64,000 nt of DNA from Chloroflexota bacterium (GTDB lineage Bacteria > Chloroflexota > Anaerolineae > Anaerolineales > Villigracilaceae), in contig JACRPQ010000015.1 in the NCBI GenBank assembly GCA_016223135.1, positions 124,001 through 188,000 on the forward strand. Direction: 5' to 3'. The notes beneath the pieces were generated by a model that ran no database searches, was not told the DNA's origin, and worked only from the letters and a program-made list of their open reading frames with translations. Shown piece by piece: positions 1 through 64,000 of this stretch (position 1 is the stretch's first letter; each line of letters starts with the position of its first letter). Both the position numbers and the translations under genes were made by a program.

Positions 1-1
1 G

Positions 2-118
2 GCAATCGGCTGGCGGGAGGGGGCGTTGATTTTCCTGCTTATTGTCTTGCTGTTCGGACCGCCCGTGTATCGGTTTTTGCGAAGGCTGGAAAAAGCGCGC
101 GAGAAAAAGAGTAAATGA
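2..118 (+). CDS. C-terminal end of a small membrane protein (5' truncated)
   Basis: The frame is open from the window edge to a TGA at 116-118 and gives about 38 residues: a hydrophobic stretch (ALIFLLIVLLFGP) followed by a basic amphipathic tail rich in Arg, Lys and Glu. One membrane anchor plus a charged helix is reminiscent of TatA/E-like or other small anchor proteins, but too little is visible to name it. The TGA overlaps the ATG of the next gene (ATGA), which suggests translational coupling and supports this frame over the alternatives. Confidence 0.45.
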   Translation, partial: AIGWREGALIFLLIVLLFGPPVYRFLRRLEKAREKKSK

Positions 119-318
119 GATTTGCCCAACGTCCCGAACTGGTTGCCCTGAAGGCGGAGCAATTGGCTGGCACGCCGTGGGAAGGCTCAGCGCAGTTGTT
201 CACGGCGCTGGGGAATATAGCCCTCATGCTGGCGCTGACCATCATCATCATCGTCTCCACCGTGGAAGTGGGACAAATGGTGTACCGCTTGTTGAGCGCA
301 CGCTCGTTGTCACGATAG
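115..318 (+). CDS. small single-pass membrane protein, unknown function
   Basis: This 67-residue protein has a polar N-terminus (residues 1-27), one clear membrane segment (about 30-52, LALTIIIIVSTVEVG) and a short basic tail. It starts on an ATG that overlaps the previous stop, so the two small membrane proteins probably form a coupled pair. A strong hairpin lies about 20 bases after the stop. I do not recognise a family. The main doubt is its short length. Confidence 0.45.
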   Translation: MRFAQRPELVALKAEQLAGTPWEGSAQLFTALGNIALMLALTIIIIVSTVEVGQMVYRLLSARSLSR

Positions 319-336
319 ATGAAGCCGTCTGAAACG

Positions 337-370
337 CAAACCCCGGCACAGGTTTGAGCCGGGGTTTGTT
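337..370. terminator. bidirectional hairpin between convergent genes
   Basis: An 11-base perfect stem (CAAACCCCGGC at 337-347 pairing with 358-368) has a 10-base loop and is followed by TTGTT on the plus strand. It sits between the end of the plus-strand gene at 318 and the end of the minus-strand gene at 418, so it can serve both. Confidence 0.7.
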
Positions 371-417
371 GTTAGACAGGAAAGGTATATTGTCGTGACT
401 ATCGTTTTCAAAACCAA

Positions 418-672
418 TCAGAAGGCAATGGACATTTTGCCAAAGACGAACATGACCAGCGTACCGAGCAAAAGCACGGTAAACATCAACATGACGGAAA
501 GGACAAAGCGCTGAGGGGCGGTCATGCCGAGGAACTTGCCCTGCCGCCTTTTTTTCGGCGCAGGCTTGGCAACAGGCGTCTCCTGTTCCCCCGCATCTTC
601 GAAGAGCGTATCCTGTTTTTGATCTTCTTCATAGAAGGAATCGTCGGCAAGGTCGCGCAGATTATCGAACAT
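418..672 (-). CDS. small membrane-anchored protein, unknown function
   Basis: This 84-residue protein has an acidic N-terminus (residues 1-30, rich in Asp and Glu), a basic Pro/Lys/Arg stretch (about 35-46, PAPKKRRQGK) and one C-terminal membrane segment (about 55-80). The likely topology is a cytoplasmic charged domain held by a C-terminal anchor. It is the last gene of the rho-lysM-birA block, 23 bases after birA. A possible own promoter (TATACT with an upstream TG, 690-695) overlaps the birA stop, and GAGG lies before the start. I do not recognise a named family. Confidence 0.7.
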   Translation of the reverse strand: MFDNLRDLADDSFYEEDQKQDTLFEDAGEQETPVAKPAPKKRRQGKFLGMTAPQRFVLSVMLMFTVLLLGTLVMFVFGKMSIAF

Positions 673-695
673 GGTTTACCTCGGCGCAGAGTATA

Positions 696-1475
696 TCATG
701 TGAACAGCCGCAGGCGCACATCCCCGAAACGTACTGGAATGATTTTGCCATTGTCGTCGCGGATTTTCAAACTGCCATCCGACTCCAACCCAATCACCTT
801 TCCGGCGACGGCTTTTTCGCCTCCCAACTCCACCCGCACTTGTCTGCCATAATAAGCGAGTTTTTTCTCCCAGGCTGCGAGAAACGAGTCGGTGCCCATG
901 TGGGGGCGCAGGGCGATGATATTGGCAAGGATGGCGTGCAGTAAAACATTGCGGTCGGGGGCGTAGCCCAGCATGTGTTCCAGGCTGATGGCGGGGAAAT
1001 TCAAGATGTTGGTGGCGGGAACCGAGCCTTTTGCCACATTAACCCCCACACCAATCACAATGCTTTGCACTTCGTCTTCGAGCCAGGCGGCTTCGATTAA
1101 TATTCCCGCCGCTTTACGTCCATTCAGCAGGATGTCGTTGGGCCATTTGATCTGGGCATCCAGCCCCAGCGTTTGTAAAACGTCCGAGATGGCAAGGGCG
1201 GCGAGTCCGACGGTCCGGGAAAGAAGCGGTTTTTCCGCAAAGGTGGGGCGCAGGATGAGGCTGAACGCCAGAGCCGTCTGCGGCGGTGTAAGCCAGGGGC
1301 GGTCCAGTCTCCCGCGTCCCATGGTCTGTTCGTCTGCCACCACCAGCGAGAGGTCTTTGGCGCCTTTTTTCGCCCACGCCAACGCCTCGTCGTTGGTGGA
1401 GCCGATGGAATCGAAATAACGGATTGCTCCCAGGTTCAGGTTGGCAAGCGCCGATTCGAGTTCCTGTTGATTCAT
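696..1475 (-). CDS. birA: biotin--[acetyl-CoA-carboxylase] ligase
   Basis: The enzyme activates biotin with ATP to biotinyl-AMP and transfers it to the target lysine of biotin carboxyl carrier domains. The 259-residue protein carries the family signatures: the biotin/ATP loop GRGRLDRPW (residues 53-61), KWPND (110-114) and KAAGILIE (121-128), followed by the C-terminal SH3-like domain (about 215-259). It lacks the N-terminal helix-turn-helix of the E. coli BirA repressor, so it should be a monofunctional ligase without operator binding. It starts 15 bases after the stop of the LysM/M23 gene and is probably co-transcribed with rho and that gene. Confidence 0.93.
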   Translation of the reverse strand: MNQQELESALANLNLGAIRYFDSIGSTNDEALAWAKKGAKDLSLVVADEQTMGRGRLDRPWLTPPQTALAFSLILRPTFAEKPLLSRTVGLAALAISDVLQTLGLDAQIKWPNDILLNGRKAAGILIEAAWLEDEVQSIVIGVGVNVAKGSVPATNILNFPAISLEHMLGYAPDRNVLLHAILANIIALRPHMGTDSFLAAWEKKLAYYGRQVRVELGGEKAVAGKVIGLESDGSLKIRDDNGKIIPVRFGDVRLRLFT

Positions 1476-1490
1476 CTTCTCAAGTTCCAG

Positions 1491-2549
1491 TTATGGCAGC
1501 ACGAACCAGGGGTTGATGAAACCGCCGCCCTGCCGCACTTCAAAGTGCAGATGCGCTCCCTGCGAGTTGCCGGTGTTGCCCGCCGAGCCAATCCACTGCC
1601 CGGCGTACACGCTCTGGCACACCCCTACGCCGATGACGCTCAAGTGGGCATAGACGGTGGAATAGCCGTTGCCGTGGTCTATCTGGATGACGTTGCCGTA
1701 GCCGTAGTTCCAGCCGCCCTGCGCCATGGTCACCACGCCGTTATCCGCTGCGTAAACGGGGGCGCCTTCGCCGGCGGCAATATCAATGCCGAGGTGACCG
1801 GACCAATAATCGTTGCCGGAGAGAAAACGATTGTCGGCGGGCCAAACGAACGCGCCACTGCCTACGGCGCCGTTGGGGCAGGCGCTCTGACTGGTCGAAG
1901 ATGTGCCGGAGGCGCCCTTTGCAATCGTCGGCACCAGCCATTTGACGAATTCGCGTTCGCCGCCGGGGATCATCACCCACGCGCCGGAGGCAATCTTGGG
2001 GGCGGTCAAGTCAATGTCGTTGCCGGGAAAGTTGAGAATGTCTTCGACATTTGCCTTGAATTCGTTTGCCACCGTTTCGAGCGTGTCGTTTTCCTTCCAT
2101 TGATAGAAGATGCCGTCGGTGGGGGGGATGCGAAGCACTTGACCGGGTTTCAAACTGTGCGGGTCGTCTTGCAGTACATCGTAATTTGCCCACAAGATTG
2201 TTTCGGGTTTCAGTTGGAATTTTTCCGCGATGGCAAAGATCGAATCGCCGCGCACCACGCGGTATTCGACCGGCTTATAACGCGGCTTATCGGCAGGCGT
2301 ATTGGTCTTGAGTTGTATATCTCTGGAGATGGAAGTAAACGCTTCCGGACCGCCCAAGGCTGGCATCGCCACATCGGGCGGATTCTCGTCTGGAGCCGCC
2401 GTCGGCACGGGCGCGGAAGCCTGTGCCACGCTGGTGGACTTTTTCCACGCGAACGCGCCAAACACGATTCCGGCTGCGATGGCAAGGGTCACCAGCCAAC
2501 TGAGGAGATTGAAAGCGTTCTTTTTGAAGAATAAACTGAGTTTCGTCAT
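1491..2549 (-). CDS. membrane-anchored LysM / M23 peptidoglycan endopeptidase
   Basis: This 352-residue protein has a short cytoplasmic N-terminus, one membrane anchor (about 13-32), a low-complexity spacer, a LysM domain (about 97-142; YRVVRGDSIFAIAEKF to GQVLRIPP), a second weaker LysM-like segment (about 148-195) and a C-terminal M23 metallopeptidase domain (about 245-352). The zinc-site motifs are present: HxxxD in GHLGIDIAAGEG and HxH in GAHLHFEVRQGG, with an upstream YAHLS. It should bind and cleave peptide cross-links in the cell wall, or act as an EnvC/NlpD-like activator if the active site is regulated. It lies 21 bases downstream of rho. Confidence 0.9.
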   Translation of the reverse strand: MTKLSLFFKKNAFNLLSWLVTLAIAAGIVFGAFAWKKSTSVAQASAPVPTAAPDENPPDVAMPALGGPEAFTSISRDIQLKTNTPADKPRYKPVEYRVVRGDSIFAIAEKFQLKPETILWANYDVLQDDPHSLKPGQVLRIPPTDGIFYQWKENDTLETVANEFKANVEDILNFPGNDIDLTAPKIASGAWVMIPGGEREFVKWLVPTIAKGASGTSSTSQSACPNGAVGSGAFVWPADNRFLSGNDYWSGHLGIDIAAGEGAPVYAADNGVVTMAQGGWNYGYGNVIQIDHGNGYSTVYAHLSVIGVGVCQSVYAGQWIGSAGNTGNSQGAHLHFEVRQGGGFINPWFVLP

Positions 2550-2570
2550 TGAAACTTTTATACCGGGGGG

Positions 2571-3848
2571 TTAGTCGTCTCTTCCGAGGTTTTCGAGGAA
2601 TTCCTGATTGTTGCGGGCGCGGTTGAGGCGGGTGATGATGGCTTCGGTGGCGACCGCCGGGTCCATGCCGGCGCCCTGCGGCGGCGGCGTGACCATTTGA
2701 ATGTACATGCGGCGCATCAGCCAGACGCGCTGGAGCAGGTCCGGACCAAGCAGCAGTTCTTCGCGGCGGGTGGAGGAGCGCTCGATGTCCACCGCGGGGA
2801 AGATGCGGCGTTCCTGCAGGCGGCGCGAGAGGTGCAGTTCCATGTTGCCGGTGCCTTTGAATTCTTCATACACCACATCGTCCAGGCGGGAGCCGGTATC
2901 CACGAGACAGGTGGCGATGATGGTCAACGAGCCGCCTTCTTCGATATTGCGCGCCGCGCCGAAGAAACGTTTGGGCGGGTAGAGCGCTGAAGGGTCCATG
3001 CCGCCTGAGAGCGTGCGCCCCGAGGGGTTGACAACGAGGTTGTAAGCGCGCGCCAGGCGGGTGATTGAGTCCATCAAGATTACCACGTGGCGCCCAATCT
3101 CCACCAGCCTCTTAGCGCGCTCTAAGGCGAGTTCGGCGGTGCGAACGTGCGAGGTGACCGGTTCATCGAAGGTGGAAGCGACAACTTCCGCATCCACCGA
3201 ACGGTCCATGTCGGTCACTTCTTCGGGGCGTTCGCCGATGAGGGCAACAATGAGATGCACATCGGGATATTTTGTGGAAATGGAGTTGGCAATTTGCTTG
3301 AGGATGGTGGTTTTCCCCGCTTTGGGAGGCGAAACAATCAATCCGCGTTGACCGCGCCCGATGGGAGCAATCAGGTTGATCAGGCGCGGGGCGAGGGTGT
3401 CGTGGTCGGTTTCGAGGTCGAAGCGTTTGTCGGGAAAGATGGGGGTGAGGTTTTCAAAAAGAGGTCTGCGGGTTGCTTCTTCGGGGTCCAGCCCATTGAT
3501 CGATTCTACTTTCAATAATCCATAATGCCGTTCGCTTTCGCGGGGCGGGCGCACCTGCCCAATGACGAGATCACCTGCCCTGAGGTCGTGCCTTCGCAAC
3601 TGCGCCTGCGAGACGTACACATCCTGGTCGCTGATGCGGTAGTTGGTTGCCCGCAGGAAACCGATGCCCTCGCTCATAATCTCCAGAATGCCGCCGCGCA
3701 GTTCGATGCCTTCCTTCTGCGCTTCCGCCTCGCGGATTGCCATTGCGAGGGTCTCCTTTTTGAGGCGGTTGGCATTGGGGATGTTGAGCGCCTTTGCCAT
3801 GCCGCGCAGTTTGGTAAGGGGTTCATTTTCCAGTTCTAGTATTTTCAT
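2571..3848 (-). CDS. rho: transcription termination factor Rho
   Basis: Hexameric RNA-dependent ATPase/translocase that ends transcription at C-rich untranslated RNA. The 425-residue protein has the N-terminal helix domain (1-47), a cold-shock-like RNA-binding domain (about 48-118), and the RecA-like motor with Walker A PPKAGKTT (174-181) and the Walker B region VVILMDSITRLARAYN. Length matches standard bacterial Rho, without the long Arg-rich insertion of actinobacterial forms. It is preceded by a leader of about 200 bases with its own promoter (see 4054-4082), which allows autogenous control. It heads a block with the LysM/M23 gene and birA. Confidence 0.97.
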   Translation of the reverse strand: MKILELENEPLTKLRGMAKALNIPNANRLKKETLAMAIREAEAQKEGIELRGGILEIMSEGIGFLRATNYRISDQDVYVSQAQLRRHDLRAGDLVIGQVRPPRESERHYGLLKVESINGLDPEEATRRPLFENLTPIFPDKRFDLETDHDTLAPRLINLIAPIGRGQRGLIVSPPKAGKTTILKQIANSISTKYPDVHLIVALIGERPEEVTDMDRSVDAEVVASTFDEPVTSHVRTAELALERAKRLVEIGRHVVILMDSITRLARAYNLVVNPSGRTLSGGMDPSALYPPKRFFGAARNIEEGGSLTIIATCLVDTGSRLDDVVYEEFKGTGNMELHLSRRLQERRIFPAVDIERSSTRREELLLGPDLLQRVWLMRRMYIQMVTPPPQGAGMDPAVATEAIITRLNRARNNQEFLENLGRDD

Positions 3849-4053
3849 GATACTTCTCTTTGAGTGGAATGATGGGTGACAAGATTAACCACCCCAGCGC
3901 CTGTGAATAGGCTTGGGGATACCCTGGTTTTTTATTGGTGATGATGGGTTGGGTGTTCTATCAACTTTATTTCACGCGCCGCCCGTGCGGTGTAAATCGC
4001 CTTGAACGGATTGCGCAATTCAAAAATTGTCAATCAACGGGGGAATTGCCCAT
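3849..4053 (-). promoter_or_regulatory. long 5' leader of rho with a stem-loop
   Basis: About 200 bases separate the predicted rho transcription start (near 4047) from the ATG at 3848. Within it, roughly 3894-3920, two nested arm pairs can form (CCCC with GGGG, AGGC with GCCT), giving an interrupted stem-loop. Rho leaders in other bacteria carry Rho-sensitive attenuators; that this leader works the same way is inference. Confidence 0.4.
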
Positions 4054-4082
4054 ATTATAGCACTTTCGACAATAGCGGGCAA
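4054..4082 (-). promoter_or_regulatory. rho promoter
   Basis: On the minus strand a -35 TTGCCC (4077-4082) is followed after exactly 17 bases by an extended -10, TGC-TATAAT (4054-4059 for the hexamer). It faces rho and lies just after the stop of the SRPBCC gene at 4090. Confidence 0.7.
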
Positions 4083-4089
4083 GAAAGTT

Positions 4090-4548
4090 TCAATGCTTTT
4101 CCAGACGAATTTTCAAATTTGAGAGGAGCGCGCGCTGCGCCTGCTTTGCCTGTGCCACGACGAATTTTTCCAGCAGTTTGCTCAATTTCACGAATTCCAC
4201 TGTTTGGACGATTTTTGTCTTGCCGTCGTTGAACGGCTCGAAGCGGTAGGTGAAAACAATTTCGATGCGCGGTTTGCTGTACACATGAAACTGCAATTCG
4301 TCCTTCGGCTTTGTCAGATGTATGACCGAGTAGATGCGGTTGTGGTAAACGGGAAGCCCCAGCAGGCGGAAGGTCTCCACTGTGTAGAATGGTCGCAGCA
4401 CGATGCCGTCGTCATCCAGTCTTTCTTCCAGCGCTTCTACTTTTGTGAGCAGCGGTTGGAGTCCGAGCATGTTGAGGGGCTGCGAGAGATGATCGTAAAC
4501 GGTCTCTTGAGGGCAATCAATGAAGACGGTCAGTTCGAAGGAGCGCAT
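4090..4548 (-). CDS. SRPBCC-fold protein (polyketide cyclase/dehydrase-like)
   Basis: This 152-residue protein has the layout of the START/SRPBCC helix-grip fold: an opening strand with FELTVFIDCPQETVYDHLSQP, a central sheet (FRLLGLPVYHNRIYSVIHLT) and a long C-terminal helix (about 125-150, LLEKFVVAQAKQAQRALL). Such proteins bind hydrophobic ligands; the ligand is unknown. It starts 2 bases after the cydDC stop and is probably co-translated with it, which may mean a role in haem, lipid or quinone handling around the bd oxidase, but that is inference. A second SRPBCC gene lies at 21413-21865. Confidence 0.75.
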   Translation of the reverse strand: MRSFELTVFIDCPQETVYDHLSQPLNMLGLQPLLTKVEALEERLDDDGIVLRPFYTVETFRLLGLPVYHNRIYSVIHLTKPKDELQFHVYSKPRIEIVFTYRFEPFNDGKTKIVQTVEFVKLSKLLEKFVVAQAKQAQRALLSNLKIRLEKH

Positions 4549-4550
4549 GG

Positions 4551-7500
4551 TTATATTGGAACCTCATACAACATTCTGTTTTGCAAATCCCACAGGCGGC
4601 GGTACAGCCCGCCGCGTTCCAGCAAATCCGCGTGTGTGCCGCGCTCGACGATGCGCCCGTGATCCAGCACAATGATTTCGTCCACGTTTTCCAAGCCGAT
4701 CAGACGATGGGTAATCAGCAAAGATGTTTTTTGCTTCATCGCCTGGAACAAGGTTTCCAAAACCTGCTGTTCGGTGAGCGGGTCGAGGTTGGCGGTGGGT
4801 TCGTCCAAAATCAGGATGGGCGCATCCTTGAGCAGCGCCCGCGCAATCGCCAGCCGCTGGCGTTCTCCGCCCGAAAGCCGCACTCCCTGTTCACCGATGA
4901 AGGTGTCGTAGCCTTTGGGCAGGCTGACGATGAAGTCATGGATGTGCGCCGCGCGCGCCGCCGCTTCCATCTCCTCCTGTGTGACTTTGGGACGCGCCAG
5001 CCGCAGATTCTCGCGGATGGAGGCGTTGAAGAAGTAACTGTTCTGCGAGACGAGGGCGAATCGTTTTCGGACCTCATCCTGATTCAGCAATTTGAGCGAT
5101 ACTCCGCCCAATCTTATTTCTCCCATCTTATACTCCCAGAAGCGGAGCAGCAAATTGGCGATGGTGCTCTTCCCCGCGCCGCTCGGACCGACGATGGCAA
5201 GCGAAGTCAAAGGTCGCAGGTCGAAGGTCACGCCGTCGAGGGTGGGGGCGGTTGTATTGGGATAAGTAAAAGTGAGATTGGAGATCTGTAATTGGTCATT
5301 GGTAATTGTCGGCGGCTCACTGCTCACTGATAATTGATCACTGACCACTGGCTCCGCATCCACCACCTCGAACAGCCTCTTCGCCGCTTCGCGGGAAGCG
5401 TTCCACATTTGGGCGGCGAGGGGTAGCGGGTTGACCGCTTCGAACGAGGCAAAGGTCATCAGCGCAAACGTTCCGAGCATCACGCCCTTGATGTTCCCCG
5501 CCGTGACCTGCGGAATGACCAGCACGAGCATTGTCCACAACCCGAGGTTGGTGAGGAGAGTCATGAGCGCCGCATGGACGCCGTTGATGCGCGCCATCTG
5601 TTTCTGCGAGAGACCGTAGGCTTTGCTTGTGGCAGCAAGGAGAGCGGCGCGGTCATCAGCGCGACCGAAGGCAAGCAAGTCGGCGAGACCCTGGATGCCG
5701 TCCACGAGTTGGGTGTGGAGGGCGGCGCGCTGGTTGATGAGGCGTACGCCGGGTTTGCGGCTGATGAGTTGGGCAAGCAGTGGCAGGATCAAGCCCAAGG
5801 TGAGGAAAAAGCCGATGAGGACAAAGGCAAGCGTCGGGTAGAAAGAAGCGAAGAACAGGGCGGTGAAGAGTCCCACGATGACGGCGGTCAGGGAGGGCGA
5901 GAGGGCGCGGACGTAGAAGTTTTCCAGCGTCTCCACATCGCCGATGATGCGGGCGAGCAGGTCGCCGCTTTTGTAGTCCATCAGGCGGGCGGGGGCGAGG
6001 GGTTCGAGGCGTTCGTAGAGCCAGACGCGCAGACGGGCGAGCAGGCGGAAGGTAACGTTATGCGAGACGAGGCGTTCAAGGTAGCGGAAGACGGCGCGGC
6101 TGATGCCGAAGAGGCGCGTGGCGACAACGGAGACGCCCAGGTCGGCGACGGACGTGGCGATGGCGGCGGTGGAAATGAGCCATGCCGAGACGCCGATGAG
6201 CGCGACGCTGGAGCCGATGGTGAGGGCGCTGAGCAAGACGGAGAGGGCAACCCAGTTCCAGGAGCCGTTGAGGAAGGAGAGCAGGCGGGGGAGGATTTTT
6301 GATTTTTGATTTGCGATTGACGATTTGCGATTGGTTGTTGGTGTATGGTCGAAGGTCGAAGGTTGAACGTCGAAGGTCGAAGGTCGAAGGGCGGAAGTGT
6401 CTGACGTTTGACTTTTGACGTTTGACTTGGATATTTGATAGGCTTTGACCATGTCCGCATACGCGCCATTGCGGGCGAGTAGTTCGCGATGTGTGCCTTG
6501 TTCGATGATGCGTCCGCCTTCGATGACGACGATGTGATCTGCCTGGAAGATGGTGTTGAGACGGTGCGCGATGGTGATGATGGTTCGACGTTGCTCACCA
6601 CAAGCCGTTTTGCCCTGCATGAGGCGGCGGGTGGAGTCTTCGAGCAGGGATTCGGTTTCGGGGTCGAGGCTGGAGGTGGGTTCGTCGAGGATGAGGATGG
6701 GCGCGTCCATGAGGAAGGCGCGGGCGAGGGCAAGGCGCTGCGCCTGTCCGCCGCTGAGTCGCGCTCCGCCTTCGCCGATGACGGTCTCGTATTTTTCGGG
6801 GAGGGTCTCGATGAAGTCGTGCAGGTGGGCGGCTTTGGCGGCTTGGATGACTTCTTCGAGCGCGGCATCAGGTTTGCCGAGGCGGATGTTGGCGGCGAGG
6901 GTGTCGTGGAAGAGGTAAGGTTTTTGAGGAACCCAGGCGATGGGGGGGAGTAATTGGTAATTGGTAATTGGGGATTGTGTACCTGTGTACGTGTTTACTT
7001 GTATACGCCCTGATGTCGGTTGAATGAAACCCAGCAGCAAATTAACCAGTGTGGATTTGCCCGCTCCTGTCTTGCCGACGAGGGCGATGTGTTGACCTGC
7101 TTTGATTTCCAGGTTGATGTTTTCGAGGGCAGGGGTGGTTTCGCCGGGATAGGTGAAGGAGACGTTTTCAAGTCGAAGGTCGAAGGTCGAGAGTCTAAAG
7201 TCGCTGACCTGTGACCTTTGACTTTCGACTTTTGACTCTGGGACGGGTAAATCCAAAATCTCGAAAATCCTCCTTGCCGCGGTCGTGCCAGACATGCCGG
7301 CATGGAATCTTGCTCCGAGGGCGCGCAGCGGCATGTAGAATTCGGGGGCGAGGATGAGCAGGAAGAAGGCTTCGCGGAATTCCATCACTTTGTAGAGCAG
7401 GCGGAAGCCGATTTCAACAGCGATAATGGCGGTGCTGATGGTCGCCAATAGTTCGAGCGCAAGGGCGGAGAGGAAGGTGATGCGCAGGACGCCGAGGGTG

Positions 7501-8189
7501 GTATCGCGGTATTGTTCGCTGACTTGGGCAATGTTCTTGGCGTGGGCTTTGGATCGCCCAAAGAGTTTGAGGGTGGTCAGTCCCTGCAGGCTGTCGAGGA
7601 AGTAGGCGGAGAGACGGGAGAGGGTCTCGTATTGGCGTTTGGTGACGATCTCGGCGCCTTTGCCGATCATAATCATGAAGAAGGGAATGAGCGGGGCGGT
7701 GATGAGGAGAATAAAGCCCGATAGCAGGTCCATCGGGAAGACGAAGAACAGGATGCTGATGGGGACGAGTGCGGTGATGACGAGTTGAGGGAGGTACTGG
7801 CTGTAATAGGCATCCAGCGCTTCGATGCCTTCGACGGCGGCTGTGGTCAATTCGCCGGTACGTCCTCCGCGTGTGTAGGCGGGACCGAGTTTGAGGATGT
7901 GGTCGAAGAGACGCTCGCGCAGGTCGGTTTTGATGCGCACGGCAACAGCGTTGGCGCTGACCTCGTTGACCCAGCTGAGGAAGGCGCGCGCGGCGATGAT
8001 GAACAGGATGATGCGGAGCCAGTTCGAGACTTGAGCAAGGGTCTGTCCTTTGAGGAAGACTCCGTCTACGGTGGAGGCGACGAGGTATGCCTGGCTGATG
8101 GTCAGCAGCCCAGCCAAAAGTCCAGAAAGAACCGTGAGGAGGAGGGGGAGGCGGGCGTCGCGGGTGAGGGAGAGGAGACGGCGGTGCAT
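4551..8189 (-). CDS. cydDC: fused CydD-CydC ABC transporter for bd oxidase assembly
   Basis: This 1212-residue protein joins two ABC half-transporters that are separate CydD and CydC in E. coli, where they export cysteine/glutathione and are needed for haem insertion into cytochrome bd. Each half has six membrane segments and an ATPase domain: GKTGAGKS, LSGGQAQRLALARAFL and ILILDEPTSSLD in the first; GPSGAGKST, LSGGERQRLAIARALL and ILILDEPTANLD in the second. Both sites look intact. The start is the ATG at 8189 (MHRRLLSLTRD); an upstream TTG at 8246 would translate a tandem repeat. Five heptamer-repeat segments are read in frame, at about 5208-5231, 5286-5350, 6296-6437, 6951-7007 and 7170-7242, all in linkers or loops. 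It follows cydB, so cydA-cydB-cydDC-SRPBCC is a likely operon. Confidence 0.93.
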   Translation of the reverse strand: MHRRLLSLTRDARLPLLLTVLSGLLAGLLTISQAYLVASTVDGVFLKGQTLAQVSNWLRIILFIIAARAFLSWVNEVSANAVAVRIKTDLRERLFDHILKLGPAYTRGGRTGELTTAAVEGIEALDAYYSQYLPQLVITALVPISILFFVFPMDLLSGFILLITAPLIPFFMIMIGKGAEIVTKRQYETLSRLSAYFLDSLQGLTTLKLFGRSKAHAKNIAQVSEQYRDTTLGVLRITFLSALALELLATISTAIIAVEIGFRLLYKVMEFREAFFLLILAPEFYMPLRALGARFHAGMSGTTAARRIFEILDLPVPESKVESQRSQVSDFRLSTFDLRLENVSFTYPGETTPALENINLEIKAGQHIALVGKTGAGKSTLVNLLLGFIQPTSGRIQVNTYTGTQSPITNYQLLPPIAWVPQKPYLFHDTLAANIRLGKPDAALEEVIQAAKAAHLHDFIETLPEKYETVIGEGGARLSGGQAQRLALARAFLMDAPILILDEPTSSLDPETESLLEDSTRRLMQGKTACGEQRRTIITIAHRLNTIFQADHIVVIEGGRIIEQGTHRELLARNGAYADMVKAYQISKSNVKSQTSDTSALRPSTFDVQPSTFDHTPTTNRKSSIANQKSKILPRLLSFLNGSWNWVALSVLLSALTIGSSVALIGVSAWLISTAAIATSVADLGVSVVATRLFGISRAVFRYLERLVSHNVTFRLLARLRVWLYERLEPLAPARLMDYKSGDLLARIIGDVETLENFYVRALSPSLTAVIVGLFTALFFASFYPTLAFVLIGFFLTLGLILPLLAQLISRKPGVRLINQRAALHTQLVDGIQGLADLLAFGRADDRAALLAATSKAYGLSQKQMARINGVHAALMTLLTNLGLWTMLVLVIPQVTAGNIKGVMLGTFALMTFASFEAVNPLPLAAQMWNASREAAKRLFEVVDAEPVVSDQLSVSSEPPTITNDQLQISNLTFTYPNTTAPTLDGVTFDLRPLTSLAIVGPSGAGKSTIANLLLRFWEYKMGEIRLGGVSLKLLNQDEVRKRFALVSQNSYFFNASIRENLRLARPKVTQEEMEAAARAAHIHDFIVSLPKGYDTFIGEQGVRLSGGERQRLAIARALLKDAPILILDEPTANLDPLTEQQVLETLFQAMKQKTSLLITHRLIGLENVDEIIVLDHGRIVERGTHADLLERGGLYRRLWDLQNRMLYEVPI
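5208..5231. repeat. heptamer repeat inside cydC half, before Walker A
   Basis: Three 7-base units close to GTCGAAG (GTCAAAG, GTCGCAG, GTCGAAG) encode TFDLRPL directly before the strand leading to GPSGAGKST. They replace the usual short turn in that position. The reading frame is kept. Confidence 0.6.
5286..5350. repeat. heptamer repeat inside cydC half, TMD-NBD linker
   Basis: Units of TAATTGG/TCATTGG type followed by TCACTGC/TCACTGA-type units. They are translated as a Ser/Asp/Gln/Thr-rich linker (SDQLSVSSEPPTITNDQLQ) between the membrane domain and the ATPase of the CydC half. Confidence 0.75.
6296..6437. repeat. heptamer repeat array in the linker joining CydD and CydC
   Basis: About 140 bases of degenerate 7-base units (GATTTGC/GATTTTT-type, then GGTCGAA-type, then TTTGACG/TTTGACT-type). 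Read in frame it gives a linker with 7-residue periodicity (RPSTFDVQPSTFDHT). The same unit types occur in intergenic arrays at 8222-8275 and 27151-27224. Confidence 0.85.
6951..7007. repeat. tandem repeat inside cydD NBD, before the Q-loop
   Basis: Three to four TTGGTAA-type heptamers pass into TGTGTAC-like units with an 8-base step. In the protein this gives NTYTGTQSPITNYQLL, an insertion between the Walker A helix and the Q-loop (WVPQ). Confidence 0.7.
7170..7242. repeat. heptamer repeat inside cydD half, TMD-NBD linker
   Basis: Units GTCGAAG, GTCGAAG, GTCGAGA, GTCTAAA, then GACCTTT/GACTTTC/GACTTTT. They are translated as a Ser/Gln/Asp/Arg-rich linker (KVESQRSQVSDFRLSTFDLR) between membrane and ATPase domains. 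Confidence 0.8.
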
Positions 8190-8221
8190 GGGGGAGGGGA
8201 GAGTCGGATAGTCAGATAGTG

Positions 8222-8275
8222 GGGTGGTCGAATAGTCGAAAGTCAAAAGTCAAAAGTCAAAAAAGTTGGAAGGTT
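8222..8275. repeat. intergenic heptamer array between cydB and cydDC
   Basis: GTCGAAT/GTCGAAA units pass into three AGTCAAA units and a degenerate tail. The array fills most of the gap between the cydB stop (8331) and the cydDC start (8189). Unit length and bases resemble the cyanobacterial STRR heptamers. Confidence 0.85.
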
Positions 8276-8330
8276 GAGGAGAGTATACCCCGTCAACCTT
8301 CCAACCTGTAAACGTTCAAGCGTCGTCTTG

Positions 8331-9371
8331 TTAGTAGATCAGCGTCTTCTTGTCAGTGCTGATGCGCTTGCGGAACATGTAGTACGTCCAGCCCTGATAG
8401 GCGAGTACGATGGGGACGAAGATGAGGGCGACGATGGACATGACCGTCAGTGTGTATTGCGAGGAGGATGCGTTGTAGATGGTCAGGGACCAATCGGGGT
8501 TGAGGCTGGAAACCATCACGCGCGGAAACATGAGGGTGAAGAAGGTGATCTGGGTCAGCACGATGTGCGCAGCAACACTGATGAAAGCCCAGCCTTCCAT
8601 CTTGCGGTTGATGAAGGAAATGGTGAGCAGGAGTGCGGCGTAGGAGGCGATGGGGATGATGCCGGGATTGACGCCCAGTTTGGTGCGGATGTCGGTGTAG
8701 ATGTAGGTGGCAATCAGCAGAAGCGTGGTAAGCGCCGCCGCGGCAAGGTAGAGTTTCTTGGAGATGGCGCGGGCGCGTTCGCGCAGTTCGCCTTCCAGTT
8801 TGAGGGTCAGGAAGTTGGCGCCATGCAGCAGAAATACCGTCACGGTGGTGAGACCGCCGATCAAGCCGTAGGGGTTGAGCAAACCGAGGGTGGTCACGAA
8901 GCCGTTCGGGCTGACGTAGTTCATGTTCGCATCAATGGGGACGCCCTTGGCAAGATTGGCGAATGCCGTGCCGAGCAGGAGCGCGGCAAGGAATGAGCCG
9001 ACGGCAATCATCCAGTCGAAGCGATTGCGCCAGGCGGGGTTGGGATCCTTGGAGCGGTATTCGAACGAGATGCCGCGAATGATCAAGCCAACCAACAGGA
9101 GGAAGAGCGGCAGGTAGAAGCCGCTGAACATGGTGGCGTACCAATGTGGGAAGGCGGCAAAGGTCGCGCCGCCGGCGGTCAGCAGCCAGACCTCGTTCCC
9201 GTCCCAGACCGAGCCGATGGTGTTGATGATGGCGCGGCGTTCCTCATCCTTTTTGCCGAGGAAGGGCAGGAGCATGCCCACGCCAAAGTCGAAGCCTTCA
9301 AGGAAGTAGAAGCCAATCCACAGGATGGCAATCAGAATGAACCAGAGTGTTTGAAGCGTTTCGTAAGACAT
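8331..9371 (-). CDS. cydB: cytochrome bd quinol oxidase subunit II
   Basis: Membrane partner of CydA in the bd-type oxidase that oxidises quinol and reduces oxygen to water. The 346-residue protein is highly hydrophobic, with the family N-terminus LQTLWFILIAILWIGFYFLEGFDFG, the loop GSVWDGNEVWLLTAGGATFAAFP and RGISFEYR. The start was set at the ATG at 9371 (MSYETLQ) with GGAGG nine bases upstream; a longer frame to 9461 would overlap cydA and add unrelated residues. It follows the cydA stop by 13 bases and precedes cydDC. Confidence 0.97.
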   Translation of the reverse strand: MSYETLQTLWFILIAILWIGFYFLEGFDFGVGMLLPFLGKKDEERRAIINTIGSVWDGNEVWLLTAGGATFAAFPHWYATMFSGFYLPLFLLLVGLIIRGISFEYRSKDPNPAWRNRFDWMIAVGSFLAALLLGTAFANLAKGVPIDANMNYVSPNGFVTTLGLLNPYGLIGGLTTVTVFLLHGANFLTLKLEGELRERARAISKKLYLAAAALTTLLLIATYIYTDIRTKLGVNPGIIPIASYAALLLTISFINRKMEGWAFISVAAHIVLTQITFFTLMFPRVMVSSLNPDWSLTIYNASSSQYTLTVMSIVALIFVPIVLAYQGWTYYMFRKRISTDKKTLIY

Positions 9372-9384
9372 GGTGGAACCTCCG

Positions 9385-10773
<1,389 letters not shown>

Positions 10774-10827
10774 AAGCCTTCCTCCAAAGGAATAGTCGGC
10801 AAAGTTTATCCAAATTGGCTGAAACCA

Positions 10828-10861
10828 TTACCAAATTGGTAAACGATTACTGTAATTGTAA
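10828..10861 (-). promoter_or_regulatory. cydA operator palindrome and putative promoter
   Basis: A perfect 15-base palindrome, TTACCAAATTGGTAA (10828-10842), and a possible -35 TTACAA (10856-10861 on the minus strand) precede cydA. The same block, with the same order and spacing, lies upstream of the Rrf2 gene (18595-18628). The -10 at the matching spacing (CAATTT, 10833-10838) is poor, so the promoter may need an activator. Confidence 0.6.
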
Positions 10862-10882
10862 GAGTAATGTGTGAGAACACGA

Positions 10883-10898
10883 TGTGAATTGTGTCACA
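10883..10898. promoter_or_regulatory. CRP/FNR-family binding site upstream of cydA
   Basis: TGTGA-N6-TCACA is a perfect match to the CRP-type consensus. Its centre is about 34 bases upstream of the putative -35, that is near -64 from the inferred start, a usual class I activator position. No CRP/FNR gene is in the window. Confidence 0.55.
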
Positions 10899-11089
10899 AA
10901 TTGGATGTGACAATTATCGGCAGTCACAAAAAGCGTCGCGCCGCTCTTTGTGCATCACGCAACGCGATCGTGGAAACCGCTAAATATGCGTGTTGGCAGT
11001 TGCCGCAGAGGCTCTTCAAGAGTTGTATATCTCCGCGTACCCTGATGCTCGGCGGTGAATGACCTTTTGGCAGTCTCTCTACCGTACAT

Positions 11090-11287
11090 TTCTCTCGTGA
11101 AAAAACCTAAAGGTACCTGAATTCGGGATAAGACTTTTGAATCGTCCCGAAGGCTTTTGACGCAGCGGGTTCGAGAGCAGAATCAGCCTTCGGGACGCTT
11201 ATCCCGAACTGACGTTAAAGGTCTTTTTGGAAATTCTCAAATTCACGAGGGTAAGCAGACCTTTAGGGTTTCTGTGTACGGTAAAGA
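11090..11287. repeat. composite inverted repeat (hairpin element R1 inside element R4)
   Basis: An inner element (11116-11217) has nested arms: TTCGGGATAAG with CTTATCCCGAA, and CGTCCCGAAGGC with GCCTTCGGGACG. It can fold into one long hairpin of about 100 bases. It is flanked by arms AACCTAAAGGT and ACCTTTAGGGTT and by ACCGTACA / TGTACGGT. Other copies of the inner element are at 30648-30750 and 60345-60447; the right flank recurs inverted at 29740-29808. Short frames that run through it are not genes. I see nothing else in the 190 bases between this and the regulatory sites of cydA. Confidence 0.85.
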
Positions 11288-11351
11288 ATTGGCAGTCAAG
11301 TCACTGACTTGTAGTCTTTGGCAGTTGCTGAACTTTTGTCGTTAAAAACGC

Positions 11352-11379
11352 AAAAAGCATCGGCAATACACCGATGCTT
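11352..11379 (-). terminator. Rho-independent terminator of the ba3 oxidase operon
   Basis: Perfect 9-base stem AAGCATCGG (11355-11363) with CCGATGCTT (11371-11379), loop of 7. On the minus strand it is followed by a T run (TTTTTG, then TTTTTAAC). It lies just after the last operon gene. Confidence 0.85.
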
Positions 11380-11410
11380 GTGTTTGAAGAGGCGTAGCTT
11401 GCCGGGGTCG

Positions 11411-11833
11411 TTACTTCGGGTTGGGATACGCCGCTTCCGTGCTGGGCGCATCCATGCCGTCAATTGAGCGGGAGCCGTACAACTCTCCATTGACTGTAAC
11501 CGTGTACACGCCCTTGCCGGAGAGTTTCATCTCCGTTTCAGTGAGGCTGTGCCAGGTGAAGGTCAATTGATTGCCTTCGAGAATCCCAATCCCTTCGTGG
11601 ATGCCGCCGGAGATCAGCCACTGCAATTTGTATTCCCCCGGCTGTTCGCCGGCAAAAATGATCAACGTGCCGCCGTATGCCTCGCCTGTGCCGTCGGTGG
11701 CATTCAACGCATATTCGCCGATGATGTTCGGCACATGGTCGGCGGGGGCGTCTGCGCCCAGGGGAGCGGGTTTGCCCCGGCACGCCGAGAGACTGAATGC
11801 GAGCAGCAAAAAGATAAGACCGATTCGTTTCAT
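11411..11833 (-). CDS. predicted lipoprotein, unknown function
   Basis: This 140-residue protein starts with a lipoprotein signal peptide (lipobox LSAC, Cys18) and continues as a small beta-rich domain (about 35-120) of alternating short strands (GGTLIIFAGEQPGEYKLQWLISGG). It is the last gene of the oxidase operon, 144 bases after the cytochrome b fusion, and is followed by a terminator. Lipoproteins at the ends of such operons often assist cofactor delivery or assembly, but nothing in the sequence shows that here. Confidence 0.75.
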   Translation of the reverse strand: MKRIGLIFLLLAFSLSACRGKPAPLGADAPADHVPNIIGEYALNATDGTGEAYGGTLIIFAGEQPGEYKLQWLISGGIHEGIGILEGNQLTFTWHSLTETEMKLSGKGVYTVTVNGELYGSRSIDGMDAPSTEAAYPNPK

Positions 11834-11977
11834 GGTTCCTCTTGTAGGGTTCGCCGTGGTTTCGTTTGCTTATCTGTAGCGTGAGTGTGTCCGACGCTAG
11901 AGAGCGTCTCTTACGCATTGACGAGGCGCGCAGCAAACGTTCTCTAACGTTTGCACATTGTTTACGTGACCTGCCGC

Positions 11978-14305
11978 TCATTTCTCCTTCAGCGTCAGGA
12001 GGAATGCGATCAGGTCCTGAATTTGTTCTTCGGTCAGAATTTGCCCGAAGTTTTGTATCATCTGTCCCGCAGGATAGCCGGGGACGATGAAAGCGTTCGG
12101 TTCGAGGATGGACTGCCGCAGGTATTCCTCCGCCGTCATGCCGGCGATGCGCTCCCCTGCGCGGTCGGCGATGCCGTAGAAGGAAGGTCCGATGATGACT
12201 TCGTCCTTTTCGAGCGAATGGCAGATGCGGCAGCCCGCGTTCACGCCCGCCGCCGTTTCGTAATAGATCTTTTTACCCATCTCAGGGTCGGGGATGTGCA
12301 TGTCGCGGAAGGCGATGGTCAATGCCTGGCGCGGCGCGAGCGGAATCGTTTTATCGAACAGGACTTGCTCGATGCCTGCATCGGGTCGGTCGTACATTTT
12401 GATGGCGATGCGATGTTCGCCCGCCGGCAGAAAAATCTGCTCGAAGATGCGCGCGCCCTGATTGATGTGATTGTTCGTGGCGGCATACGTTTCATCGAGA
12501 ACCAGTTTGTGATCCACTTCCAGCGTAATGCGAACCGGATGGTCAAGATCAGGCTCCAGCGAGGGAGGAGGCGGGGCGTCATGAATGGCGTAGCCGCTGT
12601 GATGAGTCATCTGAATCGCGAGCGCCGCCGTATCTTCATTGAAAAAAGGAATCGGTCTGTTGCTCAGCCAGAGTTGAACGGCAGTGACGACCGCCAGTAC
12701 GCCAAGCAGCGGAACGATAAAACGAATATGACTTCGATTGGGTTTGAACTTGAACGCGTCCGCTTCGGACTTAATCTGTGAGCGGATTGCCCTCCCGAAG
12801 TCTGTGGGCGCCGCCCAGGCTGTGTGAACATGCGGCAGGAAAGCCGATTTCAGTTTGGGGAGGCGTTGACCTGCGACGCGCTCCTCGAGCCAGACGTTGC
12901 CTTCGCGGTTGGCGCAATCTCCCGCCGGGCAGCCGACGAATAGCGCTTCCGCCGCGCCCGCTTCGATTGCCTGCGCCGCCAGGTTGGGATTCGCCATTGC
13001 CACGCAGGTGAGCGGGACAATGTGAATGTTTGGGTCGTTGAAGTGAGCCCCGGCGTCCTGCATGGCATGGCGTTCGCAGGCGAATACAACTTTGACTTTT
13101 TCCCTGCCGGCAATCTGCGCGAGCGTTGTTTGCCACAGCGGGTCGAGCGGCAAATCGCCAAAGGTCAGCGCGTTATCGGGGCAGGAGCCGATGCACACGC
13201 CGCAGGAGACGCACAGGTTTGGGTCAATCTCCGCCTGGAATTTGGGGCGGGCGCCGTCGGTGCGCGGGATCATTTTGATTGCGGAATAGGGGCAATCTCT
13301 TTCACACAGCGTACAGCCGTCACAGCGCGCCAAATCCACTTTGACCGGGTGGAGATTTTTCGAGCGGGGCAGCAGCCACGGCAGGGCAAAGGCGGCGCCG
13401 AGGATGAAAAGCAAAACGCTCCAGAACAAGGCTTGCGGCGCGCGCAGGAAGGCGGGCAGGTAAAACAAATAGAACAAGTCAATGGGGGCTTGGGCGGGCA
13501 GCCGCGCCGCGTTGAGCGGAGGCAGCATGCCGAGGGGGAAGAACAGCGAAGCAAGCAAAAGCACGACGATGAAAATCGCCATCCAATAACGCGGCGGCAG
13601 CCATTTGGCGCGGCTCATGCGTTTGAGGTGCAGCCAGAGGAAGTAGCCCGTCAACGCGGAGAGACCGAGATGCAGGACGATGACGATCATCATGAAGACC
13701 CAGCCCGTTCCAGCCGCGTCTCCCACGAGATAATCCACGATGAAGGCTTGCCCCCTCCTGAAAGCGCCAAAGATTTTGAAAAGGCTTTGGTTGAGGAGCT
13801 GCGCGCGCTCGTCCCAGATCAACCAATAGCCGGTAATGCCGATGAACCAGACCGCTGCCGCCATGCCGACGCCCGTGACCCAAGCCAGCCAGCGCGGTCC
13901 GCGGAAGCGGTCTTGGAAGAAGGTGCGCCAGCCGTGCAGCAGCGCAAAGATGACCGCCGCGTCGGAGGCGTAACGGTGCAGCGCCCGAATGATGCGGCTG
14001 ATTGCGTTGGCTTCCATCTTCGCAACCGCCTGATACGAAAAGGTGAAGCCGAACGGGTAGAACATCGTCAGATAAATACCCGTGAGCAGGATGACGACGA
14101 GCAGGAAGACGGTGATTGTCCCCGTGTGATAAAGCGGGTTGAAACGCGGGTCGCGGATGAGCCATTGGATGGGCGCTTCCAGGCGCAGGGAAATGTTCTC
14201 AAAAAAACCAAGCAGGCGCCGGCTGGGAGAGTCGAGGCGCGCTTTCCAATCCACGCTGGGGTTGCGCTCCGCAAGGATGTCGGTGAATTTTTTGGAGGAG
14301 GGCAT
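11978..14305 (-). CDS. cytochrome b - diferredoxin - MvhD/HdrD-type - cytochrome c fusion
   Basis: This protein of about 775 residues joins four redox modules. First is a cytochrome b N-terminal domain with bis-His pairs (about His110/His124 in one helix, His212/His225 in another), followed by two more membrane helices. Second are two 4Fe-4S motifs CxxCxxCxxxCP (Cys328-338 and 365-375). Third is a hydrogenase delta (MvhD/FrhD) type Fe-S domain with Cys410, 434, 459 and 464. After a seventh membrane segment (about 529-547) comes a cytochrome c domain with CRICH (692-696) and a candidate ligand Met749. Six helices before the Fe-S part put it in the cytoplasm and the c haem outside. It follows the oxidase genes, so it may feed electrons to the ba3 oxidase. 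The ATG at 14305 was chosen; upstream sequence is tandem repeat. No Rieske gene is near. Confidence 0.88.
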   Translation of the reverse strand: MPSSKKFTDILAERNPSVDWKARLDSPSRRLLGFFENISLRLEAPIQWLIRDPRFNPLYHTGTITVFLLVVILLTGIYLTMFYPFGFTFSYQAVAKMEANAISRIIRALHRYASDAAVIFALLHGWRTFFQDRFRGPRWLAWVTGVGMAAAVWFIGITGYWLIWDERAQLLNQSLFKIFGAFRRGQAFIVDYLVGDAAGTGWVFMMIVIVLHLGLSALTGYFLWLHLKRMSRAKWLPPRYWMAIFIVVLLLASLFFPLGMLPPLNAARLPAQAPIDLFYLFYLPAFLRAPQALFWSVLLFILGAAFALPWLLPRSKNLHPVKVDLARCDGCTLCERDCPYSAIKMIPRTDGARPKFQAEIDPNLCVSCGVCIGSCPDNALTFGDLPLDPLWQTTLAQIAGREKVKVVFACERHAMQDAGAHFNDPNIHIVPLTCVAMANPNLAAQAIEAGAAEALFVGCPAGDCANREGNVWLEERVAGQRLPKLKSAFLPHVHTAWAAPTDFGRAIRSQIKSEADAFKFKPNRSHIRFIVPLLGVLAVVTAVQLWLSNRPIPFFNEDTAALAIQMTHHSGYAIHDAPPPPSLEPDLDHPVRITLEVDHKLVLDETYAATNNHINQGARIFEQIFLPAGEHRIAIKMYDRPDAGIEQVLFDKTIPLAPRQALTIAFRDMHIPDPEMGKKIYYETAAGVNAGCRICHSLEKDEVIIGPSFYGIADRAGERIAGMTAEEYLRQSILEPNAFIVPGYPAGQMIQNFGQILTEEQIQDLIAFLLTLKEK

Positions 14306-14317
14306 GGGGGCGTGTGG

Positions 14318-14388
14318 TGTTACGTATTGCGTATTGCGCCCTGTGATGAGGTACGCAATACGCAATACGAATTACCAATTACCACTTA
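14318..14388. repeat. heptamer array between coxA and the cytochrome b fusion
   Basis: ATTGCGT-type units, a short spacer, then GCAATAC, GAATTAC, CAATTAC and CACTTAC units. The array abuts and overlaps the TAA stop of coxA (14386-14388) and ends just before the next start codon. Confidence 0.8.
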
Positions 14389-16035
14389 CCAAACCCGGAA
14401 CCCGGGGGAAGTGAGCGCAATGTTCTTGATCATATCGAACAGTTGCGGACCATAGACGATCACAATCAGCGCCAGCGCGCCATACACCCACGGCGACCAG
14501 CGGTCGAGCCAGACCGGGGAGAGAGCAGGGTCTTGCATGGCTTCGGCGATGGGAACTTCCACTTCGCTCTCGACGGTTTGCTTGTTCGTGGCGGTCTTGT
14601 ACATCACCACCAGATAAAGCACGCCGCTGACGAAGAGAATCGCGCCTCCCACGCCGACCTGGAAGAGGCGGCTGTTCCATTCAGCGGGGATGTAGGGAGC
14701 AAGCCCAAGCGGCACACGGCGGGGCGCACCGAGCAAGCCCAGCACATGCATCGAGTTGGAGAAGATGATCATCCCGATAAACCAAACCCACGCTTGGATG
14801 GTTGCCCATTTGGGCTGCCAGAGCTTTTTGCCGGTGAGATAAGGCACGAGCCAATAGGAAATGCCCATGAAACTCAAGGTTACAGCGGTTGCCACGGTGA
14901 GGTGGAAGTGCCCCGGCACAAAGGCGGTGTTATGCAGCACGAGGTTGACGTTATAGGAGGCATTCGCCAAACCGCCGATGCCGCCAAAGAAGAACAGGAT
15001 GCCCGCCAACAGTTGAGCCGCCACGGAAGGGTTGCTCCAGTTAAGTTTGCCAATCCAGCGCAGCGTGCCTGTTCCGCCCTGTTTGCGGCCCGCATATTCG
15101 AGCGAGGCGATCACAGTGAAGGCGGTCATCAGCGAGGGGAAGAACACGCTAAAGGTGAGCATGGCATGGATGAACTTCCAGACGGGCGGCACGCCGGGGT
15201 CCACATATTGGTGGTGGAAGCCAAGCGGTGTGGAAAGGACGAGGAAGAGCCAAAAGGCAAGGCGGGCAAGCGAGTCGCTGAACATCTTGCCGCCGCCTGC
15301 TTGTTTGGGGAGCATGGCGTACCACGAGATGTATGCCGGCAGAAGCCAGAAGTACACCAGCGGGTGACCGGTGAACCAGAAGTATGTGCGCGCCAACTGC
15401 GGGTCCACGCCTTCGATCAAGCCGAGCGACCACGGCAAGAGCATGGTGAGGATTTCAACCGCCACCCCCAACGTACAAATCTGCCAGAGCAGGGTGGTGA
15501 CGAGGGAGCCAAACGCGATGAACGGCGTGCGTTCGTTGGGATGCTCCTTGCGCCAGGCGGCATAGGTCATGAAAAAGCCCCAGCCTTCCACCCAACTGCC
15601 GACCACGACCAGCGTCAGACCGATGTAGAAAAACGGATTGGCTTTGAGGGGCGGATAGAAGGTGAAGAGCACCGTCGCCTCGTTGGCAAGAATCGGAACC
15701 GCCGCCGTCAGCACGCCCACTACCATCATCCAAAAACCGACCTTGTTCAGGGTCATGTTTTTTAGCGGGCGCTTCAACCCGAAGATGACGTTGAAGGTCA
15801 GGAAGCCCATGATGAAGAAGGTCGTCCAGACCAGGGCGTTCAACACGCCGTGAATGGTCAATCCCTGATAATAGGATTTGATCAGCGGCTTGAGGTAGGG
15901 ATACAAATCCCAACCGGCATGTTCGAAGGCTTGCAAGGGTCCAAAGAAACTGCCGACCGCAAACGCCAGGATGGCAGCCAGAAGATGCCAGCCGATGAAT
16001 TTCTTTTCGCCCGTGGAAAGTTGATATTGTGTCAT
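14386..16035 (-). CDS. coxA: haem-copper oxidase subunit I, ba3 type (class B)
   Basis: Catalytic subunit of an oxygen reductase. The 549-residue, roughly 13-helix protein has the low-spin haem ligand in GLTIHGVLNALVW, the CuB/cross-linked Tyr motif in WFTGHPLVYFWLLPAYISWY, HHQYVDPG, and the haem ligand region PGHFHLTVATAVTLSFMGISYW. The wording around GHPLVYFWLLPAY is that of Thermus-type ba3 enzymes. The start is the ATG at 16035 (MTQYQLS) with GGAAGG upstream; a longer frame would overlap coxB. The gap to coxB is 16 bases. No subunit III gene is present, as expected for this class. Confidence 0.96.
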   Translation of the reverse strand: MTQYQLSTGEKKFIGWHLLAAILAFAVGSFFGPLQAFEHAGWDLYPYLKPLIKSYYQGLTIHGVLNALVWTTFFIMGFLTFNVIFGLKRPLKNMTLNKVGFWMMVVGVLTAAVPILANEATVLFTFYPPLKANPFFYIGLTLVVVGSWVEGWGFFMTYAAWRKEHPNERTPFIAFGSLVTTLLWQICTLGVAVEILTMLLPWSLGLIEGVDPQLARTYFWFTGHPLVYFWLLPAYISWYAMLPKQAGGGKMFSDSLARLAFWLFLVLSTPLGFHHQYVDPGVPPVWKFIHAMLTFSVFFPSLMTAFTVIASLEYAGRKQGGTGTLRWIGKLNWSNPSVAAQLLAGILFFFGGIGGLANASYNVNLVLHNTAFVPGHFHLTVATAVTLSFMGISYWLVPYLTGKKLWQPKWATIQAWVWFIGMIIFSNSMHVLGLLGAPRRVPLGLAPYIPAEWNSRLFQVGVGGAILFVSGVLYLVVMYKTATNKQTVESEVEVPIAEAMQDPALSPVWLDRWSPWVYGALALIVIVYGPQLFDMIKNIALTSPGFRVW

Positions 16036-16051
16036 GATGTTCCTTCCTTTG

Positions 16052-16552
16052 TTATGGCGTGACGATGATCGCCCCATACATCACGCCGTGCCCGCTGCCG
16101 CAGTATTCGGTGCAGATGAAGTTATATGTGCCGGGTTTGTCGAACGTGATGGTCAACTTGGAAACCTGCCCCGGCAGAACCATGAAGTTCGCGTTGGTAT
16201 CTTGAATCTTGAAGCCATGCTGGACATCAGCCGATGTGACATAAAAGGATACCGTGGAGCCGGCCGGAACGGTCATTTCGTTGGGCAGGTATTCCCACTT
16301 GGGAATCGCACGCGCCAGAATGTAGGCGTCATATTTGCCGGGCGCAATCTCGCGCAGACCGGGATTCGACCACGGGCTGTTGGGGTCGGTTGCCACCGTG
16401 CGGGGATCCACGCGCTGTTCCGGGGCAGGGACCTGAATGCCCATGCCAAAAGCCGCCACGCTGACTGCCGCCGCAAACAGCGCCAGCATCACGATTCCGA
16501 AAATCATCCAATTACGCTCGTAGGCGTCAATATGCATGGATTGTGTGCTCAT
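16052..16552 (-). CDS. coxB: haem-copper oxidase subunit II, ba3 type
   Basis: This 166-residue protein has one N-terminal membrane helix (about 15-38) and a cupredoxin domain binding the binuclear CuA centre: His112, Cys147, Glu149, Cys151, His155 and Met158. Spacing equals that of the Thermus ba3 subunit II ligands (114, 149, 151, 153, 157, 160) with a shift of two. It accepts electrons from a cytochrome c type donor. The start was placed at 16552 (MSTQSMH), where ATGA overlaps the stop of the small upstream subunit gene; the longer frame to 16597 runs into that gene. Confidence 0.95.
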   Translation of the reverse strand: MSTQSMHIDAYERNWMIFGIVMLALFAAAVSVAAFGMGIQVPAPEQRVDPRTVATDPNSPWSNPGLREIAPGKYDAYILARAIPKWEYLPNEMTVPAGSTVSFYVTSADVQHGFKIQDTNANFMVLPGQVSKLTITFDKPGTYNFICTEYCGSGHGVMYGAIIVTP

Positions 16553-16686
16553 AACGTGCCTCCGCGCCCGATCAGGATCATATAGATTGTTGCCCAAATC
16601 ACGATGAGTGTGACCACAAAAATCGCCAGAATGACGACAGTGCCGGTTGGGCGGAATTCATCGTCTGCTTTGTCTTTCTTTGTCAT
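16549..16686 (-). CDS. small oxidase subunit, ba3 subunit IIa-like
   Basis: This 45-residue protein has a polar N-terminus (MTKKDKADDEFRPTG), one membrane helix (about 16-38) and a short tail ending GRGGTL. It sits directly before coxB and shares an ATGA overlap with it. The ba3 oxidase of Thermus thermophilus has a 34-residue single-helix subunit IIa that packs against subunits I and II. Size, topology and gene position match, so I call it the equivalent; sequence identity is too low to be certain. GAGGAG lies about 7 bases before the start. Confidence 0.75.
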   Translation of the reverse strand: MTKKDKADDEFRPTGTVVILAIFVVTLIVIWATIYMILIGRGGTL

Positions 16687-16791
16687 GATTCGTTCTCCTC
16701 ACAAATGGATTTAGGATATTTGCCGCTTCACGCGGACCCGCAAACTGCGGGCGGGAAAAGGGTTTTTCCTACACTGATGCAGTTCCACCTC

Positions 16792-17379
16792 CTATTGCTT
16801 GAGCATGTATTTCAAGTCATCGGCGATCTCCTCCGCGCTCACGCCGAATGGAAATACCAGTTTCAAATAGCCTTCACGGTCAACGACCAGCAGAGTGGCG
16901 GTGTGGTCAATCAGATAATCCGTGTTGGCGGAGCCTGCGGTCTTTTGGTAAAAAATCCCGTATAACGAAGCGACCTTGTCGATCTCTTCCTGCGCGCCGG
17001 TCACGCCAAGGAAGGAGGGATGGAAATGCGCCACATATTCCGCGAGTTTTGCGGGCGTATCGCGCCCCGGGTCGAGCGAGACCATGATGACTTGCACGTC
17101 CCCGGCTTTATCCCCCAGCAGGCGCAGCGCCTGCCCAACGTTTGCCAGCGTGGCGGGGCAGATATCCGGACAGAAGGTGTAGCCGAAATAAAGCAGCACC
17201 AATTTCCCGCGAAAATCACTCAGCGAAACCTGCCCCTTCGCGCCGGTTAGGGTGAAGTTGTACGCCGGGTCGGGAGATTGAATCACCGTCCCGTGGAAGT
17301 TGTGCGGGCGGAAGAAATACGCCCCAGCCGCAAGCCCCAGAAGCACTATAACTACCGAAATGAGAACCTTGACCTTCAT
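16792..17379 (-). CDS. SCO1/SenC-type copper chaperone
   Basis: This 195-residue protein has an N-terminal anchor (about 5-24) and a thioredoxin-like SCO domain on the outer face. All three copper ligands are present: Cys70 and Cys74 (FCPDICP) and His159 (IDHTA). SCO proteins deliver copper to, or reduce the cysteines of, the CuA centre of subunit II, which fits its place upstream of coxB. It is the second of two SCO-like genes in the operon, 18 bases after the first. Confidence 0.93.
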   Translation of the reverse strand: MKVKVLISVVIVLLGLAAGAYFFRPHNFHGTVIQSPDPAYNFTLTGAKGQVSLSDFRGKLVLLYFGYTFCPDICPATLANVGQALRLLGDKAGDVQVIMVSLDPGRDTPAKLAEYVAHFHPSFLGVTGAQEEIDKVASLYGIFYQKTAGSANTDYLIDHTATLLVVDREGYLKLVFPFGVSAEEIADDLKYMLKQ

Positions 17380-17397
17380 GTGTATCTACTTTCCACA

Positions 17398-18072
17398 TTA
17401 CGGCGCATAACACAAAAACAAATGCGCTGCTTCGTAAGCCAGTTTTGCCGTCCCTTTGCTGTTGCGAACCTCCTCCGCCAGCACTCCAAGGTGACGCAAA
17501 ATGCGGTCTGCGTTGGAGACTTCGGTCGCGTAACGATATTCCGCGCGGACAATGCCCCAGCCGTCCACCAGCACAAAGGTTGGGTCAAAGGCAAAATTGC
17601 CGTCTTCTTTCCTTTCGTAATAGACTTCAAAGCCCGAGCCGATGATGGTCTTGAGCAGGGTCTGATTGGTTGTGGTTGCAAATTTCCATCTCTGCGTATC
17701 CGCGCCGATGGATTGGGCATAGGCGTTCAAGACAGCCGGCGTATCGCGCTGTGGGTCGAAGGAAATGGTGACGAACGTGACCGGAATCCCTTCCAGCTGC
17801 GCCTCGTCCAGCCTCGATTGCACATCTTGGAGCGTTTCGAAAATGCCGTAACAAGGAGCGGGACAATGGCTGTAGGCGAACGTGAAAATGACAAACTGCC
17901 CGCGCAGGGCTTCGCTGGTGAGCGGTTTGCCGTCCTGGTCAATCAGGTTGAAGGCAGGGGCGAGGTGCATGCGCGGCAGCACTTGAATCGGTTGGAAGAT
18001 TTTGAAGGCAATGGCAGAGAGCATGATGACGCCTAGCAAGCCATACAGCCCATGGAGGAAATATTTGTTCAT
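17398..18072 (-). CDS. SCO-like thioredoxin-fold protein lacking the copper His
   Basis: This 224-residue protein has an N-terminal anchor (about 8-27) and a SCO/thioredoxin domain. The two cysteines are kept (Cys70 and Cys74, HCPAPC), but the third copper ligand is lost: the usual DHT reads Asp163-Pro164-Thr165. This suggests a thiol-disulfide role, such as keeping the CuA cysteines or the other SCO reduced, rather than copper carriage. It has a C-terminal extension of about 35 residues. It lies 42 bases downstream of the Rrf2 gene. Confidence 0.85.
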   Translation of the reverse strand: MNKYFLHGLYGLLGVIMLSAIAFKIFQPIQVLPRMHLAPAFNLIDQDGKPLTSEALRGQFVIFTFAYSHCPAPCYGIFETLQDVQSRLDEAQLEGIPVTFVTISFDPQRDTPAVLNAYAQSIGADTQRWKFATTTNQTLLKTIIGSGFEVYYERKEDGNFAFDPTFVLVDGWGIVRAEYRYATEVSNADRILRHLGVLAEEVRNSKGTAKLAYEAAHLFLCYAP

Positions 18073-18114
18073 GCTGTGATGTCGTCGGGGAGGATGCGTT
18101 TGTTCGGAACAGGA

Positions 18115-18573
18115 TCAACTTGCGGCTTGGAAGGATGCGATCGGCGACAAGCCGGCTTCGATCAGTTTGCTGTCCTCCGCCAAGTGTTCGAAAGTGATGC
18201 GTCCCATTTCATTCCGCAGAAGGTCGCGCAGGCGAATCCACTGGCAGTTGACGGGGCATTTGAGTTCAAAGGGACAGTCGCCTTCGCGCTGTACACACTC
18301 GGAGAGCAGGAGGGTCCCTTCAAAATGTTCCACCACCTGCAGCAGGGTGATTTGGCTCGGTGGGTGGGCGAGGGCGATGCCGCCATCACGCCCCGCCTGC
18401 GTTTCGATGAATCCGCCGCTTGCCAATTCCGCCACAATGCGCTGTAACAGGGCGCGGGGGATGAGCATTTCATCTCCAATTTTGGAGGTGGAGATGCGCG
18501 TTCCAGGCGCCTTTTTGGCGAGGGCAAGCACTACTCGCACGGCATAATCAGTTTGGCGGTTGATTTTGAGCAT
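18115..18573 (-). CDS. Rrf2-family transcriptional regulator, probably Fe-S
   Basis: This 152-residue protein is a winged-helix Rrf2 factor (MLKINRQTDYAVRVVLALA; recognition region about 28-60). It has a cysteine cluster at Cys93, Cys100, Cys106 and Cys110, overlapping the positions that hold the cluster in IscR and NsrR, so a redox-, NO- or oxygen-sensitive Fe-S cluster is likely. It heads the ba3 oxidase operon. Its own upstream region and that of cydA share a near-identical palindrome, so it may autoregulate and control both oxidases. Confidence 0.9.
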   Translation of the reverse strand: MLKINRQTDYAVRVVLALAKKAPGTRISTSKIGDEMLIPRALLQRIVAELASGGFIETQAGRDGGIALAHPPSQITLLQVVEHFEGTLLLSECVQREGDCPFELKCPVNCQWIRLRDLLRNEMGRITFEHLAEDSKLIEAGLSPIASFQAAS

Positions 18574-18594
18574 AAGGAAATTCCTGTTAAACCA

Positions 18595-18628
18595 TTACCA
18601 TCATGATAAACGTTAACTTGAATTGTAA
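18595..18628 (-). promoter_or_regulatory. Rrf2 operon operator and promoter
   Basis: TTACCATCATGATAA (18595-18609), palindromic with one mismatch, overlaps a -10 CATGAT (18600-18605). A -35 TTACAA (18623-18628) stands 17 bases upstream. The surrounding bases (AACCATTACC, TAAACG, AATTGTAAG) match those upstream of cydA in order and spacing. Confidence 0.65.
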
Positions 18629-18651
18629 GCATTTGAGCCGAAGGCTAACCA

Positions 18652-18665
18652 TGTGATTCATCACA
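18652..18665. promoter_or_regulatory. TGTGA/TCACA inverted repeat upstream of the Rrf2 operon
   Basis: TGTGA-N4-TCACA, two bases shorter in its spacer than the CRP consensus, centred about 35 bases upstream of the -35. The cydA promoter has the N6 form at the same distance, so both may be activated by a CRP/FNR relative. Confidence 0.4.
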
Positions 18666-18749
18666 AAAACATGGTTATAGATGTAATATGATAAATTCGC
18701 TGGTTTTTATCCGCTTTTGGCATCTCCCTCTTCGCCGCATGGCAGATGT

Positions 18750-18779
18750 TATAATCCCCCAAAATTCTCTTCCGAGGTG
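18750..18779 (+). promoter_or_regulatory. lgt -10 box and ribosome binding site
   Basis: A perfect TATAAT (18750-18755) precedes lgt by about 30 bases. GAGGTG (about 18774-18779) lies 4 bases before the TTG at 18784 and decides that start. No good -35 stands at the right distance. Confidence 0.5.
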
Positions 18780-18783
18780 TACA

Positions 18784-19800
18784 TTGATAGACCCTGTAAT
18801 CTTTACGATTGGAAATTTCTCGCTGCGCTGGTATGGCGTGATTGTGATGACGGGGGTTATCATCGGTTCGCTGATGGTGGAACGTACTCTCAAACGCTAC
18901 GGTGAAAACCCCGATGCCATTTGGGATGCACTGGTTTGGTGGGTATCTTTTGGACCGACCATCAAGACCCCGATTGGCAGTTTCCGCCTGGGATTGCCGC
19001 TCGGCGTCCTGCCGATGGGCATCATCGGGGCGCGGTTGTGGTATGTGGCGAATGCAACGCTGGGCGGAAGCCGCCTGTACGTTGAGGACCCGTCGCAGAT
19101 TTACAAGATTTGGGAAGGCGGGCTTCACATCTACGGCGCACTTGTGCTCGGCGCAGTCACTCTTATCCTTTTCCTCAAACGCCGCAACCTGGACCCCTGG
19201 CTGTTCCTCGACGCGGCGGGACCGGCGCTTTTGGTGGGGCAAGCCATCGGACGCGTCGCCAATTTCATCAATCAAGAGTTATACGGTCCGCCGACAACAC
19301 TGCCGTGGGGGATTCCCATTGACCGCCTCCACCGCCTGCCGCAATTTGCGGCTCTTCCCGAGACAACCCGCTTCCACCCGACTTTTGCCTACGAAATGCT
19401 GTGGAACTTTGCCGCCGCTGGAGTTTTGCTCTGGCTTTGGAACCGCTACCGCGATGAAATAAAGCCCGGTACCATCCTCGCCGGCTGGATGATGCTGGCG
19501 GGGATTGGGCGTGCGTGGATCGAGTTCTTCCGTCCCGACCAGCCGAAAATTGGCGACACATTGATTACGTATTCGATGGTCGCGGCGGCGGTCATGGCGG
19601 TGGGGGGCGCCATTTTGCTGATGGCGCGTTATAAGGCAATTCCGCTGGCGTTTGCCGAGACTTGGGAGGAGAGCTATCATATCGCGGGGCAAGCGCAGCC
19701 CGCCGAAGAGATTGAAGAACAGCAAGAAGATGAAGAGGAAGAAGCCCCTCGTCCAAGGCGCGCTGCCGCGAAAAGAGCCTCCTCACGCAAATCGGAGTGA
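18784..19800 (+). CDS. lgt: phosphatidylglycerol--prolipoprotein diacylglyceryl transferase
   Basis: Transfers diacylglycerol to the lipobox cysteine of prolipoproteins, the first step in making the many lipoproteins in this window. The protein of about 338 residues has the family N-terminus IDPVIFTIGNFSLRWYGVIV, several membrane helices and the signature GRVANFINQELYG (standard GRxGNFxNxExxG). It carries an extra segment after the first helices (about residues 50-72) and a long charged C-terminal tail (about 295-338, acidic then Arg/Ala/Lys-rich). The TTG at 18784 is chosen over the upstream ATG at 18688 because of the ribosome binding site and because residues before it do not fit the family. 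Confidence 0.93.
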   Translation: MIDPVIFTIGNFSLRWYGVIVMTGVIIGSLMVERTLKRYGENPDAIWDALVWWVSFGPTIKTPIGSFRLGLPLGVLPMGIIGARLWYVANATLGGSRLYVEDPSQIYKIWEGGLHIYGALVLGAVTLILFLKRRNLDPWLFLDAAGPALLVGQAIGRVANFINQELYGPPTTLPWGIPIDRLHRLPQFAALPETTRFHPTFAYEMLWNFAAAGVLLWLWNRYRDEIKPGTILAGWMMLAGIGRAWIEFFRPDQPKIGDTLITYSMVAAAVMAVGGAILLMARYKAIPLAFAETWEESYHIAGQAQPAEEIEEQQEDEEEEAPRPRRAAAKRASSRKSE

Positions 19801-19901
19801 CTCACCTTACGCGGTAGCGCGAGATTTATCTCGCGTTTTAGGGCGACATGAACCCCTTCGGGGACGGCGTGTCGCGCTACGAAGAAACTACGTAAGATGA
19901 G
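19801..19901. repeat. MITE-like palindromic element R2, copy A
   Basis: Ends CTCACCTTACG and CGTAAGATGAG are inverted; inside is GCGAGATTTATCTCGC, a strong palindrome, and a GGGCGACAT arm. It begins right at the lgt stop. A second copy follows at 19909-19992 and an inverted partial copy is at 29877-29946. Confidence 0.8.
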
Positions 19902-19908
19902 TGAGTAA

Positions 19909-19992
19909 CTCACCTTACGCGGTAGCGCGAGATTTATCTCGCGTTTTCGGGCGACATAAATGTCGCCCTACGAAGGAACTGCGTAAGGTGAG
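19909..19992. repeat. MITE-like palindromic element R2, copy B
   Basis: Begins CTCACCTTACGC and ends GCGTAAGGTGAG (perfect inverted ends). It holds GCGAGATTTATCTCGC and GGGCGACATAAATGTCGCCC. The second inner palindrome recurs alone at 54282-54305. Confidence 0.85.
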
Positions 19993-20002
19993 TGAGTAAA
20001 TA

Positions 20003-20036
20003 AAAATCGCCCGAATGGCTCGGGCGATTTTGTTTA
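20003..20036. terminator. bidirectional terminator between lgt and the sulfotransferase
   Basis: Twelve-base perfect stem AAAATCGCCCGA (20003-20014) with TCGGGCGATTTT (20020-20031), loop of 5, and T-rich flanks on both strands. It overlaps the stop of the convergent gene. Confidence 0.85.
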
Positions 20037-21233
20037 ATCCGCGGCGTGGAGGGGGATGGATTTTACCTGCGCCGTTTCGTGGTCGCGTTTGTCGAAGCCG
20101 AAGCGTTCGAAGATATCGGCGTATAACTCGACGATTTGTTCGCGCGTGAAGCCCATCTCTTCGTAGGAGTAAGAATGGTCGCTGCGGAAGGTGAGGGTTT
20201 CTTTGACGGCTTCGTCCACGAGCAGTTCGAGACCGGGTTTGTCGGGGTAGCCGAATTGTTCGTAGAACTTGCGGATGACCGCTTCGGGGCGTTGGATCAG
20301 TTCGTCGTAGTTGAGGATCAGGTGGCGGGGAGAGGGATGCGCGTCGAGGTAGCGGAGAGGGTAGCGGTACCAGTGCTGGGTCAGGTCCACGATTTCGTCA
20401 ATGTAGAGCCAGGTCTCTTTGGGATCGGTGAATTGACGGCGGGCGTAGTTGATCCACGAGATGGTGGAGGGGAGCATGTCGAGCGGGTTGCGGGCGAGGT
20501 AGATGATGCGCGCGTCGGGGAAGAATTCAAGCAGCGTTTCAATCTTGGGACTGAAGGCGGGGTTCTTCGCCACGAAGTATTTCTTTCCGCCGGTGGCATA
20601 GATGTGCCGCTGAAGCATGGATTTGTAGAAGGTCATGATGCGGCGTTTGTGTTCGGGGCTGAGGGCTTCGTCGAAGTGTTGATAGTTGGGGAATTCGTCC
20701 ATGAAGGGGAAGAGGAAGGTGACGAAGTAGCCGTCCCAGATGTGCAGGTGGATGTTTTCGTCCTCTTCCGGCTGGAAGAAGGAAATGGGATGGATTTTGA
20801 TTTTGCCGAGCGTGGCGCGATCGAAGGCGTAGAGGACGCGGTGCAGGAAGCCACCGAGGTATTTTTTGTCGAGCCGCGCAAAGAATTGGGTGATTTTCTT
20901 TTGGGTGACAGAGGGGGTGAGGTAGATGTCCCAAGTGGTGAGGCTGGTGAAGGTGCCTGAGTCGCGTGAGAGCAGGCGGTGCAGAAAGGTGGAGCCGCTG
21001 CGCAGGTTGCCGAGAATGAAGAGCGGCTTTTCGATGGGTTGGTTTTTGTAGGCGGGGAAGAGAATATCGTCGAGCCAGAAGCAGAACCAGTGGAGGAGTG
21101 TGCCGGGTATCCAGACCAAGTAGAACAGGAGCAGGAAGATCAGTCGTTTGCGAGTGAGGCGGGCGGGAGTGTTTTTTGCTCCGAAGAAGGAGCGGTAGAA
21201 GGTGCGCCAGAACAGGCGGAAGTTGTAGTGCAT
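20034..21233 (-). CDS. sulfotransferase family protein
   Basis: This 399-residue protein has a hydrophobic segment near the N-terminus (about 34-52) and a P-loop-like PAPS site LFILGNLRSGSTFLHRLLSRD (about 71-91). A second signature, YLARNPLDMLPSTISWINYARR, corresponds to the 3'-phosphate binding region of sulfotransferases. It should move a sulfuryl group from PAPS to a hydroxyl on a small molecule, lipid or glycan; the acceptor is unknown. No APS kinase or sulfate activation gene is nearby. It stands alone, with a terminator on its 3' side. Confidence 0.85.
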   Translation of the reverse strand: MHYNFRLFWRTFYRSFFGAKNTPARLTRKRLIFLLLFYLVWIPGTLLHWFCFWLDDILFPAYKNQPIEKPLFILGNLRSGSTFLHRLLSRDSGTFTSLTTWDIYLTPSVTQKKITQFFARLDKKYLGGFLHRVLYAFDRATLGKIKIHPISFFQPEEDENIHLHIWDGYFVTFLFPFMDEFPNYQHFDEALSPEHKRRIMTFYKSMLQRHIYATGGKKYFVAKNPAFSPKIETLLEFFPDARIIYLARNPLDMLPSTISWINYARRQFTDPKETWLYIDEIVDLTQHWYRYPLRYLDAHPSPRHLILNYDELIQRPEAVIRKFYEQFGYPDKPGLELLVDEAVKETLTFRSDHSYSYEEMGFTREQIVELYADIFERFGFDKRDHETAQVKSIPLHAAD

Positions 21234-21381
21234 GAATGAATATGTTCCTTTCGCGGAAACGACTTATGACGTTGCAAAAATATAATCTCGACCCGCGCGT
21301 AGTTGATGTTCTCTAACGTCAACAGACGCGTTTACGAGATTATTTTCTCAAAGTTCATAAGCCGTCATTACCGCATACATG

Positions 21382-21407
21382 GAAGAAGCCCGTTGAAGGG
21401 CTTCTTC
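21382..21407 (-). terminator. hairpin after the SRPBCC gene
   Basis: Ten-base perfect stem GAAGAAGCCC with GGGCTTCTTC, loop of 6, starting 5 bases after the stop of the minus-strand gene at 21413. There is no T run on the minus strand, so termination would be weak. Confidence 0.5.
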
Positions 21408-21412
21408 GTTGG

Positions 21413-21865
21413 CTATTCTATCACGGGGTTGCTTTCGATGAACCGTTTGATACGCTGGAGCATTTCTTCATGGGCGGCGTTTGCCTGCTGGAAGGCGTAA
21501 TTGAAGAGCAAGTCGGGCGCTGTGAGGGTGATGGTTTCGTGCAGCAGGACGCCGTCGTCTTTGGGTGTTATTTTCGTGACGTTGGTGACGGTGGTGCCCG
21601 GTGACTGATACGCTTCGGTGTGGACGCTGTTTCCGCTGATGGAGAGGATGTCGGCGCGGTATTTAATTTTGAATCGAAAGGGTCCCCATTGCAGGCGGTC
21701 GGTGATGTAGTAACGGCGCACGCCGGGCGGCGCGTCTGCCGCGCGTTCCACTTTGACGATGAGGGGGTGGATTTTGTGATGCTGGCTGTAGTCGGCGAGG
21801 ATGCGGATGACAGTCGCCGCATTGGAACGGATGAAGATTTCTTTTTCGAAGATTCCCTGTCGCAT
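21413..21865 (-). CDS. SRPBCC-fold protein (cyclase/dehydrase-like)
   Basis: This 150-residue helix-grip protein opens with KEIFIRSNAATVIRILADYSQHHKIHPLIVKVE, has a central sheet (YYITDRLQWGPFRFKIKYRADIL) and a closing long helix (about 120-145, LLFNYAFQQANAAHEEMLQRI). It binds an unknown hydrophobic ligand. The transcription start inferred from a TATAAT 7 bases upstream coincides with the ATG, so the mRNA should be leaderless. It is related in fold, not closely in sequence, to the gene at 4090-4548. Confidence 0.75.
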   Translation of the reverse strand: MRQGIFEKEIFIRSNAATVIRILADYSQHHKIHPLIVKVERAADAPPGVRRYYITDRLQWGPFRFKIKYRADILSISGNSVHTEAYQSPGTTVTNVTKITPKDDGVLLHETITLTAPDLLFNYAFQQANAAHEEMLQRIKRFIESNPVIE

Positions 21866-21872
21866 GGCGGCG

Positions 21873-21878
21873 ATTATA
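21873..21878 (-). promoter_or_regulatory. -10 box for a leaderless SRPBCC mRNA
   Basis: TATAAT on the minus strand ends 7 bases before the ATG at 21865. A weak -35 (TTCCGA) stands 17 bases upstream. No ribosome binding site fits between. Confidence 0.55.
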
Positions 21879-21903
21879 CTTGCGCCTCCCCCCGGTCGGA
21901 AGA

Positions 21904-22461
21904 TTATGGCGAAACCACGATGCGAATGTAAATCGGGTCGCCAAAGGGCTGACCGTTGGGATCGAATGCCTGCCAGGATGATTCGTAAACGCCCTCCTCA
22001 AACGGTGCGGTAAAGAGGATTTGAATGACAGCCTGCGCGCCGGCTTTGGCAGGGTAGAGGGCGATTTCATCGGGCGCGCCGAGCGCGGCTCCGCCCACGC
22101 GCCGCAAACGATAGTCTGCGGTCCAATGACAGGTGCCGCTGTTCGTGACCAGCCATTGTTTGTCAATCGCCGCGCCAAAGGGGATGAAGGAGTTGTCGGG
22201 GATGGTGAGGTCTTCGACGAAGGTCAGGTTGTTGGTGCAATTCGACTGGTCAAGGGTGGGGACGATGGTGGGCAGGGGGATGACTTGAATCTGTGCCGGC
22301 GCGGTGGGCGAGGGATGGATGATGAGGTCCGGCTGGATGAGCGGCGGTGGGTTGGTCGGCGGGATGAAAGGCGTGGGGGTGGCGAGAGGAGAACAGGCTG
22401 AGGCGAAGAAAATGCCGATGAGGCAGAGCAGGCTGCGGCGGAGAAAGAAGCGGATGGTCAT
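21904..22461 (-). CDS. lipoprotein with NBR1-type Ig-like domain
   Basis: This protein of about 185 residues has a lipoprotein signal (lipobox ASAC), a Thr/Pro spacer and one Ig-like domain (about 75-185) of the next-to-BRCA1 type: the motif DLTIPDNSFIPFGAAIDKQW, the WLVTNSGTCHW core, and the closing AFDPNGQPFGDPIYIRIVV. Such domains are common at the surface of Anaerolineae and bind unknown partners. The ATG at 22461 (MTIRFFLRR) is preferred; a start at 22506 would lie in repeat sequence. It is 38 bases upstream of the divergent end of the SRPBCC region and follows recA in the same direction. Confidence 0.8.
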   Translation of the reverse strand: MTIRFFLRRSLLCLIGIFFASACSPLATPTPFIPPTNPPPLIQPDLIIHPSPTAPAQIQVIPLPTIVPTLDQSNCTNNLTFVEDLTIPDNSFIPFGAAIDKQWLVTNSGTCHWTADYRLRRVGGAALGAPDEIALYPAKAGAQAVIQILFTAPFEEGVYESSWQAFDPNGQPFGDPIYIRIVVSP

Positions 22462-22470
22462 TCCCGTATT

Positions 22471-22528
22471 AAACCACAAAGACACGGGGACACAGAGAAG
22501 GTACACTCCGTGCCGCCGTGTCTCCGGG
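22471..22528. repeat. palindromic repeat R8 between recA and the Ig-domain lipoprotein
   Basis: Contains CCACAAAGACACGGGGACAC and, inverted, CCGTGTCTCCGG. The ACCACAAAGACACxxxGACAC type of repeat is seen in many bacterial genomes. One copy only in this window. Confidence 0.5.
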
Positions 22529-22542
22529 ATGATCGTATTGGT

Positions 22543-23646
22543 CTATGCTTCGTCGTCCACGCCGGACTCGCCTCCGCCAATGTCGAGCGGGAGGGCGATT
22601 TCGCCGCTCATGGCTTTCTGGCGGATGATGGCTTCGATTTCCGCCATGAGGTCGGGATTCTGACGGAGGTAATCTTTGGCGTTTTCGCGCCCCTGACCGA
22701 TGCGAATGTCGCCGTAGGAGAAGAAGGCGCCGCGCTTCTGAATGACCTCGAACTTGGTCGCCAGATCGAGGACATCGCCCGCTTTGGAGATGCCTTCGTT
22801 GAACATGATGTCGAACTCGGCGGTGCGGAACGGCGGCGCAACTTTGTTTTTGACGACTTTGACGCGGGTGCGGTTGCCGATGACTTCTTCGCCCATTTTG
22901 ATTGCCTGGATGCGGCGCACGTCGAGGCGGACGGAGGCGTAAAATTTGAGCGCCTGCCCACCGGTGGTGGTTTCGGGGTTGCCGAACATGACGCCGATTT
23001 TCTGGCGCAGTTGGTTGGTGAAGATGACGGCGGTTTTGGTCTGGTTGATGGCACCGGAGAGTTTGCGCAGCGCCTGGCTCATGAGGCGCGCCTGTACGCC
23101 CATGGTGGCGTCGCCCATGTCGCCTTCGATTTCGGAGCGCGGGACGAGCGCGGCGACTGAGTCAATGACGATGACGTCAATGCCGCCGGAGCGGACGAGG
23201 GTTTCGGTGATTTCGAGCGCCTGTTCGCCGGTGTCGGGCTGGGAGACGAGCAGGTTGTCAATGTCCACGCCGCAGCGCGCGGCATAGACCGGGTCGAGGG
23301 CGTGTTCCATGTCTATGAAGGCGGCGACTCCGCCCATCTTCTGCGCTTCGGCGATGATGTGCTGGCAGATGGTGGTCTTGCCCGAAGATTCGGGACCGTA
23401 GATTTCGGTGATGCGCCCGCGCGGCACGCCGCCCACGCCGAGGGCGATGTCGAGCGAGAGCGAGCCGGTGGGGAAGGTTTCCGTTTGCATGTGCTGTGCC
23501 TCGCCCAGGCGCACAATGGAACCGTCGCCGTAGCGTTTGAGGATGTCGCCGACGGCTTTATCGAGTACGGCGCGTTTGGCGCTGTTATCGCCGGCGAGGG
23601 GGCGTTCCTCCGCCGCAGCGGATGCTTTTGTTTTTCGAGGGGGCAT
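22543..23646 (-). CDS. recA: recombinase RecA
   Basis: This 367-residue strand-exchange ATPase and LexA co-protease has Walker [40 protein letters not shown] (Walker B region), the L2 loop [21 protein letters not shown] region and a basic C-terminal domain with a short acidic tail. Start: the ATG at 23646 (MPPRKTK), with GGAG upstream; a longer frame to 23709 would run into the promoter. A promoter with a LexA-like box lies at 23698-23725, consistent with SOS control. Confidence 0.98.
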
Positions 23647-23697
23647 GGGGTTTTCTCCAAATACCAGTGTATAAGTCAAAGGGATATGCTGTCGAGC

Positions 23698-23725
23698 AGT
23701 ATAGCACAAATGTTCAGTGCGTCAA
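23698..23725 (-). promoter_or_regulatory. recA promoter with overlapping SOS-like box
   Basis: Minus strand: -35 TTGACG (23720-23725), 16-base spacer, extended -10 TGC-TATACT (hexamer 23698-23703). The spacer contains GAACATTTGTGC (23704-23715), one base from the Gram-positive SOS box GAAC-N4-GTTC. No lexA gene is in the window. Confidence 0.65.
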
Positions 23726-23729
23726 GGTG

Positions 23730-24863
23730 TCAGGGAGGCGGTGAGGCAGGGGGAGTTGGCGTCGGCGTGATGGGCAGAAAGTCCAGGTTCGGTTTGGGCG
23801 GCGGGACGACCTGGAAGCCTTCCTTGTCGGTGAAGGTAAAGTACGTCACCTGACCGGGGAAGATTTCCACCCAGGTTTGGAGATTCTTTTCCTTATAGTT
23901 GATGGTAACTTTGTAAATGCCAGCCGGCAGGTCGCTCAGGACGAGGTTCTCCTGATAGTACGGGTCGGAATTGACCGCCCCTTGGGCGTACGTCAACGCG
24001 CGGCGCAAGGGAACGCCAGAGGGTTCCGGGCGTACTTCGAGCGGATAGTAGTACAGCAAGTTGCCCTTTTCCCCGCTGACGCGTCCAACCAGCACGCCCC
24101 AGCCCTGCGGCGGCGAAGTCCACAATTCGGGATTATAGGTAAAGTAGAAGGCATTGCCGCCCATCCGCACTTCAAAGTGCAGGTGGGGACCGGTGGTTAA
24201 GCCGGTGGAGCCGACCAGCCCGATGACATCGCCCGTTTCCACATGCTGACCGACAAGGGCGGTAATCTCGCTCATGTGGGCATAGACGGTGTAAAGTTCC
24301 TGCCCTTTGTAGCCGAAATCGTGTTTGATGACCACCGCCTTGCCATACGGGTCGCTGGTGTCGTCCGCCGCGCCGGAAAACAACCCCCAACCCGCCGAAA
24401 CCACCGTGCCGGGTCCCGCCGCCAGAATGGGCGTTCCCTCCGCCGCGTCAATATCCACGCCGGTGTGAATGACATCCGGTGCAAAGAATACGCCGCCGTA
24501 GCGGTACTCCGCCAGGGGCCAGTTGACGTTATCGGCGGCGATGGGGCGGATGAAGTAAAAATGATCGTATGCCGAAACCGCCCAAGGGACGGGGTAGAGA
24601 GGCGGACGCCAACCCGAGACCGGCTCCGCGCCGGGCGTGGGGAGGACAAAACGAAACGGTTCGAGGCTCGGATGCGGCGACGCTTCAAACCCTGACGCAG
24701 GCTGGGCGGCTGTTTCTCCAGCCATCACCGCCGTTGACGTCGGGTCCGCTCCGCGCGCGTCGGTGGTGAGGGGCGCGCAGGCGGCAAGCAGGACGAATAA
24801 AAGCAAATGCAGAACGCCGCCCCTGCGCTGCAAAGGCAGGTTGTTGAAGGTGGAAGCATTCAT
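23730..24863 (-). CDS. M23-family peptidase lipoprotein
   Basis: This 377-residue lipoprotein (lipobox LAAC, Cys at about 29) has a spacer, then an M23 domain (about 130-240): HTGVDIDAAEGTPILAAGPG, YTVYAHMSEI and GPHLHFEVRMGG give the zinc-site His/Asp/His pattern. A C-terminal beta domain (about 265-360, PAGIYKVTINYKEKNLQTWVEI) may bind the wall or protein. It should act on peptidoglycan from the outer face of the membrane. ATGA overlap with the upstream propeller gene suggests co-translation. Confidence 0.88.
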   Translation of the reverse strand: MNASTFNNLPLQRRGGVLHLLLFVLLAACAPLTTDARGADPTSTAVMAGETAAQPASGFEASPHPSLEPFRFVLPTPGAEPVSGWRPPLYPVPWAVSAYDHFYFIRPIAADNVNWPLAEYRYGGVFFAPDVIHTGVDIDAAEGTPILAAGPGTVVSAGWGLFSGAADDTSDPYGKAVVIKHDFGYKGQELYTVYAHMSEITALVGQHVETGDVIGLVGSTGLTTGPHLHFEVRMGGNAFYFTYNPELWTSPPQGWGVLVGRVSGEKGNLLYYYPLEVRPEPSGVPLRRALTYAQGAVNSDPYYQENLVLSDLPAGIYKVTINYKEKNLQTWVEIFPGQVTYFTFTDKEGFQVVPPPKPNLDFLPITPTPTPPASPPP

Positions 24864-26692
24864 GGCACAACCGTGACAGGTGTGGAGGAAGGCTCAGGCG
24901 TTTGAGATGGCGTGCGCGTGGGCGTGGGAGTCCGCGTGGGGGTGGGTGGACGCGGCGTGCGCGTGTTGGTCGGTGTGGGGGTGTTGGTGGGCGTGCGCGT
25001 GGGGGTGAGGGTGGGCGGCAGCAGGCGCGTGGGCGTGACCAGCACTTCGGGCGGGTAGAGTTGGAGCATGGCAGTGTGCCAGTCGAGACCGCCGGTCAGG
25101 ACGAATTCGGTGAAGCGCGCGCCGCGGTAGTAGGTGCGCCAGTTGGGCAGGGCAGGGACCCGTTCCCAGCCGTATTGCGCGGCGAGGGCGGTCACATCCA
25201 CCCAGTAGCCGGGCGGGACTTCGGCGTAGGCGCCGCCCTGTTCGTAGGTTTGCGGGTCGAGGTTGTAGCGGGCGTGCAGGTCCCAGGGCGGGTCGTGGAG
25301 GGGGATGCCGAGGGTGCCGTCCTGCGCCTGCGCGCGGATGTAGAGCCGCCAGTAGGTTTGCGCGCCGAAATCCTCGCGCACGGCAACCATCCAGCCGGCG
25401 TTGGTCATCAGCGAGTTGATGGCGAAGGCGCGCCCGGTGTAAAGCCAGTCTTCGCTGAAGCCGGGATCGAGGTCCGAAGTGAGCGGGATGAAGGCGTTCT
25501 CGAGGCTGGCAAGCGCATCCCAGCCGGCTTCCCACTGCAGGCGCTGGCGCAGGGCGTTGAAGGCTTCGTCTGCCAAATCATGCAGTTGGGGGTAAGGCGC
25601 CTGCACATCGGGGAGGTCCACCAGCGACCAGCGTCCCGCCGCGCCTTCTCCAATGGGGTTTCCGAATGCCGCCCAGAGGGGAGCGGGCGTGAATTGGGCG
25701 GCTTGGGCGAACATCGCCGGCAGAGGTGCAGGCAGAGGCGCATCCAGCCAGACCAGGCTTCCCACCTGATAGGGGAAGGGCGTGAGCGGCTGGAGGATGT
25801 TGCCGTCGAGGGCGTAGGTGATGATGAAGTTTGTGTTCGGGGCGGGGACAATGGTAATGAGACGGTCGCCGCCTGCGTTCCAGGCGGGCAGGCTGCCGTC
25901 GCCGATCCAGCGGGCAGGGAATTGACGCCCCGCCTCCCAGAGGTAGATGCCGCTTCTGCCGATGTTTTGCGATTGCGCTGCCCATGCCAGGCGCGTTCCA
26001 TCCGGCGACCAGACGGGGTGCGATTCGGAAGCGAGCGGAGTATTGCTCAGGTTTTGGAAGCGGTCGTCGCCGGGGCGGTCGAGGTCGGCGAGGATGACTT
26101 CGCCGTTGGAGATGAAGGCAATCTGTCGTCCGCCGGGCGCCCAGGCGGGAGAATGGTCGGCGGCGGGGGAATGGGTGAGGGGAATGGCGCCGTTGGCGGG
26201 GTCGGCGGCGGGACCGATGACGATTTCGAGGTTGTCCTCGCGGTAGGTTTCGTAGGCGAGGAAGGAGCCGTCGGGCGACCAGGAGGGGGCGGCGTCGTAT
26301 TCGGGGGTGTCGGTGAGTTGGGTGAGTTCGCCGCTGGCGAGGTCGAGCAGGAAGAGGTCCCAGTGACCGAGGCGGTTGGAGGCAAAGGCAAGTTTCGTCC
26401 CGTCGGGGCTGGGGGCGGGGGTGATGTCATCCCAGTCGCCGTTGGTGAGGCGGGTGAGCGCACCGCCGGCCGGGTCGTAGGCAAAGAGGTGAGCGTAGCC
26501 GTCCTCTTCGAGAGAGAGGATGACGATATTTTCTGCGCTGTTGGCGAGAGGAGAGCTGGCGGTTTGTGAGGCGGTGGGCGAGGGAGTATCCGCCGCTGCG
26601 CTGGGAGTGGGGAGCGCCGGCTGGGAGCAGGCGGCGAGGATGACTATTGCGAGCAGGACGGCAAGCGTATGGCGCAGAAGAGGTCGGGGCAT
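24860..26692 (-). CDS. TolB-like beta-propeller lipoprotein
   Basis: This protein of about 610 residues has a lipoprotein signal (ILAAC), a Ser/Thr/Pro spacer and an N-terminal six-bladed propeller of TolB/WD40-like (PD40) repeats (about 45-300: GDWDDITPAPSPDGTKLAFASNRLGHWDLFLLDL and relatives such as AAPSWSPDGSFLAY and SHPVWSPDGTRLAW). A second domain (about 330-545) is of unknown type, and the C-terminus (about 550-610) is a Thr-Pro/Arg-rich tail of TPTRTPT repeats. The start is the ATG at 26692; a TTG 12 bases upstream is possible. It is the middle gene of a three-gene cell-surface operon with the M23 lipoprotein. Confidence 0.85.
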   Translation of the reverse strand: MPRPLLRHTLAVLLAIVILAACSQPALPTPSAAADTPSPTASQTASSPLANSAENIVILSLEEDGYAHLFAYDPAGGALTRLTNGDWDDITPAPSPDGTKLAFASNRLGHWDLFLLDLASGELTQLTDTPEYDAAPSWSPDGSFLAYETYREDNLEIVIGPAADPANGAIPLTHSPAADHSPAWAPGGRQIAFISNGEVILADLDRPGDDRFQNLSNTPLASESHPVWSPDGTRLAWAAQSQNIGRSGIYLWEAGRQFPARWIGDGSLPAWNAGGDRLITIVPAPNTNFIITYALDGNILQPLTPFPYQVGSLVWLDAPLPAPLPAMFAQAAQFTPAPLWAAFGNPIGEGAAGRWSLVDLPDVQAPYPQLHDLADEAFNALRQRLQWEAGWDALASLENAFIPLTSDLDPGFSEDWLYTGRAFAINSLMTNAGWMVAVREDFGAQTYWRLYIRAQAQDGTLGIPLHDPPWDLHARYNLDPQTYEQGGAYAEVPPGYWVDVTALAAQYGWERVPALPNWRTYYRGARFTEFVLTGGLDWHTAMLQLYPPEVLVTPTRLLPPTLTPTRTPTNTPTPTNTRTPRPPTPTRTPTPTRTPSQTPEPSSTPVTVVP

Positions 26693-26704
26693 GGAAGAGG
26701 TCAA

Positions 26705-27085
26705 TCAGGCAGAGTCAGTTTCGGGTCCGGGAGGAGGCGGGGTGACGTCGAAGGCGAAGGTCTGCGGTTCGGCGGCGGGTCCGTCGGGGTAGAAAAGGCG
26801 GGCTTCGATGGCGTAAGGGTTGAGCAGGTCGCCGCGGATGTGCATGGTGAATTCGATTTTCCAATTCATCGGTTCGACGAAACTGGCGGTGGCGACTTCC
26901 TCTCCATTGCCGTTGCTCAGCACGATTTCAAGGTGCGGGCGGATTTGGAAGGGGGTCATTTCGATGTTGACGCGCACGCGGCGTCCGTCGGGGTAGGGTT
27001 CGGCGGCGAGGGAGGTGATGCGCGTCTCTTCGGGAGCGGTGCGGTTGTTGAGGTGGTCTTCGGGGAAAAAGAAGTCGAGGGTCAT
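26705..27085 (-). CDS. conserved-looking protein of unknown function
   Basis: This 126-residue soluble protein has no signal peptide or membrane segment. It reads as one beta-sandwich (RVRVNIEMTPFQIRPHLEIVLSNGNGEEVATASFVEP, then NWKIEFTMHIRGDLLNPYAIEARLFYPDG) with a Pro-rich C-terminus. The next gene (propeller lipoprotein) starts 12 bases downstream, so it is probably in the same operon. I do not recognise a family. Confidence 0.7.
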   Translation of the reverse strand: MTLDFFFPEDHLNNRTAPEETRITSLAAEPYPDGRRVRVNIEMTPFQIRPHLEIVLSNGNGEEVATASFVEPMNWKIEFTMHIRGDLLNPYAIEARLFYPDGPAAEPQTFAFDVTPPPPGPETDSA

Positions 27086-27100
27086 GGGGGAGTCTCTAGT

Positions 27101-27224
27101 TTGGTAGTCGGATAGTCGTTGGCAGATGATGAAATATCTGAAGTGAGGTTTGCAAATCGCAAATCAAAAATCAAAAATCAAAAATCGTAAATCGTAAATC
27201 GCAAATCGTAAATCGTAAATCGTC
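27101..27224. repeat. intergenic heptamer array next to the ParB-like gene
   Basis: At least nine units of AAATCAA, AAATCGT or AAATCGC type (27151-27224) follow a looser stretch with TAGTCGG-like units. The array ends exactly at the stop codon of the ParB-like gene. Confidence 0.9.
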
Positions 27225-28055
27225 TTATTCGTCGAAGAGGAAGGTGGCTTCGGAGTAAAAGCGGACGCCTTTCTTTTTGACGCGTTCTTCCACCCAATGG
27301 TTGAGGTATTCCTGTTTGTATTCGATGGCTTTGCCGCTGGAGAGTTCGTGCAGGGGATAGTTGAGGTGCAGGGCGCGCGGCGAGACGGTGAAGCGCGTGA
27401 TGCCCGTGGGCAGCATGATGTTCTGGCTTGCCAGTTTGAGGATGGTCTTGATTTTGAAGTGAGGGAAGATAATGAGAGCGGTCAGGTCGGGGTAGAGACG
27501 TTTGAAGGTTTCGATGAGGGTCTGGCTGGTGCGGTCGAGCGAGGCGCGGGTTTTGTAGCAGTTGACCACGTTGTGCATGGTCTGGATGTGCGCCGCCAGG
27601 TCGCTGGGGGCTTCTTTGACAAGAAAGAAGGCATCGTTGGCGAGGCGGATTTGTATGGGCATGTACTTGGGCGCATCCAGCGATTTGCGCGTGTCCACTT
27701 TGACGAGTTCGATGCCTTTTATTTTGCGAAGGGCGGCGGTCAGCGCCTTGGGCGGCATTCCCCAAACGACGTGATTCCAGGTTTGCAGGTTGACGTGCGG
27801 GTCATTGGCGGCGACGACCTGCGTCACGATGTGCGGAAATTCCAGGACGCGCAGGGATGTCACGCGGTTGGCGCCATCCAGCACCATATAGCGGTCAGTG
27901 CCGTCATTGAGGGGCATGACAATGGGCGGGTTGCGCAGAATGCCCTGGGCGCGCAGTTTTTCCACCAGCGGCAGGGTGCGCTGCATGTCGTGGTCTTCGT
28001 GCAGGATGAGCGACTCGATGGGAAGGATTTTCAGGTTGGGCAGGTTGGAAATCAT
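27225..28055 (-). CDS. ParB/Srx-fold protein, possible SbnI/SerK-type
   Basis: This protein of about 276 residues has an N-terminal ParB-like nuclease/kinase fold (about 1-100): LKILPIESLILHEDHDMQRTLPLVEKL, then PPIVMPL and the signature YMVLDGANRVTSLRVL. It has no helix-turn-helix and no ParA partner, so it is not a partition protein. Free-standing ParB-fold proteins such as SbnI and SerK phosphorylate serine using ADP or ATP; the DGANR motif is related to their DGxHR, but I cannot show the activity. The C-terminal half (about 110-276) is unfamiliar. The ATG at 28055 is used; the TTG at 28091 would overlap the RluA gene. Confidence 0.7.
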   Translation of the reverse strand: MISNLPNLKILPIESLILHEDHDMQRTLPLVEKLRAQGILRNPPIVMPLNDGTDRYMVLDGANRVTSLRVLEFPHIVTQVVAANDPHVNLQTWNHVVWGMPPKALTAALRKIKGIELVKVDTRKSLDAPKYMPIQIRLANDAFFLVKEAPSDLAAHIQTMHNVVNCYKTRASLDRTSQTLIETFKRLYPDLTALIIFPHFKIKTILKLASQNIMLPTGITRFTVSPRALHLNYPLHELSSGKAIEYKQEYLNHWVEERVKKKGVRFYSEATFLFDE

Positions 28056-28087
28056 CGGGCGAAGGATACCATACAAGCAAAGGCGTT

Positions 28088-28759
28088 TCAAACGCTCAAA
28101 CGTTCCAATGCGCTGACAAAATCTTCAGGCGGCTCTGTCCGAAAGGTCAACCGTTCGCCTGTGGCAGGATGGGTAAAGGTGAGGGTGCGGGCATGCAGCG
28201 CGGGGCGGGAAATCAGGTCGGTGGAGGAAGCGCCGTAGAGGACATCTCCCAAGAGCGGATGCCCCAGCGCGTAAGCATGGACGCGGATCTGATGCGTTCT
28301 CCCCGTCATCGGCTGCGCTTCGACCCACGCCCCAGCCTGATACCGTTTCAATACGCCGAATCTCGTCTCGGACGGTTTCCCGCCTTTGGGGTCCACCACG
28401 GTGCGGTGTTTGTGTCCCACGTTGGCGCGCAGAGGGAAGCGGGCAATCTTCTCGTTCCAGTTGGGAGCTCCCTCCAGGATGGCGTGATAGGTCTTTTCCG
28501 CTTCGCGTTTTTCGAATTGCAGGCTGAGGGCGCGGTGCGCTTCGGCGGTGCGCGCAAAGACCATCACGCCGCTGGTGATTTTATCGAGGCGGTGGACGAT
28601 GAAGATTCCTCGCCCTGAGCCTGTCGAAGGGTTGCCAAACTCCGCCTCAAGCAGTTTGACCAGATACGGCGCGTCCTTTTCCCAGCCATCCGGCAGGACG
28701 GAAAGCCCGGCAGGTTTGTCGAGGACGAGCAGGTGTTCATCAACAAAGAGGATGTTCAT
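28088..28759 (-). CDS. RluA-family pseudouridine synthase
   Basis: This 223-residue enzyme lacks an S4 domain. It isomerises uridine in rRNA or tRNA. Motifs: opening LVLDKPAGLSVLPDG, catalytic Asp59 in IVHRLDKITSGVMVFART, RPL-like ALSLQFEKREAEKTYHAI, and GRTHQIRVHAYALGHPLLGDVLYG. The stretch PSTGSGR (about 44-50) just before the catalytic motif is encoded by a repeat-like sequence (28606-28633) and is an in-frame insertion not typical of the family. Target position unknown. Confidence 0.9.
   Translation of the reverse strand: MNILFVDEHLLVLDKPAGLSVLPDGWEKDAPYLVKLLEAEFGNPSTGSGRGIFIVHRLDKITSGVMVFARTAEAHRALSLQFEKREAEKTYHAILEGAPNWNEKIARFPLRANVGHKHRTVVDPKGGKPSETRFGVLKRYQAGAWVEAQPMTGRTHQIRVHAYALGHPLLGDVLYGASSTDLISRPALHARTLTFTHPATGERLTFRTEPPEDFVSALERLSV
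28606..28633. repeat. in-frame repeat fragment inside the RluA-type gene
   Basis: CCCTGAGCCTGTCGAAGGG resembles the widespread palindromic sequence CCTTCGACAGGCTCAGG. It encodes PSTGSGR in the pseudouridine synthase. Confidence 0.65.
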
Positions 28760-28786
28760 GAGTTGATTTTACCCTGCCGCATCTGC

Positions 28787-28815
28787 TTGACACCCTCCCC
28801 AGACCGGCATAATAT
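28787..28815 (+). promoter_or_regulatory. promoter of the SpoU/TrmH gene, leaderless
   Basis: TTGACA (28787-28792), 17-base spacer, TAATAT (28810-28815). The inferred start falls on the ATG at 28822, so the mRNA should lack a 5' leader; no ribosome binding site is seen. Confidence 0.7.
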
Positions 28816-28821
28816 CCAGCC

Positions 28822-29637
28822 ATGACCAATGAACCGTACAATCCCTTTTTGATTGACTCGCTCAACCATCCGCTGGCGGGACCCATCCGTCAGTTGCTGC
28901 ACCGCGACGGGCGGCGCGAATTGAACCGCATTTTGATTGACGACGAAGAAAATATCCTGCAGGCGCTGGAAGCCGGCGTGGAAATCGAGTCGGTCTATTA
29001 CGCCGGCGACGAGACGATTTCCGACGAACTGCGCAGCAAACTGACCCCCGGCGCGACCATCCATGAGGTGGCAAAACGAACAACCAAGAAAATTTTCGAG
29101 AACGACAAACTCTCACGCATTTTTGCCATCGCCGAAACGCCGCCGTCCAAAGGTTTGGAATGGCTGAAAGCCACACAAAGAGACGTTGTCGTCTTGGAGG
29201 ATGTGAGCATTTCGGGCAACATCGGGAACATCATCCGCACGTCTCTGGCGCTGGACTTGGGCGGGATGATTCTGCTCAACATGGACCCGCTCGATTTGTA
29301 TGATCGCCGTCTCATCCGCGCCAGCCGCGGCTACATGTTTTCCCTGCCCATCATGACCGCTTCGACGGCGGAGTTCCTCGCCTATTGCAAAGCCAACGGC
29401 GAGACTCTGCTCGTCACCGACATGGATGCCAACATGAGCGTGGAGGAAATCGCCTCCATTCCGCAGCGGCTGTTGATTGTTTTCGGCAGCGAGAAGGAGG
29501 GCTGTTCGCCGGAAATCGAAGCCGCGGCGACGATGCGGGCGCGCATTCCCATCAACCCGAAGGTCGAGTCATTGAACGTCTCTGCGGCGGCAGGGATTAC
29601 GCTCTTTCAGCGCATCGGCTTCAACCGTAAAAAATAA
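28822..29637 (+). CDS. SpoU/TrmH-family RNA methyltransferase
   Basis: This 271-residue 2'-O-ribose methyltransferase has a substrate-binding N-terminal domain (about 1-110) and the SPOUT trefoil-knot domain (about 120-271). The three motifs are visible: VSISGNIGNIIRTSLALDLGG (motif 1, Asn/Arg), LLIVFGSEKEGCSPEIE (motif 2) and ARIPINPKVESLNVSAAAGITLFQRI (motif 3, Ser-Leu-Asn-Val). It uses S-adenosylmethionine; the target nucleotide in rRNA or tRNA is not shown. It is expressed from its own promoter and ends at a hairpin. Confidence 0.92.
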   Translation: MTNEPYNPFLIDSLNHPLAGPIRQLLHRDGRRELNRILIDDEENILQALEAGVEIESVYYAGDETISDELRSKLTPGATIHEVAKRTTKKIFENDKLSRIFAIAETPPSKGLEWLKATQRDVVVLEDVSISGNIGNIIRTSLALDLGGMILLNMDPLDLYDRRLIRASRGYMFSLPIMTASTAEFLAYCKANGETLLVTDMDANMSVEEIASIPQRLLIVFGSEKEGCSPEIEAAATMRARIPINPKVESLNVSAAAGITLFQRIGFNRKK

Positions 29638-29668
29638 ACCGGCGGAACATCCCGCCGGTTTATTTGGT
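29636..29668 (+). terminator. terminator of the SpoU/TrmH gene
   Basis: Ten-base perfect stem AAACCGGCGG (29636-29645) with CCGCCGGTTT (29652-29661), loop of 6, followed by TTATTTGGTT. It overlaps the stop codon. Confidence 0.75.
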
Positions 29669-29680
29669 TCTAGCCACCCA

Positions 29681-30001
29681 ACACTTTTGTTTTGGGACGC
29701 AGATGAACGCTGATTTACGCGGATTTAAGTTTTTTGCGTTTTCTTTACCGTACATAGAAACCCTAAAGGTCTGCTTTCCCTTCGTGAATTTGAGAATTTC
29801 CAAAAAGACTAGTCACCCGACACTTTTGTTTTAGGACGCAGATGAACGCTGATTTAACTGATGTTACACAGTTTATTCGTAGTGCGATATTTATATCGCC
29901 TGAAAACGCGAGATAAATCTCGCGCTACCGCGTAAGGTGAGTGATTTAAGTTGTTTTATCTGCTTTTTTCAGCGTCCCATTTGAAACTGTCAGGTCGCTA
30001 G
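29681..30001. repeat. nested repeat cluster (R3 copies with R4 and R2 inserted)
   Basis: Two copies of the 5' half of element R3 (CACTTTTGTTTTGGGACGC, 29690-29740 and 29818-29858) and one 3' half (CAGCGTCCCATTTGAAACTG, 29947-30001) are present. The first R3 copy is broken by R4 (29740-29808, inverted relative to 11221-11287). The second is broken by an R2 copy (29877-29946, inverted). The bases TGATTTA occur on both sides of the R2 insertion. No protein gene is seen in this 370-base gap. Confidence 0.75.
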
Positions 30002-30008
30002 TTTTGGT

Positions 30009-30485
30009 TCAGGCTTTTTTGTACTGCCGCACTTCCATTGCGGCGCTGTATCCCACCCATGCCGCGAGTCCGTAAAACAGCAAATCCATGAAGTCGAAGG
30101 CAATCGTGAAGACTTCGATCAGGGCGGCGGGGGTTGTGAGAAAGAAGAAGAATACCCGAATAAAAGACACTCCCTCTTCACGGGCAATCACCCCCGAATA
30201 GAACATCAGGTTGCCCAGCACACATCCCAGCAGGGCGAGCGCTGCGCTGGCGATACCGAAGATGGCAGACCTGCCTTTTCCAAAGTATCGAACGGCAATG
30301 CCAACCAGAAAACCGATGCCGATTGCCATCCAGCCAATCTGATATTCGGTGAAGTAGGTGATTGCACCCCACACGATTGCGCCAGCCAGCATGGCAACGC
30401 CGCCGCCGATCAAGCCCAGGAGCAGATTTGATTCGGTCTCCACCGGCTCGATGACCGGGGAGGAAGGGGGAAGAGAGGTATTCAT
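30009..30485 (-). CDS. four-helix membrane protein, unknown function
   Basis: This protein of about 158 residues has a short polar N-terminus and four hydrophobic segments (about 23-47, 51-69, 76-98 and 118-145 by eye), including AIGIGFLVGIAVRYFGKG. The segment spacing is like small tetraspanning bacterial proteins with a hydrophilic N-terminus. The ATG at 30485 is preferred because AGGAG lies about 10 bases upstream; in-frame starts up to 30542 exist. It is flanked on both sides by repeat clusters, which suggests an island of recent change. Confidence 0.7.
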   Translation of the reverse strand: MNTSLPPSSPVIEPVETESNLLLGLIGGGVAMLAGAIVWGAITYFTEYQIGWMAIGIGFLVGIAVRYFGKGRSAIFGIASAALALLGCVLGNLMFYSGVIAREEGVSFIRVFFFFLTTPAALIEVFTIAFDFMDLLFYGLAAWVGYSAAMEVRQYKKA

Positions 30486-30591
30486 CTCTTGCATTCTCCT
30501 TTCGGTAGATGATGGATGAACTGCACAGGCGAAAGTATACACTTTTCACTCATGTTACGCAGCAACGCGAAGGCTCTTTGGATGTTTCCGT

Positions 30592-30902
30592 AAGCCGTAC
30601 ACGGAATATACGGCTTGCATGGGCTTTCACGGAGAAAACCTAAAAAACCTGAATTCGGGATAAGGCTTTTGAATCGTCCCGAAGGCTTTTGACGCAGCGG
30701 GTTCGAGAGCAGAATCAGCCTTCGGGACGCTTATCCCGAACTGACATTAAAAAAATTCGTGCTTTTTCCGTCCCGTATGTATGGCTTTCTCATTATCGCT
30801 TGACGGAATCAATTTTGTACACGGATCGCACGGATGATACAGAGTTCTCCGTGAAAAACGGAAAGAAAACCGTTCATTCCGCGAAATCCGTGTACAAAGA
30901 AG
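30592..30902. repeat. repeat cluster between two minus-strand genes
   Basis: Contains AAGCCGTA/TACGGCTT (30592-30616), a full copy of hairpin element R1 (30648-30750) and an inverted pair TTGTACACGGAT/ATCCGTGTACAA (30815-30897). Just beyond lies a remnant of the R2 end (TGCGTAAGGTGA, about 30953-30964). The apparent frame at 30689-30964 runs through these repeats and is not a gene. Confidence 0.8.
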
Positions 30903-30968
30903 GCTCGCATCCAGACTTTGAGAAAGCCATAGTCCCGCATGGTGCGATGCACTGCGTAAGGTGAACTT

Positions 30969-32591
30969 CTACTTTCGACTTTCCATCTTACTCATCGCAT
31001 ACTCCGCCAGCGCGGTGATAGTCAGCGACGGGTTGACGCCGGGGTTGGCAGGGACGATCGAGCCGTCAATGATGTACAGACCGGGGTAATTGTGAATCTC
31101 GAAGTTTTCGTCCACCACGCCCTCTTCGGCGTTCCTTCCAATCGGCGCGCCGCCGAGGATGTGAGCCGTCGTCGGCATCCCCAGCAGATTTTCACCCACC
31201 GAGCCGAGCGGAATGCCGTCCGTGCGCCGGGCAAATTCGCGCGTAATCTCGTGCGAGCCTTCCACCTGCGCATTGATGGTGTAGCCGGGTTCCTCCTCCG
31301 CCACCAAGCCCGTGCGGAAGAGCGTGAACAGACTGCGCCCGATGCGGAAGCGCATGCGATTGTCGGCGTGTTGCATGACGAGCAGGATGGTCACGTTGTG
31401 CGCCCAGCCGGGCAGGAACAGCGCCTTCGCAAAATCCATCGGATGCGTGAGCGCCCACCAGGCAAAGCGCAGGATGCGCAGCGGCACACTCACGTCTCTG
31501 GCGATGAGCGGCGCAGCTAGGAAACGCATCAGCGATGAACCATCGGGATAGCGCACCGGCTCGATGCGTGTCTGCTCGTCATGATTGTAGATGGATGAAA
31601 TGGCGACGCCCTCCGAATAATTGACATCGGACCTCCGCGCCACGCTTCCCAACAGACCCTCCGAATTGGTCCGCACCATTGAGCCGAGTCTCCCCGACAG
31701 TTTGGGCAATGACTTTTTCACGTCGCGCAGGGTGAGCAGAAGCTTCATCGTCCCCATCACGCCAGCCGAGAAGATGACGTTCTTTGCGTAAACGGTTTTT
31801 GTCCGTTTGAACAAACTTGTGGAGGAGCGATAGGCAACGACGTAACGCGCCTCGGGCGCTTGACCTTCGATGTTCGACTCTTGGCTAAAATCCGAGAGAG
31901 GTCGAACGTCAATTACCTCCACTTCGGGAAGCACCACCGCCCCGTTCTTCTCCGCAAAGTACAGGTAGTTTTTGGGCAGGATGTTCTTGGCATTGTAGCG
32001 GCATCCCACCATGCACCCGCCGCAGTGACGGCAGCCGGCGCGCGCGGGACCCTCGCCGCCAAAGTAAGGGTCGGGGACGGTTGCTCCAGCCTCCCCGAAG
32101 AATACGCCGACATCCGTAGCGCGGAAGGTGTGTCCCATGCCGCGTTCTTCCGCCATCTGCCGCAGGATTTCATCCGCCCGCCAGAGTTTGGGGTTGCGCG
32201 CTGCGCCCAGCATCCGTTTGGCAGTCTCGTAATGCGGACGCAGAACTTCCCCCCACTTCAGCGGATGATTCCAAGCGGGGGTGGCAAAGGTTTCCTCAGC
32301 GGGGACTTCCAGCACGTTGGCGTAGCCCAAACTGCCGCCGCCCACGCCCGCCCCGTGCAGCACCATCACGCCCTTGAGCAGGCTGATTTGCAGAATGCCA
32401 TGCGCCCGCAGGGCGGGCATCCAGAGATATTTCCAAAACTGCCAGTTGGACTTGGCGAAATCCTTGTCCTCATAGCGCTTGCCCTTTTCGAGGACGAGGA
32501 CAGAATAGCCCTTTTCAGTCAGCCGCATGGCAGAGACGGAGCCCCCAAAGCCGGAGCCGATGATGATGTAGTCGTAAACTTGTTTTGTCAT
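30969..32591 (-). CDS. GMC-family FAD oxidoreductase, cholesterol-oxidase-like
   Basis: This 540-residue protein has the FAD-binding motif IIGSGFGGSVSAMRLTEKG (about 9-27), the GMC loop GAGVGGGSLGYANV and the C-terminal GGAPIGRNAEEGVVDENFEIHNYPGLYIIDGSIVPANPGVNPSLTI region with a conserved HxxGG-like ending. A cysteine cluster, CRHCGGCMVGCRYNAKN, is shared with actinobacterial ChoD-type relatives and may hold a metal or Fe-S centre. The likely substrate is a sterol or hydroxylated lipid, unproven. It stands alone between repeats. Confidence 0.85.
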   Translation of the reverse strand: MTKQVYDYIIIGSGFGGSVSAMRLTEKGYSVLVLEKGKRYEDKDFAKSNWQFWKYLWMPALRAHGILQISLLKGVMVLHGAGVGGGSLGYANVLEVPAEETFATPAWNHPLKWGEVLRPHYETAKRMLGAARNPKLWRADEILRQMAEERGMGHTFRATDVGVFFGEAGATVPDPYFGGEGPARAGCRHCGGCMVGCRYNAKNILPKNYLYFAEKNGAVVLPEVEVIDVRPLSDFSQESNIEGQAPEARYVVAYRSSTSLFKRTKTVYAKNVIFSAGVMGTMKLLLTLRDVKKSLPKLSGRLGSMVRTNSEGLLGSVARRSDVNYSEGVAISSIYNHDEQTRIEPVRYPDGSSLMRFLAAPLIARDVSVPLRILRFAWWALTHPMDFAKALFLPGWAHNVTILLVMQHADNRMRFRIGRSLFTLFRTGLVAEEEPGYTINAQVEGSHEITREFARRTDGIPLGSVGENLLGMPTTAHILGGAPIGRNAEEGVVDENFEIHNYPGLYIIDGSIVPANPGVNPSLTITALAEYAMSKMESRK

Positions 32592-32616
32592 TTCAGGATC
32601 TCATTTTCAATCCATC

Positions 32617-32705
32617 ACCCTGAGCCGTAACCCTGAACGCAGCGAAGGGTCTCTTATGCTGGCGTGGAGATGCTTCGGCAGCAAACGCCTCAGCATGACA
32701 TAACG
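32617..32705. repeat. palindromic repeat R6 between two minus-strand genes
   Basis: CACCCTGAGCC, CTGAACGCAGCGAAGGGTC and GAGATGCTTCGGCAGCAAAC with CTCAGCATGACA match the type of dispersed repeat in many genomes (CCCTGAGC-GAAGGGTCT and GCTCAGAATGACA). It fills the gap between the GMC gene and the next lipoprotein gene. Confidence 0.7.
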
Positions 32706-32711
32706 AGTATT

Positions 32712-34109
32712 TTACCTGAAGGGACAGACATCCTCCGGCTTGTATATCCTGGCTTGCGACCCGTGATAATCGCTCCCCAGCGGAGTGAGAATCTCAGAGT
32801 GTTCCACCGCATATTGGATCGCCGCCGCGCAGCCATCGTACATTCTCTGCGTGGAGTGATACGCCTTCCAGAACGCGGTCGCCATTTCGGCGTAGGGACG
32901 GGCGTATGGGTCATTGCCGAATTTCTGTTGCAAGGTGTTGTAGGTTGTGCTTGCTTCTGCTTCTTGACCCTGCACGAGGTGGAGGAGCATGATGCGATAG
33001 TAGGCATACGCGGCGAGACGGGGGTATTCGGTGGGGTCTTCAGATAAATCTACAGAAGGGGTAGGAGTGCCATACCACGAAGAATCTAGAACAGCTTGTT
33101 CATATTTCTTGCGTTCTACAGACCACCACTCAAGATCTTCCTGAAAAATCACCTGCCTATAAAAATTCAAGGCAGTATTGTATTTTCCGAGCAAAGTTTC
33201 TAAGTCACCATCTTGGACGGCTTGGAACCGATAAATAGGTTGATCAAATTCTTCCGATTGTGTTGAGAAAAACTTCCCGTTCCAAGAAAGTGTTTTTACT
33301 TGAACACGCCAAGGTACAGACCAAGTCGGTGGTACGTTTCGTATTACTAATTCAAGAGTGCCATCATTGTTGGTGTCGGCAACTTTTTCGCTGATTACTC
33401 CCTCAACCCACATGTCTGACTCTGAAATAAGATCAGTATAAGTTTCTCCATTCCATTCCAGAATGTAATAACGGTAACAGCCTCCCCCGGTGCAACTACG
33501 TGTAATGACTATCAATTCTGGTAGTCCATTCGAATTCATGTCGAACACACCGTAGAATTCGATAAATATGCTTTCCGCATTGCCCGTAAAAAGTGTATAT
33601 TTTCCGCCAGAGCACGTGAAAATATAAAATTTACGAAAGCCGCTATTATGAACGTACATTAATTCAGGAATTCCGTCACCTGTTATGTCTTCGAGCCTCA
33701 CATCATGTGGGTAATAAAATGAGGGCAAGGCACCCAAGATAGTCTTTGTAGAGCCCCCATTGTTTAAGAATTCCAAAATCTTTTCTTCAGGCTTGATATT
33801 TGGATCATTGAAACTGAAAGATAGCTTGAGAGATGGGTTTTGCTTCGGACACTCCGCCTTCGGGGCGGGCGTAACCGTGACAACGGTCGAAACGTCGAAG
33901 GTTGGCGTGAAGGTGGGGATGGTGGGTAAAGGGGTGATGGAGGCGGTCGGTGTGGCGGAGGGGATGAGCGTCCGCGTGGGGGTGGGGGATGGGGTGGAGG
34001 TTAAGTTGTTTGAAACAGAGGCAGGCGCGGTTTGAGTCTGAAGCGGCGTCCCTCCGCACGCGGTGAGGAAGAATATGCCGATGAGCAGTCCTGTTAGAAG
34101 AGGTTTCAT
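32712..34109 (-). CDS. lipoprotein with FG-GAP/VCBS-like repeats
   Basis: This 465-residue lipoprotein (lipobox LTAC) has a Thr/Pro/Ser spacer (about 30-85). The body holds three Asp/Asn-rich calcium-site-like motifs of VCBS/FG-GAP type: DITGDGIPELMYV, FDMNSNGLPELIVI and ADTNNDGTLELVIR. A helical C-terminal region (about 330-465) with YYRIMLLHLVQGQEAEASTTYNTLQQKFG looks like TPR helices. It is probably a surface protein of binding function. The DNA of this gene looks more AT-rich than its neighbours in its middle third (about 33050-33800), which may mean a recent origin. Confidence 0.8.
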   Translation of the reverse strand: MKPLLTGLLIGIFFLTACGGTPLQTQTAPASVSNNLTSTPSPTPTRTLIPSATPTASITPLPTIPTFTPTFDVSTVVTVTPAPKAECPKQNPSLKLSFSFNDPNIKPEEKILEFLNNGGSTKTILGALPSFYYPHDVRLEDITGDGIPELMYVHNSGFRKFYIFTCSGGKYTLFTGNAESIFIEFYGVFDMNSNGLPELIVITRSCTGGGCYRYYILEWNGETYTDLISESDMWVEGVISEKVADTNNDGTLELVIRNVPPTWSVPWRVQVKTLSWNGKFFSTQSEEFDQPIYRFQAVQDGDLETLLGKYNTALNFYRQVIFQEDLEWWSVERKKYEQAVLDSSWYGTPTPSVDLSEDPTEYPRLAAYAYYRIMLLHLVQGQEAEASTTYNTLQQKFGNDPYARPYAEMATAFWKAYHSTQRMYDGCAAAIQYAVEHSEILTPLGSDYHGSQARIYKPEDVCPFR

Positions 34110-34336
34110 GGTATTGCATCCCCTGTGCTAATGAAAAAGGTGAGAGTTATTTGCGAGATGAGTATCACTTGGTTTCAAATAGTGTTTGATCACTTCTATA
34201 CCGGATATATCCCTTGCTCAGCAGCCGATAGAACTTGCTGCGCCTGGCTTTACAAAATTATACTCCGCGCGCCTTTTTCTTTTCCACACTCTTTTTTGTT
34301 GACGTCATACAACAATCATTGCTTTGAACATGGGCG

Positions 34337-34418
34337 TCTGATCACTGCTTACTGATCACTGCTTACTGATCACTGATCACTGCTTACTGCTTACTGCTTA
34401 CTGCTCACTGCTCACTAT
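34337..34418. repeat. intergenic heptamer array upstream of the FG-GAP lipoprotein, after der
   Basis: About eleven units of TGATCAC, TGCTTAC and TGCTCAC type run up to and over the der stop. The preceding 227 bases (34110-34336) are AT-rich; I see no gene or clear site in them. Confidence 0.9.
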
Positions 34419-35782
34419 TCTCTTCTTCCCTTGATCACAATCCGTATCGGCGTCCCCAAAAATCCATACTCGGCGCGGATTTGATTTTCCAGATAACGCA
34501 AGTACGAAAAGTGCATCAACGTCGGGTCGTTGACATAAATCATAAACGTCGGCGGGTCGGAGCGGACTTGGGTGCCGTAATACATCTTCAACTGCCGCCC
34601 GGCATGAGCCGGGTGCGGGTGCGCATCCTGCGCCTTGTGGATGACCTCGTTGATTTTGGAAGTGGTCAGCCGCGCCAGACGTTCCTCCTGCACGCGCAGC
34701 GCCATAGGCAACACCTGATCCACGCGCTGACCGGTCTTGGCAGAGATGAACAACAGCGGCACATAATCCATGAAATTCAAGTCGGCGCGAATCTTGCGCG
34801 TGTATTCCTCCATCGTGAACGAATCCTTCGGGATGGCATCCCATTTGTTGACGATGACCACACACGATTTCCACTGTTCAAGGATAAAGCCGGCAATGTG
34901 CGCATCCTGCGAGGTGATGCCCGTGGTCGCATCAATGACCAGCAGGGCAACATCCGCCCGTTCGATGGCTTTGAAAGAACGCAGCACGCTGAACTGCTCC
35001 ACGCCCGGTTCAATTTTTCCGCGCTTGCGGATGCCCGCCGTGTCAATCAGCGTGATGGGCAAGCCGTTGAATTCGATTTTCGTATCTATGGCGTCGCGCG
35101 TGGTGCCGGGGATGGGGCTGACAATGGCGCGCTCCTCGCCGACCAGTTTGTTCAACAGGCTCGACTTACCCGCATTCGGCTTGCCGACAATGGCAATTTT
35201 GACGCTCTCGTCTTCCTCCTCCGCTGCTTCCGCAGGGAAGGCGGCGACCAACACATCGAGCAAGTCGCCGGTGCCCGTCCCATGCACGGCAGAGATGGGG
35301 AGGGGTTCGCCCAGCCCCAGTTCATAGAATTGAGCCGCGTTGTCGCGCCGTTCCTTTGATTCGCATTTGTTCACCGCCACCAGGATGGGGGGATGAAGCG
35401 AACCGTCCGCCTGTTTTTTCTGGGAACGGCGAAGAATGTTTGCCACTTCGAGGTCGGGCGCGGTCACCCCCGCTTCGCCATCCACGACGAAGAGAATGGC
35501 ATCCGCTTCCTGAATCGCCGCCTGTGCCTGAGCCTTGATCTGCTCGATGAAATCCGCCGAGCCAATGGAAAGCGGAGTCTTGCCGCCATGCGTGGGGTCA
35601 ATGCCGCCGGTATCCACCACGTGAAAGGCGCGTCCGTTCCATTCGGCTTTGCCAAAGAGACGGTCGCGCGTGGTGCCGGGCGTATCGTCCACAATGGCGA
35701 GACGTTCGCCGACGAGACGGTTGAATAATGTACTTTTTCCGACGTTGGGCCTGCCAACGATGGCGACGATTGGTTTGCTCAT
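34415..35782 (-). CDS. der: ribosome-associated GTPase Der (EngA)
   Basis: This 455-residue protein has two tandem GTPase domains and a C-terminal KH-like domain. The first has G1 GRPNVGKST (10-18), G3 DTGG and G4 NKCE; the second has G1 GKPNAGKSS, G3 DTAG and G4 NKWD. The KH-like part is about 355-455. It is needed for assembly of the large ribosomal subunit. It runs in the same direction as cdaR/cdaA upstream with a gap of 48 bases. Its stop codon abuts a heptamer array. Confidence 0.96.
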   Translation of the reverse strand: MSKPIVAIVGRPNVGKSTLFNRLVGERLAIVDDTPGTTRDRLFGKAEWNGRAFHVVDTGGIDPTHGGKTPLSIGSADFIEQIKAQAQAAIQEADAILFVVDGEAGVTAPDLEVANILRRSQKKQADGSLHPPILVAVNKCESKERRDNAAQFYELGLGEPLPISAVHGTGTGDLLDVLVAAFPAEAAEEEDESVKIAIVGKPNAGKSSLLNKLVGEERAIVSPIPGTTRDAIDTKIEFNGLPITLIDTAGIRKRGKIEPGVEQFSVLRSFKAIERADVALLVIDATTGITSQDAHIAGFILEQWKSCVVIVNKWDAIPKDSFTMEEYTRKIRADLNFMDYVPLLFISAKTGQRVDQVLPMALRVQEERLARLTTSKINEVIHKAQDAHPHPAHAGRQLKMYYGTQVRSDPPTFMIYVNDPTLMHFSYLRYLENQIRAEYGFLGTPIRIVIKGRRE

Positions 35783-35830
35783 ATCTTCTTTTCTCTCTCC
35801 GTGTTGGGGAGATGTCAGGGGTGAGGGTTC

Positions 35831-37081
35831 TTACGGCGATGGCGATGGTGTGACGGTCGGTGTGCCGGGCAAGGATAATACCACTTCTATCGTCCCGGGC
35901 AAAATGGATTCGACCTCCACATTTTCGAGCAGAATATCCACCAGCGGGGTAAGTTGATGCGTGCCGGGTCCCAGCCCGCTCACGTCCACTGTCACAATGA
36001 CATCCTGCGGCGTGAGCGAATCCAGCGTGGGCAGGGGACCGGAAATGATGACATCCACCGTCTGCGGTAGGATGCGCGCCGTGATGCCTTCGCTCAGCCC
36101 GATGACATGCACCTCCTGATTGAGAAGGGTCAGGCTGGTTTGAATGGGCGAGATGCCCACCGTCACCTGCACGGTCTGTGCGCCGACCAGGGTGACGTTT
36201 TCAGGCAGGTTGAGTGCCAGGCGGGTGGTGATGTCTTCGTCTGCGCCTTGCAGGTCGAGCGGCTGAGTCTCCACCACGCCGGGCAGGCTGGCAACCAAGT
36301 CAGGATCGGATGCGAAGACCGTGACCACCGGCGGGAAGACCGAGATGTTCTCGAGCCGGTAGCCGGGGGCGATTTGCCCGGTCACTATCACTTTGACCGC
36401 TACATCGCGGAAGCCGCCCTGCTGGCTGACCGGCACGCTCACTTGAACGGTCTCCGGCGTGAGCGTAAGCCCTTGCAGGACGGTGTTGTTTTCATCCAAA
36501 ATCTGAATGGGAAGCGCCTGCTCCAGATTTTCGCGTGCGTTTGCCAGATTGATGACAACGCGCGCGTGGACAGCCTGATTGACCAGCGACTCCGGACCGG
36601 AAATGAGCACGATTTCTGGAGAAAGAACCGCCTCGCCTGGCTGATAACCGAGGGCGGGAATGCCGCTGACCAGTTTTTCGATGGTCAGGGTGCGGGTGGC
36701 GACCGGTTCGAGTTTGACGGTGACCGTTACCGGCGAGACAAGAACGATTTGGTAGGGGCGCGCCAGAACGCGAATCTGAACCGCGACTTCATGTTCGCCG
36801 GCGTCGAGCCCCGAAAGGTCCAGTGTTGCCTGCACGGAGCGTTCGGTGGCGTTGAGTTGTTCCCATACGGAGCGGGGCGCACGCAGAGTGACCTCCACCG
36901 TATTGGGAACGTCGGAGGTGATGATCAGCGTGGGCGCTTTGCCGACGATTTCGAGCGGCACGGGGCTGGGGTAGATGCGGATTTCATCCGGGTCTGCCGA
37001 GGTGACAGCAGATACCCAAACGGCAATGCCCAGCACGAGCGCAAGCAGAAAGGTGCGAAAGTTGGCGGCGAATGTGCGCAT
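35831..37081 (-). CDS. cdaR: YbbR-domain protein, CdaA regulator CdaR
   Basis: This 416-residue protein has an N-terminal membrane segment (about 8-28) and four tandem YbbR-like beta domains (about 30-400) carrying repeated motifs such as VTVKLEPVATRTL, GYQPGEAVLSPEIVLISGPESLV and GYRLENISVFPPVVTVFASDPDLV. CdaR binds and modulates the diadenylate cyclase CdaA from the outer face of the membrane. It starts one base after the cdaA stop. The C-terminus ends in a Pro/Thr/Ser stretch. Confidence 0.9.
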   Translation of the reverse strand: MRTFAANFRTFLLALVLGIAVWVSAVTSADPDEIRIYPSPVPLEIVGKAPTLIITSDVPNTVEVTLRAPRSVWEQLNATERSVQATLDLSGLDAGEHEVAVQIRVLARPYQIVLVSPVTVTVKLEPVATRTLTIEKLVSGIPALGYQPGEAVLSPEIVLISGPESLVNQAVHARVVINLANARENLEQALPIQILDENNTVLQGLTLTPETVQVSVPVSQQGGFRDVAVKVIVTGQIAPGYRLENISVFPPVVTVFASDPDLVASLPGVVETQPLDLQGADEDITTRLALNLPENVTLVGAQTVQVTVGISPIQTSLTLLNQEVHVIGLSEGITARILPQTVDVIISGPLPTLDSLTPQDVIVTVDVSGLGPGTHQLTPLVDILLENVEVESILPGTIEVVLSLPGTPTVTPSPSP

Positions 37082-37082
37082 C

Positions 37083-37958
37083 TTATTCGTCCTTCCTGGC
37101 GGGGCGGTGAGGGAAGAAACGCTTCACCCAGACCTGCTGAGGGGTGGTCATCTCCGGGCGAAAGAACGCAGCGAGGATTTTTTCCAGCCGTTCGGGGTCT
37201 ATGCGGCGGATCATGCGCCCGGCGTGGGAAATGGAAATGGACCCGCTCTGTTCCGACACGACAATGGATACCGCGTCACTCACCTCCGACACACCGAGGG
37301 CGGCTCGGTGCCTCAACCCCATCTGGCGTTCGGGCGAACGGTTGAGCACGCCGCTGGCAGAGAGCGGCATGACACATGCCGCGGCGACGATGCGCCCCTC
37401 AGCGATGATGACAGCGCCATCGTGCAGGGGGGTATCGGGGTAGAAGATTTGCAGGAGCAGTTCGGGAGTTACGTGGGCGCGCATTTGGACACCGGTTTCG
37501 ATGTATTGCTCAAGGCTGTCCTGCCGCTGGATGACGATGAGTGCGCCGTGCTGTCGGGCAGAGAGGCGGGTGGCGGCTTCCACAATGGCGCGGAGGACTT
37601 TGGCGGTATCCGCATCGGCGGGGCGGGCAGTAGTGGCGGCGAGGGTAAAAATGCCGGCACGTCCCAGCCGTTCGAGGGCGCGGCGGATTTCGGGGGCAAA
37701 GACGACAGGAATTGCCACCAGCAGGGCAGGCAGGGCATTTTGCACCAGCCATGAGAAGGCGGGCAGTTCGACCAGCGTGGTGAAGAGAACCAAGGTGACA
37801 ACCAGAAAGATGACGCCGCGCAGTAACACCATCGCCTGTGTGTCGCGGAACGAGTAAAGCACAGCGAAGAAGATGAGCGTGACGAGCAGAATGTCGAGGA
37901 CGCTCAGCCAGTTGAGTCTTTGGAAGATATAGAGGAGGTTGTCGAGGAAAGTTGCCAT
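37083..37958 (-). CDS. cdaA: diadenylate cyclase CdaA
   Basis: Makes cyclic di-AMP from two ATP. The 291-residue protein has three N-terminal membrane helices (about 18-36, 40-60 and 73-90 by eye) and a DAC (DisA_N) domain with the catalytic motifs DGA (180-182, TPLHDGAVII) and RHR (216-218, MGLRHRAALGVSE). Paired with cdaR in the same order as in Firmicutes, but glmM is not next to them here. c-di-AMP typically controls potassium and osmolyte uptake and wall balance. Confidence 0.95.
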   Translation of the reverse strand: MATFLDNLLYIFQRLNWLSVLDILLVTLIFFAVLYSFRDTQAMVLLRGVIFLVVTLVLFTTLVELPAFSWLVQNALPALLVAIPVVFAPEIRRALERLGRAGIFTLAATTARPADADTAKVLRAIVEAATRLSARQHGALIVIQRQDSLEQYIETGVQMRAHVTPELLLQIFYPDTPLHDGAVIIAEGRIVAAACVMPLSASGVLNRSPERQMGLRHRAALGVSEVSDAVSIVVSEQSGSISISHAGRMIRRIDPERLEKILAAFFRPEMTTPQQVWVKRFFPHRPARKDE

Positions 37959-38120
37959 TCGAGTGTGCGCAGAGGCATCCTATAAACGCCCCTGCCGGTC
38001 CATCTGCCAGGCGGGGTTGTTCGAACTGTTTGTGCTTTCCGCCCTATGATAAACCCGTCTGATGGTTTGCGGTATTGCCGGCGGGTAGTGTAAGCGGGGT
38101 GAGGATGGATGCTTACGGTG

Positions 38121-39266
38121 TCAGATGGGGCGGAGGACGCGGTCAGCGCGGAGTTGCTTGAAGAATAACGCCGAACCTTTTGGCATGGATTCGAGGGCGG
38201 CGTCGGTCCATGCCTGCACGCCGAGACCTTCGGGGGTTTGGCGTTCGTAACCGGTTTGTTTCCAAACGGCGTCGAAGCCGACCAGGTCAATGGGCGGGAA
38301 GACCAGCGACGCCTCGCATTGCAGTTCGCCGGCGGCGCGTTCGATTTCGCTCAGCAGCAAGGGCAGGGCGCGGGCGGCGGAGGCTTTGGGGTCGAGGTAT
38401 AGGTCGGTGGTGCGGGCGACCAGGTTTTCCACTTGCCAGCCTGCCACACCCACGAGTTCATTGCCCATGTAAAGGAGGAGAAAGGCTTTGTCGCCGAAGG
38501 CGTTCATCACTTCGTCGCGGGTCACGGTTCGTCTGCCGCGGCTCACGCGGGTGATGAAGTCGGCGATTTTTTGCGCGTCGCGCGGTCTGCCGCGCTGGAG
38601 GGAAAAGGCTTCGGGACCTGCCTCGGGCTGGGTGAGGGTTCGGGCGGCAGGTTCCGCTTGCGGGGCGGGAAGGATGCGTTTCCATGCCGCGTCCACTTGT
38701 TTCCACAGGTCTTCGATGGAGCCGTTGTTTTTGAGGACAACAGTGGCAGCGTTTATCTTTTCTTGTTGCGGGGATTGGGCGTGGATACGCTGGAGGGCGT
38801 CTTCCATGCTCATGCCGCGTTTTTGGAGGAGCCGCTCGATCTGGACCTTTTGGTCTGCTTCGGTGACCCAGATGCTGTCGCACTTGTGGCGGAGGTCGGT
38901 TTCGAGCAGTTTGATGGCTTCGATGACGACCACGTTTTGTGAGGCGTGGCGGATGAGCAGGTCAATTGCCTGAGCGACGAAGGGGTGGATGATGTCTTCG
39001 AGTTGGGCAAGCGCCTGACTATCTGAAAAGACGAGCCGTCCCAAGCGGGCGCGGTTGATTTGCCCGTCGGGGTCGAGCAGCCATTTGCCGAATTTATCCA
39101 GCACGGGCTGGTAGCCGGGCGCGCCTTTGGCGATGACGCGGTGGGCGAGAGCGTCGGCGTCAATGGTGTAGGCGCCGAGATGTTCGAGCATGCGCCGCAC
39201 GACGCTTTTGCCGGTGGCGATGTTGCCGGTCAGACCGATGACGATTTTGCCTTGCCAGTTGCTCAA
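38121..39266 (-). CDS. coaE: dephospho-CoA kinase with C-terminal GNAT-like domain
   Basis: Residues 1-200 are CoaE: P-loop GLTGNIATGKS (11-21), the Asp in TIDADALAHRVI, and the lid PFVAQAIDLLIRH. It phosphorylates dephospho-CoA, the last step of CoA synthesis. A Pro/Ala/Glu spacer follows (about 195-215), then about 165 residues resembling a GNAT acyltransferase fold (RDAQKIADFITRVSRG, FLLLYMGNELVGVAGWQVEN, DLYLDPKASAARALPLLLSEIERAA). The usual CoaE ends near 200, so this is a fusion. It starts with TTG, with GGAG 5 bases upstream. No partner genes for CoA synthesis are next to it. Confidence 0.88.
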   Translation of the reverse strand: MSNWQGKIVIGLTGNIATGKSVVRRMLEHLGAYTIDADALAHRVIAKGAPGYQPVLDKFGKWLLDPDGQINRARLGRLVFSDSQALAQLEDIIHPFVAQAIDLLIRHASQNVVVIEAIKLLETDLRHKCDSIWVTEADQKVQIERLLQKRGMSMEDALQRIHAQSPQQEKINAATVVLKNNGSIEDLWKQVDAAWKRILPAPQAEPAARTLTQPEAGPEAFSLQRGRPRDAQKIADFITRVSRGRRTVTRDEVMNAFGDKAFLLLYMGNELVGVAGWQVENLVARTTDLYLDPKASAARALPLLLSEIERAAGELQCEASLVFPPIDLVGFDAVWKQTGYERQTPEGLGVQAWTDAALESMPKGSALFFKQLRADRVLRPI

Positions 39267-39362
39267 GTTGACTCCATGAATGTAGGATGCTGTGTTCGTA
39301 TTCTAATGTCTTTTGCTGGATTTTCCAATGTTTGATCCTTTTCAAGAGTGTCAGCCCGCCGG

Positions 39363-39391
39363 TTGACTTGTATCTCTTGAGCGTGTATGAT
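39363..39391 (+). promoter_or_regulatory. rnpB promoter
   Basis: TTGACT (39363-39368), exactly 17 bases, TATGAT (39386-39391). The inferred start near 39398 agrees with the first base of the P1 helix of the RNA. Confidence 0.85.
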
Positions 39392-39398
39392 GAGGTTG

Positions 39399-39846
39399 CC
39401 TCAGGCTGGTCGGGCGGTCGCGGTCCTGCGTTGACGGGATCGAGGAAAGTCCGCACTCCATAGAGCACGACGTCGGGCAGCACCCGGGGCGGGGAACCCT
39501 CCGTGAGGAGCTAACCTGCCGGATGAGGGCCACAGAAACAGACTGCCTTTGTGCCTGCTTTTGGCGGGCACAGAGGTGAGGGTGAAAAGGTGGTGTAAAA
39601 GACCACCGGCATCCGTAGTAATACGGATGGCCAGGTAACCCCCGTCGGGAGCAAGACCAAGCAGGGACGAAGCCATCGGTTGATGGCGGGAGGCTGCTCG
39701 CCTTCATAAGCGCCCTCCCATGCGATGGGAGGGTCAGTCCCGGGTAGGTCGCATCGAGCGGCACGGCAACGCGCCGCCCAGAGAGATGATCGCCCAGTGG
39801 CGCTCCGGCGCCATGGACAGAATGCGGCTTATAGACCAGCCTGAGG
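39399..39846 (+). ncRNA. rnpB: RNase P RNA, bacterial type A
   Basis: The catalytic RNA that trims tRNA 5' leaders. The ends pair in P1: CCTCAGGCTGGTC (39399-39411) with GACCAGCCTGAGG (39834-39846). The conserved P4 and core are seen: GAGGAAAGTCCGCACTCC (about 39432) and ACAGAATGCGGCTTATAGACC-type 3' core (about 39817). AGGGTGAAAAGGTGGTGTAAAAGACCACC (stems near 39578-39607) and the AGACCAAGCAGGG stretch fit the specificity domain. Length about 448 bases. Confidence 0.93.
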
Positions 39847-39857
39847 AGGACGGCAAC

Positions 39858-39894
39858 AAAAATCCCGCCGGGAAGGGCGGGATTTTGATTTTTA
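39858..39894. terminator. rnpB terminator, also for the convergent TPR gene
   Basis: Eleven-base perfect stem AAAATCCCGCC (39859-39869) with GGCGGGATTTT (39876-39886), loop of 6, followed by GATTTTT. A run of A on the other side allows use from the minus strand. Confidence 0.88.
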
Positions 39895-42198
39895 CCCCTG
39901 CAACTGCATCAGCAATTGACGGTACTGGGCGGCGTTGGGCGGGTTCATTAACAGGATTTGATTGATGATGACAATCGCCTCTTCTTTTTTACCGGTATCC
40001 AGCAGGGATTCGGCGAGCGCGTCGAGTTCCCGCACGGCGTCTTCCACACGCCCAGCCTGATGATATGCCTGCGCCAGCCCGCGCCGCAGGGTGGCATCGC
40101 CAGGGCGTTCTTCGAGCAGTCCTTCGATGAAGGGGATGGCGCGGTCACTGTTGCCGTGAGTTTGCAAATACGCGAGGTAACTCTCCAACTCGGCGGCGGC
40201 TTGCGCCGGCTGCCCCAGCCGCAGACTGAGGTCAATCAAATTTTTACGCGCCGTCTCATCGTCCGGGCGAAGCGTGCGAATCTGCTCGTAGACGCGAACG
40301 GCTTGTTTCCAATCCAATCGCTGCATATCAATATCTGCCATGCGCTGCAGAATGTGGACGTTCCATTGACGGTCTGCGTTGGCTTGCTGGACGACGCGCA
40401 GGGCAGTGGTATAGGTCTTGCGGGCGTTATCGAGGTCTGCCAGGCGATAGTAGATGTCTGCCAGTTCGAGGTATTCGCGGATCGCGTCGTCCACCTGACC
40501 GCGCGCCACCAGTTGATCGATCAGGCGGGTACGCGCTTTCATATCCATGGGCGAGAGTTGGATGACGCGTTTCAAAATGCGGGCTGCCTGCGCCGCCTCG
40601 CCGCGCACGCTGTATGCCTGCGCCACCGCCGAGAACTTGGCAATTGCCTCGGGGATGTGATTTTCGCGCACCAGCAGGTCGCCTATCAGGATGTGAAGAG
40701 GCAGGTACGCGGGGGCATGGGTCAGCGCGTGGAACGCTTCTTCCATGGCGGTGCGCAATTGTCCCGCACGCGCCAGTTGATGGATATGATTGATGGCTTC
40801 GAGCACCTGACTGGATTGCGCCTGCAGGAGGACATCTGCCAGCGGCATGAGCATCTCGCTCTTGGGCATTTGTTCACGGGATTGATGCAGGTGATCGCGC
40901 CAGTTTGGACGCATCAGCAAGGTGTGGATGTTTTCGCACAGACGCTTGTGCGCTTCTTCCTCCGCCTGGGCTGCCTGCGCCTCGATGAGCGGTTCGTACA
41001 TCTGACGGATTTCATCCGCATGTTCCGGCGGGACGACGGCGGCATCGGCGATTTTTAACGCTTCGAGATATTCGACAGCGGCTTGCTGCCAGCGCCCGAG
41101 TTTGCGGTTGATCTGCCCCATGAGCAAGCGTGCGCCCAGGTTGAAGTCGTTGTGTTTGACGGCGTGCACCAGATGACGCAAGGCGGATTCGAAGCGTTCC
41201 TCGTTGGCGCGCAGCAAGCCCAAGTTGAAGTAAAGAGCGGGATGGGTGAAGCCACCTTCGAGGGCGCCTTCGAGTTCCTCGGCGGCTTGGGCGTCTTTGC
41301 CTTTGCTCTGCAAGTCAATTGCCTGACCGAGGTGCAGGACGACCTTTGCCTGCTCGTTCTTCTGGATGTTCAACGGAGCGGTGCCGCGCATAAGCGCCTG
41401 CATGCCGCGGCGTGATTGTTGTGCGGAGGCGTTTTCCTCGCTGGAGTAGTCGAAGAGAATCTCTGCCAGACGCGTAAGGGCTTTTTGGCGGGCTTCCGCT
41501 ACCGGGTCCAAGCCAGAATCGGTCTCTTTGGGTTTGTCCAGTTGTTTGACCTGCGCCATGGCGATGGGTCCCGTCCCGCCTTTGGGACGCAGGGGTTTGG
41601 GGAGCAGCTGCCCGGCGCGCAGGAGAGTCTGCGCTTGTTTTGCTTCGGCGCTTTCGGGCATGATCTGCAGGGCTTTGTTGACGAGTTCAACCGTTTTTTC
41701 GAGGTTGCCTGTGCGCTGGACGAGGCTTGCCACGGCGAGGTATTCGGCGACTGCCTGCACTTTGTGTCCCAGCCGTTCGTGGGCAAGCGCCAGCCGTGAG
41801 CGGGCAAGCATGTGTTCGGGGTTGAGCGAGGTGACGCGCACCCAGTTTTCGATGGCTTTGTCCACGTCGCGTTGGTTGAGGAAGAGGTCGGCGGCTTTGA
41901 GGGCGGCTTCGATGGCTTCTTTGAGCTGCCCGGTGCGTTCGAGCAGTTGCGCCAGTTTTTCCATGGCAACGGGGTCCTGCGGTGAGACCTGCGCGGCGCG
42001 TTTGTAGATTTCCAGCGCTTCATCGTATTCGCCCTGTTGGACCAAAGCCAACCCCAGGCTGTTGAGCGCCTTGGGGTGGTCGGGGAATTCCTGCAGGGCG
42101 TTGCGATAGGCAGCGGCGGCTTTGCTCCACTCCTGGTCCCAGGCATAGGAATGTCCCTCATTCATGGCTTTTTGGAAAATGTCTTCTCGACCGGGCAT
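39892..42198 (-). CDS. tetratricopeptide-repeat protein
   Basis: This 768-residue protein is built almost wholly of TPR units: from YRNALQEFPDHPKALNSLGLALVQQGEYDEALEIYKRAAQ near the N-terminus, through a low-complexity break (about 200-240), to ALRVVQQANADRQWNVHILQRMADIDMQRLDWKQAVRVYEQIRTLRPDD and EELPG-like units at the C-terminus. There is no signal peptide or catalytic domain, so it is a cytoplasmic scaffold. A -10 box 7 bases before the ATG predicts a leaderless mRNA. The partner is unknown. Confidence 0.85.
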   Translation of the reverse strand: MPGREDIFQKAMNEGHSYAWDQEWSKAAAAYRNALQEFPDHPKALNSLGLALVQQGEYDEALEIYKRAAQVSPQDPVAMEKLAQLLERTGQLKEAIEAALKAADLFLNQRDVDKAIENWVRVTSLNPEHMLARSRLALAHERLGHKVQAVAEYLAVASLVQRTGNLEKTVELVNKALQIMPESAEAKQAQTLLRAGQLLPKPLRPKGGTGPIAMAQVKQLDKPKETDSGLDPVAEARQKALTRLAEILFDYSSEENASAQQSRRGMQALMRGTAPLNIQKNEQAKVVLHLGQAIDLQSKGKDAQAAEELEGALEGGFTHPALYFNLGLLRANEERFESALRHLVHAVKHNDFNLGARLLMGQINRKLGRWQQAAVEYLEALKIADAAVVPPEHADEIRQMYEPLIEAQAAQAEEEAHKRLCENIHTLLMRPNWRDHLHQSREQMPKSEMLMPLADVLLQAQSSQVLEAINHIHQLARAGQLRTAMEEAFHALTHAPAYLPLHILIGDLLVRENHIPEAIAKFSAVAQAYSVRGEAAQAARILKRVIQLSPMDMKARTRLIDQLVARGQVDDAIREYLELADIYYRLADLDNARKTYTTALRVVQQANADRQWNVHILQRMADIDMQRLDWKQAVRVYEQIRTLRPDDETARKNLIDLSLRLGQPAQAAAELESYLAYLQTHGNSDRAIPFIEGLLEERPGDATLRRGLAQAYHQAGRVEDAVRELDALAESLLDTGKKEEAIVIINQILLMNPPNAAQYRQLLMQLQG

Positions 42199-42204
42199 GT
42201 CCCC

Positions 42205-42210
42205 ATTATA
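42205..42210 (-). promoter_or_regulatory. -10 box for a leaderless TPR mRNA
   Basis: Minus-strand TATAAT ends 7 bases before the ATG at 42198. No good -35 is seen at 16-18 bases and no ribosome binding site fits. Confidence 0.5.
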
Positions 42211-42252
42211 ACGTAAGGGCGTGAATGGCTGTCGTTACATTTGTCTTATTTC

Positions 42253-43377
42253 TCACGGTTCCGGCAGGACATTGAGCCCCACCAACTTACCATAAACGCT
42301 GTTGGGCAGGATGCGTTCATCAGAGTTTCCCCAAAGAATACACATCGGCACACCGGGCGTGTCAATGCGTAAGACGAGGATGTGATGTTTTCCTGCAGGG
42401 AGCGGAGGGAGCGTTATCGGGAGGCGGGCATAAGCCGTGTCGCTGTCCATTTTGGCGTAGAGGGAGGTTTGGTTGGGGGCGATCTCGACTTGTTGGTAAT
42501 CCACGAAAAGGAGGAAGGCGGAGAAGGAAGATTTCAACGGTTCCACCTCGGGTGCATCCAGGTTGGTGACGTCCTGATGCCCGCCGAGGGCGTAGAAGGT
42601 GAAGGGAGTATTTTCTTGGATGTCGAGCCAGGGATGGGGCCAGTTCCATACGTCAATGCCGTCTTTTTTTACGGTCAATTCAAGAGCCATGGCAGGGTCG
42701 TCGTGCTTGAAGGATCCCTCCGCTGGCAGGGTGGTGAAGTCTATCGTTCTGAATGGAGGAGTGGGAGTTTCTCCGACGATCAAGGTAATTCGCTGATGTA
42801 TCACGGTGACTCCACCGTATTCATCAGGCTCATTCTCCGGGTATGGAACGCTCACGGCAATCACCTCATGAACGCCGGGAGAAAGGGGAGGAATGGTTAT
42901 TGTGATGGATTTGTCATCGCCAGGTTGCAGAGAGATGTCGTTGTAAATGCCCGATTCGGGAAGCGCGTTGTCGAGTTGGCGCTCATCCAACAGAACGAAT
43001 AATCGCAGGTTGAGCGCATCCTTATTCCCTTTGGGATACAAAAAAATCAAGTTGAAGGTTGGTTGCTCGTTGGCGTTTAAGAGAAAGGTTGCGGGGAATA
43101 TTTTGTTTGCCGTTGAAGCGTTTTGAGGTAAGAAACCAACACCTAGGCCGCTGGAGAAATCTTGTTTACTTTGTCCACCGGTGGGGTCCAGATCTTCAAA
43201 AGACTTTTCAACGCAAAGGTTGTCGATTGTTCCTGGGGTAATTTGCAAATTGCCCCAGCCGATTGTTTCTGGTTCGTGAGTGGTCGGCTCGGTTGAACTT
43301 GAGCAGCCGCTGAGCAACAGGCTCCAAATCAATACTATATGCACTATCCACAGGCGCATTGCATAATACCTGATCAT
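42253..43377 (-). CDS. lipoprotein with repeated beta domains, unknown function
   Basis: This protein of about 374 residues has a signal peptide with lipobox LLSGC. The body shows two similar halves ending in Gly/Val-rich strands (PLSPGVHEVIAVSVPYPEN, PLPAGKHHILVLRIDTPG), as in surface proteins with Ig-like folds. The ATG at 43377 or the one at 43359 may be the start; both give a good signal. It lies on the minus strand, downstream of the polA region. I do not recognise a family. Confidence 0.7.
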   Translation of the reverse strand: MIRYYAMRLWIVHIVLIWSLLLSGCSSSTEPTTHEPETIGWGNLQITPGTIDNLCVEKSFEDLDPTGGQSKQDFSSGLGVGFLPQNASTANKIFPATFLLNANEQPTFNLIFLYPKGNKDALNLRLFVLLDERQLDNALPESGIYNDISLQPGDDKSITITIPPLSPGVHEVIAVSVPYPENEPDEYGGVTVIHQRITLIVGETPTPPFRTIDFTTLPAEGSFKHDDPAMALELTVKKDGIDVWNWPHPWLDIQENTPFTFYALGGHQDVTNLDAPEVEPLKSSFSAFLLFVDYQQVEIAPNQTSLYAKMDSDTAYARLPITLPPLPAGKHHILVLRIDTPGVPMCILWGNSDERILPNSVYGKLVGLNVLPEP

Positions 43378-43413
43378 GATTGAAATTCTTGGGCAGGTGT
43401 GATGTTTTGCAGG

Positions 43414-43614
43414 TTAGAGAGATTTAGATACACTGTTGGGCGTATACCAACTCCATCCTGTATTGTTGTTGAGAAAAGTGTGATCGGTCTTCACCTGCCA
43501 GGTTTTGCCAAATACGCTGACAACAATCTTGCTCTTTGTTTGCGAAACAGCTCCGCTTGCAATGCGATCGCCGCAGGTTGGGGTAGTATAACCACCTTGT
43601 GGCGCGCCGTTCAT
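43414..43614 (-). CDS. small open frame after polA, doubtful
   Basis: This 66-residue frame (start MNGAPQGGYTTPTCGD) begins 36 bases after the polA stop. It lacks a clear ribosome binding site, signal peptide or recognisable motif. It might be a remnant of a secreted protein or a chance frame. Confidence 0.25.
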   Translation of the reverse strand: MNGAPQGGYTTPTCGDRIASGAVSQTKSKIVVSVFGKTWQVKTDHTFLNNNTGWSWYTPNSVSKSL

Positions 43615-43649
43615 GGTTTAGCTTATCATCCTGGCAATTTTGCTCTCCG

Positions 43650-46451
43650 TCAACTTGCGATGTTCTTCATCTCGCCCCAATTCTTTCCATACCGCGCTTC
43701 GGTGGAAAGCGGAATGCTCAACGGGTAGGCGTCTGCCATGGTGGACTGCACTACACGGGCGGTCTCCTTCAGTTCCTCCTGCGGACATTCCAGCACGAGT
43801 TCGTCGTGCACTTGCAAAAGCATTTTGGCTTTCAGCCCCGCCTTCTCAAGCGCCGGCGGGATTTTGAGCATGGCAATCTTCATAATGTCCGCCGCGGTGC
43901 CTTGAATGGGCGCGTTGATGGCTTCGCGTTCCTCGCGGTTCTTCATTTGCGGGTTGGATTTGTTTTGCAGGGCGGGGAAATATCTGCGTCGTCCGAGCAG
44001 CGTTTCGACGTAGCCCTGCTGTGCCGCCTGCCGACGGATGCCATCCAGATATTTTTTGACGCCGGGGAATTTCTCAAAGTAGGTTTTGACGAACGCCTCC
44101 GCCTCCGCCAGAGTCAGGTCGGTGGAGCGGGTGAGACCGAACGCAGACATGCCGTAGATGAGACCGAAGTTGATTGCCTTGGCGTGACGACGCATCTCCT
44201 TTGTCACCGCTTCGGGGGCGACGCCGTAAATTGCCGCGGCGGTCGTAGCATGGATGTCCTCCCCGGCGCGGAACGCCGCCAGCATCGCCTCGTCCTGCGC
44301 CATGTGCGCGACGATGCGCAGTTCGATTTGCGAGTAGTCCACCGAAAGCAGCACATTTCCTTCGCCTGCAATAAACCCATTGCGGACTCTGCGTCCCGTT
44401 TCGGTGCGGATGGGGATGTTTTGCAAGTTTGGGTTGTTCGAGGAGAGGCGTCCGGTCACTGCGCCGACCTGGCTGTAGGAGGTATGCACGCGCCCGTTGG
44501 CGTCCACAGCGGGCGGCAGCGCATCGAGATAGGTGGACTTGAGTTTGGAGAGTTCGCGGTGTTCCAGCACCCAGTCCACTACGGGATGTTTGCCGCGCAG
44601 CAATTCCAGCACGCCGGCGGAGGTGGAGTAATGTCCGCTGGCGGTTTTGTTGCCCTTATCCGGCGGTTCCAAGCCAAGCGTCTTGAAAAGCACATCGGAA
44701 AGCTGCTGGGTGGAGTTGACGTTGAAGGTCTTGCCTGCCAAAGCGAAAATCTGCTGTTCGATTTCATGCAGGCGCCGAGTCAATTCTGCCGACATGGCGG
44801 CAAAGAAGGGCAGGTCGAGCAGGATACCTTCCATTTCCATGTTTGCGAGGACGGGGGTGAGGGGCAGGTCAATTTCTTCGAGCAATCGTTCGCCGTTGAC
44901 GCGTTGGAGTTCCGCCCGCAGGATGGGCATGAGGCGCAAGACCGCCTCCGCATCTGCCGCCGCATACGGCGCAACAGACTCCACCGCCACCTCCGCCATG
45001 CTGATTTGCTTTTTGCCCTTGCCAATCAGTTCTTCGATGAAGGTCATTTCCTCGCCGAGTTTGACGAGAGCGAGATTTTTCAAGCCGAGATTGCGCGAAG
45101 ACGGGTCAATGATGAACTCCGCCAGCATGGTGTCGAAGGTGAGCGGCGAAACGCGCAAGCCGTGTTTGGCAAGGACGATGTAATCGTATTTGGCGTTGTG
45201 CGCGATCTTGCCGATGTTCGGATTCGTCAGCGGTTCGCGCAAGGCGGAGAGAACTTTTTCCACAGGCAGATTGTTCCCGCCGCGATGCCCAACGGGGATG
45301 TAATAGCCCTCGCCTTCTTTCACTGCCAGCGAGATGCCCACGAGGTCTGCCTTCATCTCTTCGGTGGAGGTGGTCTCCGTATCGAACGAGATGACGCTGG
45401 CGTGGTTCAGCGTTTGAATGAGTTCCGCCAGTTTGTCGTCGGTATCCACAATGGTGACTGCGAGATTCGACTTGACTTTTGGAGAGGCAATCACAAGCGG
45501 TTCTTCTCCGAACAGGGACAACTGTCCCGCCGCTTTTGGCGGGGAGGAGGCTGAGGCGGAGGCAAAGCCCGTTGGAGCGGTTAACCGTTCGAGGGTCTTG
45601 AGAAGCGAGCGGAATTCCATCTCTTTGAAGAAGGCTTCGATGGCGGGGATATCCAATTCGCGGGCTTTGGCGTGGTTCAGGTCAAGTTTGATGTTGAGGT
45701 CGGTGCGGATGCGCGCCAGGTCGCGGCTGAGGTAGGCGTTGGATTTGCCGGCTTCGAGTTTGGTCCGCCAGCGGGTTTCGATTTCGTCGAGGTGTTGATA
45801 GATGCCGTCGAGCGTGCCGTATTTTTGAAGCAGGGTGATGGCGGTCTTTTCGCCGATGCCCATCACGCCGGGGATGTTGTCGGATTTGTCGCCGACGAGG
45901 GCTTTGTAGTCCACCACTTGGTCGGGACGGACGCCGAGTTTTTTGACAACATCTTCCTCGCGGATGTAGGTCTGGTCGTCGCCGGCGAGATAGACGACGG
46001 TGCGTTCATCCACGAGCTGAAGGAGGTCGCGGTCGCCGGTGACGATTTTGACGCCCAGCCCCTGTGCCGCGGCGAGGCGCGCCACCGAGCCGAGCACGTC
46101 ATCTGCTTCGTAGCCTTCCATTTCGAGGCGCGGGATGTTGAATGCGTCCACCATCTGGCGGATGCGTTCAATCTGTGGGCGCAGGTCGTCGGGCATTTTG
46201 TCGCGCGTGCCTTTGTATTCGGGGAAGAGGTCGTCGCGGAAGGTTTTGCCCACGTCGAAGGCGACGGCGATGTATTCGGGCTTTTCCTGTTCGAGGATGC
46301 GGAGCAGTTCGCGCGCGAATCCGTAAGTGCCGGCGGTTGGCTCGCCTTTGGAGGTTTGCCAGCGCTGGCTTCCGCCTCCGCCTGTCGTCAGGGCGAAGTA
46401 CATGCGGTAGGCGAGCGCGTGTCCGTCAATAAGGTAGAGGGTAGGGGGCAT
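43650..46451 (-). CDS. polA: DNA polymerase I
   Basis: This 933-residue enzyme has all three domains. The 5'-3' exonuclease (1-290) has YLIDGHALAYRMYFAL, MEGYEADDVLG and the DKSDNIPGVMGIGEKTA helix-hairpin-helix. The 3'-5' exonuclease (about 330-530) keeps the DEDx metal ligands (ISFDTETTSTEEMK and a YAAADAEAVLRL Asp), so proofreading should be active, unlike in some thermophilic homologues. The family A polymerase (about 560-933) has SVDYSQIELRIVAHM, RRHAKAINFGLIYGMSAFGL and LQVHDELVLECP. It fills Okazaki gaps and acts in repair. An array of heptamers lies just upstream. Confidence 0.97.
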   Translation of the reverse strand: MPPTLYLIDGHALAYRMYFALTTGGGGSQRWQTSKGEPTAGTYGFARELLRILEQEKPEYIAVAFDVGKTFRDDLFPEYKGTRDKMPDDLRPQIERIRQMVDAFNIPRLEMEGYEADDVLGSVARLAAAQGLGVKIVTGDRDLLQLVDERTVVYLAGDDQTYIREEDVVKKLGVRPDQVVDYKALVGDKSDNIPGVMGIGEKTAITLLQKYGTLDGIYQHLDEIETRWRTKLEAGKSNAYLSRDLARIRTDLNIKLDLNHAKARELDIPAIEAFFKEMEFRSLLKTLERLTAPTGFASASASSPPKAAGQLSLFGEEPLVIASPKVKSNLAVTIVDTDDKLAELIQTLNHASVISFDTETTSTEEMKADLVGISLAVKEGEGYYIPVGHRGGNNLPVEKVLSALREPLTNPNIGKIAHNAKYDYIVLAKHGLRVSPLTFDTMLAEFIIDPSSRNLGLKNLALVKLGEEMTFIEELIGKGKKQISMAEVAVESVAPYAAADAEAVLRLMPILRAELQRVNGERLLEEIDLPLTPVLANMEMEGILLDLPFFAAMSAELTRRLHEIEQQIFALAGKTFNVNSTQQLSDVLFKTLGLEPPDKGNKTASGHYSTSAGVLELLRGKHPVVDWVLEHRELSKLKSTYLDALPPAVDANGRVHTSYSQVGAVTGRLSSNNPNLQNIPIRTETGRRVRNGFIAGEGNVLLSVDYSQIELRIVAHMAQDEAMLAAFRAGEDIHATTAAAIYGVAPEAVTKEMRRHAKAINFGLIYGMSAFGLTRSTDLTLAEAEAFVKTYFEKFPGVKKYLDGIRRQAAQQGYVETLLGRRRYFPALQNKSNPQMKNREEREAINAPIQGTAADIMKIAMLKIPPALEKAGLKAKMLLQVHDELVLECPQEELKETARVVQSTMADAYPLSIPLSTEARYGKNWGEMKNIAS

Positions 46452-46470
46452 GGGAGGCTCCGGAGGAAGT

Positions 46471-46552
46471 GGTCGGTAGTCAAGTGATCGGTGAACAGTG
46501 ATCAGTGATCAGTGAACAGTGAGCAGTAATCAGTGGGGCAGTGGTTGGTAGC
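46471..46552. repeat. heptamer array upstream of polA
   Basis: TGAACAG, TGATCAG, TGATCAG, TGAACAG, TGAGCAG and TAATCAG units in a row (about 46490-46530), with looser flanks such as GTAGTCAAG. It lies between polA and the terminator of the next gene. Confidence 0.85.
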
Positions 46553-46622
46553 CGGTACATCCGTCAATCTTCACGATAATAGCGAACAGAAGCGCAGATT
46601 GACGAAGATTGGTGGAAGAAAT

Positions 46623-46660
46623 AAAAAAAGAAGCGCAGAGTGATTATACTCTGCGCTTCT
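46623..46660 (-). terminator. terminator of the roadblock/Y1 gene
   Basis: Eleven-base perfect stem GAAGCGCAGAG (46630-46640) with CTCTGCGCTTC (46649-46659), loop of 8. On the minus strand it is followed by TTTTTTTAT. Confidence 0.9.
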
Positions 46661-46678
46661 TCATGGGCTGTCAATGTG

Positions 46679-47962
46679 TCAACGGCGGGGTTGTTCGAGT
46701 CCCTGCCGCACGCGGGTTTGCTTGATGTAATCCTTTACCAGTTGCGGAGGATGCGGCTGCGTGCCGCCCATGATGAGATAGCCCGGCGCCCAAAAATCGC
46801 CGGAGGGGTTTTCCTTTTTCAAACGCGGGAATTCGGCGAAGATTTTTTCCGAGGTCTGCTGACGCATGATGCGCATAAGATAGCCCGGCGAAGCCGAAGG
46901 CGGGACGTTGACCACCCACTGCACATATTCCGGACGCACGGCAAGATATTCCAGCCGCCAGCCAAAGGCAATGCAAATCTGCGGAATCCACTCGGAGAGC
47001 CGGTCGGAGAGGTCGCCGGTCAGGTAGTGGGAGGTGAAGCGGGGGACGAGCAGGCAGGCGTAGGTGAGGTTATACAGCCCCGGTGTAATCGGTTCGAGCA
47101 TCACGCGCCCCGCCACTTCGGTAATGGAGTGGGGGCGGGTTTCATCCAATTCACCCGGCGCAGGTCTTCGCACAGGGGTTTCGGGACGCCGGCGCGATTT
47201 CGATGGCATGGTGGCGTTGAGTTCCTCCACCGCATGTTCCACCGTCTGGTCGTTTTGGTTGGAAACGAGCAGGTCGTTTACATGCACAGCGGGCGAACTC
47301 TCGCGGCTGAAGGGACGCGGTGAAGCAGAGGGAGCGCCGCTCTGGTCGGGCGATTGAGGTTGTCCCTTGCTTAAGGAAGGTGAAGGCGGAGGAACATCCT
47401 GCAGGATGCTGGCAATGTTGGGGATTTCAGGATCCGCTCCGCCTTCCTCCTCGGTAAATTGAGTCGGCGCTTCATGCGACGCTGGCAACGGTTCCTGCTC
47501 CCGGAGCGGTTCCAACGCCTCGGTCAGTCCCGGCGTGGAAAGACGGTTGACCAACTGTCCCGCCTGCATGCGGATGGTGCTGAAGGGCGTTTCGGCGTCG
47601 AAGACGAGCGCCAGTACCACCTCATCGGCGATGCGGGTGGCGTAGAGCATGTGCTCGGCTTTGGTGCTTTCCAAACGGACGAAGCGCAGCAGGTCGCTTC
47701 CGCGTTGACCGTCCCAGTGACGCGTGACGGCAACCGTCAATTCCTTTGCCGCCTCCTGCGAGAGTTGACCGGCGTATGCCCACATATTGCCCTGACGGGT
47801 GATCAGCGCCGCCTGCGCGGAGGATTCGAGCGTGAGCCGCGTAAGATGTTGCGCGGCTTTGTTGGCATCGCTCAGCCAGGAGAGTTCGTTACTTTTACCT
47901 ACAGCGGGGCTGGGCGTTGTATTGTGTCGAAAGGGCTTGGGGAGGAAATTGTCGTTGGACAT
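46679..47962 (-). CDS. roadblock/LC7-like domain fused to a degenerate Y1 (IS200-like) transposase domain
   Basis: This protein of about 427 residues (numbered here with a GTG at 47968 as 1, giving 429) has an N-terminal domain (about 30-150) whose pattern fits roadblock/LC7 (AALITRQGNMWAYAGQLS, then LATRIADEVVLALVFD-type strands and a closing helix). A Pro/Ser-rich linker follows (about 150-275). The C-terminal part (about 285-425) matches the IS200/IS605 TnpA fold: NLTYACLLVPRF, LSEWIPQICIAFGWRLEYLAVRPEYVQWVVNVPPSASPGYLMRIM, FWAPGYLIMGG and LVKDYIKQT. The HUH pair is lost (PEYVQ, Tyr348 and Gln350 where PDHVH is expected) but the nucleophile-position Tyr414 remains. It looks domesticated. 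Start: ATG at 47962. Confidence 0.75.
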   Translation of the reverse strand: MSNDNFLPKPFRHNTTPSPAVGKSNELSWLSDANKAAQHLTRLTLESSAQAALITRQGNMWAYAGQLSQEAAKELTVAVTRHWDGQRGSDLLRFVRLESTKAEHMLYATRIADEVVLALVFDAETPFSTIRMQAGQLVNRLSTPGLTEALEPLREQEPLPASHEAPTQFTEEEGGADPEIPNIASILQDVPPPSPSLSKGQPQSPDQSGAPSASPRPFSRESSPAVHVNDLLVSNQNDQTVEHAVEELNATMPSKSRRRPETPVRRPAPGELDETRPHSITEVAGRVMLEPITPGLYNLTYACLLVPRFTSHYLTGDLSDRLSEWIPQICIAFGWRLEYLAVRPEYVQWVVNVPPSASPGYLMRIMRQQTSEKIFAEFPRLKKENPSGDFWAPGYLIMGGTQPHPPQLVKDYIKQTRVRQGLEQPRR

Positions 47963-48044
47963 GGTCACAAATCAGTTGGGGGCATTGAGTTGCCACTCAA
48001 TGCTCAGGTTTCCGTCCCGTAAGAGACGTTTTTCTTCTAGTCAG

Positions 48045-48157
48045 CCGACACTTTTGTTTTGGGACGCAGATGAACACTGATTTACGCTGATTTAAGTTGT
48101 TTTTTTTCTGCGTTTATCTGCGTTTTTCAGCGTCCCATTTGAAACTGTCAGGTTGCT
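48045..48157. repeat. complete copy of element R3
   Basis: Ends CGACACTTTTGTTTTGGGACG and CAGCGTCCCATTTGAAACTGTC are inverted over the GGGACGC/GCGTCCC part; inside are GCAGATGAACACTGATTTACGC and its rough inverse. Broken copies lie at 29681-30001. The rest of the 365-base gap between the roadblock/Y1 gene and the MBL gene shows no other gene; GAGGGCG before 48328 is the MBL ribosome site. Confidence 0.8.
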
Positions 48158-48327
48158 AGTTTTTCTTCTTTCTTCTTTAGTAGTTTATCACGGCAAGGCG
48201 GCAGAGGCAAGCAGCGGCGATTTCAGCCGCTTACGAAAATGCCAGTTTTATTCTGAAATTTGTACATGCAACTTGATTTTCACGCCCGTTTATGCTAATA
48301 ATGGAGAAAAATTTGTGAGGGCGTTAC

Positions 48328-49158
48328 ATGCATCGAGAACGTATTTCAGAGAACGTGTATTGGTTTCAGAGTGAGGTTTATGCACAAGTCACTGCGGGAG
48401 TGGTGGTGGGACCGCAATGGGCGGTGGTGATTGACACGTTGGCATTGCCGGATGAAACGTTGTCCATCCGCGAATTTATCGAACATGAGTTGAGCGTGCC
48501 GGTTCGTTATGTCATCAACACGCATTATCATGCCGACCATTCGTGGGGGAATTGCTTTTTCCCCGGCGCGACGGTGGTGGCGCATACCCGCTGCCGCGAA
48601 CTGTTGGAGGAGCGCGGCATCCCCTCGCTGGAGGCGGCGAAGAAGCAAAACCCCGCTCTGCGCCAGGTGAAGATTGTCCTGCCGCACATGACCTTCAGCG
48701 GCGGCGATTTGACCCTGCGCGTGGGCAAGAAAAACTTGATTCTTTCGCCCGCTTTCGGTCACAGCGAGGACGGTATTTCCGTGCTGGTGGAGGAAGACCG
48801 CATCTTGTTTGCGGGCGATTCTTTCATCCCTGTTCCGCATGTGGTGGACGGCGATGTGGATGAGAACATCGCCTCCATTCGGCAGACCCTCAAACTGGGG
48901 CTGGAAAACATCGTGCAGGGACACGGCGACATCATCCTGCGCGGCGAGATAGACGCGGCGGTGAAGGAAAACATCAATTACCTGAACGCCATAAAAAAGT
49001 CGGTAAAAGCCATCGCTAAAAAGAAGAACGCCGCCGAACTCCTGCAGGAAATTCGCATTGAGGATTGCGGCAAAAGCCGCGTGTACCTCGGCGGCTTGGC
49101 AGAGACGCTGCATCAAAGCAACCTGCGGGCGTTGCTGTATAAAATGGACGGCGGGTAA
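48328..49158 (+). CDS. MBL-fold metallo-hydrolase
   Basis: This 276-residue protein has the dinuclear metal motif HYHADHSW (His66, His68, Asp70, His71 in THYHADHSWGN), a third His in FGHSEDGISV, an Asp in FAGDSFIPVPH and a late His in QGHGDII. That set fits glyoxalase II-like or beta-lactamase-superfamily hydrolases, with no extra domain that names the substrate. A C-terminal helical part (about 210-276) follows. Own promoter likely (TAATAAT region about 48296); a terminator follows the stop. Confidence 0.9.
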   Translation: MHRERISENVYWFQSEVYAQVTAGVVVGPQWAVVIDTLALPDETLSIREFIEHELSVPVRYVINTHYHADHSWGNCFFPGATVVAHTRCRELLEERGIPSLEAAKKQNPALRQVKIVLPHMTFSGGDLTLRVGKKNLILSPAFGHSEDGISVLVEEDRILFAGDSFIPVPHVVDGDVDENIASIRQTLKLGLENIVQGHGDIILRGEIDAAVKENINYLNAIKKSVKAIAKKKNAAELLQEIRIEDCGKSRVYLGGLAETLHQSNLRALLYKMDGG

Positions 49159-49170
49159 GCGCGCCGAACG

Positions 49171-49196
49171 AAAAGTCCCCGCCAAGCGGGGACTTT
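49171..49196. terminator. bidirectional hairpin between the MBL gene and plsY
   Basis: Eleven-base perfect stem AAAGTCCCCGC (49172-49182) with GCGGGGACTTT (49186-49196), loop of 3, with A and T runs. It lies between two convergent genes. Confidence 0.85.
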
Positions 49197-49201
49197 ATGA
49201 T

Positions 49202-49891
49202 TTAGCGGCTTTCGCTTTGTTTGGCTTCCCTTCTTGCTTTCAGCCAGCCGTGCAGGCTGATGCTCACCACTCGTTCCTTGCCTTCGATCAGTTTTTTGAT
49301 GTTGGGGCGCAGCGCCCATCCGAGCAAAAACAGCGCCAACACCCCATACAGGATGTCAATCGGGTTTTGAAGCCCAAGGTAGGCGCGGATGGCAAACACA
49401 ATGGTCACAATCAGCGCAATAGACATGGTGGTGACCGAGGCGATGCCGACGGTGAAAAAGATCAGCGCGCCGGCGCTAAACGCAATCGGAAACATGGGCA
49501 GCCATAATCCCACTGCACCGCCCAGCGCCGGGGCGCCGCCCGCCCCGCCATGAAAGCGCAATCTGCCGTCCTCATCGCGGCGGATGAGAAAGATGGAATA
49601 GTTATGCCCGAGAATCGCCGCCACCGGCGCCAGCACCTGAACGAGGTGATTGCCCGGCGCGAGCCTTTGGGCAATCCACACCGAGGCGGCGCCTTTGAGA
49701 ATATCCAGGATGGCGGTGAGCAAGCCTGCCCAAAAGCCGGCTGCCCGCAGGGTATTGGTTCCGCCGGTGCGCCCGCTTTCGATCTCGCGGAGATCCCGCC
49801 CGGTTTTCACTTTTACAATCAATAGCCCGAAGGGTATGGAGCCTAGCAAATAGCCCAGCACCACAGCCGCCGTTTCGATCCACGTTTGCAT
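49202..49891 (-). CDS. plsY: glycerol-3-phosphate acyltransferase PlsY-like
   Basis: This 229-residue membrane enzyme acylates glycerol-3-phosphate from acyl-phosphate, starting phospholipid synthesis. Motifs: the N-terminal LLGSIPFGLLIVKVKTGRDLREIESGRTGGTNTLRAAG (motif 1), VAAILGHNYSIFL (motif 2), and FHGGAGGAPALGGAVG in place of the usual FKGGKGVAT (motif 2/3). The last is a departure in the phosphate-binding loop, so activity or substrate may be changed. GGAGG lies 6 bases before the start. It follows the M67 peptidase gene by 57 bases. Confidence 0.85.
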   Translation of the reverse strand: MQTWIETAAVVLGYLLGSIPFGLLIVKVKTGRDLREIESGRTGGTNTLRAAGFWAGLLTAILDILKGAASVWIAQRLAPGNHLVQVLAPVAAILGHNYSIFLIRRDEDGRLRFHGGAGGAPALGGAVGLWLPMFPIAFSAGALIFFTVGIASVTTMSIALIVTIVFAIRAYLGLQNPIDILYGVLALFLLGWALRPNIKKLIEGKERVVSISLHGWLKARREAKQSESR

Positions 49892-49948
49892 CGCAATCCT
49901 CCAACAAGATTATACAACTTGAAACACACAGCGGTGTTGATGGTTTCT

Positions 49949-50356
49949 CTATGTCTCGATGTGCAACGGCGTTTCACGCGCTTTGCCGTTCTCGATCCAA
50001 AACCCGCGCCAGGTCCATTTTCCGCCCTTGCGGGAGCACACGACATGCACCACCTCGTAAGCCGCCTCTGCAATGTCGGTGGGGGAGACGGTTTCAGGTC
50101 CGGCAGGATGCGAGTGGAAGATGCCGAGCAGGTCCAGCCCGTGTTCGTCCATCCATTCGAAGGCGCGAAGTTGTTCCTCCGCATCCATAACGAATCGCAC
50201 CGGACTTTGAGCCTGATTCCGCACGAACAACACTTTCTCCACCCGATTTCCCTTCCCCGCCAACAGACCGCATGCCTCCAGCGGCACATGCGCCTCCAAG
50301 TATGCCAGAATCTCCTGCGCTTGTTCCTTCGTTATGACAAGTCCGTTTGCGGTCAT
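49949..50356 (-). CDS. M67-family (JAMM/MPN) metallopeptidase
   Basis: This 135-residue JAMM domain protein has all active-site residues: Glu27 (PLEACG), His81 and His83 (FHSHPAG) and Asp94 (SPTD), giving the HxHPxG...SxxD signature. Bacterial relatives trim C-terminal residues from ubiquitin-like sulfur carriers or cleave peptides, but no ThiS/MoaD-like gene is near. ATGA overlap with the upstream membrane protein gene (50353-50356) shows co-translation. The start is the ATG at 50356; a much longer frame to 50911 runs through the other gene and is wrong. Confidence 0.88.
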   Translation of the reverse strand: MTANGLVITKEQAQEILAYLEAHVPLEACGLLAGKGNRVEKVLFVRNQAQSPVRFVMDAEEQLRAFEWMDEHGLDLLGIFHSHPAGPETVSPTDIAEAAYEVVHVVCSRKGGKWTWRGFWIENGKARETPLHIET

Positions 50357-51168
50357 CGGATCAGAAGCGCCAGCCCCCAGCATAACCCCGCCACCATCAC
50401 AGGTTCGACGGTGGCGCGCCGCACCGCAGCGCCTTCGTTCAAACGGATTGCAAGACTGGTCAGTCCATACAGAGGACCAATCAGCAGCAGCCCAAACTGG
50501 AGGGGCGTGAGAGGCAAATAATGCAGCCCTGCCGCCAATTGGACGCACGCCAAGCCGATGCCAAGCGACCAGCCCGTCTCCCATTTGCCGCCCATCCATA
50601 AATGCAGAATGCGCAGGCTTGTCAGCGCCGCCGCCATAAACAAAGCAGGCAAAAGCAGATACAGCCGCACTCCGCCCGACCTCAGCGCCACTGCCAGCAC
50701 GAAGAATAACGTATGAGACATGGCGGTCAGCCCTGCGACCGCCAGTGTATAGTGAGGCGAGTCGGCGTCCACCACCACATACTCCGCTAGAAACACAAAG
50801 AACACCAGCGCACCGCCGACCAAGAATCCAACCACCCACGCCGCGCCGCCCGGCTGTGTGGAAAGGGCAATGCTGACGACAAAGGTGGTCAGCGTGGGGA
50901 GGTACCACCATTGAAAAGTGGCGCGTCCATTCAGGGAGGGGTGACCGCGCAGCAGCCAGTCCATGCCGGCGGCGGCAAGCGCGGCGGTCAGGATATTAAG
51001 CAGCGCCCCTGCGTCCAAAGGCAGCGCCAGCAAAAAGCCGGGCAGCTGCAGTTCGAACGTAATCCCTCGCGGCGGAATCCAGCGGCTCAGCGCCAGCGCC
51101 AACAGCACGGTGGAGGTCAGCAGCCCGATGCGGTTCGGTTCGGGCAGGAAACGGTCTTGTTCGTTCAC
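50353..51168 (-). CDS. multi-helix membrane protein, unknown function
   Basis: This protein of about 271 residues has about eight hydrophobic segments spread over its whole length (e.g. LLTSTVLLALALS, WVVGFLVGGALVFFVFLAEYVVV, LTAMSHTLFFVLAVAL, LYLLLPALFMAAALTSL). The GTG at 51168 is the chosen start because a promoter lies so that transcription begins on it; a longer frame to 51582 overlaps the divergent gene and is rejected. It heads an operon with the M67 peptidase and plsY. No family recognised. Confidence 0.75.
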   Translation of the reverse strand: MNEQDRFLPEPNRIGLLTSTVLLALALSRWIPPRGITFELQLPGFLLALPLDAGALLNILTAALAAAGMDWLLRGHPSLNGRATFQWWYLPTLTTFVVSIALSTQPGGAAWVVGFLVGGALVFFVFLAEYVVVDADSPHYTLAVAGLTAMSHTLFFVLAVALRSGGVRLYLLLPALFMAAALTSLRILHLWMGGKWETGWSLGIGLACVQLAAGLHYLPLTPLQFGLLLIGPLYGLTSLAIRLNEGAAVRRATVEPVMVAGLCWGLALLIR

Positions 51169-51231
51169 GCCGAAGATTGTACCTGTCCCGTCGGCGAATG
51201 CCAAGATACGCTTCTGCCCGTATGGTAGAAT
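51169..51231. promoter_or_regulatory. divergent pair of leaderless promoters
   Basis: Minus strand: TTGGCA (51199-51204), 17 bases, TACAAT (51176-51181); the start falls on the GTG at 51168. Plus strand: extended -10 TGG-TAGAAT (51223-51231), without a good -35; the start falls near 51238, three bases before the ATG at 51241. Neither gene has a Shine-Dalgarno site. Confidence 0.65.
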
Positions 51232-51240
51232 CAAATGGTT

Positions 51241-52245
51241 ATGGCTGTTCAAAAACTGGAAACACTGCCCCCGCCGCCAGGGGTGATTGGCTCGCTTCGC
51301 GCGGGCTTCGATGTTGTCGCCAACCGTGTGGCGCTCATCCTTCTCCCCTTGGGCTTGGACCTGTTCCTCTGGCTGGGTCCGCGGCTGAATATAAGCGCGT
51401 TGTTTGCTCCGTATGTTCGTCTGGTATTCGAGCAGGCACGGTTCAGTGTGGCAGAAGCCGACTTGGATCGCTTCAACCAATACCAGCTGCTGGTCACGAA
51501 GAGCCTGCAAGATTTCAATTTGCTGAGTCTGTTGTCCAAGTTGCAGTTGTTCCCCATCGGCATTTCGAGCCTCGCTGCGCAAACGCTTCCCCCAGATACT
51601 CCTTTCGGCGCGCCGTATGTCATCGTCCTTTCTTCGTTTTGGATTGTGCTGGGGTTGATGGCGGTGCTGATTCCGCTGGGATGGATCGGCGGCGGTGTGT
51701 ACTTCCGCCAGGTGGCGGTATCCGTTGTAGGCGGGGACGAAGCGGGCATCAGTGTGGCAAATGCTGTTTTGCAGAGTCTCCTGCTTTCAATTATCTGGCT
51801 GATTGGAATGGTCATCCTGTTCGTGCCGTTGACATTCGGGATTGGGCTGTTGGCGCTCGTCAGTCCGTCGCTGGCGAACTTTGCCATGTTCATCCTGATG
51901 TTTCTCTTCGTCTGGCTGATTGTGCCGTTGTTTTTCACGCCGCACGGGATTTTTGTCCGCAGGCAAAACGCCTTTCTCTCCATATACTCCAGCCTGCGGC
52001 TGAGCCGCTTCACTTTCCCGACGAGCGGGCTGTTCGTGCTGAGCGCCTTTCTCCTCTCCCGCGGCTTGGACTTGCTATGGAGCGCGCCCAAAAGCGATCA
52101 ATGGCTGACGCTGGTAGGCTTTGCCGGTCATGCCTTCATTACAACGGTCCTGCTGGCGGCAAGTTTCATTTACTATCGTGATATGACCGACTGGCTCAAA
52201 AACGCCTACGAGCGTTTTCGCCAATTGGGGCAGTCGTCTCCTTGA
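51241..52245 (+). CDS. multi-helix membrane protein, unknown function
   Basis: This protein of about 334 residues has a short cytoplasmic start (MAVQKLETLPPPPG) and six hydrophobic segments: one at about 28-48, a soluble part (about 60-130), then segments about 128-148, 183-203, 210-232, 262-280 and 295-315. It ends in a basic-charged helix (DWLKNAYERFRQLGQ). The ATG at 51241 fits the predicted transcription start; the in-frame ATG at 51235 lies ahead of it. It is divergent to the membrane protein gene and lies upstream of gyrB. No family recognised. Confidence 0.8.
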   Translation: MAVQKLETLPPPPGVIGSLRAGFDVVANRVALILLPLGLDLFLWLGPRLNISALFAPYVRLVFEQARFSVAEADLDRFNQYQLLVTKSLQDFNLLSLLSKLQLFPIGISSLAAQTLPPDTPFGAPYVIVLSSFWIVLGLMAVLIPLGWIGGGVYFRQVAVSVVGGDEAGISVANAVLQSLLLSIIWLIGMVILFVPLTFGIGLLALVSPSLANFAMFILMFLFVWLIVPLFFTPHGIFVRRQNAFLSIYSSLRLSRFTFPTSGLFVLSAFLLSRGLDLLWSAPKSDQWLTLVGFAGHAFITTVLLAASFIYYRDMTDWLKNAYERFRQLGQSSP

Positions 52246-52252
52246 ACGATGA

Positions 52253-54226
<1,974 letters not shown>

Positions 54227-54233
54227 CCTGCCC

Positions 54234-54270
54234 CGTCCCGAAGAGCCTGTTCTTCGGGACGTTTTCTTTG
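54234..54270 (+). terminator. gyrB terminator
   Basis: Eleven-base perfect stem CGTCCCGAAGA (54234-54244) with TCTTCGGGACG (54251-54261), loop of 6, followed by TTTTCTTTG. Confidence 0.88.
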
Positions 54271-54281
54271 CCTTTTGCTGT

Positions 54282-54305
54282 AGGGCGACATTAATGTCGC
54301 CCTAC
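54282..54305. repeat. R2-type inner palindrome
   Basis: GTAGGGCGACATTAATGTCGCCCTAC is an almost perfect palindrome and matches the inner arm of R2 copy B. It lies between gyrB and the sensor kinase. Confidence 0.65.
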
Positions 54306-54425
54306 AATGCCTGAAGAGATGTTCTTCTCCGCCTTTCTTCTTTGTTATGAAAGTACCATAGTTGCCGAGGGGGGATGTAGTGTAAAATTCCAAAACCGCT
54401 GTCCCATGCGGCAACCAGTGGAGCC

Positions 54426-57400
54426 ATGACATATCCATCCTCGTCACGTCGGAATATTTTGAGCCGCCTGTTGCAAATCATGGTGTTGCTCTATCAGTTT
54501 GTTGCTGTGGCGGTCTTTGCCGCCTCGCTCTACCTTGCCGGCGACTGGCTGAAGGTCCCCTTCCTGGGCGGCTTTTTCGAACATACCTTCATCCTCAACG
54601 GCTCGAACACCGTCGAGCCAGGCAAGACTTGGGCAATGTATGCACAGGGCTTTGCACTGGGCGACCAACTCCTCGCCGTGGACGGCGAGCCGGTCACGGA
54701 CGCGGCTCGGTTGAAGGCAATGCTTGGGGCTCACGCGCCCGGTGATCAGGTCACAGTGACGATGCGCCGGGCGGACGGAACGACGACAACCGTCCCCATT
54801 GTCCTCCAGCAACTTTCCCTCGCCGACCGCTACGCCTACTTCTATATCCCCGAATTTTTGGGGGTTGTCTTCCTCGTCGTCAGCCTGTGGGTGTTTGGTC
54901 TGCGCCGCACCGAACCCGTCGGGCGCGCCTTCTCAATCTTCACTTCATCTCTTGCCATCAGCACCTGCGCTCTGTTCGACATCTATACATCCCATCAACT
55001 TACTTATTTGTGGACGCTGGCGGTGGCATTGGCAGGCGGCTCATTGGTGGATTTGTCGCTGGGCTTTCCGCGCGAAGTGCTCTTTGCCGTGGGGCGTCCC
55101 TACCTGCGCTGGGCGGGGTATCTGGCGGGCTTTGTCTTGGCGCTCAACGCCTATCAGACTCTCTTCAACTTCCAAGAACCGACCGCTTACATTCCCGCCT
55201 GGCAGGTCATTTACGCATTTGTCGGCTTTGCCGCGTTTTTCTACTTTGGCATGTTGTTCTACCATGCCATCACTTCCCGCTCGCCGGTCGTCAAAAGCCA
55301 GGCGCGCGCCATTCTGGTAGGTTCCCTGCTTGCCTTCGGACCACTGGCGGCGTGGTTCATCTTTTCAGGCGAATCGTTCAATCCTTACCTGCTCCCGTTT
55401 CTCATCATCTTTCCGCTGGTCAACGGATATGTTGTTTTGCGTTTCCGCCTGCTCCGCACCGATTACTGGGTGCGCCGCGGCTTGGTCTATGCTCTGCTCA
55501 CGGTGTTGGTAGTGCTGGCATATGGATTGTTGGTCAGCGGCACGGCGCTCATCCTGCCCATGCCATCCGACAACCCTTATCTCATCGGCGGCTTGGTCTT
55601 TCTCATTGCGGTCACGCTCAACCCCCTGCGCCTTCGTCTGCAAAGCATGGTGGACAACATTTTCTTCCGCGGACAGCGTGCTTATGAAGAGCGCCTGCGC
55701 AGTTTCAGTCATGCCATCACCGCCGCCCTCGACCTTGCCTCCATCGCGCGCGTCATCCGCGAGCATGTGATGGAAACCCTCATGCCCGACCGTCTGCACA
55801 TCTTCATCTACGACGCGCTCAACGACCAATACGCCGCCCTGCCCGGCGACGACGGACGACCCACCAGCGACATTCGCTTTGCATCCAGCAGTTCTCTGGT
55901 TCAATACTTTCAAAAAGAGAGCATCCCCCTTTACCTCGACACCATCAACCCGCCTACGCTCCTCAAAGGCGATGAAGCGCGCCTTTCCCTGCTGGGAGCG
56001 CGTCTTTTCATCCGCCTGCAAAGCGAAGGGAGAACCATCGGCTGGCTTGCCGTGGGAGCGCCCCTCTCCGGTTCACCCTACACCCCTCAAGACCTCGATT
56101 ACCTCGAAAGCATCGCCAGCCAGGCATCGCTTGCCGTCGCCCGCGTGCAGACGGTCGCCAACCTCGAACGCCGCGTGCAGGAAATGAACGCCCTTTCCCT
56201 CGTCTCGCAGGGCGTCAACGTGACCCTCACTTTTGATGATGTCCTCGAACTAATCTTTGCCCAAACCTCCCGCATCCTGCCTTCCAATTACTTTCACATC
56301 TGCCTGTACGACAAAGCCGCCAAATACTACTATTACGCCTTCCGTGTGGACGACAACGAGCGCATGAAATCGCTCGAAAATCAACCGCTTCCCCCCAACT
56401 TCGGGCTGGGACAGGAAATCATCCGCAAAGGGCGCGCCATCATTACGCAGGACTATCGCCAGGAGTGTCAGATTCGCAGCATCACCCCCTCCACCGCAGG
56501 CATCTACGCCTGGATGGGTGTTCCCCTCAACTCCGAGGCCGAAACCATTGGCGCTCTCAGCGTGGGCAGTCACGATCCCACCGTCACCTACACCCGCGCC
56601 CAACTCGAACTCCTCCAATCCATCGCCGACCAGACCGTAGGCGCCATTGTCAAAGCGCGGCTGCTGCAGGAGACCGAACAGCGCGCGCATCAACTCGCCA
56701 CCCTCAACGAAATCACCCGTCAACTCACCTCCACCCTCGAACAGGAACCCCTGCTCCGCAACATCCTCGACAACGCCGTCAAGATTTTGAACTGCGAAGC
56801 CGGCACCCTCTTCCTGATGGACGAACAGACCGGCGAACTCATCTTCCGCGTCACCACTGGACCTGTGGCTGGCAACCTGCTCGGACAGCGCCTGCCCCCC
56901 GGAACCGGCGTGGCGGGCCGCGCCGCGCAAACGCGCGCTCCCGTCATCGAAAACGACGCGCAAAAATCATCCACCCGCTTCACCGCCACCGACCGTCAGA
57001 CCGGCTTTATCTCACGTTCCCTGCTCGCTGTCCCCATGCAAATCAAGGATCGCGTCCTCGGCGTCATCGAAGTCATCAACCGCCGCGACGGACTCCCCTT
57101 CATCGAAGACGACCAAAACATCCTCACTGCCTTTGCCGGGCAGGCGGCGGTCGCCATCGAAAACGCCCGCCTGCTCGCCCTCACCGACCAGGAACTCGCC
57201 GCCCGCGTCGAGGAACTTCAGGTCATGGGGCGCATCGTCCGCGAACTGAACGCCAGCCTCGACGTGGACCGTGCCATGCGCACCACCCTCGAATGGGCAA
57301 TGCGCCAGTCCAACGCCGAAGCCGGGCTGATTGGCATGATCGAAGGGAATCGCATCCGCCTCATGGCGCAGGAAGGCTACGAAGGCATCTTCACTGATCC

Positions 57401-58403
57401 GTCCAACGGTCACCTCCCCCTGGACATGCCCACCATCCAATCTGCCCTCGCCAGCGGACAGCCCAGCCAGGTCTCCCTCGTTGCCACAGGCGAAAAAGGA
57501 CTCCTGCCTGCCGCCCACACCCAAATCATCGTCCCCATTCGCCGTGAAACCGAAGTCATCGGTCTGCTCCTGCTCGAAAGCATGAGCGACTCTCAGGAAA
57601 ACCTGGCGTTCCTCAACCGCCTGAGCGACAACGCCGCCATCGCCATCTACAATGCCCAACTCTACGCCGAGGTTCAACGCGCCAACGACGCCAAGAGCGA
57701 CTTCGTCTCCTTCGTGGCGCACGAACTCAAAAACCCCATGACCTCCATCAAAGGCTACACTGAGCTGCTCGCCGGCGGGGCGGTGGGACCCATCAACGAA
57801 ATGCAGAGCAACTTCCTGCACACCATCCGCTCCAACGTCGAGCGTATGTCGGTGCTGGTCTCGGACCTCAACGACAACGCCAAAATCGAAGCCGGGCGTT
57901 TGCGCCTCGACTTCAAAGCCGTCAACCTCCGTGACGTGGTTGAAGATGTCCTGCGCTCCACCCGCCGCCAGATTGAAGATAAAAAACAAACCGTGGAACT
58001 GCATCTCGCCGACCCGCTGCCTCAGGTCTGGGCGGATCCGGTGCGCGTGGGTCAGGTGCTTACCAACCTCGTCAGCAACGCCCACAAATACACCCCCGAA
58101 GGCGGACATATCCTCATCGGCGCGCAGGAAGCGGAAAACCAGTGGGACCCCGAAGGCGCGCGCAGGGTTGTCCACCTGTGGGTCAAAGACAACGGCATCG
58201 GCATCAGCATCGAAGATCAGGCACGCATCTTCCAAAAATTCTTCCGCTCCGACGACTCCAAAGCCCGCGAAGCCCCCGGCACAGGGCTGGGCTTGAACAT
58301 CACCAAGAGCCTGGTCGAAATGCAGGGCGGGCGCATCTGGTTCGAGAGCGAATTCCGCCGCGGCACCACCTTCCATTTCACTGTGCCGGTTGCCGAAGGA
58401 TAA
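54426..58403 (+). CDS. multi-GAF sensor histidine kinase with PDZ-like domain
   Basis: This 1325-residue protein has a signal anchor (about 17-37), a PDZ-like extracytoplasmic domain (about 68-125, GFALGDQLLAVDGEPV), then several membrane helices (about 140-405). On the cytoplasmic side are four GAF-like domains (about 425-585, 590-750, 765-915, 925-1075). The kinase core has the H-box FVAHELKNPMTSIKGY with His1099, and the ATP site DPVRVGQVLTNLVSNAHKYTPEG, DNGIGIS and GTGLGLNITKSLVEMQGG. It should autophosphorylate in response to a ligand or redox cue; no response regulator is adjacent. The next gene, FIST, starts 4 bases after the stop. Confidence 0.9.
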   Translation: MTYPSSSRRNILSRLLQIMVLLYQFVAVAVFAASLYLAGDWLKVPFLGGFFEHTFILNGSNTVEPGKTWAMYAQGFALGDQLLAVDGEPVTDAARLKAMLGAHAPGDQVTVTMRRADGTTTTVPIVLQQLSLADRYAYFYIPEFLGVVFLVVSLWVFGLRRTEPVGRAFSIFTSSLAISTCALFDIYTSHQLTYLWTLAVALAGGSLVDLSLGFPREVLFAVGRPYLRWAGYLAGFVLALNAYQTLFNFQEPTAYIPAWQVIYAFVGFAAFFYFGMLFYHAITSRSPVVKSQARAILVGSLLAFGPLAAWFIFSGESFNPYLLPFLIIFPLVNGYVVLRFRLLRTDYWVRRGLVYALLTVLVVLAYGLLVSGTALILPMPSDNPYLIGGLVFLIAVTLNPLRLRLQSMVDNIFFRGQRAYEERLRSFSHAITAALDLASIARVIREHVMETLMPDRLHIFIYDALNDQYAALPGDDGRPTSDIRFASSSSLVQYFQKESIPLYLDTINPPTLLKGDEARLSLLGARLFIRLQSEGRTIGWLAVGAPLSGSPYTPQDLDYLESIASQASLAVARVQTVANLERRVQEMNALSLVSQGVNVTLTFDDVLELIFAQTSRILPSNYFHICLYDKAAKYYYYAFRVDDNERMKSLENQPLPPNFGLGQEIIRKGRAIITQDYRQECQIRSITPSTAGIYAWMGVPLNSEAETIGALSVGSHDPTVTYTRAQLELLQSIADQTVGAIVKARLLQETEQRAHQLATLNEITRQLTSTLEQEPLLRNILDNAVKILNCEAGTLFLMDEQTGELIFRVTTGPVAGNLLGQRLPPGTGVAGRAAQTRAPVIENDAQKSSTRFTATDRQTGFISRSLLAVPMQIKDRVLGVIEVINRRDGLPFIEDDQNILTAFAGQAAVAIENARLLALTDQELAARVEELQVMGRIVRELNASLDVDRAMRTTLEWAMRQSNAEAGLIGMIEGNRIRLMAQEGYEGIFTDPSNGHLPLDMPTIQSALASGQPSQVSLVATGEKGLLPAAHTQIIVPIRRETEVIGLLLLESMSDSQENLAFLNRLSDNAAIAIYNAQLYAEVQRANDAKSDFVSFVAHELKNPMTSIKGYTELLAGGAVGPINEMQSNFLHTIRSNVERMSVLVSDLNDNAKIEAGRLRLDFKAVNLRDVVEDVLRSTRRQIEDKKQTVELHLADPLPQVWADPVRVGQVLTNLVSNAHKYTPEGGHILIGAQEAENQWDPEGARRVVHLWVKDNGIGISIEDQARIFQKFFRSDDSKAREAPGTGLGLNITKSLVEMQGGRIWFESEFRRGTTFHFTVPVAEG

Positions 58404-58407
58404 TCCC

Positions 58408-59565
58408 ATGCCCCTCAAAGCTGCCATTGGATATGCCCAAGCATTGAACGGACGCGAAGCCGGCTTGCAGGCGACCCATCACGCCCTCAACAACCTTGGT
58501 TCCGCCACACCCCGCCTCGGCTTTGTCATTGCCTCCCATCAGTACCATGCGCGCGATGTCATCAACGGCGTTGCCAGCCTGCTGGGCGACACGCCCCTCA
58601 TCGGCTTGAGCAGCCCGACGGGTTTTTCGCACCGAGGCTTGCATCCCAACACCGTCATCGTAGCGCTCATGAACGGCGAATTCCAGGCAGAGACCCTGTG
58701 GCTGCCCGGCTTCGCACAAAGCGGACGCAGCGCCGGCGCCCAATTGGCGAAACAACTTTCCGAGAAGGAAGACACAAACTCCGCCATCTTCTTTGCCGAC
58801 GGCTTCAACGGCGACGCCGACCAGTTGTGCGCTGCACTCCCCGCCGGACTGCCCCTCGCCGGCGCGCTTTCCTCCGGCGACCTGCACACCGGTCACTCCT
58901 ACCAATTGGCTGGTTCACAGAGCGGCAACGGCGCTCTCGCCGCCGCCATCCTGCACGGACCTCTGCGGGTGGGCATCGGCTACGCCCATGGCTGGAACCC
59001 GGTGGGCAGTCACTTTCGCGTCACACGTTCGCGCGGTTTCTGGCTCCGCACGCTGGATGGACGCCCCGCATCCGAAACCTACGCCCAACTCTTCGGGCAT
59101 CCCGCCCGCGAATGGGCGTTCCCTCCGCTCAGCCATCTGGCGCGGCTCTACCCCCTCGGCATCGAACAGGGCGACCAACAACTGCTCGTCCGCGCCCCCA
59201 TCCGCGTGGAGGCAGACGGCAGTTTTCGCATGAACGCCCCCGTGCGCGACGGTGCAGAAGCCTACCTGCTGGTCGGCAACCGCGAATCCTGCGAAAAAGC
59301 CGCCCAGCAAGCCGCCCAACAAGCGCTTCAGGCGCTCAACGGCGGCAAACCCGCCTTTGCCCTGGTCCTGGTGGATATTGCCTGGGACATGCTCCTCAAA
59401 TCGCACCCCGGTTCCGAAATCGCCGCCCTGCAAGACATCCTCGGCAAAGATGTTCCCATAGCAGGCGCCTATACCCTCGGACAAATCGTCCCCGGCAAAG
59501 ACACTGCCCCCCCGCAATTGCTGAACCAGCATATCGTGGTGGCGGCGTTTGCCGAGCCCGAATAA
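58408..59565 (+). CDS. FIST domain protein
   Basis: This protein of about 385 residues has the N-terminal FIST domain (about 30-210; RLGFVIASHQYHARDVINGVASLLGDTPLIGLSSPTGFSHRG, TNSAIFFADGFNGDADQLCAALPAGLPLAGALSSGD) and the C-terminal FIST_C half (about 215-385, GWNPVGSHFRVTRS and DIAWDMLLKSHPGSEIAALQDILGKDVPIAGAYTLGQIVPG). FIST proteins are proposed to bind small ligands and to signal to kinases. A GAAGGA site before the ATG at 58408 sets the start (a TTG at 58390 lies in the kinase gene). Coupled to the kinase, it is probably its sensory partner. Confidence 0.88.
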   Translation: MPLKAAIGYAQALNGREAGLQATHHALNNLGSATPRLGFVIASHQYHARDVINGVASLLGDTPLIGLSSPTGFSHRGLHPNTVIVALMNGEFQAETLWLPGFAQSGRSAGAQLAKQLSEKEDTNSAIFFADGFNGDADQLCAALPAGLPLAGALSSGDLHTGHSYQLAGSQSGNGALAAAILHGPLRVGIGYAHGWNPVGSHFRVTRSRGFWLRTLDGRPASETYAQLFGHPAREWAFPPLSHLARLYPLGIEQGDQQLLVRAPIRVEADGSFRMNAPVRDGAEAYLLVGNRESCEKAAQQAAQQALQALNGGKPAFALVLVDIAWDMLLKSHPGSEIAALQDILGKDVPIAGAYTLGQIVPGKDTAPPQLLNQHIVVAAFAEPE

Positions 59566-59580
59566 CCTTTTCCGCTTCAC

Positions 59581-59608
59581 GACCCTCCTCGCGGAGGGTC
59601 TTTTTCTT
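59581..59608 (+). terminator. terminator of the kinase-FIST operon
   Basis: Eight-base perfect stem GACCCTCC (59581-59588) with GGAGGGTC (59593-59600), loop TCGC, followed by TTTTTCTTC. Confidence 0.9.
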
Positions 59609-59617
59609 CAATCTGAC

Positions 59618-59640
59618 TATAATCACTCATGGACAAGGAG
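59618..59640 (+). promoter_or_regulatory. promoter and ribosome site of the next lipoprotein gene
   Basis: TATAAT (59618-59623), with the -35 region taken up by the terminator. AAGGAG (59635-59640) lies 6 bases before the ATG at 59647 and fixes that start. Confidence 0.55.
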
Positions 59641-59646
59641 CGTCCG

Positions 59647-60330
59647 ATGAAAACCCTCCTCCCCCTTTTGACCCTTTCCCTCCTGCTCGCGGCTTGCCAG
59701 GCAGAAGTCTCCACGCTTCCCACCCCGACCCAGCCTGCTCCACTTCTCCCAAGCCTTTCCCCCGCTGAGGCATCTCCCACTCTCCCCGCGCCAGTTGTCA
59801 CCCCCACCCCCACCGTGACCTCTCTCCCCATCTCCGCGGGAGCCATCTGCACCGACCCGGCGGTTCTCGTGCTGATAGACTCCCTCAAAGCCGCCATCCT
59901 CAACGCCGACGGCGAACTGCTCCGCTCGCTCATCAGTCCGCGCGGTTTGGAAGTGCGCTACTACCGCAACGGGAATGTCGTCACCTACACCCCCTATCAG
60001 GCGGGCTTCCTTTTTGAAACCACCTATGAGGCAAACTGGGGAAATGACCCCGCCAGCGGACTCGAAAAGCGCGGCTCATTCCACGATATCGTCGTTCCGT
60101 CCCTGACTGAATTGTTCAACCAGCCTTACACCCTGCACTGCAACGAACTCAAACATGGCGGCGCCAGTTACGAAGTAACCTGGCTTTACGAGGGAGATTT
60201 CTACGCCATCCACTTCCCCGGCACAGAACAAAACGGCTACCTCGACTGGCGCACGTGGGCGGCGGGAGTGGAATACAGCGGCGGCAAACCGCTCCTCTAT
60301 GCGCTCGTGCAATATTTTTGGGAGCCGTGA
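59647..60330 (+). CDS. lipoprotein, unknown function
   Basis: This protein of about 227 residues has a lipoprotein signal (lipobox LAAC at about 15), a Thr/Pro/Ser spacer (about 20-65, TPTQPAPLL to PTPTVTSLP) and a folded C-terminal domain (about 70-227; ICTDPAVLVLIDSLKAAILNADGELLRSLISPRGLEVRYYRNG, YLDWRTWAAGVEYSGGKPLLYALVQYFWEP). No catalytic motif is seen. It stands alone. I do not recognise a family. Confidence 0.75.
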   Translation: MKTLLPLLTLSLLLAACQAEVSTLPTPTQPAPLLPSLSPAEASPTLPAPVVTPTPTVTSLPISAGAICTDPAVLVLIDSLKAAILNADGELLRSLISPRGLEVRYYRNGNVVTYTPYQAGFLFETTYEANWGNDPASGLEKRGSFHDIVVPSLTELFNQPYTLHCNELKHGGASYEVTWLYEGDFYAIHFPGTEQNGYLDWRTWAAGVEYSGGKPLLYALVQYFWEP

Positions 60331-60344
60331 CCGAACGTGATTAA

Positions 60345-60447
60345 CCTCAATTTGGAATAAGACCTTTGAACGGTCCCGAAGGCTTTTGAGACAGCGCTTT
60401 CGAGGGCAAAATCAGCCTTCGGGACGGTTATCCTGAACTGACATTGA
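60345..60447. repeat. hairpin element R1, third copy
   Basis: GAATAAG / TTATCC and GGTCCCGAAGGC / GCCTTCGGGACG arms follow the pattern of the copies at 11116-11217 and 30648-30750, with more changes. It fills the gap between a lipoprotein gene and the lipB stop. Confidence 0.8.
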
Positions 60448-61176
60448 TTATGCAAACACGGCGCGAAACGCCCGCACAACCTCCGCTTTGACCTGTTCCA
60501 TCGAGGGCGGCTCGGCGAATAGATCTGCCAGGGACACAATAGGCTCATCCTGCAGCCCGCAGGCGATGATACCGTCCCAGTAGGTCATGTCGGGGTTGAC
60601 GTTCAACGCAAAACCGTGGCGTGAAATTCCGCGCGCATCCACCTTCACGCCAATCGCCGCGATTTTGGCGGGCTTTTTGCGGTCTTGCGGAGAACAACGC
60701 CAACAGCGTGAATGCACGTCCGCCTGCACCCACACGCCGGTCAAACCGGGGCGCTGACCTGCCGCAACGCCGAGGTGTGCCAGCGCGATAATGAGCGCGT
60801 TTTCCAACTTGCGAATGTAACCAACATAATCGGCTTGAGGGATTCTCCCATCACCCCTTTGCCCCTCTCCCATCGAGAGAGGGATTGGGGTAAGGGGAAC
60901 TAGCGGATACCCCACCAACTGACCCGGCCCGTGATAGGTCACATCGCCGCCGCGGTCCACCCAATGGATGGCGATGCCCTTTTCGCGAAGCTGCGCCTCA
61001 CCCCACAGCAGATTCTCCTGTTTTCCGCGCCGCCCAAACGTGTACACATGCGGATGTTCCAGCAAAAGCAGGGTGGGAGGGCGCCTTCCCTCGGCAATCT
61101 CCGCCGCGTATTGTTCCTGCAGCTTCCAGGCGGTTTCGTATTCAATGAGTCCCAAATCGAGAACTTGTAAGGTCAT
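60448..61176 (-). CDS. lipB: octanoyl-[acyl-carrier-protein] transferase LipB
   Basis: Moves octanoyl from ACP to lipoyl domains, the first step of lipoate synthesis. The 242-residue protein has the N-terminal HPHVYTFGRRG region, GGDVTYHGPGQLVGYPLV, the catalytic Lys171 (KIAAIGVKV) and Cys206 (GIIACGL). Two stretches are not typical: residues about 93-113 (TPIPLSMGEGQRGDGRIP), translated from a palindromic repeat, and about 151-168 (QADVHSRCWRCSPQDRKK). Both are in loops, so the enzyme is probably active. No lipA is next to it. Confidence 0.9.
   Translation of the reverse strand: MTLQVLDLGLIEYETAWKLQEQYAAEIAEGRRPPTLLLLEHPHVYTFGRRGKQENLLWGEAQLREKGIAIHWVDRGGDVTYHGPGQLVGYPLVPLTPIPLSMGEGQRGDGRIPQADYVGYIRKLENALIIALAHLGVAAGQRPGLTGVWVQADVHSRCWRCSPQDRKKPAKIAAIGVKVDARGISRHGFALNVNPDMTYWDGIIACGLQDEPIVSLADLFAEPPSMEQVKAEVVRAFRAVFA
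60840..60903. repeat. palindromic repeat read in frame inside lipB
   Basis: CCCTCTCTCGATGGGAGAGGG, with flanking CCCTTACCCC and GGGGTGATGGG, matches the widespread CCCCTCTCCC-GGGAGAGGGG repeat type. It is translated as residues about 93-113 of LipB. Confidence 0.8.
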
Positions 61177-61186
61177 AGTGGGGAGG

Positions 61187-61322
61187 CTGATAGTCGTAAG
61201 TCAAAGAGACTAATAGTCAGTAGTCGAAGAGTCTGATAGTTGACAGTTGAATAGTTCAAGATGCTGATGTCTTTCATGCGGCTATGAGACTATCAGACTA
61301 CAAGGCTATCAGACTATAAGAC
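61187..61322. repeat. heptamer array between the DprE1-like gene and lipB
   Basis: GATAGTC, TAGTCAG, TAGTCGA, TCTGATA and TATCAGA-type units run over about 130 bases on both sides of a short CTTTCATGCGGCT. The stop codon of the DprE1-like gene (TAG, 61314-61316) lies inside the array. Confidence 0.85.
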
Positions 61323-62720
61323 TAAAAAAATCCGCCGATACAAATCCGACTCGAGCAAGCCGTGCGGGTCGCAGCGCTTTTTGAGTTTCTTGAATTTGGC
61401 AATTGTCTCCTCGCCGAGGAAGGCGCGGGCGGTCTCAGCGGAGGTTTCGCTGTTCTTGGCGAAGTAGAAACGCCCGCCGGCGTTCAATACGATGCGGTCG
61501 AATTCCTGCAGCAAGGCTCTCAGGGGAGCGCGGTTTTTGTCGGTGACCTTGAAATCCATCGCCAGGGAGAAACCGTCCACGGCGTGGGTGAGGAGGAAGT
61601 TGTCGGGGCGGTGACGCTTGGTGACGCCGAGATAGGATGGGAGTCCGCGTTGATGCGAGAGTTGGATCATCTCCCGCCAGGCGTCTTCAGCGGTCTCTTT
61701 GGGAAGGAAGGATTGATATTGAATCAAGCCGCCGCGTCCAAAGGAACGTTCCCAATCGGGGATGTAATCCAGCAGGAAGTGAAATTCGGCGTGCGATTCG
61801 CGGAAGGTATGCCGGCGCAGGCTGGCAAGATATTTTGCTGTGTTGATGAGCCGCACGCCGGCGTTGTTCAGAAAGGGCTTCATGAGGTAGTGCAGGAGCG
61901 ACTTGGGCATGACCCCGAACAGACGGTCGGGCAGGTGCTGGTAGGAAAGTTTCATCGTCTCGCGGACGTGCGGGTCTTCGCCCTCCTTGAGGTTGTTTGC
62001 CGCGTGAATTTGTCCGCGCCCGAGGGTTGTCCCTTTTGCCAGCGTATCGAGCCAGCCAACGATGTAATCGTAGTGCGGGGCATGTTCGAGCAGGTCGCTC
62101 AGGTGCCGGCGGAGAGTCGGCACGTGCCAGGCGTCCACGGCTATCAGTCCAGAATGGATGCGTTTCATTTTCAAGGTGATGGTTGTGAAGACGCCCAGCA
62201 TCCCCAGTCCGCCGATCATGGCGTAGAACAAGTCGGCGTTTTTCTTTGGCGAGCAGGTGACCAGCGCGCCGGTGGGGAGCAGGGCGGTGAATTCGGTCAC
62301 GTGTTCGCCAATGGTGCCGGCGTGAAAATTGTTCTTGCCGTGGATGTTCGCCGCAAGACAGCCGCCCAGGGTGGTCTTCATTGTGCCGGAGACGACGGGG
62401 ACCCACCAGCCGTCGGGTTCGACGCGCTTCCATAAGTCTTCGAGGGTGACGCCTGCCTCGCATCGGACGACGCCGGAGGCTGGATCCCAATCGAGGATGT
62501 GATTCATCCCGCTCATATCGAGGACGATACCGCCGCCGTTGAGCGACACGTCGTTGTAACTGATGCCTGTACCGCGCGCGGTGACGGTCAGCCCGTATTT
62601 TTTGGCGAGTTGAAAGGCTTCGTGGAGGTCTTCGGTCTTTTCGATTTTGATTCGATAGCAGGTCGCTTTGAGCGAATGCCCGAAATTTTCGAGTTGTGCA
62701 AAACGGGTGGTGAGGTTCAT
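61314..62720 (-). CDS. FAD-linked oxidoreductase, DprE1-like
   Basis: This protein of about 468 residues resembles mycobacterial DprE1, which oxidises decaprenylphosphoryl-ribose at C2 with FAD. The FAD domain reads ARGTGISYNDVSLNGGGIVLDM, WWVPVVSGTMKTTLGGCLAANIHGKN (a His in the DprE1 covalent-flavin-free site region) and IGGLGMLGVFTTITLKM. The substrate domain reads FGRGGLIQYQSFLPKE, RFYFAKNSETSAETA (equivalent of catalytic Lys418) and CDPHGLLESDLYRRIFL. The benzothiazinone-bound Cys387 position is Ala (FSLAMDF). The ATG at 62720 is used; a TTG at 62756 is possible. Its stop codon lies in a heptamer array. It follows a DprE2-like SDR gene. Confidence 0.82.
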   Translation of the reverse strand: MNLTTRFAQLENFGHSLKATCYRIKIEKTEDLHEAFQLAKKYGLTVTARGTGISYNDVSLNGGGIVLDMSGMNHILDWDPASGVVRCEAGVTLEDLWKRVEPDGWWVPVVSGTMKTTLGGCLAANIHGKNNFHAGTIGEHVTEFTALLPTGALVTCSPKKNADLFYAMIGGLGMLGVFTTITLKMKRIHSGLIAVDAWHVPTLRRHLSDLLEHAPHYDYIVGWLDTLAKGTTLGRGQIHAANNLKEGEDPHVRETMKLSYQHLPDRLFGVMPKSLLHYLMKPFLNNAGVRLINTAKYLASLRRHTFRESHAEFHFLLDYIPDWERSFGRGGLIQYQSFLPKETAEDAWREMIQLSHQRGLPSYLGVTKRHRPDNFLLTHAVDGFSLAMDFKVTDKNRAPLRALLQEFDRIVLNAGGRFYFAKNSETSAETARAFLGEETIAKFKKLKKRCDPHGLLESDLYRRIFLVL

Positions 62721-62807
62721 GAGGTTTGATGTGGAAACGTAAGAGATGTTCTCCAATGTGTTCAGCGGCGTTGGCGAATGCCGAGTCCGCGCGCATACAT
62801 TGTGCGC

Positions 62808-63593
62808 TTAGAAAGACAGTCTCCTGAAAATGAAGGAGGGGATGTGACGAATGACCAGCATAATCCAACGCCAGAGGGGGGCGGTGTAGATGGTTTGCTT
62901 GCGCTTCCGCATCGCGCGGATGATGTCTTCGGCGGCGCGTTCGGGTTCGATGGCAAAGGGCGTGGGTCCCTGCGCGGCTTTGAGCATTTCAGTCTTCATG
63001 AAGCCGGGCTTGACGGTCAGCACATGCACGCCGTGACGGGTGAGGCGGTTGCGCAGCGCTTCGAGGTAGGTGGTCAGCCCGGCTTTGGAGGCGTTGTAGC
63101 CGGGGTTGCCCACCCGTCCGCGGTCGCCTGCCACCGAGGAGATGCCGACAATCTGCCCGGCGCCGGCGGATTGGAACATTTCGGCGATGGGTGTGAGCCA
63201 TGCCATGGCGCCAATGAGATTGACCTCCACCATGCGGCGGTCATTTTCGAAGTTGTATTTGTCCATGCCGCCGGGCGGCAGATTGATCCCTGCCGCGTAA
63301 ATGACGAAATCCAAGCCGCCCAGTTCGGCGACGATCTTACGCAGCAGGGCAGGCGTCTTATCGTATTCGCAGACATCATGCGGATAGGCGCGGGCATAGC
63401 CGCCGCTGGCATTCAGTTGGCGGCAAAGCGCCTCCAGTTTATCTTGGCTGCGGGCGACCAGCGCGAGCGATGTTTCCTGTCCGGCAAGTTTTTGCGCGAG
63501 TGCAGCGCCCAGCCCTGTGGATGCGCCGATGATAATTCCGCGCCGGCGGGGGGTGAGCGGTGTGGTGTAAGGGGACTTTGGAAAGTCTGACAC
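62808..63593 (-). CDS. SDR-family oxidoreductase, DprE2-like
   Basis: This 261-residue NAD(P)-dependent short-chain dehydrogenase has GASTGLGAALA (cofactor loop, about 22-32), the catalytic Ser in GISSVAGDRG, the YxxxK in PGYNASKAG (Tyr and Lys) and a C-terminal membrane-associated tail (LWRWIMLVIRHIPSFIFRRL). In mycobacteria DprE2 reduces the keto intermediate made by DprE1 to give decaprenylphosphoryl-arabinose. Gene order SDR then DprE1-like with a short gap suggests a two-step epimerase. The start is GTG, with GGAGG 7 bases upstream. Confidence 0.82.
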   Translation of the reverse strand: MSDFPKSPYTTPLTPRRRGIIIGASTGLGAALAQKLAGQETSLALVARSQDKLEALCRQLNASGGYARAYPHDVCEYDKTPALLRKIVAELGGLDFVIYAAGINLPPGGMDKYNFENDRRMVEVNLIGAMAWLTPIAEMFQSAGAGQIVGISSVAGDRGRVGNPGYNASKAGLTTYLEALRNRLTRHGVHVLTVKPGFMKTEMLKAAQGPTPFAIEPERAAEDIIRAMRKRKQTIYTAPLWRWIMLVIRHIPSFIFRRLSF

Positions 63594-63735
63594 GTTTTGT
63601 CCTCCAGAAAGTTTCGCATCTCATTGTAATCCATTCATGAGTTTTGCAGTGATCTCATCGGTGGATAAGAGAATCGGCGGAGCGGTTACATCCATAATGC
63701 TGTAACGCGCATGTAATACACAAGAACGCGTGTGT

Positions 63736-63744
63736 TGCTATAAT
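63736..63744 (+). promoter_or_regulatory. promoter for the gene at the right window edge
   Basis: Extended -10, TGC-TATAAT (hexamer 63739-63744), about 65 bases before the ATG at 63811. The -35 is weak, as is usual for extended -10 promoters. I see nothing else in the 217 bases between genes. Confidence 0.5.
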
Positions 63745-63810
63745 GTGCAAGTGTATCGTCGAAGATGGAACGGGCGTTTTTGGCGATGCAGTCAACATAA
63801 TGTGAATCTT

Positions 63811-64000
63811 ATGAAAGAACAGGTTTTGCAAATTCTCGCGGAAGCCCGCAAACGGCTGGATGCCGCAAACGTTTCCCATTCGGAGAGGGACATTCTCTTG
63901 AAACTGATTGGTGTACTTGTCGATTCCATGCAGCACTTTACTCACAATAGCGAAGACCTGAATTCTCTTGCCCAGGCGGTTGTTGACCAGCGCGCCTTGC
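63811..64000 (+). CDS. helical protein, 3' truncated by the window
   Basis: Sixty-three residues are visible (MKEQVLQILAEARKRLDAANVSH to LAQAVVDQRAL). It is a long, charged helical N-terminus with no signal peptide, as in many regulatory or coiled-coil proteins. The remaining domains lie outside the window, so function cannot be told. The frame on the other strand (63655-63945) is judged a shadow. Confidence 0.6.
   Translation, partial: MKEQVLQILAEARKRLDAANVSHSERDILLKLIGVLVDSMQHFTHNSEDLNSLAQAVVDQRAL

Follow-up and report, generated by a model that had tools for sequence, protein, structure and literature searches.

What a single polypeptide that joins a cytochrome b, two [4Fe-4S] clusters, an MvhD-type domain and a cytochrome c does beside a haem-copper oxidase is the question raised by this locus, which lies in a 64,000-nucleotide stretch of a Chloroflexota genome (the window). 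The gene for the fusion protein belongs to a run of genes on the minus strand, listed here from its head together with the parts of the protein.

18115..18573, minus strand: Rrf2-family regulator, head of the gene run (TIGR00738 over cut-off)
17398..18072, minus strand: SCO1/SenC copper chaperone b (PF02630, 4.2e-21)
16792..17379, minus strand: SCO1/SenC copper chaperone a (PF02630, 5.1e-42)
16052..16597, minus strand: oxidase subunit II with the CuA-type motif ICTEYCGSGHGVM, recognised by eye (PF00116; TIGR02866 below cut-off)
14386..16077, minus strand: oxidase subunit I, a B-family O2 reductase with the motif GHPLVYFW (PF00115, 2.8e-95)
11978..14305, minus strand: fusion protein, 775 amino acids from the ATG, stop codon included in the coordinates; an open frame with orthologues
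13625..14143, minus strand: cytochrome b6-type N-terminal domain of the fusion, residues 55–227, with invariant histidines (Cytochrome_B, PF00033, 1.4e-9; 1q90_B)
13169..13327, minus strand: two [4Fe-4S] motifs, residues 327–379, with eight cysteines (Fer4_7, PF12838, 1.7e-9)
12872..13090, minus strand: MvhD/FlpD domain, residues 406–478, with Cys410, 434, 459 and 464 (FlpD, PF02662, 2e-9)
12662..12736, minus strand: seventh transmembrane helix, residues 524–548 (hydropathy; a low-confidence AlphaFold helix)
12290..12643, minus strand: Ig-like beta-sandwich, residues about 555–672 (AlphaFold, alignment)
11987..12277, minus strand: cytochrome c domain, residues 677–773, with CRICH at 692–696 and Met749 (Cytochrom_C, PF00034, 2.7e-6)
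11411..11833, minus strand: 140-amino-acid putative lipoprotein (by eye), directly 3' of the fusion and recurrent in loci of the same type

The modules named in the preliminary description, and their order from cytochrome b through the two [4Fe-4S] motifs, the MvhD domain and helix 7 to cytochrome c, were borne out by the domain matches. All four Pfam families scored over their cut-offs, FlpD through profile positions 2–79 of 123 only. No NCBIfam model reached its cut-off for the fusion among the matches listed (25 of 85), and HdrA2 aligned with residues 322–478 below its own. Among solved proteins, the b part came closest to cytochrome b6 (1q90_B, 9.7e-15), and the C-terminal, PEWY-bearing part of cytochrome b is missing, as had been noted, there being no PF00032 match in the fusion at E 0.1. 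For the c part, the best of the solved matches listed was 1w2l, named cytochrome oxidase subunit II, which we take to come from a caa3 oxidase.

The cofactor ligands are conserved. Across 21 aligned orthologues (the window protein and 20 others), the haem-b histidines (His110, 124, 212 and 226), the [4Fe-4S] cysteines (328, 331, 334 and 338; 365, 368, 371 and 375), the four MvhD cysteines and the CxxCH motif with Met749 were invariant; the Met749 position held another residue in two further fusions outside this set (L075 and L111). The histidines and the [4Fe-4S] cysteines were also present in 48/48 rows of a wider set that includes relatives without cytochrome c, and in which L034 and L114 are one record. 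By analogy with b6, His110/His212 and His124/His226 would form the two haem-b ligand pairs, and the MvhD domain probably holds a [2Fe-2S] centre. Six helices lie ahead of the Fe-S part and one after it, and the positive-inside rule placed the Fe-S part inside and helix 7, the Ig-like domain and cytochrome c outside in 21/21 rows, with helix limits for the charge count set by eye from hydropathy and the AlphaFold model; this agrees with the topology originally put forward. The full-length AlphaFold model was poor (pLDDT 58.7) and usable for helix positions only.

Helix 7 is separated from cytochrome c by an Ig-like domain of about 118 residues (AlphaFold pLDDT 90.7), the His568 of which was invariant in the 21 rows of the cytochrome c-fused form (type A). 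This part had no Pfam match at E 0.1 in the fusion protein. Homology to the FixG_C domain was considered and gained no support: PF11614 matched neither the window protein (E 0.1) nor the relatives scanned (E 1), and structure searches returned generic sandwiches. Most of the 50 Foldseek matches listed were either carbohydrate-binding modules or sandwiches of the cytolysin and C2-like kinds, while HGSNAT stood at the top of the VIA-align listing with the best Z of 8.0 (86 residues, rmsd 2.6); FixG was not among the VIA-align matches listed, an absence that excludes nothing.

The association with the oxidase extends well beyond the window. Among 27 type A loci, all 26 with sequence upstream of the fusion gene, the window included, had a B-family COX1 as the nearest recognised 5' gene on the same strand, with gaps of 72–761 bases between matches (761 at L075). 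Adjacency to a ba3-type oxidase, pointed out earlier for the window and looked for in other genomes, is a conserved trait, and the fusion protein is a conserved partner of the adjacent reductase in many uncultured Chloroflexota. The usual order is Rrf2–SCO–SCO–COX2–COX1–fusion, and SCO chaperone a was found in 22 of the 23 loci with 3.3 kb or more upstream (all but L111).

The region 3' of the fusion is more varied. The 140-amino-acid putative lipoprotein matched no Pfam family over cut-off and lies on the opposite strand in some loci (e.g. L040). A sulfide:quinone oxidoreductase-like flavoprotein, recognised by eye, occurs 3' of the fusion in L027 (11023–12564), L032 (11118–12554) and others, and in some relatives it stands between the fusion and cytochrome bd genes. 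Positions 4551–10773 of the window, 3' of the operon, hold genes for cytochrome bd together with a CydDC-like ABC exporter fused into one frame (1231 amino acids), a set also present 3' of the operon in L027, L028, L033 and L040.

We propose that the fusion protein acts as an outward electron conduit that serves the adjacent reductase by way of its tethered cytochrome c. This is the most likely reading, and we assign it a probability of roughly 45%. In the pathway that we infer, electrons would pass from the cytoplasmic double [4Fe-4S] and MvhD centre to the two membrane-spanning b haems and from these to the cytochrome c domain on the outer side. This domain would dock on the CuA of the neighbouring subunit II, in the way that caa3 oxidases use their fused cytochrome c. 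Electrons could come either from a cytoplasmic protein that binds to the MvhD domain or from quinol that reacts close to the inner b haem. The constant position of COX1 directly 5' of the gene, the intact chain of cofactor ligands and the resemblance of the c part to an oxidase-linked cytochrome c all argue for this proposal. Free cytochromes c near such oxidases point the same way. Eight type A-like COX1 loci were found among 61 relatives, and the fusion was present in five; L060 has an unfused relative nearby on the opposite strand, and L108 and L109 have no relative of the fusion within the stretch read. In L060 and L109, where COX1 is type A-like (61–62% identical), COX1 is followed closely on its 3' side by a free cytochrome c with 41–43% identity to the fused domain. 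L045, L074, L075 and L111 have such a free cytochrome c in addition to the fusion, just 3' of it. The simplest account of the origin of the protein would be the joining of a gene for an oxidase-linked cytochrome c to a b/Fe-S/MvhD module.

Several observations count against such a conduit. The poor full-length model is one of these. A second is energetic: outward flow from the cytoplasm wastes energy and conserves none, so that a part in O2 scavenging or oxidase priming would be expected over one in the main respiratory trunk. In addition, members without cytochrome c were common, 19 (two of them cut by contig ends) against five full-length fusions among the 61 relatives at E 1e-60, and cytochrome c therefore seems dispensable for the core function. 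The three type A-like COX1 loci that have no fusion beside COX1 (L060, L108 and L109) also count against the proposal.

These c-less relatives form a sister family that is also present in the window genome, as a 694-amino-acid paralogue that lacks cytochrome c and has lost the MvhD cysteines. It lies in a second haem-copper operon.

G000:C17:46000-64000 (L057): subunit IIa-like – COX2 – COX1 – DsbD_2 – copper ATPase – paralogue

With the paralogue as query, matches at E 1e-40 were obtained in 12 of 400 genomes of the phylum, all of sister type and five of them also holding type A. Across the sister group, the MvhD cysteines were lost in 17/22 rows and the Ig-domain His568 was absent in 19/22, and a COX1 gene was present in 19/22 loci (not in L063, L065 or L082). 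The plasmid searches gave one record only, from Defluviimonas, with a split version: a cytochrome b–FeS–MvhD protein without c, followed by an overlapping second gene for a helix and an Ig-like-looking domain (by eye; no Pfam match at E 1). This pair stands after COX2, COX1, CyoE and SCO, with a one-base overlap between SCO and the homologue.

The reductases that accompany the two families differ at the active site. A tyrosine four residues after the CuB histidine is a trait of O2 reductases. It was present (GHPLVY) in 24/24 type A COX1 rows, which include that of L060, a locus with an unfused relative, and in which L034 and L114 are one record; the sister-linked COX1 had Gln at this site in 18/18 rows, among them those of L057 and of Defluviimonas (L056). 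Rows with COX1 under 500 amino acids were left out of both counts, and separate checks found Tyr in L029, L108 and L109 and Gln in L062, L113 and L116. Gln instead of the active-site Tyr defines the eNOR, which, in the sections of the source that concern it, is reported from Anaerolineales and Proteobacteria and is often misannotated as an oxidase (PMC8756737). By this signature the partner of the sister protein is a probable NO-consuming, eNOR-like reductase. Since partners are of Tyr type in one family and of Gln type in the other, one module would serve two kinds of CuA-type terminal reductase, and, judged from sequence, such reductases have the b/Fe-S/MvhD module as an accessory, both versions of which are present in the window genome. 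The c-less sister would feed the eNOR-like reductase likewise, through separate cytochromes c, and the cytochrome c gene (lipoprotein-like by eye) found beside several of these reductases (L057, L068–L070, L081, L085, L113 and L116) favours a conduit. A further extension, in which a low-potential cytoplasmic donor supplies CuA through the Fe-S centres and b haems, bypassing the quinone pool and complex III, would define an undescribed class of O2/NO-scavenging conduit common to B-family O2 reductases and eNORs; we consider this unlikely.

Partners may also have changed hands. In the module tree, L058 and L059 grouped with type A (94/87, below the starred level), whereas their main COX1 fell within the Gln clade of the COX1 tree (100/100), and this disagreement suggests that reductase partners were exchanged. 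Both trees were midpoint-rooted, with long branches for L056 and L060, and were built after removal of 12 listed near-duplicates and of rows whose COX1 was shorter than 500 amino acids. L058, L059 and L110 each have two COX1-like genes in succession. Those of L058 and L059 are 47–53% and 25–27% identical to the Defluviimonas COX1, and their second copies have Tyr (GHSLQY/GHSFQY); the smaller copy in L110 apparently has no HH at the CuB site.

A close rival to the conduit is that the protein works in the maturation of copper sites, as a membrane reductase akin to CcoG that would maintain copper in the Cu(I) state, or the thiols of SCO or CuA in reduced form, while CuA/CuB reductases are assembled, with cytochrome c either fused later or passing electrons to the copper site. 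This is a possible, if somewhat less probable, explanation, and the abundance of copper-assembly genes around the operons suits it as well as or better than it suits a conduit. The sister gene is immediately 3' of a P-type ATPase in 20/22 loci (not in L063 or L064), and all six sister-locus ATPases tested passed the copper ATPase model TIGR01511, that of L064 not being adjacent to the sister gene. PF12156, which we take to be the FixI/CcoI marker, gave no match at E 0.01 in the three ATPases to which Pfam was applied. Of the 22 sister-group stretches, 19 contain a DsbD_2 homologue, PF13386 itself having been applied to L057 only. In genome G019 the ATPase–sister gene pair (L065) is located apart from the reductase (L113), which also favours copper maturation. 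Two loci count against the conduit: in L063 no ATPase or reductase was recognised near the sister gene, and the contig of L082 starts inside the ATPase, in a genome (G018) without a COX1 match at 1e-15. The near-constant SCO gene of type A loci, the one-base overlap of SCO with the Defluviimonas homologue and the frequent loss of the MvhD cysteines in the sister group are likewise in favour of copper maturation.

The precedent is CcoG (FixG/RdxA), which, in the parts of the report considered here, shares with the fusion a membrane-protein plan of two [4Fe-4S] clusters and an outward Ig-like domain, and is clustered with a terminal oxidase and ccoHIS as the fusion is with its oxidase (PMC7558416); CcoI is a copper ATPase (PMC8475189, in the part concerned). 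CrpH, a haem membrane protein proposed in the corresponding passage as a periplasmic copper reductase (PMC13038864), offers a second precedent. No CcoG was recognised in the 61 relatives. FixG_C matches occurred in six of them, over cut-off in two (G041 and G049), and in none of the frames of the window genome; two matching frames of G041 are secreted beta-domain proteins by eye. However, a b6-type cytochrome b domain, an MvhD domain and a cytochrome c do not appear in the description of CcoG in that source (PMC7558416), and the sequence and structure searches described above gave no match of the Ig-like domain to FixG_C. The loss of His568 from most of the sister group, the oddity of a fused oxidase-type cytochrome c in an assembly factor and a COX2–COX1–ATPase–DsbD_2 cluster of another kind in genome G059 (L110; GHTLQY, thus Tyr), which has no sister-type gene, also speak against copper maturation. 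Part of the weight left after these two readings goes to mixtures.

The fusion had also been suggested as a substitute for complex III, that is, as the quinol:cytochrome c oxidoreductase of the cell. A protein that combines a b6-type di-haem domain with a cytochrome c, encoded next to an oxidase, is in keeping with this, and there is indeed no Rieske match in the window, as was stated at the outset. However, the fusion has neither the C-terminal cytochrome b part nor a Rieske partner, and its own genome has four Rieske matches, none on the contig of the window (C12), and encodes a Rieske protein, the N-part of cytochrome b and a protein in which the PEWY-bearing b C-part is joined to cytochrome c, in a cluster that adjoins succinate dehydrogenase genes (by eye). 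PF00032 was found in seven of nine genomes carrying the fusion. The other two (G135 and G435) have a cluster of a pentahaem protein, large and Fe-S subunits, NrfD and small cytochromes, which by motif counts and order is probably ACIII-like. The b C-part/cytochrome c protein of the window genome, used as query, had matches in 6 of 15 chosen genomes, a figure that is misleading if taken alone. A general role in place of complex III is not supported in view of the cluster in the same genome and of the nine-genome survey, and we regard the substitution as very improbable. As all nine fusion genomes have a complex III or an ACIII-like cluster, the fusion would be a side branch, which is in line with the outward conduit. 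The other role suggested, a ferredoxin-linked branch, is possible. Thus the modules, topology and oxidase adjacency of the preliminary description stand and its complex III substitute is unsupported; the Ig-like domain, the eNOR-linked sister, the link to copper-trafficking genes and the frequency of c-less members had been overlooked.

That the fusion is a chimera or an annotation artefact of one assembly, of which the broken frame in the L031 MAG might serve as an example, can be set aside as refuted by its orthologues, about 48–80% identical and uninterrupted in 23 of 26 further loci, the exceptions being L031 and two at contig ends (L044 and L047). In L031 (3300–5633) the gene is split into two frames, perhaps by a sequencing error, and L044 and L047 both belong to a single MAG. 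A scan of genome contigs with short peptide patterns yielded 23 named loci with the fusion, all in Chloroflexota and 48–84% identical over the best segment; such patterns recover close relatives only. The five relatives with a full-length fusion were G000 (the window genome), G024, G029, G041 and G043, and three of 301 genomes drawn across the phylum had it at E 1e-55 (G000, G077 and G135). Some of the genomes apparently duplicate records of named loci (e.g. G024/L040 and G435/L034).

The fusion shares features with several known systems and is identical to none of those compared. Cytochrome b6 of the bc1/b6f complexes is a homologous two-haem domain with the same four conserved histidines; the fusion differs in its missing C-terminal b part and Rieske partner and in having cytoplasmic Fe-S clusters instead. 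QmoBC and HdrA2–MvhD modules have two [4Fe-4S] clusters followed by an MvhD domain, linked in Qmo to b haems of a NarI-type cytochrome b, whereas the fusion has a b6-type cytochrome b, no flavin-binding HdrA part and a fused cytochrome c. Subunit II of caa3 oxidases also carries a membrane-tethered, oxidase-linked cytochrome c, which in the fusion sits on a separate redox protein. The architecture has appeared in print, as far as we have found, only as a table entry, RME88945.1 (Table A3), listed with cytochrome b6, DMSOR_beta-like and FlpD domains and a C1 cytochrome homologue; the entry is unexplained, and oxidase linkage, Ig domain and function are undiscussed in the parts of that paper that bear on it (PMC8756737). 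Among the open-licence papers listed, none was recognised as treating the fusion, the linkage to an oxidase or the sister beside eNOR-like reductases, and the fusion is not mentioned in the relevant portions of three further papers (PMC6446978, PMC8114936 and PMC4653789).

The fusion bears on two questions, that of the electron supply of Chloroflexota B-family oxidases and eNORs and that of the assembly of their copper sites, and a conserved gene of which a single genome has two versions makes both testable. A b6–FeS–MvhD gene beside a Gln-type subunit I is also a marker that may help to separate eNOR operons from those of oxidases.
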